Origin: an uncultured Opitutales bacterium
GTDB lineage: Bacteria > Verrucomicrobiota > Verrucomicrobiia > Opitutales > Intestinicryptomonadaceae
NCBI GenBank assembly: GCA_944389915.1
Contig: CALXOC010000022.1
Coordinates: forward strand, 1 to 32,349
Direction: 5' to 3'
DNA: 32,349 nucleotides
A model generated the notes under the pieces. The model saw only the letters and a list, made by a program, of their open reading frames with translations, was not told where the DNA came from and ran no database searches. The position numbers were made by a program, and so were the translations under genes. Positions 1 to 32,349 of the stretch are shown here, piece after piece (position 1 is the stretch's first letter; every line of letters begins with the position of its first letter).

Positions 1-1919
1 ACCGAAAGCGCTCCCATTCGGACAAAGACGAAGTCTTCGGAAAGGTTATAAGGATATTGGAGCGCAAAAACACAAAAGTGGTCGGCACCCTGCGCCGCTC
101 CTATAATTTTTGGCATGTCGTTCCGGACAATCCCAAATTCTTTTACGACATAATAGTCGAGCCTCCGGAACGCTCCGGGGTATTCCCGCAACCGCGCGAG
201 AACGACAAGGTCGTGCTGCGCCTAAACGAGTGGTTGCAGCGGCACATGAATCCGTCGGGGGTGATAATAGAAAACCTCGGGCCCAGCCATACTCCCATGG
301 CGGAATACCGCGCCATTCTTTCAAAATACGAACTTGAAGAAAGCTTTCCAGACGCCGTTCTAAGGGAGTTGCGCTCCGTTCCGAGCAAGGTTTCCGATAG
401 GGACATAAGTTCGCGCCTGGACATAAGGGGCGACTTTACAATCACAATAGATCCCGAAGACGCCAAGGATTTTGACGACGCCATATCATTAAAGCGGTCT
501 AAAGGCGGCGGGTGGGAAATAGGGGTCCACATAGCCGACGTATCCTACTATGTAAGGCCAAATACCGCCATAGACAGGGAGGCGTGCAAAAGGGGCAACT
601 CCACATATCTGGTGGGGACCGTCATTCCCATGTTGCCCTTTGAGCTATCCAACGGCATATGCTCGCTTGTTGAAAACGAGGACAGGCTTGTCAAAAGCGT
701 TTTTTTGACTTTCGACGCCGGAGGAGACTGCGTAAACGCGCGCTTTGCAAACTCCGTAATCAGAAGCGACAAAAGGCTCAGCTATGAACAGGCACACGCG
801 TTTATAGTTGAGGACGACATTGAAAAAATCGCCTCCGTCAGGCCTCCCGCCGACTACGAAACCGCATATGCCGGAAGGCCGCTTTCCGAGCTTTCAAGAA
901 CCGAAATGGAAAAAATACGCTCGGGCTTGCGCAGGCTTTGGGGAATAGCATCAACGCTTAGGGAGAAGCGCATGCGCAAGGGAAGCCTCGATCTTGAAAT
1001 TCCCGAATTTAAAATATTTTGCGACAAGGACGGCTACGCCGACCGCATAGAAAAGACCGAAAACAACGAGAGCCACCAGCTTATAGAGGAATTTATGCTC
1101 GCCGCTAACGAGGCCGTTGCGCGCGAACTTTTCAGCAGCAAAATCCCGTATATATCGCGCGTGCACGACAATCCCGACGCGGAAAAGTTGGCCGAGCTCA
1201 GAGAGGAGCTCTCGGATTTCGGCATAACCTGCGGAGATTTGACGTCGCGCCGCGAGGTGTTAAAAGTCCTATCCACCATATCGCAGCACCCGCAGAGTTA
1301 TCTATTAAAGACAAAATTCCTGCGAAGCATGAAGCGGGCCATGTACAGGGCTTCGTCCGACGGCCATTACGGTCTCAACAAGGTATACTACGCCCACTTC
1401 ACCTCCCCCATACGCCGCTACGCCGATCTTAGCGTGCACCGCTGCATGAATTGGCTAATGCGGAAAAAGGGAATGGAGGGCGCCCCGAAATTTGTGGGGG
1501 CTCCGCCATCAAAAGGGGCCCTTGAGGAGACCGCGGCCCATATAAGCCGAACGGAGCAAAACAGCGCCGAAGCGGAGAGGGAATCGCGAAAGATAAAGCT
1601 CATGGAGTATTTCGAGCGCAAGATAGGCTCGGATATCTCATTTGAGGCTATTGTAACTTCCGTTTCAAACCACGGATTCTTCGTGGAGCTCACAGAGTCG
1701 TCGGCATTTGGATTCGTGCACGCGCACACCATGCACGACGATATTTACAGGCTGAATTCCGCCGGAACCGCTCTGCGGGGCAGACGCACTGGAACCCAGA
1801 TAAGAATAGGCGACAAAGTCAAAGTGGAAGTGGAATCTGTGGACCGTTTCAAGCGCCAAATAGATTTCCATTTGGCGGGTTCGGCACAGCGCAAAAAGGG
1901 CAAAAAGCGCAAGGGCTAA
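1..1919 (+). CDS. rnr: Ribonuclease R (RNB-family 3'-5' exoribonuclease), 5' end outside window
   Basis: Processive 3'-5' hydrolytic exoribonuclease that degrades structured RNA in the cytoplasm. The frame is open to the left window edge (first full codon at position 3), and the upstream codons read as RNase R-like sequence (DEVFGKVIRILERKNTK), so the TTG at 57 is not the real start; roughly the first 80-100 residues of the family are missing. Numbering from that TTG, the RNB catalytic core begins near residue 120 with RGDFTITIDPEDAKDFDDAI, which supplies the metal-binding Asp cluster. The RNB signature is HFTSPIRRYADLSVHR near residue 450. A C-terminal S1 RNA-binding domain covers about residues 530-605, followed by a short Lys/Arg-rich tail typical of RNase R. 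The gene converges on prc. The family call is secure; RNase R rather than RNase II is favoured by the basic tail. Confidence 0.95.
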   Translation, partial: RKRSHSDKDEVFGKVIRILERKNTKVVGTLRRSYNFWHVVPDNPKFFYDIIVEPPERSGVFPQPRENDKVVLRLNEWLQRHMNPSGVIIENLGPSHTPMAEYRAILSKYELEESFPDAVLRELRSVPSKVSDRDISSRLDIRGDFTITIDPEDAKDFDDAISLKRSKGGGWEIGVHIADVSYYVRPNTAIDREACKRGNSTYLVGTVIPMLPFELSNGICSLVENEDRLVKSVFLTFDAGGDCVNARFANSVIRSDKRLSYEQAHAFIVEDDIEKIASVRPPADYETAYAGRPLSELSRTEMEKIRSGLRRLWGIASTLREKRMRKGSLDLEIPEFKIFCDKDGYADRIEKTENNESHQLIEEFMLAANEAVARELFSSKIPYISRVHDNPDAEKLAELREELSDFGITCGDLTSRREVLKVLSTISQHPQSYLLKTKFLRSMKRAMYRASSDGHYGLNKVYYAHFTSPIRRYADLSVHRCMNWLMRKKGMEGAPKFVGAPPSKGALEETAAHISRTEQNSAEAERESRKIKLMEYFERKIGSDISFEAIVTSVSNHGFFVELTESSAFGFVHAHTMHDDIYRLNSAGTALRGRRTGTQIRIGDKVKVEVESVDRFKRQIDFHLAGSAQRKKGKKRKG

Positions 1920-1987
1920 AATCTGATGCAAATTCGCGGAATCCATTAAGTCTCTTTTGCTCCGCGCGATACGAAATATGGACAAAG

Positions 1988-2012
1988 AAGCGCGCGTGTT
2001 CCGCGCGCGCTT
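1988..2012. terminator. GC-rich hairpin between convergent rnr and prc
   Basis: A perfect 9-bp inverted repeat (AAGCGCGCG at 1988-1996 and CGCGCGCTT at 2004-2012, 7-nt loop) lies in the 125-bp gap between the stop codons of rnr (plus) and prc (minus). Its placement suggests a shared bidirectional terminator. Neither side has a long T run (TTGG on the plus side, CTTTGTCC on the minus side), so it may instead protect 3' ends or act with Rho. Nothing else was recognised in this gap. Confidence 0.5.
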
Positions 2013-2044
2013 GGTAAAATCAATGGGCAAGCTTAAATTTAGGG

Positions 2045-4381
2045 CTAATTGTTTTTTTGCGCTTGAAGCTTCGCCTTAGCAAGCAAATTGGGATGCTCTA
2101 TGATGTTAATCCAATCGCCCATTATCCGGAGAGCTTCGCGCAGCTGAACGTCGAACACGGGTTCGTCATCGTCCATAGCGTCGGCATCGGCGCCCTTCTT
2201 GGCAGACTTCTTTGAGAGGCGCCGCTTGAGTTTTGAATCATGCTCCCCGTTTTCCTTGGCACTGTCGAGCAACACTTCGGTCTTGTGGTAGTCGTAGCTC
2301 TTGGCGAGTTCCTTTTCGCGCTTTTCTATTTCGTCGTTGAGCTTTTCGTCAGCCTTTAAGAGAGCTTCTCTGGCCTTGTAGTTTAAGCTCCAATCCTTCA
2401 TGTTTTGGCGCTCTTTAACCCAGTTTATGCGCTCGTTCCAAAGTTTGAACTCCTCAAGCTTTTTCTGCCTTTCCAAAGACTGCTTTGTCAGCTCCGACAT
2501 AAGGGCGTCTGCCTCTCCTTTTGGCATTCCGTATCCCCAAAGCGTGTCTATCTCGTCGGGCAAAATACTGTCCCATTTCATGGCGTAATCCTTATACTGT
2601 TCGCCTATCTCCATGTAATCGTAAACAGACGGCAGCACGATGTCGCTGTGAACGCCCTTTAATTGAATTGACTCTCCGCTCGGGGCGTACCACTTCTGAA
2701 CCGTTACCTTTGCGGCGCTCTTCTGCTCAGGATCAAAGTTGGACAAGTTCAATACCGCCTGAACGGTTCCCTTCCCGTGCGTGCTCTTATCTCCCACAAC
2801 TATGGCGCGCTGATGGTTTTGGAGGGCGCCCGCCACAATCTCAGTGGCGGAAGCCGACAATCTGCTTACCATAATCATAAGCGGGCCGTTCCAAACAAGG
2901 CGCGGGTCCTTGTCAGCAAGCCTGTTTGTGGATCCCGTTGCGGAGCGTATTTGCACAACCGGGCCAGTTTTTATAAATAACCCCGCAAGGTCAACCGCCT
3001 CGTTCAGGAAGCCTCCGCCGTTGCGTCGCAAATCGAGAATAATGCCTTTTACCCCAAGTTTTTTTAGTTTGTTTAAGAGTTCTTCCACGTCTTTCGACGT
3101 GCTGAAACCTTTTGCCTCGCCTTCCTCTCCCGTGCTCTCTCCGTAAAATGCAGGCAAGTCTATTACCCCGACAGGAATAGTCTTGCTTCCCACGGGTATT
3201 GTGTATACTTCGGCGCGCGCCAACTTCGTGGTGAGCTTTATCTGTTTTCTAACCAGCGTTACAACTTTCCGGGCCGAAGGATTGGACGCCGGCTCTATCA
3301 ATAGGCGGACTTTAGTATTCTCCTTTCCCCTTATTAGCCTGACAGTCTTGCGCAACTTCATTCCCACAACATCAACTATTTCTCCGCTCTCCTGCCCCAC
3401 TCCGAGAATTTTGTCTCCCGGCTTGAGCTGCTTGCATTCCTCAGCGGGACCGCCGGGCATCAGCTCTTCAAGAACGCAATAGCCCTCCTTGTCGGCAAGC
3501 AGAGCTCCTATCCCTACAAGCGCGTTGCGCACGGATATGTCGAACTCCTCAAGGTAATACTCCGAGAGAAAAGCGGAATGCGGATCGTAAAAATGCGAAA
3601 GCGTATTCAGGTAGATTTCCTGGATTTCCATCGGGTCGGCCTTGATGTATCCCTCTATCAGGCGCGTATAACGCTTTAGGACTTCCGCTTTAGCGGCGTC
3701 GTATTTTTCCTCAAAAGTTTTGGGCGATTTTTTCTGCTCCTGTTCGAGAGTTTTTTCCTCCTTTTCTGTAATTTCATCATTTTCCCCGTCTATCCCAACT
3801 TCGTAGCCCAACATCTGGTTTATTATGTCAAAACGCAGGCGGTCGCTCCATAGCTTGTCAGCATCGGTCATGTCTGCCGGCCAATTTTCCTTTTTTCTAT
3901 CCGGGCGGAAAGTATCCTTGCCGTCGAGATCAAAGGGCTGGTCCATGCGCTTTTTTATCCATTCAAGCCTCGATTCCGCCCTCTCTATAAAGCGCGAATA
4001 TATGGAAAATGCCGGGAGCAAAGCGCCCTGCCTAAGCATAATCTCTATAGACGGAGAAAAGAAATCCTGATAGTGCTGAACGTCGTTTGCGGTAAAGAAG
4101 AGCTTAAAAACATCTACGTTCTCCATATACTCGCGTATGAACTCCCGCACATCGAGATCGGAAAGAGAAGTCTTTAGGTAATGCCCGTTCTCCATGCAAT
4201 ATACAAGGAACTGGGTCTCCTTGCGCATTTTCGGAGTTGTTTGAAGCGAAAGCTTAGACGCCGCGCTTTCGGCCGATTGCCCCGCCGCGGGCAAAAATAC
4301 AACCCCCAACAATATCGAAAGCGCAAAAAAGCACCGCAGCTTCAAGGATGGCTTAAAGAATAATTCTTTGATATATTTCAT
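2045..4381 (-). CDS. prc: Periplasmic tail-specific protease, S41 family (Prc/Tsp)
   Basis: C-terminal processing serine protease that cleaves periplasmic or outer-membrane-associated proteins from their C-terminal tails. The 778-residue protein starts with a Sec signal peptide (basic start, hydrophobic core about residues 16-32, PAAGQSA cleavage region). A helical Tsp N-terminal region follows, then a PDZ domain (about 280-365) and the S41 catalytic domain (about 400-560). The Ser-Lys dyad is visible: S511 in RLSASATE and K537 in THGKGTVQ. The C-terminal third is a long charged helical region like the DUF3340 part of E. coli Prc, and total length also fits Prc (about 680 residues) better than shorter CtpA. 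It is the last gene of the minus-strand run, 72 bp after the rhomboid gene, and its AT-rich upstream region shows no Shine-Dalgarno sequence. The acidic insert near 200-220 (EEKTLEQEQKK) is a local feature. Confidence 0.94.
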   Translation of the reverse strand: MKYIKELFFKPSLKLRCFFALSILLGVVFLPAAGQSAESAASKLSLQTTPKMRKETQFLVYCMENGHYLKTSLSDLDVREFIREYMENVDVFKLFFTANDVQHYQDFFSPSIEIMLRQGALLPAFSIYSRFIERAESRLEWIKKRMDQPFDLDGKDTFRPDRKKENWPADMTDADKLWSDRLRFDIINQMLGYEVGIDGENDEITEKEEKTLEQEQKKSPKTFEEKYDAAKAEVLKRYTRLIEGYIKADPMEIQEIYLNTLSHFYDPHSAFLSEYYLEEFDISVRNALVGIGALLADKEGYCVLEELMPGGPAEECKQLKPGDKILGVGQESGEIVDVVGMKLRKTVRLIRGKENTKVRLLIEPASNPSARKVVTLVRKQIKLTTKLARAEVYTIPVGSKTIPVGVIDLPAFYGESTGEEGEAKGFSTSKDVEELLNKLKKLGVKGIILDLRRNGGGFLNEAVDLAGLFIKTGPVVQIRSATGSTNRLADKDPRLVWNGPLMIMVSRLSASATEIVAGALQNHQRAIVVGDKSTHGKGTVQAVLNLSNFDPEQKSAAKVTVQKWYAPSGESIQLKGVHSDIVLPSVYDYMEIGEQYKDYAMKWDSILPDEIDTLWGYGMPKGEADALMSELTKQSLERQKKLEEFKLWNERINWVKERQNMKDWSLNYKAREALLKADEKLNDEIEKREKELAKSYDYHKTEVLLDSAKENGEHDSKLKRRLSKKSAKKGADADAMDDDEPVFDVQLREALRIMGDWINIIEHPNLLAKAKLQAQKNN

Positions 4382-4453
4382 CTTAATGTATAAAAAAATA
4401 GTTCAAAACCTCATGCGCGCAAGAAACAAATCCCGACAACAGCGACGCCCGAA

Positions 4454-5389
4454 TCATTTAAAAATCTCCTTCGCCCTTCTAAGAGTTTCTCGTTCGGATT
4501 CCGTCAGGCTGGAGAATCCGTTCACATTTATCTTGTCCAAAATTCTGTCCACTTCTTTTTTTAAATCCGCATGGGCGCTTATATTTACACTGTATTTGTA
4601 ATCTGCCGCCGTTTTTTGTTCCGAACAGCCCGCTTTATTCCGCTGTGCCCACGCATTTTTGAAAGGCTTTGTCTTTCCGAAAGAGAATATGTTCGGCATG
4701 CGAATAGTTTGTCCGCGCCATTTTTTCGCCAATACCATGCCGGCAAGCATTCCGCCCAAATGCGCCGAATACGCTATTGTTGCCCCTCCGAATGACAGGC
4801 TGTAAAGAAGGCCCAAAAGCTCAAATGCGGCGGCAAATTTAAGCATGGTCATGGGTCTTAGCGATATGGGCAACACAAAAAATATCAAAAAAGTGAGCGG
4901 AATGGGGGGATAGAAGGCGCAAAAACACGCAAATACCGACATAACTGAAGCCGACGCCCCTACGAGAGCTTCCGGATGAGAGAATGACAATAGCAACCAT
5001 ATCACACCGCCCACTATTCCACCGGCAAAGTACGCACTTAAAAATCTTGCCGTTCCTATAAACTTCTCGAGAGCCGATCCCAAAAAATACAAGGCAAGCA
5101 TATTTAAAAATATGTGCAGTATGTTTGCATGGAGAAAGGAATATGTAAGAAGCGTCCATATGCGCCCCTTTTCAAGGGCTTCAAGCGACAGCGCAAAATA
5201 CTCAAAAAAGCTTCCGTATCCAAAAATTCTATCAACAAACGCGCCCGCAAAAAAACAGGCTATATTTATAATTATAAGAATTTTAACTGCCGCATTTTGG
5301 GCAAAAAACTCCATGGCGCCGCCGCGCCCGTATGCGTAGCCTCCGCCTGTCGGACGCGAATTCATATAATCTCTGTCGTATAAGGACAT
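4454..5389 (-). CDS. Rhomboid-family intramembrane serine protease with DUF6576-like tail
   Basis: Membrane protein of the rhomboid superfamily, which cleaves substrates within transmembrane helices. Six or so hydrophobic segments lie between about residues 33 and 222. The family marks are present: the HxxxN-type motif in LHIFLNMLAL (about 91-100), the catalytic Ser in GASAS (S146, so GxSA rather than the commoner GxSG) and the partner His in AHLGGM (H210). The N terminus is a short Gly/Tyr-rich cytosolic stretch. The C terminus is a soluble extension ending in a helix like ILDKINVNGFSSLTESERE, the kind called DUF6576 in rhomboid-like proteins. Its ATG shares one base with the tcdA stop (TAATG), implying translational coupling. 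Substrate unknown. Confidence 0.9.
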   Translation of the reverse strand: MSLYDRDYMNSRPTGGGYAYGRGGAMEFFAQNAAVKILIIINIACFFAGAFVDRIFGYGSFFEYFALSLEALEKGRIWTLLTYSFLHANILHIFLNMLALYFLGSALEKFIGTARFLSAYFAGGIVGGVIWLLLSFSHPEALVGASASVMSVFACFCAFYPPIPLTFLIFFVLPISLRPMTMLKFAAAFELLGLLYSLSFGGATIAYSAHLGGMLAGMVLAKKWRGQTIRMPNIFSFGKTKPFKNAWAQRNKAGCSEQKTAADYKYSVNISAHADLKKEVDRILDKINVNGFSSLTESERETLRRAKEIFK

Positions 5390-6123
5390 TATCTGCTTTT
5401 CTCTAAAATTTCTCTGAGAGCAAGATTTGCAAGATTCAACCCGAACACTCCCGTTACTATGGGAGAGCTACCCAATATTTTCTTCGTATTTTCTCCCCCA
5501 ATATTAAGATGAGTTTCAGGCAAAACTTTCTCTTTTGAATAAACGCACATACATTTTCCCTGAAATTTGCGTCTGCGCAACTCTTTTCTGAGCGCGGCCG
5601 CCAAGGGGCAATCAGAGGTATTAAATATGTTTGAGACCCCCACTTTAAGGGGATCGAGCCTTCTGGCCGCCCCCATGCTTGAAACCACGCTAATGCCGGA
5701 CTCCCAAGCGCCCCCGATTATCAGGGCCTTAGACTGCACCGTATCTACCGCGTCAACAATAAGGTCTGGAGACCCTGAAAGCACTTCTGAAACTGTATTG
5801 GAATCCACAAAAATGTCAAATGCCTCGACATGCGCGTCGGGATTTATGTCTAGTATGCGCTCCCTCCACACATCTACTTTCTTTCTTCCGCATGTGGAGG
5901 CAAGCGCGCAAAGTTGGCGGTTTATATTGCTCCCCTCCACAATATCGAAATCAAATAGGCGAAATGCTCCCACCCCCATGCGGGCGAGAGCTTCAACGGC
6001 GTATCCGCCTACCGCCCCAAGCCCGCACACAGACACCTTTGCCGCAGACAGCCGCTCAAGCGCGTTCGAGCCGTACAATAAGGCACCCCGCGAAAAGATT
6101 TCCCTGTCAAAAGATTTATTCAC
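5389..6123 (-). CDS. tcdA: tRNA threonylcarbamoyladenosine dehydratase (TcdA/CsdL, E1-like)
   Basis: ATP-dependent enzyme that cyclises N6-threonylcarbamoyladenosine at tRNA position 37 to ct6A. It belongs to the ThiF/MoeB/E1-like superfamily. The nucleotide-binding GLGAVGG (residues 34-40), the acidic pair FDFD (57-60) and the ATP-contacting NINRQ (66-70) are typical of TcdA/YgdL. At 244 residues it is slightly shorter than E. coli TcdA (about 268). It overlaps the tatD-like gene by 8 bp at its 5' end and the rhomboid start by 1 bp at its 3' end. A ThiF-type adenylyltransferase is the alternative, but no thiamine or molybdopterin genes are nearby and NINRQLCA is TcdA-like. Confidence 0.88.
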   Translation of the reverse strand: MNKSFDREIFSRGALLYGSNALERLSAAKVSVCGLGAVGGYAVEALARMGVGAFRLFDFDIVEGSNINRQLCALASTCGRKKVDVWRERILDINPDAHVEAFDIFVDSNTVSEVLSGSPDLIVDAVDTVQSKALIIGGAWESGISVVSSMGAARRLDPLKVGVSNIFNTSDCPLAAALRKELRRRKFQGKCMCVYSKEKVLPETHLNIGGENTKKILGSSPIVTGVFGLNLANLALREILEKSR

Positions 6124-6859
6124 AACCGTTCAATGCCAAATTGCCGGAATTTTCCCGTCCATAAAAACGCAGGAAATTCCTATGCGTAATGCGCGCCACA
6201 CACTCCGCCCCGACCGCGCGAATCTCCGCCAAGACGTTAATGGCTTCGGCAAGGCTCCCGGCGCGCGATGTGGAATCGCTTTCAACCATGAGACTGTCGT
6301 CGGAAACGGAGGCTGCGCAAGCCGCCCCGGATTCGAGTTTTAATTCGCGCAATCCGAATGAGAAATACGCTCCCAACAGTTGAAAGCTGCGCGCAAGCTC
6401 CGCCGAAAATTTGGCCGCGTGCAATAAAAATCTTCTATTGCGCTCTCCCGCACCGCCCATGCGCCACCGCTTTAATATGTCGTAAGTCTCTCCCGGGCGC
6501 CCCGAGGAATGCACCACCACGGGCAACTTGCGCTCTGAAGCCAAATCCAGCTGCCATTCAAAAAGCGCCTTTTGGAGCTCAGGGGAAAGCCTCGCCTTCT
6601 TGTCCAAGCCAATTTCGCCGACGGCGTCAGCGCCCGCCAAATACGAATCGAGTTCCATGACGGCGGCTTTTACTTCAACCCTGCCGGCGCCCGCACAAGA
6701 ATCAAAAGCCTTAGGATGAATCCCATAGGATTTTTTTATCGGCAAATCGCAAAATCCGGCAAGTTTTTGCCAGTCGCAGGGGAAACAAGCAGATACACAC
6801 GCAAGTTCTCCCGAACAAGGAGGAATGTGCGTGTGGGCGTCTGCAAATAACCCGTACAT
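6116..6859 (-). CDS. TatD-family metal-dependent hydrolase
   Basis: Amidohydrolase-fold enzyme of the TatD family, known as 3'-5' DNase/RNase or D-aminoacyl-tRNA-processing enzymes. The metal ligands of the family are visible: DAHTH (D7-H11), Glu82 in GEIGLD, His117 in VVHSSG, His147 in LLHAAKFS and Asp195 in MVESDS. At 247 residues the length is usual. It sits between aroB (4-bp gap) and tcdA (8-bp overlap). Several segments are divergent from YcfH/TatD proteins (a Cys-rich N-terminal part, C16, C21, C25, C28, C37), so the exact subfamily and substrate cannot be read from the sequence. Confidence 0.85.
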   Translation of the reverse strand: MYGLFADAHTHIPPCSGELACVSACFPCDWQKLAGFCDLPIKKSYGIHPKAFDSCAGAGRVEVKAAVMELDSYLAGADAVGEIGLDKKARLSPELQKALFEWQLDLASERKLPVVVHSSGRPGETYDILKRWRMGGAGERNRRFLLHAAKFSAELARSFQLLGAYFSFGLRELKLESGAACAASVSDDSLMVESDSTSRAGSLAEAINVLAEIRAVGAECVARITHRNFLRFYGRENSGNLALNGCE

Positions 6860-6863
6860 GCCC

Positions 6864-7937
6864 CTATCTCAAAAAATCCTCCAGAACCGATAAAACATCC
6901 GACGAATCCACATGCTCCGTGCGTGATTCCCCTATCTTATCGGCGAGCACAAACTTAAGTTTTCCCGCAAGAGTTTTCTTATCCCTGTACATGGCCTCCA
7001 ACATATCGGCCGCTTCAAGTTTTGAAAGTTTTACAGGAAGCCCGCACTTTCTTAAAACCGACTTTATTCTGTCGAAATTTCCCGACTCCGCTCCCGCCAA
7101 CTTGTCCGCCAAGCGCGAAGCCATAAGCATTCCTATGCCAACCGCCTCCCCGTGCAAATAGTTTCCGTAGCCCGCGCATTTTTCAATGGCGTGCCCGAAA
7201 GTATGCCCGAAATTCAACAGAGCCCTGCCGCCGCTTTTTGAAGTCTCGCGCTCGTCGGCGGATACAATTTCGGCTTTTAGGCGGCAGCACCTGCGTATAG
7301 CCTCGGGCAGCTTTGAATGCTTGCAAGACAAACTCTCGCGCTCGAGCATGGAAAACAGCGCCCTGTCTCCAAGAACTGCGCACTTTATTACCTCGGCCAT
7401 TCCCGCAGCGAATTCGCGCCTTGGAAGCGTATTTAAAAATCGCGTATCGGCAAACACGGCGCGGGGCTGGTGAAACGAACCAACGAGATTTTTCCCCTCG
7501 GGAATGTTTACGCCGGTTTTCCCGCCTACAGAAGAATCAACCATTGCCAAAAGTGTGGTCGGCAGCTGGTAAAAGTCTATTCCGCGCATGTAGACAGAGG
7601 CGACAAACCCCGTTAAATCCCCTATGACTCCGCCTCCCAATGCAATTAGGCAGCTCTTGCGGTCTATGTTTTTCTCGGCAAGAATTGAGCAGAGCTTTTC
7701 AACATTCGCCAGGCTCTTTGAGCTTTCGCCCCCATTTATTTCAAAAATCTCAGCCGTCTTTGATAAGGCCGCAAGCTTTGTTTTATGCTTGGCCGCAACG
7801 GCGGCGTCGGCAACGCAAAACAATTTCTTTGAAGCCGCCCGGGCCTTTTCAAACTCGGCTAATGCCGCTTCAAAGGCTCCATTTCCTATGTGGATGGGAT
7901 AGCTTCTATCCGACAATTTTACTTTAAGATTTATCAT
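6864..7937 (-). CDS. aroB: 3-dehydroquinate synthase
   Basis: Second step of the shikimate pathway: converts DAHP to 3-dehydroquinate using NAD and a divalent metal. The protein has 357 residues, the usual size. The NAD-binding GGGVIGDLTGF (101-111), the PTTLLAMVDSSVGGKTGVN block (126-144) and metal ligands in AEVIK (E182), NFGHTFGHA (H245) and LHGEAVG (H262) are all present. The open frame continues 55 codons upstream, but that part is antisense-like sequence inside ftsY. The ATG at 7937 gives the conserved start MINLKVKLSDRSYPIHIG and a 14-bp overlap with the end of ftsY. No other aromatic-pathway gene is present, so it is carried in a mixed housekeeping run. Confidence 0.95.
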   Translation of the reverse strand: MINLKVKLSDRSYPIHIGNGAFEAALAEFEKARAASKKLFCVADAAVAAKHKTKLAALSKTAEIFEINGGESSKSLANVEKLCSILAEKNIDRKSCLIALGGGVIGDLTGFVASVYMRGIDFYQLPTTLLAMVDSSVGGKTGVNIPEGKNLVGSFHQPRAVFADTRFLNTLPRREFAAGMAEVIKCAVLGDRALFSMLERESLSCKHSKLPEAIRRCCRLKAEIVSADERETSKSGGRALLNFGHTFGHAIEKCAGYGNYLHGEAVGIGMLMASRLADKLAGAESGNFDRIKSVLRKCGLPVKLSKLEAADMLEAMYRDKKTLAGKLKFVLADKIGESRTEHVDSSDVLSVLEDFLR

Positions 7938-8856
7938 AAGGCCGCTCCAATCCGAATACTCCGCGCGCATAAGCGCGCGCGTTAAACTTTTGCAAGTCCT
8001 CCGCTTTTTCGCCCAAGCCCGCATAGAGAATAGGCAACTTGAGTTTTCTGTAAATTCCAGCAAGAGCCCCCCCGCGTCCGGTTCCGTCCAATTTTGTAAC
8101 AATCATTCCGGTTAGCTTAAAGGCCCTGTGAAAAGCCTGAGCCTGCTCTATGCTGTTTGAACCCAGACTTGCGTCCACTACTATCACCGAATTTTGCGGA
8201 GCTTCAGGATCATTTTTTTCGAGAACCCTGCGCAATTTTGAGAGCTCATTCATGAGATTCTCCTTAGTGTGCAGTCTTCCCGCCGTGTCCAAAACCAGCC
8301 ATTTTGCCCCGCGGGCCTTGGCCGCCTGCCAAGCGTCCCATGCAGTGGCTGCGCTGTCGGCTCCGTGCCTGCTCTCTACAAGCTTCACATTCAGGCGCTC
8401 CGCCCATATCCGTATTTGCTCGTTGGCGGCAGCCCTAAATGTGTCGCATGCCCCCAACACGACTCCTCCGTCAGAATCGAGAATTTTTGCAAGTTTTGCA
8501 GCAGTTGTGGTTTTTCCGGCGCCATTGACGCCAACCAAGCACACTACGCCCGGGTTGCCGTCGGAAGCTTGTTTCAAATCCCCCTCGGAGCCTTCGAGAA
8601 TTTTTTCGAGAACCGCCGCTCCTATTTCCGCGGCGTCCCTGCCCCTGAGTTCCCTGTTCTTGGAATATTCGCGGCGTATGGCGTCGCAAATCTCCACGGC
8701 AGTATCGTAACCGAAATCGGCACCGAATAGCGTCTCCTCTATCAGCTCTATGTCGTTTTCGTCTATTTTTTTGCGAAACAATCCAAGCATTCCGCCGAGA
8801 GCCTCTCCCGCCGTCTTTTTCAGGCCTTCGCCGAATCTTTTAAGAACCGAAAACAT
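7924..8856 (-). CDS. ftsY: Signal recognition particle receptor FtsY
   Basis: SRP GTPase that docks ribosome-nascent chain complexes carrying SRP at the inner membrane. At 310 residues it is the NG core with almost no acidic A domain. The N domain spans about 1-95, and the G domain has GVNGAGKTT (109-117, P-loop), CDTFRAAA (137-144), DTAGRLHTKENLMNEL (190-205) and TKLDGTGRGG (254-263). The AxGE-like motif appears as GLGEKAEDLQKF, characteristic of FtsY. A short amphipathic start (MFSVLKRFGEGLKKTAG) could be the membrane anchor. It begins 1 bp after the nusB stop and ends inside aroB. Confidence 0.96.
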   Translation of the reverse strand: MFSVLKRFGEGLKKTAGEALGGMLGLFRKKIDENDIELIEETLFGADFGYDTAVEICDAIRREYSKNRELRGRDAAEIGAAVLEKILEGSEGDLKQASDGNPGVVCLVGVNGAGKTTTAAKLAKILDSDGGVVLGACDTFRAAANEQIRIWAERLNVKLVESRHGADSAATAWDAWQAAKARGAKWLVLDTAGRLHTKENLMNELSKLRRVLEKNDPEAPQNSVIVVDASLGSNSIEQAQAFHRAFKLTGMIVTKLDGTGRGGALAGIYRKLKLPILYAGLGEKAEDLQKFNARAYARGVFGLERPYDKS

Positions 8857-8857
8857 C

Positions 8858-9337
8858 TCAACCCCTATCGGCCGTGCGCAAAGGACGCTTTAAAGTTGAT
8901 TTTACGCTGTCGAGTATTCCGTTTATAAAACGCCTTGATTCCCCTGATGAATATGTTTTTGCCAAATCTATAGCTTCGTTTATCGACACCACCGGAGGAA
9001 TATCGCCGCGATACAACAACTCGAATACCGCCAGCCTAAGTATGGCCAAATCGACGCGCGCAATTCTATCCATGCTCCAATTCTTAGCATATTTTTGTAT
9101 TAGAGCGTCTATCTCAGGCATGTGTGCCATAGCGCCCGATATGAGCTCCTCGGCAAAAGCGTAATAAGCGCGGGGATTGTCTTTCATCTCAAAGAAGCCG
9201 TCGAGCTCCCCAGCGGAGGGCGAAACACCCAAGGGGGAAGCCCCGGCATTGGCCTGGCTCATATAAAGATACTGCATTGCAGCCGCCCTGTTCTCCCGGC
9301 GGCTCGACATTTTAGAATTGTCAGTTTTGTCTTCCAT
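8858..9337 (-). CDS. nusB: Transcription antitermination factor NusB
   Basis: Small all-helical protein that binds boxA RNA with NusE (S10) to promote rRNA antitermination. The 159-residue protein shows the family pattern: [17 protein letters not shown] at the start (about 11-27) and [20 protein letters not shown], then [27 protein letters not shown] (split here, about 115-150), the most conserved part of NusB. It lies 8 bp after ribH, a ribH-nusB order found in many bacteria. A second possible start (MSSRRENR, residue 10) would remove a polar leader; the ATG at 9337 is used here without strong ribosome-binding evidence. Confidence 0.93.
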
Positions 9338-9345
9338 AACCCGCG

Positions 9346-9861
9346 CTATTTTTCATCATTTTCGCATTCCTGCCGCGTTTCCAAGAGTTCGTCGAGCAAA
9401 TCGGCGGCGGTAGAAGCCATCTCCATGGCGGTATCGGCGAACTCAGCGCCGCGCTTGAGCGCTCCGGTACAACGCGCGGCGGCCTGTTCCTCGTTCCCCG
9501 CCGATATTATTCCATTTACTACGGGAACGGTCGTGGAAAGGGCTATGTTTTGCAGAGCCGCGGCAACGGAATAGGCTATCACTTCGTCGTGTATGGTGTC
9601 CCCCTTTATAATAACGCCGAGCGCTATTATTGCGTCGTAATTATCAGTCTCGGCAAGCATATTGCAGACATGAGGAATTTCCCCGGCTCCGGGCACGCGT
9701 ATCAAACGCACGCTCTCGGCGTCAACTCCGCACGAATTGAGCCTGTCAATCGAATCCCTGACAAGAGAATCGACATATTTTTTATTATAGCGCGACGCCA
9801 CTATCGCATAACGATAGTTTCCCGCGCCGGCCGCCTGAAACGATGGTTTATCTGCGCTCAT
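9346..9861 (-). CDS. ribH: 6,7-dimethyl-8-ribityllumazine synthase
   Basis: Penultimate enzyme of riboflavin synthesis: condenses 5-amino-6-ribitylamino-uracil with 3,4-dihydroxy-2-butanone 4-phosphate. At 171 residues it has the usual lumazine synthase size. Family marks include [15 protein letters not shown] (about 20-34), the [12 protein letters not shown] substrate loop (55-66), [15 protein letters not shown] with catalytic-type His91, and [14 protein letters not shown] (about 117-130). The residue after the His is Asp where most homologues have Phe (HFE), a small deviation. It overlaps the upstream ribBA-like gene by 14 bp, so the product and its C4 substrate enzyme are co-translated. 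Confidence 0.95.
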
Positions 9862-10951
9862 TTTCCACTCCGTCGGAAAGTTTTATCTCTTCAACTATCT
9901 CAAGCCCGAAACCGTCGGGCAAAACGTGCCGCCCCAAGTGCGTTGTGAGCAGCCGGATTTTTTCAAATCCGAGATTCCTAAGTATCTGCGCGCCCATGCC
10001 GTAATCGCGCATATTCGGTGAAAGCGGCTCACCCTCAGGAATCTTGAGTCCCGAACTGCTTTGGCTTATGTAAATTACAGCTCCCCTTCCCTCTTTCTCG
10101 ACCATGCGCAAGGCCTCGGCAAATCCGTATGCGCCGCAAGGAAAGGAGGCGTCGCAAAATATGTCTGCAAATACGTTTTCAGCATGGACTCTGGCAAGCG
10201 CGGGCTCTGGACCTATGTCTCCCTTTACAAGGGCGCAGTGGACCCGGCCGTCGTGAGACGAAAAACCTATTAGGCGGAAGCGGCCAAAACGCGTGGTTAT
10301 GTCTCTTTCAAATATGCGTTTTATTAGGGTATCGCTCTTGAGGCGAAACTCTATGAGGGAAGCAACGCTCATCATTTTCATATTGTGCCGCTTCTTAAAT
10401 TCCACAAGATCCGGTATGCGCGCCATTGTGCCGTTGTCGTTTAAAATTTCGCATATTGCAGCGCACGGGAACAATCCCGCAAGCTTTGCCAAATCTACGG
10501 CGGCCTCGGTATGTCCGGCGCGTTCAAGCACGCCGCCCGGGCGCGCCCGCAGGGGATTTATATGCCCGGGGCTTACAAAATCGGCGGCTCCCGCTTTTGG
10601 ATCGGCCATCAAACGTATTGTCCTCGCCCTGTCGGCCGCGCTGATTCCGGTGCTAATGCCCTCGGCCGCATCCACTGTAACAGTGAAAGCCGTCCCCTTC
10701 GAATCGCGGTTGAGCCTGACCATGTCGTCTATGCCCAGCTGCATCAGGCGCTCGCTCGTTGTTGGAACGCACAAAAGCCCGCGGGCAAATTTAACCATGG
10801 TGTTTACGGCTTCGGGAGTTATCTTTTCGGCGGCAATTATCATGTCGCCTTCGTTTTCGCGCGATTCGTCGTCGGAAACTATGACAATGCCCCCTTTGGC
10901 AAACTCCGCTATGCACTCCTCCACGCTGTCAAATATATCGGACTTCTTCAT
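9848..10951 (-). CDS. ribB: DHBP synthase (RibB) fused to a degenerate GTP cyclohydrolase II-like domain
   Basis: Residues 1-200 form 3,4-dihydroxy-2-butanone 4-phosphate synthase, which turns ribulose 5-phosphate into the C4 unit of riboflavin. The acidic metal site DDESRENEGD (27-36), TVDAAEGISTG (92-102) and ERAGHTEA (143-150, His147) are intact. Residues 205-367 are recognisably GTP cyclohydrolase II fold, but the active site is damaged. The Zn motif of RibA (HSECLTGDVFGSLRCDCG) reads HAENVFADIFCDASFPCG (256-273), leaving one of three Cys. RQEGRGIGL reads SQSSSGL (296-302), and the stretch before NMRDYG (313) is shortened. I infer the second half has no cyclohydrolase activity, as in the RibBX hybrids described from Proteobacteria. 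No separate ribA is in the window. Confidence 0.9.
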   Translation of the reverse strand: MKKSDIFDSVEECIAEFAKGGIVIVSDDESRENEGDMIIAAEKITPEAVNTMVKFARGLLCVPTTSERLMQLGIDDMVRLNRDSKGTAFTVTVDAAEGISTGISAADRARTIRLMADPKAGAADFVSPGHINPLRARPGGVLERAGHTEAAVDLAKLAGLFPCAAICEILNDNGTMARIPDLVEFKKRHNMKMMSVASLIEFRLKSDTLIKRIFERDITTRFGRFRLIGFSSHDGRVHCALVKGDIGPEPALARVHAENVFADIFCDASFPCGAYGFAEALRMVEKEGRGAVIYISQSSSGLKIPEGEPLSPNMRDYGMGAQILRNLGFEKIRLLTTHLGRHVLPDGFGLEIVEEIKLSDGVENERR

Positions 10952-10962
10952 ATTTAAATCCC

Positions 10963-11688
10963 CTAAATTCCACCCTTCATTAGGCGTTCGATATCCCTAT
11001 TGCCCAAAACTTTCACGGAGCCCTCCGGTATCCGCTTTAACTCAAACGAACCAATTTGGAAACGCTTGAGCTCTTTCACAAAATAACCAACAGCCTCGAA
11101 CATTCTGCGTATTTCGCGCTTTCGGCCCTGGGCTAACCATACTTCCATTCGCCTTGGAGAATCTGCCCGCCCAAACGGATCCGGTATTATCTTTAGCGCC
11201 TTAAGCTTTTCGCCGTCGCAATCCACCCCTCGCAAAAGCGTATTTATTAGAGATGTGTCGAAATCCCTATTTAATAGAACCCTGTATCTCTTTACTATGC
11301 CTGAAGACGGATGGGTTATCCTATTTGCGAGTGAACCGTCGTTTGTAAGAATCAATAAACCTTTGGAATTCTTGTCGAGTCTGCCGCAGCAGAACAGCTT
11401 CATTTCCGAAAAAGGATGGGGCAGAATGTCGAATACTGTCTTTGCCCCGAAGGGATCGCTGTTAGTGCACAATACCCCCTTGGGTTTGTTCATTGCCAAA
11501 ACCAGCCTCTCAGAGTCTGCTCCGCGCGCAACCTTTCCCTCCACGCGCACAATATCCACCGACGGATCTACATCTTGGCCTATCGCAGCCGGCGCGCCGT
11601 TTACCGACACCAAACCCTCGGCGATTTTGCGTTCGGCCTCTCTGCGCGAGCATACTCCGCATTGCGAAATGTATTTTTGTATTCTCAT
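10963..11688 (-). CDS. rluB: RsuA/RluB-family rRNA pseudouridine synthase
   Basis: Isomerises a uridine in rRNA to pseudouridine. The N-terminal S4 RNA-binding domain (MRIQKYISQCGVCSRREAE onward, residues 1-45) is followed by the catalytic domain with MNKPKGVLCT (66-75), GRLDKNSKGLLILTNDG (102-118; catalytic Asp105) and the C-terminal block GRKREIRRMFEAVGYFVKEL. Length 241 fits the short bacterial RluB/RsuA group. RsuA, RluB, RluE and RluF share these motifs, so the target position cannot be fixed; RluB is the likeliest since it is the most widespread. It is the first gene of the ten-gene minus-strand run and faces lptD across the 233-bp divergent region. Confidence 0.88.
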   Translation of the reverse strand: MRIQKYISQCGVCSRREAERKIAEGLVSVNGAPAAIGQDVDPSVDIVRVEGKVARGADSERLVLAMNKPKGVLCTNSDPFGAKTVFDILPHPFSEMKLFCCGRLDKNSKGLLILTNDGSLANRITHPSSGIVKRYRVLLNRDFDTSLINTLLRGVDCDGEKLKALKIIPDPFGRADSPRRMEVWLAQGRKREIRRMFEAVGYFVKELKRFQIGSFELKRIPEGSVKVLGNRDIERLMKGGI

Positions 11689-11921
11689 CTAAAAATTTGC
11701 GTTCCGCGCGAAAAGCCCCGTAAAAGAAGCGCAAAAAAAAAGAACTTCTTCGCGGAGAGATTCCCCCCCGAAAGCGCATTGGGGAAATATAAACGCATTT
11801 TTTTTCGCTCTTTTAAAGAAAAATCGTTCATAAAAGCCAATGATGGCGCTTTTGCGCCGGTAAAGAAGCGGAACTTCTTTTTGTCTTGTTTTTTAGCGCT
11901 AATATAAGATAGATTGGAAGC
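11689..11921. other. Hairpin-rich divergent intergenic region between rluB and lptD
   Basis: The longest gap in the window. It holds two copies of one imperfect palindrome, one at 11721-11750 and one at 11861-11880, each with AAGAAGCG or AAAGAAGCG on the left and GAACTTCTT on the right; the first copy carries an A-rich insertion between its arms. Also visible are a GGCGC-tttt-GCGCC hairpin (11845-11858) and a TTCCCC/GGGGAA inverted repeat (11761-11766 and 11781-11786). No ORF with coding character was found. Both flanking genes must be transcribed from here, so these elements are candidate operators or leader-RNA structures. Confidence 0.5.
11881..11908 (+). promoter_or_regulatory. Possible sigma70-type promoter for lptD
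   Basis: TTGTCT (11881-11886, 4 of 6 to consensus) and TATAAG (11903-11908, 5 of 6) are spaced by 16 bp. Initiation would fall about 6-8 nt before the GTG at 11922, giving an almost leaderless mRNA, which makes this call uncertain. The -35 box overlaps the end of the second palindrome copy. Confidence 0.3.
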
Positions 11922-14216
11922 GTGAATTTAAAAAATACGACATTGAAGGCGGCAACGGCGGCTTTGCTGTCCGTTTTTGCCGCAGCCGCAATGCAGCTGA
12001 GGGCCGCAGATGTTCCGCGGCGCGATGTGCCGTGGGTGTCGCTCAAGCACCAGAGGGAGCTTGAAGCAAAAGCTCTGAAGGCGGCCTCCGGAGATGCCGA
12101 ATCAATAAAAAAAGACAGCGGAAAAAAGAAGTCCGCCCTGTCCAAGCTCATGGAAGACGCAAAGCCGCAACTTAGCGCCGACAAGTTCGAGTATAAGACC
12201 GACGCCTCCGGCGCCCTGATAGCCACAGGAGACGCCAAGATAGCCGACAAACGCTTTGAGCTTCTCGCCGACACCATAGAGTTTTCCCAAAAGGACGAAT
12301 ACGCAAAAGCCCACGGCAACGTGAGAGCCGCGGCCGATATGATGCGAATGGCCTCTACGGACCTCAGCTTAAACTTTGGTTCCGACAAGCTTGAAACCGG
12401 ATACGCGCGTTTCGGCGTAAATCCCGTGTATGCGGAAACCGATTCTATAAAAGGCGACAAAAAATTGGTCGAGCTCGGCAAAAGCAGGGTTTATTTTGGA
12501 GAACCCGGCTTTGCCTCAATGAACGCCAACACTTCGGCTATAAGATACAATGCGGAAACCGAACTGCTCGAGATGGAAAACACCACGATGCAAATAGGGC
12601 CAGTCCCGTTTTTTTACACTCCATATTACTCGCAACACGGGCTGCAAAAACCACCTTTCAATCTTAAGACGCGCGTTGGCATGAACGACGACTACGGGGT
12701 TTTTATAGCCAACGATTTCTTTTACAACGGGCTTGAAGATTTTTCCCCCGGGCTATTGCTGGACTATTACACCAAGCGCTCCGTGCTTGTCGGGCCCGCG
12801 GTTGAATACGACCACAGCGGGGTCGAGACATGGCTCAAGGGCTGGGCCCAGGGAGCCTACATAAACGACAACGCCAACGCCGACATACTCGGATACGATT
12901 CCCTCGGCAACAAGATAGAGCGCGAGCGTTTCTTCATAGAGTTCCGCCACAACCAGTTTATAAACGACAATATCGGAATTGTATCGAACGTAAGTTGGTG
13001 GAGCGACGAATTTGTAACCCGAGACTTCAGGCCCGAACTTTTCTACGACAATCAGACTCCCGATAATTTTGCGGAAGCCACCTATTACGACAGCTTTTTT
13101 ACAGCCTCCGTTTTCACGCGCTTTGCGCCCAACGATTGGGAGTTTGTTCAACAGCGCCTGCCGGAAGTCAGACTCGACATGCAGCCGATGGAGCTGTTTG
13201 AGACGGGAATATACCAAAACTTCTACGCCTCCTACGCGTATCTGCGCCAGTTCGACCCCTACAAATTTGTTGCTCCGGACGCCAGGTACCTGTACAGCAA
13301 CCGCGTCAATGCATACTACGGCATAGAGCGCCCAATACAGTTAAATTCATGGAGCAAAATTACCCCCGTATTGGGGGGCATGGTGACATATTACGCGAAT
13401 GCGCTTAACGGAGACCAAAATTACACCAGGTTTCTCGGCCAAATAGGTTTCGACGCCCAAATGGACGTATGGGGTTCATGGGAGTTCAAGAGCCAAACAA
13501 TGAATATAGACGGCATACGCCACCATATGATACCCATGGTGAGCTACCGCTATATCCCCGCCGCCGGACAGGGCAATCTCCGCGCCCCCCAGATAGACAC
13601 ATACTACTATACGACCTATCCCCCCATACTGGATTTGGGTTCGATGCGCAACATAGACGAGCTGTACAAGACAAATACAATGCGCTTTGGCCTGCAAAAC
13701 ATATTCGAGACGCGCGACGAAGAATACGGATCGCGCGAGATAGCGCGCCTGGACATATTTCAAGATTTTAATTTCGACAAAGCCCCGCTCGCGCAGGCTG
13801 ACGGCCTTCAAAGCTGGTCCGACCTCTATCTAAACGCTTCGGTATCTCCTGCGCGCTGGCTTACAATAGGGACATATTCCCGCTTCAACATAGAGCACGG
13901 GCAAATTCCCGAGGTTAACACATACTTGGGGCTGTTTGACGGGGACGCGGCCTCAATATACTTTATAACAAGTTACCTAATGGGCTCCATAAACCAATAT
14001 TCGGTATTCGCTGACTACCGAATAAGCGAGCGCTTTAAAGTGTATGGGCAATGGAACTACGATAGCTACCTCAACATGTTTACAAACCAGACCTACGGGC
14101 TGTGGACTCGAATGAGCAACACATGGATAATAGAATATCTCATATCCTACCGCCAAGGTTCTACGCGCCAAAACGATTTCACCTTTGGAGTGCGCGCTTC
14201 GCTTTTGATTTTTTAA
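11922..14216 (+). CDS. lptD: LPS-assembly outer-membrane protein LptD
   Basis: Outer-membrane beta-barrel that, with LptE, inserts lipopolysaccharide into the outer leaflet. A GTG start at 11922 gives a signal peptide (residues 1-28, ending LRAAD); an in-frame TAG at 11910 rules out an upstream extension, although the GGAAG at 11916-11920 is unusually close to the start. Residues about 80-200 form an OstA/LptA-like jellyroll (KFEYKTDASGALIATGDAKI, then GNVRAAADMMRMASTDLSL). The block ETELLEMENTTMQIGPVPFF (about 206-225) followed by YTPYYSQHG is typical of LptD at the entry to the barrel. The remaining 530 residues alternate aromatic and polar residues as in beta-strands. At 764 residues the length is usual. 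Seven bases separate its stop from the ScpA frame. Confidence 0.9.
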   Translation: MNLKNTTLKAATAALLSVFAAAAMQLRAADVPRRDVPWVSLKHQRELEAKALKAASGDAESIKKDSGKKKSALSKLMEDAKPQLSADKFEYKTDASGALIATGDAKIADKRFELLADTIEFSQKDEYAKAHGNVRAAADMMRMASTDLSLNFGSDKLETGYARFGVNPVYAETDSIKGDKKLVELGKSRVYFGEPGFASMNANTSAIRYNAETELLEMENTTMQIGPVPFFYTPYYSQHGLQKPPFNLKTRVGMNDDYGVFIANDFFYNGLEDFSPGLLLDYYTKRSVLVGPAVEYDHSGVETWLKGWAQGAYINDNANADILGYDSLGNKIERERFFIEFRHNQFINDNIGIVSNVSWWSDEFVTRDFRPELFYDNQTPDNFAEATYYDSFFTASVFTRFAPNDWEFVQQRLPEVRLDMQPMELFETGIYQNFYASYAYLRQFDPYKFVAPDARYLYSNRVNAYYGIERPIQLNSWSKITPVLGGMVTYYANALNGDQNYTRFLGQIGFDAQMDVWGSWEFKSQTMNIDGIRHHMIPMVSYRYIPAAGQGNLRAPQIDTYYYTTYPPILDLGSMRNIDELYKTNTMRFGLQNIFETRDEEYGSREIARLDIFQDFNFDKAPLAQADGLQSWSDLYLNASVSPARWLTIGTYSRFNIEHGQIPEVNTYLGLFDGDAASIYFITSYLMGSINQYSVFADYRISERFKVYGQWNYDSYLNMFTNQTYGLWTRMSNTWIIEYLISYRQGSTRQNDFTFGVRASLLIF

Positions 14217-14235
14217 CGGGAGAGTGGAAGCGAAA

Positions 14236-15081
14236 ATGTCGAAGGAAAGCGCTGAATACATAGACGACGCCCTTCTTGGGAATCCCGGAATGTCGGTGAG
14301 GCTGGACGTATTCGAGGGCCCTCTCGATCTGCTTTTATTCCTAATACGCAAGAGCGAGATTGATATTTACGATATTCCTATAGCGTCTGTAACGGAGCAA
14401 TACATGGACGTTCTGCGATCGATGAAAAACATGTCCCTTGACATAGCCGGAGAGTTTTTCGTGATGGCCGCAACGCTGATGTACATAAAGAGCAGAATGC
14501 TGCTGCCAGCCGACGAGCGCATAGTGCAGCCGGAGGACGAAGACGAGGACGCCGATATAGACCCGAGATGGAAACTTGTAGAGCAGCTAATAGAATACAG
14601 GAAGGTCAAGCAGGCGGCGGAATCGCTCGAGGACATGATAGACGCGCGCCAAAATTTCGGAGAGCGAATGCTTTCCGACAAGAATATGGCCGCACCCGAA
14701 AGGCCCCTGCAGCCCTCAGACAGAATGGAAATTTGGAACGCCTTCAACATGATACTGAGGCGTTTGGCCGAAAAATTGGTGAGCGGACAAATTACGCGCG
14801 AAAACGTAACCGTTGCCGACAGAATGGAAAAAATACTTTCAATAGGGAAAAGCAAGTTCACATTTTCGTCCATATTCGACGGCGAAAAACCCGGCATAGT
14901 AACAATAATGGCCACATTTTTAGCAATACTTGAACTCACGCGCCTAAAGCGCCTGCGCCTGAGCCAAGACGAACGTTTTGGGGAAATATACTGCGAAGCG
15001 ATTCCCCAGGAAAGCAAAGCGCCTTTGGATTCGGGCACCGGCGTAGAAGAAGGCTCCGTGACAGGGGAGGAAACCGCATAG
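14236..15081 (+). CDS. scpA: Segregation and condensation protein A (kleisin)
   Basis: Kleisin subunit of the SMC-ScpAB complex that organises and segregates the chromosome. The N-terminal SMC-neck-binding part is clear: VRLDVFEGPLDLLLFLIRK (about 22-40) and FFVMAATLMYIKSRMLLP (about 75-92). The C-terminal winged-helix part (about 215-262) includes VTIMATFLAILELTRLKRL split across the last conserved block. The frame opens at a GTG at 14224, but the ATG at 14236 is preferred because GGAAG (14226-14230) lies 5 nt before it. An acidic linker QPEDEDEDADIDP (about 98-110) is present. No scpB or smc is in the window. Confidence 0.93.
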   Translation: MSKESAEYIDDALLGNPGMSVRLDVFEGPLDLLLFLIRKSEIDIYDIPIASVTEQYMDVLRSMKNMSLDIAGEFFVMAATLMYIKSRMLLPADERIVQPEDEDEDADIDPRWKLVEQLIEYRKVKQAAESLEDMIDARQNFGERMLSDKNMAAPERPLQPSDRMEIWNAFNMILRRLAEKLVSGQITRENVTVADRMEKILSIGKSKFTFSSIFDGEKPGIVTIMATFLAILELTRLKRLRLSQDERFGEIYCEAIPQESKAPLDSGTGVEEGSVTGEETA

Positions 15082-15094
15082 GAGACAAGCGCAC

Positions 15095-15331
15095 ATGCAG
15101 GAAAAAAGAAAATCGCGCCTAATAGGACTCGGCTTGGACGGAGACGGGCAAAAGCGCATAACCACCGCCGACAAATTCGACATAATAGGCGGAAGCGAAG
15201 AAACCCACGAGATGATGACCGAAACCGCCATGAAGACTTTTGAAGACTTAAAGCGCAAAGGCAAGGAGCTTGAGGACACATCTCCCGAAGAGCTTAGAGA
15301 TTTAATCAATAAAAACATACCGGGAAAATGA
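15095..15331 (+). CDS. Small conserved-looking protein of unknown function
   Basis: I cannot name a family. The 78-residue protein is soluble and highly charged, with no signal or membrane segment. It begins with a basic stretch and RLIGLGLDGDGQKRIT, has a central GGSEETHEMMTE, and ends in a predicted helix (TFEDLKRKGKELEDTSPEELRD region). It is supported as a real gene by its position: GGAG is 9 nt upstream of the ATG, it starts 13 bp after scpA, and its stop overlaps the glmM start by 4 bp (ATGA). That spacing argues for coupled expression with glmM. A role with ScpA or GlmM would be a guess. Confidence 0.75.
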   Translation: MQEKRKSRLIGLGLDGDGQKRITTADKFDIIGGSEETHEMMTETAMKTFEDLKRKGKELEDTSPEELRDLINKNIPGK

Positions 15332-16680
15332 AATATTTCGGAACGGACGGCATAAGGGGAACATACGGAGACTTCGAAATAAGCGAAGCTTTTTTTTACG
15401 CGCTCGGGCGGGCCGCCGCTCGCGCGGCTCTCGAGGCCAAACACGGCGGGAGCATAGTGGTCGGAGGGGACACGCGCGCTTCAACGGATTCCCTAAAAGG
15501 CGCATTCTGCCGCGGATTGCGCTCTCTAAACGCTGAAGCATCAGACATGGGAGTCCTTCCAACCCCCGCCTTGGCTTACGCGGTATTGAAAAACAAAGCC
15601 CACATGGGTGCAATGATAACCGCCTCTCACAATCCATACACCGACAACGGCATAAAATTTTTCGACGCCAACGCGCGAAAAGTGGAGGACGAAGTTCAGC
15701 TTCGCCTTGAGGAGTATCTCGATGCCGAATTGTCCGCCATGGGAAGTTTTCCGCCGCCGGAACAGTTTAAGCCGAGAAAAATCAGCGCCGGCAACTTTGC
15801 CTTGAACGAATACTCCCAAAAGATGTCCTCATTATTTCCGCAGGGATTCTTGAAAGGGATAAAAGTCGCCATAGACATGGCAAACGGCGCCACAAGCGGG
15901 ATATCGTCAAAAGTCTTTACCAATTACGGAGCGGAGGTAGTGGAGTCGGGCTGCAATCCCGACGGCTTCAACATCAACGCAGAAGCCGGCAGCCAATATC
16001 CGGAAAAGATATCGCGCTTGTGCGTGGAGAGCGGCGCGGATTTAGGCTTTGCCCACGACGGCGACGGCGACAGGCTCGTAATGTGCGACGAGCGCGGCTC
16101 AATCCTCGACGGCGAGGAAATCATGGGCCTGATAGCCTCCGACGCCCTTGAGCGCGGCGCCCTAAAAGGAGGGGGAATTGTAACCACCTTGCAGAGCAAT
16201 CTGGGCCTCGACGAATCTCTCGCCGAAAAAGGGATAAAGGTGTTTAGAAGCGGAATAGGCGACAGGCTTGTAATGCGGGAAATGCTTGCGCGCGGATGCA
16301 ATATTGGCGGCGAAAACTCCGGACACTTCATATTTTCCGAGGTTTCCCCGTGCGGGGACGGCCTTGCCGCGGCGCTTTCCGTGCTTTCTGTGCTATCGCG
16401 CAAAAAATCGAAACTTTCGGAGCTTCGCGGCGGCGTGAAGATGTATCCTGTTGAATCGCGCGCAATGGCAGTAGCGAAAAAAATCCCCATAGAGCAGACA
16501 TTAAATCTATCAAAAGCCATGCGCGAAAGCGAGAAAAGCCTCGACGGGGAAGGCAGAATACTTGTCAGATATTCGGGGACGGAAAAGAAAATCCGGCTCC
16601 TCGTTGAGGGGAAAAACCCGAAAAAAATTGCCGATATCATGGAAATACTTAAAAAGTCCGTCGAATTAGACTTGATGTGA
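15328..16680 (+). CDS. glmM: Phosphoglucosamine mutase
   Basis: Converts glucosamine 6-phosphate to glucosamine 1-phosphate, the step before UDP-GlcNAc formation for peptidoglycan and LPS. The 450-residue protein is full length. The start KYFGTDGIRG is typical; the phosphoserine loop ITASHNPYTDNGIKF contains catalytic Ser100; the metal loop DGDGDR is at 244-249; the sugar-binding GGENSGHFIF is near 324-333; and the phosphate-binding RYSGTEKKIRLLVEG is near the end. These mark GlmM rather than phosphomannomutase. It overlaps the small upstream gene by 4 bp. The UDP-GlcNAc route feeds the same envelope served by lptD upstream. Confidence 0.95.
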   Translation: MKYFGTDGIRGTYGDFEISEAFFYALGRAAARAALEAKHGGSIVVGGDTRASTDSLKGAFCRGLRSLNAEASDMGVLPTPALAYAVLKNKAHMGAMITASHNPYTDNGIKFFDANARKVEDEVQLRLEEYLDAELSAMGSFPPPEQFKPRKISAGNFALNEYSQKMSSLFPQGFLKGIKVAIDMANGATSGISSKVFTNYGAEVVESGCNPDGFNINAEAGSQYPEKISRLCVESGADLGFAHDGDGDRLVMCDERGSILDGEEIMGLIASDALERGALKGGGIVTTLQSNLGLDESLAEKGIKVFRSGIGDRLVMREMLARGCNIGGENSGHFIFSEVSPCGDGLAAALSVLSVLSRKKSKLSELRGGVKMYPVESRAMAVAKKIPIEQTLNLSKAMRESEKSLDGEGRILVRYSGTEKKIRLLVEGKNPKKIADIMEILKKSVELDLM

Positions 16681-16700
16681 ACCCCAATTTTCCTTATAGA
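16672..16700 (+). promoter_or_regulatory. Possible promoter of the TPR gene
   Basis: TTGATG (16672-16677) and TATAGA (16695-16700) are each 4 of 6 to the sigma70 consensus with ideal 17-bp spacing. The -35 box lies at the very end of glmM, and initiation near 16707 would leave a leader of about 28 nt. The leader is AT-rich and has no Shine-Dalgarno sequence. The perfect TATAAT at 16728-16733 is too close to the ATG (16735) to serve this gene. Confidence 0.35.
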
Positions 16701-16734
16701 GCATAAAATAATTTCATTTCAACAACATATAATT

Positions 16735-18171
16735 ATGTCAGAAGAAGAGACCCAGCCTTCCCAAGAAGTAGTCGAAGAAAAGATAAAAGACCTCGACCCT
16801 CGTTTTATCAGACAAATAGAGAACGCAGAAAAATCAATAGATAAAAATCCGGCTTACGCCATAGATATTTGCTGTACGGTTCTCAATAAACATCCGTCAT
16901 GCTCCGACGTGCGCAAGATATTGCGCCAAGCCCAAATGAAAAAATACGGCAAGGGCAATTTTGCGGCGAAATTGACAGCCGATATAAACGGGGCATTGTT
17001 CTCGATGAAAGCCGCAAAGCAGATAAAGAGCGGCCAAGCTCTCGACGTTCTCAAAGACGCGGAAAAGCTCCTCAACACATGCCCTGTAAACGTGTCGGTG
17101 CTGCGTTCCTTGGCAATGGCGGCCGAAACGCTGCAATTCTGGGGGACGGCGGCAGCTGCGTACCAGACCATAGCGCAAATACAGCCGAATAACGATAAGA
17201 ACCTAATAGCTTTGGGCACCGCGCTTGTAAAAAATAAGCAGCCGGACGAGGCCATGCAGGTTTGCGAAATAATCTTAAAGAGAAATCCCGCAAACGGCGA
17301 CGCCCAGGCTCTGGCAAGAAGCGCCTCCGTTGTAAAGACCGAGGAACAGGGCAAATGGAACGAGGACAAGAGCGCGACTGAAAAGGTAAAAGACGCCCAG
17401 GCGACGCTCGACCGCGAAAAGGAAACCAGCTCCGCAAACGACGAGGAAACCCTAAGCCGCTTTGTGGAAAGATTAAAGGCGCAAATAGCCACGGATCCGG
17501 AAAACATAAACCTCTACCGTGAAATATGCGGGAACCTCCGCACCTTAAAGCGCTTTGACGAAGCTCTCGACTATGTCCGCCAAGCCCGGCAGCAGCCCCT
17601 TGGAAAGGGCGACACCACTTTTGAAAAGATGGAGCAGGATTTCATGGTCGCATCAATGGACCAGCGCATATCCGCCCTTGGAAAGGAACTGGAATCAAGT
17701 CCAAATCCCGAAAAGGAAAAGGAGCTTTCCGAACTAAAGAGGAAGGAGCACGATTTCAAACTCCAAAACACCAAAGCGATGGTCGAGCGCTACCCCAACG
17801 ACTTCAACTACCGCTTTATACTCGGGCAGTTGCTCTTTGAAGACGGACTTCTCGACGACGCCATAATGCAGTTCCAAATATCGCAGAGAAATCCGAAGGT
17901 TCGTTTGCAATCGCTATTGTACTTGGGGCGTGCCTTTACGATGGGCAAAAAGTACGACCTCGCCGTGGACCAGTTGAAAACGGCAAAAAAAGAGGCCAAA
18001 ATTATGAACGACGCCAAAAAGGAAATCATATACGAATTGGCGACTGCCTACGAACTCATGGGCAAGAGCGAACCCGCCTTTGAGGAGTACAAGGAAATAT
18101 ATTCCTCAGACATCTCATACAAGGATGTTGCCAACAAAATTAACGATTACTACGCCAAGAAAAACTCTTAA
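16735..18171 (+). CDS. Tetratricopeptide-repeat protein, cytoplasmic, unknown role
   Basis: A 478-residue protein without signal peptide or membrane segment, made mostly of TPR-like helical pairs. Recognisable units lie at about 37-66, 155-200 (ALGTALVKNKQPDEAMQVCE), 247-285 (NLRTLKRFDEALDYVRQARQ) and 345-470 (LGQLLFEDGLLDDAIMQFQI, then YLGRAFTMGKKYDLAVDQLK and ELATAYELMGKSEPAFEEYK). A charged, probably coiled section (about 205-245, and 300-345 with many Lys/Glu) splits the array. The end, FEEYKEIYSSDISYKDVANK, is a common terminal TPR pattern. TPR proteins scaffold protein contacts; the partner is not evident. It is probably monocistronic, with its own possible promoter and a strong terminator. 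Confidence 0.85.
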   Translation: MSEEETQPSQEVVEEKIKDLDPRFIRQIENAEKSIDKNPAYAIDICCTVLNKHPSCSDVRKILRQAQMKKYGKGNFAAKLTADINGALFSMKAAKQIKSGQALDVLKDAEKLLNTCPVNVSVLRSLAMAAETLQFWGTAAAAYQTIAQIQPNNDKNLIALGTALVKNKQPDEAMQVCEIILKRNPANGDAQALARSASVVKTEEQGKWNEDKSATEKVKDAQATLDREKETSSANDEETLSRFVERLKAQIATDPENINLYREICGNLRTLKRFDEALDYVRQARQQPLGKGDTTFEKMEQDFMVASMDQRISALGKELESSPNPEKEKELSELKRKEHDFKLQNTKAMVERYPNDFNYRFILGQLLFEDGLLDDAIMQFQISQRNPKVRLQSLLYLGRAFTMGKKYDLAVDQLKTAKKEAKIMNDAKKEIIYELATAYELMGKSEPAFEEYKEIYSSDISYKDVANKINDYYAKKNS

Positions 18172-18193
18172 TATTCCGCATGCTATTTGCATG

Positions 18194-18225
18194 GAGGGCG
18201 CCTTAAACAGGGCGCCCTCTTTTTT
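18194..18225 (+). terminator. Rho-independent terminator of the TPR gene
   Basis: A perfect 9-bp GC-rich stem (GAGGGCGCC at 18194-18202, GGCGCCCTC at 18211-18219) with an 8-nt loop is followed directly by six T (18220-18225). It lies 22 bp after the TPR stop codon. This is the clearest intrinsic terminator in the window. Confidence 0.93.
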
Positions 18226-18238
18226 ATGCGATTTGAAT

Positions 18239-18273
18239 AAAAAAACAGTCCTCCATTTTTCGGAGAACTGTTT
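18239..18273 (-). terminator. Rho-independent terminator of clpP
   Basis: Read on the minus strand, a stem of 7 bp, one mismatch and 4 bp (AAACAGT at 18267-18273 pairing with ACTGTTT at 18243-18249, CTCC with GGAG inside, 7-nt loop) runs into seven T (complement of 18239-18245). It lies about 50 bp after the clpP stop and faces the TPR terminator, so the two convergent units end back to back. Confidence 0.8.
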
Positions 18274-18323
18274 ACAGCGAAATTTAGCGTGGAGTTAAAA
18301 TCGATGTTTTCCCCGCGCAACGC

Positions 18324-18911
18324 TTACAGCTCTGTAACGATGGCGTCGGCCAAGCCGTAGTCTATGGCCTCTTTTGCAGTCATAAAGAAGTCTCTGTCGG
18401 TATCCTCAGAAATTTTTTCGATAGACTGCCCCGAAGCTTCGGCAAGAATTCTATTTAGCTCCTCCCTCATGCGTTCAAGCTCCTTTGCCTGAATGTGCAT
18501 GTCGACGGCCGTACCGCTCATCTCTCCCATAATCAGGGGCTGGTGAATCATGACCCTTGCGCTCGGGAACAAGAAGCGCTTTCCCTTTGGCGCGGCGCTG
18601 AGCAATATTGAGCCCATGCTCATGGCAATTCCCGTAACTACAACCTTAACGGGGGCCTTGATAAGCTTCATGGTGTCGTATATGGACATTCCGGCGCTGA
18701 TGGAGCCGCCGGGAGTGCTCATATAAAAAGTTATCTCCTTTTCATGGTCGAGCATGTCGAGATAAAGGAGTTTTTCCACTATATCGGCCGCGGTTTCGTC
18801 GGTTACTGAGTCCCACAGGAAAATCTTTCTCTCTTTGAGAAAACTCTTCTTTATCTCATTGGAAAGCGGAGAGCTTGCCGAATCTTTTTTCTGTTCGCAT
18901 TCTTCATTCAT
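18324..18911 (-). CDS. clpP: ATP-dependent Clp protease proteolytic subunit ClpP
   Basis: Barrel-forming serine peptidase that works with ClpX or ClpA/C unfoldases. The catalytic triad is intact: Ser98 in AMSMGS, His123 in MIHQPL and Asp174 in TDRDFF. The oxyanion-side STPGGS (65-70) and GMSIYDTM (74-81) are also standard. The N-terminal part is unlike housekeeping ClpP: the axial-loop segment is polar (NEECEQKKDSASSPLSNE) and the usual IFLGEPIDD reads IFLWDSVTDE. It may therefore be one of several ClpP paralogues with altered gating; no clpX or tig is adjacent. It starts 8 bp after metW without a Shine-Dalgarno sequence and ends at a good terminator. Confidence 0.92.
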   Translation of the reverse strand: MNEECEQKKDSASSPLSNEIKKSFLKERKIFLWDSVTDETAADIVEKLLYLDMLDHEKEITFYMSTPGGSISAGMSIYDTMKLIKAPVKVVVTGIAMSMGSILLSAAPKGKRFLFPSARVMIHQPLIMGEMSGTAVDMHIQAKELERMREELNRILAEASGQSIEKISEDTDRDFFMTAKEAIDYGLADAIVTEL

Positions 18912-18919
18912 AATCTTAA

Positions 18920-19540
18920 CTATTTTGAAATTTCAAATATCGCATAACCCGACATCAAATTGGGCATAAAGCGGCATGGAGTGCGCCAATCGGCGCGCAG
19001 ACAGTGGAGTCTGTTTATTTTTATATCGTTCTTCCGGCAGAAATTCTTAAAGGATTTGACCGAAATAGGATTGACCGGACGCGACGCCTCCCAATATTCG
19101 GGGAAAACTTCGTTTACAATTCTGTCTCCCGTAAACAGCACGGCAAGGCGGTTTCGCCAATATGCGTGGTTCACAAAGCCCACGGCTACATGGCGCGCAA
19201 CGCGCAGCGATTCAAAAACCACTTCGCTTGCGTTTTCAAGCTCCGGAAGCGTCCGCGAACACACTATCCAGTCAAAGCTTTTGTCATCAAAAGAAGACAA
19301 AAGTTCCATAATATCTCCGTGATAGGCGTTCACGCCCCGCCTTATTGCGCGGGTTATCTTTTCAAAATCCAAATCCACACCCACCGCATACACTTCCTTG
19401 AGGCGCATGAGTTCGCTCAGGAGAATCCCCCTGCCGCATCCGAGGTCGAGAACGCTCTCGCCCCTCCCGACCCACGCGCTTATGGCATCGAGTTCTATCT
19501 TTCGCTTTGTGCGCGACTTCTCAAATTTTTCGTCAGACAT
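18920..19540 (-). CDS. metW: MetW-like SAM-dependent methyltransferase-fold protein
   Basis: MetW proteins pair with MetX in methionine synthesis; in several proteobacteria MetW is needed for full homoserine acyltransferase activity. The Rossmann SAM-binding motif VLDLGCGRGILL is at about 30-41, followed by VGVDLDFEKI (motif II) and FDWIVCSRTLPELENA (motif IV region). The C-terminal RMPN-like end reads CRFMPNLMSGYAIFEI, as in MetW. The frame opens at a TTG at 19558, but the ATG at 19540 is chosen since GGAG lies 10 nt upstream; it then overlaps metX by 8 bp. The metX-metW order and overlap strengthen the assignment. Confidence 0.88.
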   Translation of the reverse strand: MSDEKFEKSRTKRKIELDAISAWVGRGESVLDLGCGRGILLSELMRLKEVYAVGVDLDFEKITRAIRRGVNAYHGDIMELLSSFDDKSFDWIVCSRTLPELENASEVVFESLRVARHVAVGFVNHAYWRNRLAVLFTGDRIVNEVFPEYWEASRPVNPISVKSFKNFCRKNDIKINRLHCLRADWRTPCRFMPNLMSGYAIFEISK

Positions 19541-20675
19541 CGAGAAAGTTCTCCACAAGTTTGTAAAGTTTCGGAGAATGTATTAGAAACGAGTCGTGCC
19601 CGAGGTCGCTTTTTATCTCGGCATAAGAGGCAGTCTTCCCGTTTCTCAACAGGGCTTTTACAATCTCCCTGTTTTGCGCGGGCGGAAATAGCCAGTCCGA
19701 AGTAAAGCCAACCACCAGAAAACGCGCCTTAACGCCGGCAAAAGCCGCCTCAAGGCTGCCGCCGTTCAAGCGCAAATCAAAGAGATCCAAGGCTCTTGTA
19801 AAATACAAATATGTGTTGGCGTCAAAGCGGTTGACAAAGCTCTGACCTTGATAGTGCAGATAGTTTTCTATCTCGAACGACGGCTTAAAAATATCCTCGC
19901 CGCGAATGCTCGTATGCTCGCGTCCGAATTTTCCCTCCAGACCTTTATCCGACAAATACGTTATATGCGCCATCATTCGAGCTATGCCGAGCCCAACGCT
20001 CGGTATGCGCGCAAGCTCGTAATTTCCCCCATTCCACACGGGATCCTGCATGATTGCGCTCCTGCCTACTTCGTTAAAAGCTATAGCCTGCGCGTTTTGG
20101 TGCGAGGTGGTCGCCAAAGCGCATATTCTCTCGGCCCTGTCGGGGAAATCAATCGCCCATTGAAGCGCCTGCATTCCACCCATGGATCCGCCCACCACCA
20201 TGGCAAGTTTGTCTATGCCCAAATGCGAAACCAACCTCTCTTGCACCGCAACCATGTCTTGTATTGTAATTGCGGGAAATTTTAGATTGTAGCGAAAGCC
20301 CGTAAGGGGATCTACGGATGAAGGCCCCGTAGTCCCCCTGCACCCTCCTATGCAATTTGAGCATATTATAAAGTATTTGTTTGTATCGAGGGGCTTATCG
20401 GGTCCTATTATATTGTTCCACCAGCCCGATTTTCTATCATTTATATCATACACTCCGGCGCAATGGTGGTCCCCGGTCAAAGCATGGCAAACCAATATGG
20501 CGTTAGTTTTGTCTGCGTTCAGTCTGCCGTAGGTTTCATATCTGACGTTAAACGAAGACAACTCGCCCCCCAGCTTGAATTTAAGGGGCTTGTCGCAAAA
20601 ATAGTCAGAGGATTCGACTATTCCAACATCGCCGTCATACCTCTTGACATTCCCTATGTCGTCAAAATCGTTCAT
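19533..20675 (-). CDS. metX: Homoserine O-acetyltransferase (MetX, alpha/beta hydrolase)
   Basis: Acylates homoserine in the first committed step of methionine synthesis. The alpha/beta-hydrolase triad is visible: nucleophile Ser164 in GGSMGGMQALQWA, Asp327 in TSDWLFPP and His360 in DLGHDSFL. The substrate region NCIGGCRGTTGPSS and the start SFNVRYETYGRLN are diagnostic for MetX. Length from the ATG at 20675 is 380. A GTG at 20696 in the same frame would add seven residues; neither start has a clear Shine-Dalgarno sequence. Acetyl versus succinyl specificity cannot be decided by eye. It is followed by metW with overlap. Confidence 0.93.
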   Translation of the reverse strand: MNDFDDIGNVKRYDGDVGIVESSDYFCDKPLKFKLGGELSSFNVRYETYGRLNADKTNAILVCHALTGDHHCAGVYDINDRKSGWWNNIIGPDKPLDTNKYFIICSNCIGGCRGTTGPSSVDPLTGFRYNLKFPAITIQDMVAVQERLVSHLGIDKLAMVVGGSMGGMQALQWAIDFPDRAERICALATTSHQNAQAIAFNEVGRSAIMQDPVWNGGNYELARIPSVGLGIARMMAHITYLSDKGLEGKFGREHTSIRGEDIFKPSFEIENYLHYQGQSFVNRFDANTYLYFTRALDLFDLRLNGGSLEAAFAGVKARFLVVGFTSDWLFPPAQNREIVKALLRNGKTASYAEIKSDLGHDSFLIHSPKLYKLVENFLDV

Positions 20676-20711
20676 TAAATGCGCATAAGCTCGCACATTT
20701 TCGCCACATCT

Positions 20712-21887
20712 TCAACCGTTTTTTTGCCCCAAATCCCCCTTTGAGTTCGTCGGGGCGGAACTATCCTTCGGGCCTTCCGAAATCGCCTTTGGAAGGGGCC
20801 GGCGCGAAAGCAACTTAGACTCCGCGGCGCGGACTATGTCCGCAGACATGCGCTCGGCGGGAACATGTAATTTCAATATCTTATCGCCCCGCCTAATCTT
20901 GAAAACCGCCGTTTCCCCCGGCCTCACAAAAAATGTGAAGTTTCTCAATTCGGTGTTGTTGGAAACTTCTTTCGCATTTATTTCCAAAATTACGTCGCCC
21001 TCCATAAAACCGGACCTCTTCGCGGGGGCGTTTTCGGCCACCAGACTTACCACAAGTTTGGACCCCGTTGGAGAATCGACATCTTCGGTGCGCAGCCCAA
21101 ACCAACTGTATACGGGTTCTCCGCACAAAATGATGTCGTCGCGTATCTTTGCCGCCGCTTTCGCGGGAATAATAAAGCTTCCGCCCGCTTCGGGTATTGC
21201 CGCAACCGCCATGCCCGCAAATTTTCCCGACAGTTCGAATACCGGCCCGCCTATGGAACCCTGAATTGCGGCAATGTTGGTTCTAATATAAACAGTTGGC
21301 AAAAAAGTTCCGCCAAACTCTATATTGCGCCCCAAGGCCAGTCCCATTCGAGGAGATACCGGCATGCCGAGTTCGTATGAAAGCATGGCAAGCAGCGACG
21401 CCGTGCGCGGAAGCTCGGCGGAAGGGTCGATTGCCACAAAAGGAGCCTTGTTTTTCTTAAATAGTCCAGAGCTCACCTTGACAAGCGATACTGTTGTCAA
21501 GGGATCGTATCCCGAACATTCTGCATCGAACAAAACTCCCCTCCATTCAACCCATAATTTCTGAGCGGAATACGTTACATACGCGCTTGTCATAACGTGC
21601 CCGTCCGCGCTTATCAGAAATCCCGTGCCGGCCTCGAGTATTGTCCGCTTTGCGCCCGAATCTTCGCTTATCTCTTTTTGCGCGTACACCTTCACTACGG
21701 AATCTTTGTTATTTTCAAAAACCGAAAACAGCTGTTTTTGCAAACTTTCAAATCCAGAGTTGAGGGCGCTGCCCACCGCGGCGCCGCAAACGCGGCCCGA
21801 CCCTCCATCAGCGTTCGCAATAGGGCAAGCCATACAAAGCGCGGCAAGCGCAAAAGGCGGAAAGACTGTAGATAATAAATTTTTCAT
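20712..21887 (-). CDS. Exported HtrA-like protein with trypsin-fold and PDZ domain, catalytic triad lost
   Basis: Resembles DegP/HtrA periplasmic proteases: a signal peptide (MKNLLSTVFPPFALAALCMA), a trypsin-like domain (about 65-255) and one PDZ domain (about 265-345, with GFMEGDVILEINAKEVSNN). The three catalytic positions are not conserved. TNNHVV reads TSAYVT (His to Tyr103), DPxTDLAVLK reads DPLTTVSLVK (Asp to Thr132), and GNSGGP reads GSIGGP (Ser to Ile212), so proteolysis is unlikely. The fold and PDZ domain are kept, which suggests a binding, chaperone-like or regulatory role in the periplasm. The ATG at 21887 gives the best signal peptide; an ATG at 21905 has GGGA touching it and would add six residues. 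It lies 36 bp before metX on the same strand. Confidence 0.82.
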   Translation of the reverse strand: MKNLLSTVFPPFALAALCMACPIANADGGSGRVCGAAVGSALNSGFESLQKQLFSVFENNKDSVVKVYAQKEISEDSGAKRTILEAGTGFLISADGHVMTSAYVTYSAQKLWVEWRGVLFDAECSGYDPLTTVSLVKVSSGLFKKNKAPFVAIDPSAELPRTASLLAMLSYELGMPVSPRMGLALGRNIEFGGTFLPTVYIRTNIAAIQGSIGGPVFELSGKFAGMAVAAIPEAGGSFIIPAKAAAKIRDDIILCGEPVYSWFGLRTEDVDSPTGSKLVVSLVAENAPAKRSGFMEGDVILEINAKEVSNNTELRNFTFFVRPGETAVFKIRRGDKILKLHVPAERMSADIVRAAESKLLSRRPLPKAISEGPKDSSAPTNSKGDLGQKNG

Positions 21888-22025
21888 ATAATAGGCAACG
21901 TCCATTCCCGCAATCCGTGGGAGTGGCAAGTCCGTTTTAGTTTTAGACTCTATAAGGCTTGAAAACGTTCGCCTGAAAATTGTTTGTAGGATTTAAGCAA
22001 AATATAAAAAACGCCGGCACAAATG

Positions 22026-22051
22026 AAAAAAATGCGGCTGGACTTTCAGCC
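22026..22051 (-). terminator. Probable intrinsic terminator of hemB
   Basis: On the minus strand a 5-bp stem (GGCTG/CAGCC, 6-nt loop, 22036-22051) is followed by GCA and seven T (complement of 22026-22032). The upstream arm overlaps the hemB stop codon (22046-22048). The stem is short, so strength is uncertain. The remaining 21930-22025 gap before the HtrA-like gene shows no other clear element. Confidence 0.5.
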
Positions 22052-23074
22052 CAAGCGCGTATTTTTTATGTAATCTTGGGCAAAATAAGTCAGAATAATA
22101 TCAGCCCCGGCGCGCTTTATAGCTACAAGAGACTCGTTGCGCGCCCTGTTTAAATCTATCCACCCCTTGTCAGCCGCGGCGCGTATCATGGCGTATTCGC
22201 CCGAAACCTGATAGGCCGCAACGGGAAGATTCGTGCTTTCCTTCACCTTCGATATTATGTCGAGATAGGGCCCGGCGGGTTTTACCATAACAATATCCGC
22301 CCCTTCTTGCTCGTCGAGAAGCACCTCCCGCAGCGCCTCACGGGCATTCGACGGATTCAGTTGATAGCCGCGCTTGTCAAGATACTTTTTCTTTCCGCCC
22401 TTGCCCTGCGCGGGAGCGGAACCTATGGCGTCTCTAAACGGGCCGTAAAACGCCGACGCGTACTTTGCGCTGTAGGCCATAATTGCGGTGTTTTGGAAAT
22501 CGCATTCGTCGAGAGCGGCGCGTATGGCGCCTATGCGCCCGTCCATCATGTCCGACGGCGCAACTATGTCAGCCCCCGCCCGGGCGGCCATTAGAGCCAT
22601 TCCGGAAAGAACCTCGACAGTTTCGTCGTTCAATATCGACGCTCCGTCGGGAGCCAATATTCCGTCGTGCCCGTGGGAAGTGTATGGGTCCAACGCTATG
22701 TCGGCGGCAACAAGCATTTCCGGAAAACGCCTCTTGACGGCTGAAATTGCCCTGTTTGCAAGAGACTTTTCGTTTAACGCTTCATCGGCATTCGGGCTTT
22801 TTAAGCGGGTCGGGACCTGCGGGAATGGAGCAATAGCCCTTATTCCGGAATTCAACGCAGACTCGCAAAGCCTTAGGAGAGAATCTATTGTGTGCCTTGC
22901 CACTCCCGGCATAGAAGTTATTTTTTCAGCACCGCTCTTGCCTTCTTTCAAGAAGACGGGCAAAATTAAATCCGAAGCCTCCACTCGGGTTTCAGCGCAC
23001 AGTTCGAGCATAGCTTCGCTGCGCCTCAATCTGCGGGGCCTTTGTTTTATATCGAGCTTGAAATTTTCATTCAT
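22046..23074 (-). CDS. hemB: Delta-aminolevulinic acid dehydratase (porphobilinogen synthase)
   Basis: Condenses two 5-aminolevulinate molecules to porphobilinogen in heme synthesis. The two active-site lysines are K204 in YSAKYASAFYGPF and K265 in MVKPAGPYLD. The metal loop reads DIALDPYTSHGHDG (125-138): Asp replaces the Cys ligands of zinc enzymes, so this is the magnesium-type form seen in Pseudomonas and plants. Length from the ATG at 23074 is 342. The frame stays open 138 codons further upstream, but that stretch is antisense to cysS and has no HemB similarity, so it is excluded. Only 43 bp separate this start from the divergent cysS start. Confidence 0.94.
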   Translation of the reverse strand: MNENFKLDIKQRPRRLRRSEAMLELCAETRVEASDLILPVFLKEGKSGAEKITSMPGVARHTIDSLLRLCESALNSGIRAIAPFPQVPTRLKSPNADEALNEKSLANRAISAVKRRFPEMLVAADIALDPYTSHGHDGILAPDGASILNDETVEVLSGMALMAARAGADIVAPSDMMDGRIGAIRAALDECDFQNTAIMAYSAKYASAFYGPFRDAIGSAPAQGKGGKKKYLDKRGYQLNPSNAREALREVLLDEQEGADIVMVKPAGPYLDIISKVKESTNLPVAAYQVSGEYAMIRAAADKGWIDLNRARNESLVAIKRAGADIILTYFAQDYIKNTRLG

Positions 23075-23117
23075 TGTGTTTTGATAAAAAGCCGAAATAA
23101 AAAAAATCGCAATCAAA

Positions 23118-24536
23118 ATGAAGCCCAGCATAACCAATACCCTCTCAAGAAAGAAAGAGGAATTGATCCCCTCCGAAGCCGCATTTAAGATGTACTGCTG
23201 CGGCCCGACGGTATATGGCCCGGCGCACATAGGCAATTTTAGGACTTTCCTTACCCAAGACGTATTGCGCAGAACACTCGAATGCGCGGGAATGGAGGTA
23301 TTGCATGTCCGCAACATAACGGATGTTGACGACAAAACCATACGCGAAAGCCAAAAATTGGGATTGAGCCTGTCGAAATTTACAAGGAAATGGGAGGATA
23401 AATTCCATGCCGACTGCGCAAAGCTAAACATGCTTCCTCCCTCCGTGGAACCTCGGGCAACAGAACATATTTCCGAACAGCTGTCCATGGTTGAAAAACT
23501 TGTCGATACCGGACACGCATACGCAACAAAAGACGGCAGCGTATATTTTAAAATATCAACCTTTGAAAACTACGGCAGGCTCGCCAATCTCGACAGGGAA
23601 CACATGGCGACCCAAATGACCAACTCCGCGGGCGAAGCCAACAACGCCGACGAATACGAGCGCGAAAGCGTGGCGGACTTCGCCCTGTGGAAAGGCAGAA
23701 AACCCGAGGACGGAGACAACTTTTGGAAGTCGCCGTGGGGCGAGGGCCGGCCCGGTTGGCACATAGAATGTTCAGCCATGTCCCGCAAGTATTTGGGAGA
23801 CACATTCGACCTTCACGGGGGCGGAATCGATTTATGCTTTCCGCACCATGAAAATGAAATAGCCCAGAGCGAGTGCGCCACGGGAGCGTCTCCCTATGTC
23901 AGATATTGGTTTCACAGCGCCCACCTTATGGTAGAGGGGGAGAAAATGTCCAAGAGCCTCGGCAATCTCTTCACCTTAGACGACCTATTAAAGAAAGGAT
24001 ACACTCCCCAGCAGATAAGATACGCATTGATATCGGGCCATTACCGCCAACAGCTGAATTTTACATTTAAAAGCCTCGACGACGCGAAAAGCGCTTTGTC
24101 AAAGCTACGAAAGGGAGTGTCATCGACATTAAAGGAAGCCGGCATGTCTGAGGAAGAATTCAATAAGCTCATAAAACCCGGAGCCGAATTTGCGGGGACA
24201 ATCTTTGAAGGCGCATGGAATGCCATGTGCGACGATCTCAACGTGCCACGCGCTCTCGGAGAAATATTTGCGGCATTGGGAAAGTTTGGCGGTAAAACCG
24301 CGGACATAAAAGCTCTGGGGTCAATGTTATACGCATTTGGCTTAGATATATTTGCCGACAATTCGGAAAAAGCGGAAGAAATTCCGGCCGAAATTTCTGA
24401 CATGGCCCGCCGCAGATGGGAGGCGAAACAAGCCCGCAATTTTGCCCTTGCAGACGAACTTAGAAAAAGTATTGCTGATGCGGGCTGGACAGTCTTTGAT
24501 AGCAAAGACGGGTTTGATATAAAAAAATCTCAATAG
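23118..24536 (+). CDS. cysS: Cysteinyl-tRNA synthetase
   Basis: Class I aminoacyl-tRNA synthetase charging tRNA-Cys. The 472-residue protein carries the HIGH-type motif PAHIGN (35-40), KMSKS (276-280), and zinc ligands Cys28, Cys218 (HIECSAM), His243 and Glu247 (FPHHENE). The C-terminal anticodon-binding helices include [19 protein letters not shown]-like sequence ([20 protein letters not shown]), typical of CysRS. The ATG at 23118 has no Shine-Dalgarno sequence. It appears to lead the plus-strand run that continues into ispH 7 bp later. Confidence 0.96.
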
Positions 24537-24543
24537 GCTACAA

Positions 24544-25419
24544 ATGAAAGTAATAAGGGCAAAAAGTGCGGGATTTTGCTTTGGCGTGGAGCGCGCCATA
24601 GGAATAGCCACAACCTGCGCGGCCGGCGGCAGATGCAGGGTTTACACCGATGGGCCTCTAATCCACAACAGACAAATGATGGAGCGCCTTGCGCAAAACG
24701 GCATACTGGAGATAGGCGACTATAAAAGCGAAAAGAGAATAGACGGCGAACTTGACTTGAGCGGTTCGTCGGACAGCGTATTGGTTTTTAGGGCCCACGG
24801 AGTTTCTCCCGACCGCCGCAAGTATCTCCAGAGCCTGGGCATGCGCTGCAAGGACGCCACATGCCCGGACGTGGGGAAAATTGCGGGCATCATAAAGATG
24901 CATGCGAACAAAAATTACACTACTGTAATCGTCGGAGACCCCGAACATCCCGAAGTCATAGGGCTTCTCGGCTACGCTGGAAACAGGGGCTACGTTGTTA
25001 AGAACAAGGAAAACATAGACGCCCTGCCCGACATAAAGGGAGATATTTGCATGGTATCGCAATCGACAATGTTTACCGACGACTACCGCGAAATTTCCGA
25101 ATATTTTAAATCGCGTTTTCCCAACACCAAGGTGATAGATACCATATGCGGCGCCACTAAAGAACGCCAAAAAGACGTCAACATTCTTGCGCAAAAGGGG
25201 GCGGAAGCAATAATAGTAATAGGCGGAAAACATTCCGCAAACACGGTAAAGCTTGCAATCATGGCCCGGCGCACCGGACTACCCTGCTTTCATATTGAAA
25301 CTCTAAATGAGCTCGATCTCGAATCCATAGGCAAATTCAAAACCGTAGGAGTAACAGCGGGCGCATCTACCCCCGATTTTCTGATAGACGAAGTCTGCAA
25401 CAAACTCGAAAAACTTTAA
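24544..25419 (+). CDS. ispH: 4-hydroxy-3-methylbut-2-enyl diphosphate reductase
   Basis: Last enzyme of the MEP isoprenoid pathway: reduces HMBPP to IPP and DMAPP with an iron-sulfur cluster. The three conserved cluster cysteines are C12 (SAGFCFGVERAI), C107 (DATCPDV) and C202 (DTICGATKERQ). Other family marks are YTDGPLIHN (about 34-42), VFRAHGVSPD (81-90) and GDPEHPEVIG (131-140). The C-terminal GVTAGASTPDFLIDEV is also standard. At 291 residues the length is usual. It follows cysS after 7 bp and precedes the large lipoprotein gene after 23 bp. Confidence 0.96.
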   Translation: MKVIRAKSAGFCFGVERAIGIATTCAAGGRCRVYTDGPLIHNRQMMERLAQNGILEIGDYKSEKRIDGELDLSGSSDSVLVFRAHGVSPDRRKYLQSLGMRCKDATCPDVGKIAGIIKMHANKNYTTVIVGDPEHPEVIGLLGYAGNRGYVVKNKENIDALPDIKGDICMVSQSTMFTDDYREISEYFKSRFPNTKVIDTICGATKERQKDVNILAQKGAEAIIVIGGKHSANTVKLAIMARRTGLPCFHIETLNELDLESIGKFKTVGVTAGASTPDFLIDEVCNKLEKL

Positions 25420-25442
25420 TAATAAAAATCCCTTCCCTAAAA

Positions 25443-27770
25443 ATGATGAAATACAATTTCGCCAAGTTGACGATTAGAATAATATTTGCCGCCCTCGCCT
25501 TATTGGCAGCAGCGTCATGCTCAAAGAATTCCGAGGAAAGCAAATCGGAGAGGCAGCAGCCAAAGGCTGTAAAAAAGGTAAAACTCTCCGGCCAGGAAAA
25601 GGCACTAAAAAATGCCGGCCAGGCAAAGGAAAAAGCCGAAGCCCGCATTGAAGAAACTCCGAAGGAAAATAAAAACTTTATTTCCATATCGCTTCCTGAG
25701 AGCGGGGCAAGGGCGGGAGAAGCATTTGAATGTTCCGTGGAAATAGCGGCTCCATTCTCAAATCCCTTCAACTCCTCCGACATATCGGTTGAGGCTTATA
25801 TAAGTTCGGATTCCGCGTCGTTTTCGGAAAATATAGCCATGTTTTATATGGGGGGAGATTCAAAGAAATCCAAGTGGAAGTTTATAGTTATTCCTCCCAA
25901 GGCCGGCAATTACAAATGCTCATTCAATGTGCGATCAAAAGATGCCTCCTTCTCGTCTATGGAATATCCATTTAATGTGGCAGCCGGGGCAAAGCCCTCT
26001 TTATATAAAATTAGAAAGAATAATTTTTCGCATTTTTCATCTTCAAAAGATGATAATTTTAGGGGCATAGGCGCAAATTTTAACATAAACATAGACCCTG
26101 CGGCGCGCGATGCAATATTCAAGGGAATGCAAGCAGCCGGGGCAAATGTGGCAAGACTTTCAATAGAAGCTCCCCTCACGCTTATATTGCCCTCGGATTC
26201 CGGCATTTTAAAGGCCGGAAGCGTAAATATAGCCATAGTGGACAAGATTGAGGACTTTATGGATTCCGCAAAAAAACACGGAATAAACACCATAATATCT
26301 TTCTCAAGCCAGCTCTCTTTCAACAAAGACATGTGGAAGAATTCATACTTCGCAAAAAGCGGAGTGACGCCAGAACCCGACGACTTCTTTACTTCTCAAA
26401 AAGCCCAGCGCTTATACGACCGCGCCGTAGAATATCTCGCCTCCCGCATTGGAAGGCGTTCGGACCTTCTCGCATGGGAGCCGTCGTCGGGCATTGATTC
26501 TGTGAACACGGAAAATTTCGATCCGCGAATAAACTGGTTGAGCGCTTTCGCGTCGAATTTGCGCAATTTAATGCATGAATCGAGGCATCCCATATTGCTA
26601 ACTGCCGGAAGCTCGAGCGAGTTTGATTTTATTTGGAATACGGACGCATGCGACATACTCGCCTTTGAAATAGAAAACTCCCGCGATTTCGCCGAATCGG
26701 TAAACGCGCACAGCGATTTCTTTTCAAAGCTGTACAGAAAGGCAGTATCGATATCAAAAATTTCCAATACGGCAAAGTGGAACAGCGACCCATCAAACAT
26801 ATATGTGCACAACGCAATTTGGTCGGGCTTAATGACGCCGTCTCCATTGCTTCCGCTCGCGGATTTCACAAAGAGCGCCTCTATAAAATCCTCTATGGAC
26901 GTTTTAAAAAGGGTATCCGATTTTGAAAAACGCTTCAACACGGCTTCAAAAAATTTGGAATCGCTAAACCTGCAAAACATGGTAGTCGGCGTTTCAAAGA
27001 AGGCTCTTGAAAACTTCACGGAATTTCAACCGGCATTTGGAGAGACGCATCCGTCGCGCGAGTCTTCGTCGGACATAGCCGAAGTGCGCATACTTCCAAA
27101 CGGCACCATATTGAAAAACACGATGCCGGAAGTATGGAAAAGCGGAAGCACAATAACAATAAAACTTGACGACATTCCGAGCGACACCTGCGTGCTTTCA
27201 TTCGAAATTTCCGATGCTACGGCCCCGGCATTGCTTGAAATTTCCCGTGACAGCGAGCCTATAATGAAGAAGGACATCGCTGCTCCGGCAAAAGCTTCAA
27301 AAGCTGCAAAGGCATCAGAAACTGTTGACATAGCCCTAAGGAAGGGGGACCAGGTCCTAACCTTCAGGCTCATTCCAAACGACGGCGCAAAAGCGTCAAT
27401 ACGCGCGAACAACTTCAAGTTGGCGGGAACCGGTTCTAACAGGGGAGTCGCCTCGGTAAAAGTTTACGGCGTAAAGGACAAGAAAAGCTCCGCGACATAC
27501 CTATGGTTTAAGAGAGCCGCAACCGACACATATACATACAACAAATACAAGCTCTACAACCGCGACATTCCAATACTCAAATCTTTTGAGTACACTTTGA
27601 ATCTGGGCAACGAATACGCCATGCGCAATTTTAAAATAGTGTGGTGGGACACCCGAAATTCCAAAGAAATCGCCACGATTGACGCCAAGAGCAACGCCCA
27701 CGGCAAATTGAGCATACAGGTGCCGCAATTTAAATTCGACATAGCGTGCGCAATCGAGGAGTCGAATTGA
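25443..27770 (+). CDS. Large lipoprotein with DUF5060-like domain and glycosidase-like barrel lacking catalytic residues
   Basis: A 775-residue exported lipoprotein: signal peptide ending LAAASC (lipid Cys26), then a charged linker (28-75). Residues about 78-182 resemble the DUF5060 Ig-like domain of putative glycosidases. Residues about 195-500 resemble their GH5-like (beta/alpha)8 barrel, with GANVARLSIEAP, HGINTIISFSSQ and YVHNAIWSGLMT as anchor points. Where active relatives have a WELWNEVD-type acid/base motif this protein has AWEPSSGID (344-352). Where they have a GEFG-type nucleophile motif it has SISKIS (436-441). Both glutamates therefore seem absent and hydrolysis is unlikely. Residues about 545-665 look like a carbohydrate-binding beta-sandwich. 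A final domain (about 668-775, with KIVWWDT) matches the C-terminal module of the same proteins. It sits between ispH and gspG. The fold assignment is by pattern memory, not by search. Confidence 0.7.
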   Translation: MMKYNFAKLTIRIIFAALALLAAASCSKNSEESKSERQQPKAVKKVKLSGQEKALKNAGQAKEKAEARIEETPKENKNFISISLPESGARAGEAFECSVEIAAPFSNPFNSSDISVEAYISSDSASFSENIAMFYMGGDSKKSKWKFIVIPPKAGNYKCSFNVRSKDASFSSMEYPFNVAAGAKPSLYKIRKNNFSHFSSSKDDNFRGIGANFNINIDPAARDAIFKGMQAAGANVARLSIEAPLTLILPSDSGILKAGSVNIAIVDKIEDFMDSAKKHGINTIISFSSQLSFNKDMWKNSYFAKSGVTPEPDDFFTSQKAQRLYDRAVEYLASRIGRRSDLLAWEPSSGIDSVNTENFDPRINWLSAFASNLRNLMHESRHPILLTAGSSSEFDFIWNTDACDILAFEIENSRDFAESVNAHSDFFSKLYRKAVSISKISNTAKWNSDPSNIYVHNAIWSGLMTPSPLLPLADFTKSASIKSSMDVLKRVSDFEKRFNTASKNLESLNLQNMVVGVSKKALENFTEFQPAFGETHPSRESSSDIAEVRILPNGTILKNTMPEVWKSGSTITIKLDDIPSDTCVLSFEISDATAPALLEISRDSEPIMKKDIAAPAKASKAAKASETVDIALRKGDQVLTFRLIPNDGAKASIRANNFKLAGTGSNRGVASVKVYGVKDKKSSATYLWFKRAATDTYTYNKYKLYNRDIPILKSFEYTLNLGNEYAMRNFKIVWWDTRNSKEIATIDAKSNAHGKLSIQVPQFKFDIACAIEESN

Positions 27771-27817
27771 TTGAAACTCTCGCGCCCGCATTGCGTTTAA
27801 CTAAAATAAAGGAGCAC

Positions 27818-28261
27818 ATGAAAATGCATATTTCCAAAAAAAAGGCGCACGCCGCGCGCGGGGCGTTTACGCTCATTGAAATTCTGTTGGCCATAGCCAT
27901 GATATCCATATTGGCAACCATTGTAGTTACCAACATAGACAAGACCATGACCAGTTCCCAAACAAAAATCGCAGAAACTTTTGTAAATAGCTCTCTGGGG
28001 ACGCCTATGATGACGTTTAAACTGGCGATCGGGCGCTATCCTACAACTGAGGAGGGCATATCGGCACTATACAAGGCCCCCGAGGGCATTAGCGACAGAT
28101 GGAACGGCCCGTATATAAAAACCATACCTCTCGACCCGTGGGGCAATCCCTATCAATACCGTTACCCGGCGCAAAAGAGCGTTGAGGGCTACGACGTTTG
28201 GTCTATGGGCCCCGACGGCAAGAGCGACACCGACGACGATATCGGCAACTGGAAAAAATAG
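27818..28261 (+). CDS. gspG: Type II secretion major pseudopilin GspG
   Basis: Major pseudopilin of the type II secretion pseudopilus. A short basic leader (KMHISKKKAHAARGA) precedes FTLIEILLAIAMISILATIV, the class III prepilin segment, with Ala at -1 if Phe is residue +1. The C-terminal half has the GspG hallmarks PTTEEGISALYKAP, WNGPYIKTIPLDPWGNPYQY and the calcium-loop region SMGPDGKSDTDDDIGNWKK. AAAGGAG at 27807-27813/27808-27814 is one of the best ribosome-binding sites in the window. It allows ATG 27818 (close spacing) or ATG 27824 (9 nt); the longer frame back to 27746 overlaps the lipoprotein and is not favoured. It leads the gspG-K block, 47 bp after the lipoprotein gene. Confidence 0.93.
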   Translation: MKMHISKKKAHAARGAFTLIEILLAIAMISILATIVVTNIDKTMTSSQTKIAETFVNSSLGTPMMTFKLAIGRYPTTEEGISALYKAPEGISDRWNGPYIKTIPLDPWGNPYQYRYPAQKSVEGYDVWSMGPDGKSDTDDDIGNWKK

Positions 28262-28363
28262 CGCGCCTTCTTGCGCAACGGACGGCATTTATGCGAATGC
28301 GCAAAACATATGCCGACATTTTAGTGCCGTATTTAGCGCATTGGGGCAAGAATGGGGATTTTC

Positions 28364-28924
28364 ATGAAGTTCTCTGTTGCAATAGGCAATAAGAAGGCTT
28401 TCACAATAGTGGAGCTTCTTCTTGTGGTGGCTTTAATTGCGCTCTTCGCAGGGATAATCGCTTCAGCCGTAGCCATAAACTCCAGCACCTTTTCTGCAAG
28501 GGCTCCTGACAGGGTATTTCTAAACGCCCTCAAGCGCGCGCGTTTTGAAGCTTCAAGCCGAGGACGCGAAATATCCATAACTTTTGATAACAGGGGATTT
28601 CTCCTGCTTAGCGATTCCGAAACGTCGGAGGAAATATGCCGACTATTTTTAAAGTCCGACGTGCAAAAAATTTGGGAAAGCGCCTCAAAAGGGGGATCCG
28701 AGCCGGATTGGAGCAAATACCCCAACAGGGTGGAAATGAATTTTTACATTGTCCCGCCGCGCGTAATAGGCTCTACAACGAGGGAATATTCAGAAATGCC
28801 GGTGCGGAGATTGCGAATGAGCCCAAATACCTCCATGACTCCGTCAAAATTGGAAATACGCGAGGAGGGTTGTCCCGATATTACGCTTGAATTAGATCCA
28901 TTTTGCGCGGCGGAAAAGATTTAA
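28364..28924 (+). CDS. gspH: GspH-type minor pseudopilin
   Basis: Type IV pilin-like protein with leader MKFSVAIGNKKA and hydrophobic helix FTIVELLLVVALIALFAGII. The position directly after gspG and the size (187 residues) fit GspH, as does the basic block LNALKRARFEASSRGREISI soon after the helix, a common GspH/FimT pattern. The globular part is otherwise not conserved enough to confirm. Two starts are possible: ATG 28364 (GGGGA 5 nt upstream, used here) or ATG 28352 (GGGG 5 nt upstream, four residues longer). The 100 bp between gspG and this gene contain no recognised feature. Confidence 0.82.
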   Translation: MKFSVAIGNKKAFTIVELLLVVALIALFAGIIASAVAINSSTFSARAPDRVFLNALKRARFEASSRGREISITFDNRGFLLLSDSETSEEICRLFLKSDVQKIWESASKGGSEPDWSKYPNRVEMNFYIVPPRVIGSTTREYSEMPVRRLRMSPNTSMTPSKLEIREEGCPDITLELDPFCAAEKI

Positions 28925-28925
28925 A

Positions 28926-29414
28926 ATGAGGGGAAGATTTAACACCACTCAACAAGAAAACAGCAGCGGACTTACTTTGCGCCGCGCCTTCACGCTTGTT
29001 GAATCGATTCTTGCGCTGGCAATATTTGCCATGGCTTCCGCCGCCATATCCCAAGTATGCTACAACTGCATATATCCGCTGTCCATAGCCGACGAGAAGC
29101 CCGACTCCGCAGCAACAATGGATCTGTGCCTTGCCGCGATTCAAGACGTCAGCGACTACGACGCGCTCGACGACGGCATAGACGTAACCGGCCTCGACGG
29201 CACGAGATTCAGAGTCTACGGCTACGCTGAACCCACTCAAATTCCGGATTTGTTCGAGCTTGAGATGGTAGCGCGCGGAGAGTCTAAGGAAATCAAGACA
29301 AAGGTGCTTGTAATACGCAAGGGCTGGTATGAAGACACCAACCTGCGCGACGACCTCGTTGAAGACAGGACCGATTTTCTCGAGGAGAAGAGAAAGGCTG
29401 ACGTTAGAAGATGA
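28926..29414 (+). CDS. gspI: GspI-type minor pseudopilin
   Basis: A 162-residue pilin-like protein with a polar leader ending LTLRRA and then FTLVESILALAIFAMASAAI. GspI members keep the FTLxEVLxAL-like start, and this is the third gene of a G-H-I-J-K order, which supports GspI although the globular domain is divergent. It starts one base after the gspH stop and its own stop overlaps gspJ by 4 bp (ATGA). The C terminus is strongly charged (DLVEDRTDFLEEKRKADVRR). Confidence 0.78.
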   Translation: MRGRFNTTQQENSSGLTLRRAFTLVESILALAIFAMASAAISQVCYNCIYPLSIADEKPDSAATMDLCLAAIQDVSDYDALDDGIDVTGLDGTRFRVYGYAEPTQIPDLFELEMVARGESKEIKTKVLVIRKGWYEDTNLRDDLVEDRTDFLEEKRKADVRR

Positions 29415-30085
29415 ACGCAAGCGCGCGCAAAAAAAACAAAGCCAGAAGCGCCTTCACTCTTGTGGAGACCGTAATGGCCATAGCAGTCTCCTCCATAGTC
29501 ATGCTGGGCTGCTGCGCATTGATGTTCGACATGGTTAATATACTTGAATTCTTCGAGCGCGGCTGGACCCTGCGCGGGCACGCGGACGGAGTTGAAAAAT
29601 TTCTGCGCTCCATGGCGATGTCGTCGCGCTTTACCGATGCCTCCAAGATAGAGGAAACGCTTACGGCGAATTCTTCGGGAACTGTGGTTGTCGCAAAGTT
29701 GCCCGAGGACGTTCGCACGATGCAATACTATCTCTGTTTCGGAGTTCAGGAAGACATTCCATTTCTTCCCGCATTCAGGGAGTTGTCGCCTGAAAAGATA
29801 TGCTATCTGGTTCTCGACGACGAGGGGCTTTCCATTGTGTGGCAATTCGCCAACCCCGAAGACGAAGACGGCGAAAGAGCGGTTTTTAAAAGCGTGGTGT
29901 CGCGCTGGGTCAAGGAATTGGTTTACATATATTCAGACGACGACAACTGGGAGGAGGAACGCGAAATAGACACAAGCAGGCAAAGCATGCCAAGCTATAT
30001 AAAACTAATTTTTGAGAGAAAAGGCGAAAAGATAGAGAGAATAATAAGCTTAAGCGGAATGTTGGATTTTCAAATAGCAAAATGA
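29411..30085 (+). CDS. gspJ: GspJ-type minor pseudopilin
   Basis: A 224-residue pilin-like protein: leader with five basic residues ending KARSA, then FTLVETVMAIAVSSIVMLGC. Length, the larger beta-rich globular part and the place before gspK fit GspJ, which caps the pseudopilus tip with GspI and GspK. The helix end contains two adjacent cysteines (GCCALMFD), unusual for this family. It is coupled to both neighbours by 4-bp ATGA overlaps, so gspI-gspJ-gspK are very probably translated as one unit. Confidence 0.8.
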   Translation: MNASARKKNKARSAFTLVETVMAIAVSSIVMLGCCALMFDMVNILEFFERGWTLRGHADGVEKFLRSMAMSSRFTDASKIEETLTANSSGTVVVAKLPEDVRTMQYYLCFGVQEDIPFLPAFRELSPEKICYLVLDDEGLSIVWQFANPEDEDGERAVFKSVVSRWVKELVYIYSDDDNWEEEREIDTSRQSMPSYIKLIFERKGEKIERIISLSGMLDFQIAK

Positions 30086-31182
30086 AAAATTGCAAGACAC
30101 GCAGGGCTTCGGCCTTGATATTTGTGCTGGGGCTGGTTTTCGCAGCATCGGCGATATCCCTTGCGCTTGTTGAGTACGCCACCGCCGACCTCAAGCCGCG
30201 GACGTCGATTCTCCGCCAGCAAATACTCCGCCAGGAGGCATACTCCGCATTGAGCGCCGCCATAGCGGTCATAGAGGAATACAATTCAATAGACGGCGGC
30301 ATATATTCGGACTTGCAAGGCTGGGACAAACCGCTGTCCGACGGCCGCGTAAAGCTGCCCGAAGCTTCCCACGCCGACGTGAAAGTTACAGACGAAAGCG
30401 CGAAAATATCCCTGCGCGGGCTCGACTCTGCATCTCTTGCGAAAATCATAGAGTACCTCGGATTGTCTGAGCGCGACGCCGAAACTTGCGCGGATTGCAT
30501 TATAGATTGGTGCGACGAAGACGAAGTGGCGTCATTAAACGGCGCCGAAAAAGACGACTACAATACCGGAGAGGCCCTCCCCCCAAACCGCCCCATGGAA
30601 TCATTTAGCGAGCTGAAGCTGATAAAAAATGTCAGAGATTTGTTCTTTGACGAAAGCGGAAATGCAAATGATGTCTACAAGCGCTTCGTGCAAATAATAA
30701 CGCTCGAGAACACAACCGAATGCAATTTAAATTGCGCCTCTGAAGAGACGCTTGCCGCCCTATTGGCAATAGAGGAAAAGGATTACGATCCGAATTTGTA
30801 CAAGGCCATAAGGGGCCAGATAGGCTCGATAGACGACGGCATTGTGTGGGTCAAAAGCTTGGCCGAAATATCCGCGCGCGGGGCGGCCGATGTGCCCTCC
30901 AACGGAACGGGCTGCCAGGTTCAGCTGTTAAAGATAGAAATAGTGGTAAAAAGGGGAGTAGGCGAATACCGCCTCGACGCATTTTACGGACTTCCGGACT
31001 TGATGCAAAATACATCTTCAGACGGCGGAGCCGCGGCGTCGAAGTCGAAAACTGATTCCAATGCGTCGAAAAACGCCGACAAAGCCGGGCTCCAAAACGC
31101 CGCAATAAAGACCTCCAGCTCGTCTTCGAAAGAGCTTGGAACTTTCAGGATATTGAAAGTATTTGAACGCGGCTCAAAGTAG
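30082..31182 (+). CDS. gspK: GspK-type minor pseudopilin (pseudopilus tip)
   Basis: Tip subunit of the type II pseudopilus. The N terminus (KTRRASALIFVLGLVFAASA) is a pilin-like segment without Glu at +5, as is normal for GspK. The SAM-like domain carries the family block CADCIIDWCDEDEVASLNGA (about 137-156), followed by a gap and NRPMESFSELKLIKNV (about 172-187), matching the DWxDxD and N.PM.S..EL pattern of GspK. At 366 residues the size is right. The C-terminal 50 residues are low-complexity Ser/Lys/Ala. No outer-membrane secretin or ATPase gene follows; the next gene is on the other strand. Confidence 0.88.
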   Translation: MKNCKTRRASALIFVLGLVFAASAISLALVEYATADLKPRTSILRQQILRQEAYSALSAAIAVIEEYNSIDGGIYSDLQGWDKPLSDGRVKLPEASHADVKVTDESAKISLRGLDSASLAKIIEYLGLSERDAETCADCIIDWCDEDEVASLNGAEKDDYNTGEALPPNRPMESFSELKLIKNVRDLFFDESGNANDVYKRFVQIITLENTTECNLNCASEETLAALLAIEEKDYDPNLYKAIRGQIGSIDDGIVWVKSLAEISARGAADVPSNGTGCQVQLLKIEIVVKRGVGEYRLDAFYGLPDLMQNTSSDGGAAASKSKTDSNASKNADKAGLQNAAIKTSSSSSKELGTFRILKVFERGSK

Positions 31183-31229
31183 CAAAATTGCGTCCTGCGC
31201 GCATACGCCGCGGGCTAAAAAACAAAGAT

Positions 31230-32126
31230 TTAGTTTTTGGGCCCCATATCAGAAACCGCTTTGTCCGCTATTTCGCGGAAATGCTTCGCGTCGGCCTCCG
31301 ACATGTTGTCGGGAACAAAACTGATTTTTGCGGCTGGCTCTCCGTACAGGCTCGCGAACCATACGCACGCCTGCAAATAATTCCCGTAACTGTTTAAATG
31401 TATGCAGTCCGCAGTTATTTTCATGCTTCCGTCTTTGCCTTTCTTCCAGAAGGATTTCCCCACTATATCGCCGGATTGCCGCGGAAGATCCGGATACCTG
31501 TACGACGCCAATTCCACATCTGTGGGAATTTTAAATTTCACTGGATTGGCTGCGCGCGCAAGCTCCACGGCATATCCTGTGGGTATTTGTTCCAATCCCA
31601 TCTCGGCGGCAAGTTTCGCATATGCCTTCTTTAGGCGGTCAAACATTTCAGCATTGTCAAACCCCCACTTTGCAAGCCTCGGGGAGTCCGCCCTGTAAGA
31701 CCATGTTTGTTGAATCATAACTTTCGCGTTGGGAGCGTGCTTTTTTACATAATCGTAAATTTTTTTTGCGTACGGCTGGTAGCTTTCGGGCATCCAACTT
31801 TCGTGGCTTGCCTGCTGTATGGTAACAATGTCCCACTTCCGGCTTTTGAGTATCTCTTCAAGCCTACGCTTCCCCTTGTCGTAAATTTTCAAGCCGGGCT
31901 CGGACTCCTCTTTACTGATATACGCCCAATGCCTCTTCAATTCGCAGCCCCCGAAATTTGCGAATTCCAAATGCAAGGTATTTCCAGGAACAGACGAAAC
32001 AACCTTCTTAAAATACGGATCAAGGCTCTGTGAAAAGCTGTTGCCTATTGTAAGAACGCTCAAATCCCGCGCAGAAACAATGGCTGCGTTTATAAACAAA
32101 AAAGCTATAAAGATTTTTTTTGACAT
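31230..32126 (-). CDS. Exported SGNH-hydrolase-like protein (DUF4886 type)
   Basis: A 298-residue protein with a short signal peptide (KKIFIAFLFINAAIVSA) and the pattern of DUF4886 proteins, an SGNH-like hydrolase group. The start LTIGNSFSQSLDPYFKK supplies a probable nucleophile Ser30; FANFGGCEL (about 55-63) and TIQQASHESW (about 102-111) are the next blocks; and ADCIHLNSYGNYLQ (about 239-252) gives the Asp240-x-x-His243 pair. Such enzymes often act as esterases on decorated sugars, but the substrate here is unknown. It lies 44 bp downstream of the sialidase-like gene on the same strand and has no Shine-Dalgarno sequence. Confidence 0.8.
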   Translation of the reverse strand: MSKKIFIAFLFINAAIVSARDLSVLTIGNSFSQSLDPYFKKVVSSVPGNTLHLEFANFGGCELKRHWAYISKEESEPGLKIYDKGKRRLEEILKSRKWDIVTIQQASHESWMPESYQPYAKKIYDYVKKHAPNAKVMIQQTWSYRADSPRLAKWGFDNAEMFDRLKKAYAKLAAEMGLEQIPTGYAVELARAANPVKFKIPTDVELASYRYPDLPRQSGDIVGKSFWKKGKDGSMKITADCIHLNSYGNYLQACVWFASLYGEPAAKISFVPDNMSEADAKHFREIADKAVSDMGPKN

Positions 32127-32170
32127 GGTTGGAAATTTCTTAATTTCATTTATAAATTAAGCAATTAAAA

Positions 32171-32349
32171 TTATTGCTCGCATGTTGCGCGCATAAAACG
32201 CTGCTTAATCTTTTCTGGAGTCCATCTAACGGCAAAGAGGCCCGTTTTCTTTGGAGGGGGCAAGCCCATATTATGGTAAAACACGGTTATTATGTCCCCG
32301 TTTGGAAGTTCGGCCGACGTCGGATAGCCCATATCGTGGGTAAAACTTA
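32171..32349 (-). CDS. 3' end of a sialidase-like (BNR-repeat) protein, cut by window edge
   Basis: The minus-strand frame entering from the right edge stays open for 59 codons to a TAA at 32171-32173. Its translation includes HDMGYPTSAELPNGDIITVF, then YHNMGLPPP and a basic ending RWTPEKIKQRFMRATCEQ. The GYPTSAELPNGDIITVFYH pattern followed by a xRW element matches the last beta-propeller blade of exo-sialidase-like and related BNR-repeat glycosidases. Only the C-terminal end is visible, so activity and substrate cannot be judged. It appears to precede the DUF4886 gene in one transcription unit. Confidence 0.6.
   Translation of the reverse strand, partial: SFTHDMGYPTSAELPNGDIITVFYHNMGLPPPKKTGLFAVRWTPEKIKQRFMRATCEQ

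Follow-up and report, generated by a model that had tools for sequence, protein, structure and literature searches.

The gene at positions 25443..27770 (+) of the window, the term used here for the whole 32,349-nt stretch of DNA analysed, begins with ATG and encodes a lipoprotein of 775 aa, referred to below as the pseudo-mannanase. Its predicted fold is that of a GH5 mannanase and it carries a lipobox, but both catalytic glutamates and the surrounding pocket are lost. This loss is conserved in orthologues with intact reading frames, and their genes are linked to the pseudopilin genes of a type II secretion system (T2SS). Six species have lost the entire cutting site and have nevertheless kept the gene, and the protein has therefore probably been put to use for binding or as a scaffold, without cutting. 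The account as a whole, a conserved and envelope-anchored pseudo-mannanase which serves binding or scaffolding without hydrolysis, is regarded as reasonably likely.

The first 26 residues (25443..25520, +) form a lipoprotein signal peptide, recognised from the sequence, and its lipobox LLAAASC ends at Cys26, which is invariant in 6/6 orthologues. It is followed by a charged low-complexity tether (residues 27-76; 25521..25670, +), where pLDDT is mostly low and mean identity among the orthologues is 21%, and by an Ig-like N-terminal domain at the position of DUF5060 (residues 77-182; 25671..25988, +), which has beta strands at 79-180 and is aligned to ManDH5 from residue 10. The degenerate GH5-type TIM barrel, delimited with DSSP, comprises residues 183-500 (25989..26942, +). 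Then come a CBM-like beta-sandwich (residues 503-672; 26949..27458, +), which is not found in ManDH5, and a C-terminal beta domain (residues 671-775; 27453..27767, +), which is common to ManDH5 (whole-model alignment to chain residue 564) and to Opitutales homologues. The motifs AWEPSSGID (344-352) and SISKIS (436-441), placed at these residues by the original prediction, are both present there, and YVHNAIWSGLMT occupies residues 454-465. Pfam gave no confident domain for the 775-aa protein; the PF16586 (DUF5060) profile did not match it at E 10, and matched one orthologue at E 0.036, under the cut-off. The likeness to DUF5060 is one of fold only, not of a PF16586 sequence match.

In a phmmer search of solved structures, the protein matched ManDH5 (E 2.2e-10), the DUF5060-GH5 beta-mannanase of Dictyoglomus thermophilum (PDB 9gmj, 9gpc); a search for DUF5060 and ManDH5 literature in a limited collection gave nothing useful. 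The AlphaFold2 model, built from a 16-row alignment, reached a pLDDT of 82 and a pTM of 0.81. When this predicted structure was compared by VIA-align, the top ranks were taken by five ManDH5 entries (Z 31.0-31.3), with an rmsd of 2.7-3.0 over about 510 residues (509 for Z 31.3). The structural alignment covers residues 77-774, that is the Ig-like domain, the barrel and the C-terminal domain, and the Ig-like fold precedes the barrel as it does in ManDH5. The barrel itself matches GH5 mannanases at Z 25-28. The lipoprotein architecture of DUF5060/GH5 type, which had been proposed from the sequence, is thus borne out by the lipobox and the predicted fold.

The phmmer alignment sets E303 of ManDH5 (the Q mutant in 9gpc) opposite Gly350 (codon 26490..26492, +), and the Glu of ManDH5 VGEFG opposite Lys439 (codon 26757..26759, +). 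The second of these glutamates is E392 by counting along the same alignment, and its position on strand 7 together with GH5 convention suggests that it is the nucleophile. In the model, Gly350 lies just after strand 342-346 (barrel strand 4) and Lys439 within strand 434-441 (barrel strand 7), and neither site holds a Glu. The acid/base residue is Gly in all six orthologues and the nucleophile is Lys or Ser, never Glu or Asp, whereas both glutamates are present in 19/19 aligned more distant relatives, a contrast beyond chance. The predicted loss of the two catalytic glutamates was therefore confirmed, and no orthologue retains an intact pair.

The change is not confined to these two residues. 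Barrel columns conserved in at least 8/9 active relatives were compared, and at eleven pocket positions (215, 238, 240, 244, 290, 349, 350, 409, 411, 439 and 474), where GH5 enzymes use Arg, His, Asn, His/Tyr and Trp, the pseudo-clade retains 6/66 cells, five of which are Arg238, against 101/198 cells at the other conserved barrel columns. The Fisher value for this comparison (3e-10) is descriptive only, as the eleven positions were picked from GH5 knowledge after the alignment and the cells are not independent. Residues Y302, R362, S391, D401, F408, D415, F416 and F427, in turn, are newly invariant in the pseudo-clade, and a conserved patch lies around 391-433. Relocated catalytic acids were considered among the pocket-side acids of the window protein (E242, E346, E409, E411 and D474) and rejected, since none of them is acidic in all six orthologues. 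D352 is invariant in the six, but it is no replacement because it is mostly Asp in the active relatives already. Judging from the sequences and the model, catalysis by the GH5 mechanism is almost certainly absent, and some other, non-canonical enzyme activity may exist. Sugar binding through the old active-site pocket, including a lectin role, is unlikely, because the whole pocket is gone, with its Trp, His and Tyr.

When the proteins of 88 relatives were searched, full-length matches turned up in the genus only, and orthologues are carried by six of the 14 genus species searched, the window's own included. One of the carriers, Puniceicoccaceae bacterium Marseille-Q1082, has been cultured. The orthologues are 33-41% identical to the window protein, and their frames are open and full-length, one copy being split by a contig end only. 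Profile searches of 273 genomes of the order and 388 of the phylum returned only more distant relatives and no orthologue beyond the genus, and a scan of a genome-contig collection recovered the same five further species and none outside the genus; the phylum and genome-contig searches relied on a sample or on pre-filtering by peptides. In the tree, the pseudo-clade is monophyletic (support 1.0) and has a long stem. In a four-gene tree, G006 and G012, two species which do not carry the gene, fall together with the carriers at weak inner support, and one gain and one loss is therefore the simplest reading. Isolated decay of the window's copy is ruled out, as the active-site loss is shared by five further species. 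The genus also has GH5-like proteins of about 500 aa (L009, L012, L014, L092), which are without the Ig-like domain and keep both Glu.

The pseudo-mannanase gene lies downstream of a gene (24544..25419, +) which, from its sequence and its well-known family, we take to be ispH, and whose relatives at the same place are 68-85% identical. The major pseudopilin gene gspG (27818..28261, +) is situated 47 nt downstream in the same direction; it matches TIGR01710 over the cut-off and has AAGGAG before its ATG at 27818. The minor pseudopilin genes occupy 28352..31182 (+), namely gspH (28352-28924), gspI-like (28926-29414), gspJ-like (29411-30085) and gspK (30082-31182). A prepilin motif was found on three of them and T2SSK_1st on the last; the gspH and gspK equivalog models match under the cut-off, and the gspI-like and gspJ-like genes are named by gene order. 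The gspG neighbourhood noted in the original prediction is conserved, as the pseudo-mannanase gene stands by the pseudopilin genes (gspG-K) in 6/6 carriers. The order ispH, pseudo-mannanase gene, gspG occurs in G000, G013 and G008, and spans two contigs in G007. In G001 ispH comes before the pseudo-mannanase gene and is flanked on its far side by the pseudopilin genes, which run divergently; in G002 the pseudo-mannanase gene is one or two genes from gspK and about 5 kb from gspG, and ispH is not within the stretch read. The distance to gspG is thus no more than about 5 kb in either rearranged carrier. In the non-carriers G003, G004, G005, G009 and G010, ispH stands directly before gspG (in G009 judged from the position of the gspG match). 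Around the pseudo-mannanase gene, promoter-like sites match shuffled expectation, terminator-like sites exceed it moderately and lie mostly on the other strand, and both are uninformative. The linkage to gspG may be a matter of inherited position only.

The original prediction had also proposed a carbohydrate-binding or structural role. This does not hold for the old active site; the CBM-like domain could still bind, and the beta-sandwich and the Ig-like domain are possible remaining binding surfaces. Folded alone, the sandwich reached a pLDDT of 74; its best match (Z 10.1) is the C-terminal part of a rhamnogalacturonan lyase (residues 339-508), and the next are CBM6/35/36/51 (Z 7-8), so that its modelled fold is that of a CBM sandwich of the family 6/35/36/51 type. 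A glycan-binding surface protein, in which this predicted sandwich and not the barrel would hold mannan or another polysaccharide, is a genuine prospect, though short of an even chance. It is consistent with the fold, with a weak profile match to a CBM35 (E 0.0043) and with the fact that the relatives of the pseudo-mannanase are mannanases. However, active homologues carry the sandwich too, it is the least conserved folded part of the protein (33%), and Z values of 7-10 indicate likeness of fold only.

The pseudo-mannanase may work together with the T2SS pseudopilins, either as an accessory or as a client, but we hold this view only tentatively. GspD-, GspE- and GspF-like genes are present in the window genome on another contig (contig 57), all below curated cut-offs. 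The pseudo-mannanase is not found wherever the T2SS is, as a clear T2SS without it occurs in six species of the genus, which are 6/7 of the non-carriers with pseudopilin genes. In G003 (L051), gspG is below the cut-off, a full GspD match is lacking and the T2SS looks reduced. G011, a single contig with a reported completeness of 95%, stands apart from the other 13 genus genomes in that neither gspG nor a secretin gave any match, and is therefore not counted as informative; a real loss or a data problem is possible. A second secretin-type cluster was seen in G000 on contig 18 (L100, 1-6457), with all matches below curated cut-offs, and it resembles the Akkermansia pilus proteins Amuc_1098-1101. 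To our knowledge, the parts and clients of the T2SS have been little studied in Verrucomicrobiota.

As a client, the pseudo-mannanase would be a surface lipoprotein exported by the adjacent T2SS, like pullulanase in Klebsiella. The lipobox and the proximity to the pseudopilin cluster in all six carriers, and the GspDEF-like genes elsewhere in the genome, are in line with such a role, and PulA and InvL set a precedent as T2SS clients with a lipobox (PMC12802150). For T2SS lipoproteins to be exported to the surface, GspN is reported to be required, as is a motif rich in glycine/serine or in Asn/Asp behind the lipobox Cys (PMC12802150), a rule drawn from proteobacteria that may not hold for this genus. 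Searched with PF01203, a Pfam model that may miss divergent forms, GspN was found in 0/14 genus genomes, and neither GGG nor ND(N/D) follows the lipobox Cys in the window protein (CSKNSEES) or in the other five orthologues. These results, along with the T2SS-bearing species that have no copy, make the client role rather unlikely. The suggestion that the protein is a component or client of the secretion system accordingly finds no support as regards a component or a client using the known GspN route, while a client or accessory of another kind is plausible from the linkage. That a clade-specific pseudo-mannanase lipoprotein was recruited as a dedicated partner of the T2SS pseudopilus, as a client-docking scaffold or regulator, is unlikely.

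An accessory role, in which the anchored pseudo-barrel would bind pseudopilins, secretin or clients and adjust the machine, is more unlikely still. The short distance to gspG in the window and the fact that the gene has stayed close to the cluster in the rearranged G001 and G002 point towards it; against it, same-genus species with a T2SS are missing the gene, and gspG is on the opposite strand in 2/6 species. Ordinary decay of a dying glycosidase gene without function could explain the lost active site and the missing gene in the subclade species G006 and G012, but full-length open frames at such divergence, new invariant residues and a loss common to all orthologues make it very improbable.

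The preferred reading, an envelope-anchored pseudo-mannanase without hydrolytic function, would have arisen as follows. The ancestor of the genus would have held a glycosidase of DUF5060-GH5 type, and in one subclade a copy at the ispH-gspG junction may have been stripped of its catalytic pocket entirely, earlier than the split of the present species. Having become a lipoprotein, with its charged tether, the pocket-less copy would have been retained at the envelope as an anchored protein for binding or scaffolding, without hydrolysis. Its presumed site is the outer membrane, and binding would involve the CBM-like sandwich, the Ig-like domain or the surface newly conserved in the pseudo-clade, in place of the old pocket.

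Summarizing, six dead orthologues set against nineteen intact relatives, with the pocket stripped and the fold held, provide a clear-cut example of a pseudo-glycosidase in bacteria. They are also a warning, as fold or GH5 annotation alone would label this protein an enzyme. If a secretion role proved true, it would represent a new kind of T2SS accessory in Verrucomicrobiota. The pseudo-mannanase resembles PulA, which is exported by the T2SS in Klebsiella, in being a glycosidase-fold lipoprotein whose gene lies beside T2SS genes. PulA, however, is an active enzyme needing PulN/GspN (PMC12802150), and neither feature was seen for the pseudo-mannanase. With ManDH5 it has in common the Ig-like domain, the GH5 barrel and the C-terminal beta domain, and it differs in the replacement of E303 by Gly350 and of E392 by Lys439, in the loss of the aromatic and His residues of the pocket, and in the extra sandwich domain, lipobox and tether. 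Full-length homologues from the same taxonomic order (family f14; G247, G145 and G178) match its four-domain order, sandwich and C-terminal domain included. Unlike the pseudo-mannanase, they retain the pocket in full, together with both Glu, with no lipobox seen and no gspG match near the gene. Klotho and the chitinase-like lectins are non-catalytic proteins of glycoside hydrolase fold, in which the barrel is retained, the catalytic acids are lost and the use is in binding. Although these belong to other families and hosts, and the pseudo-mannanase is also without most of its pocket, it resembles them in retaining the barrel without the catalytic acids.
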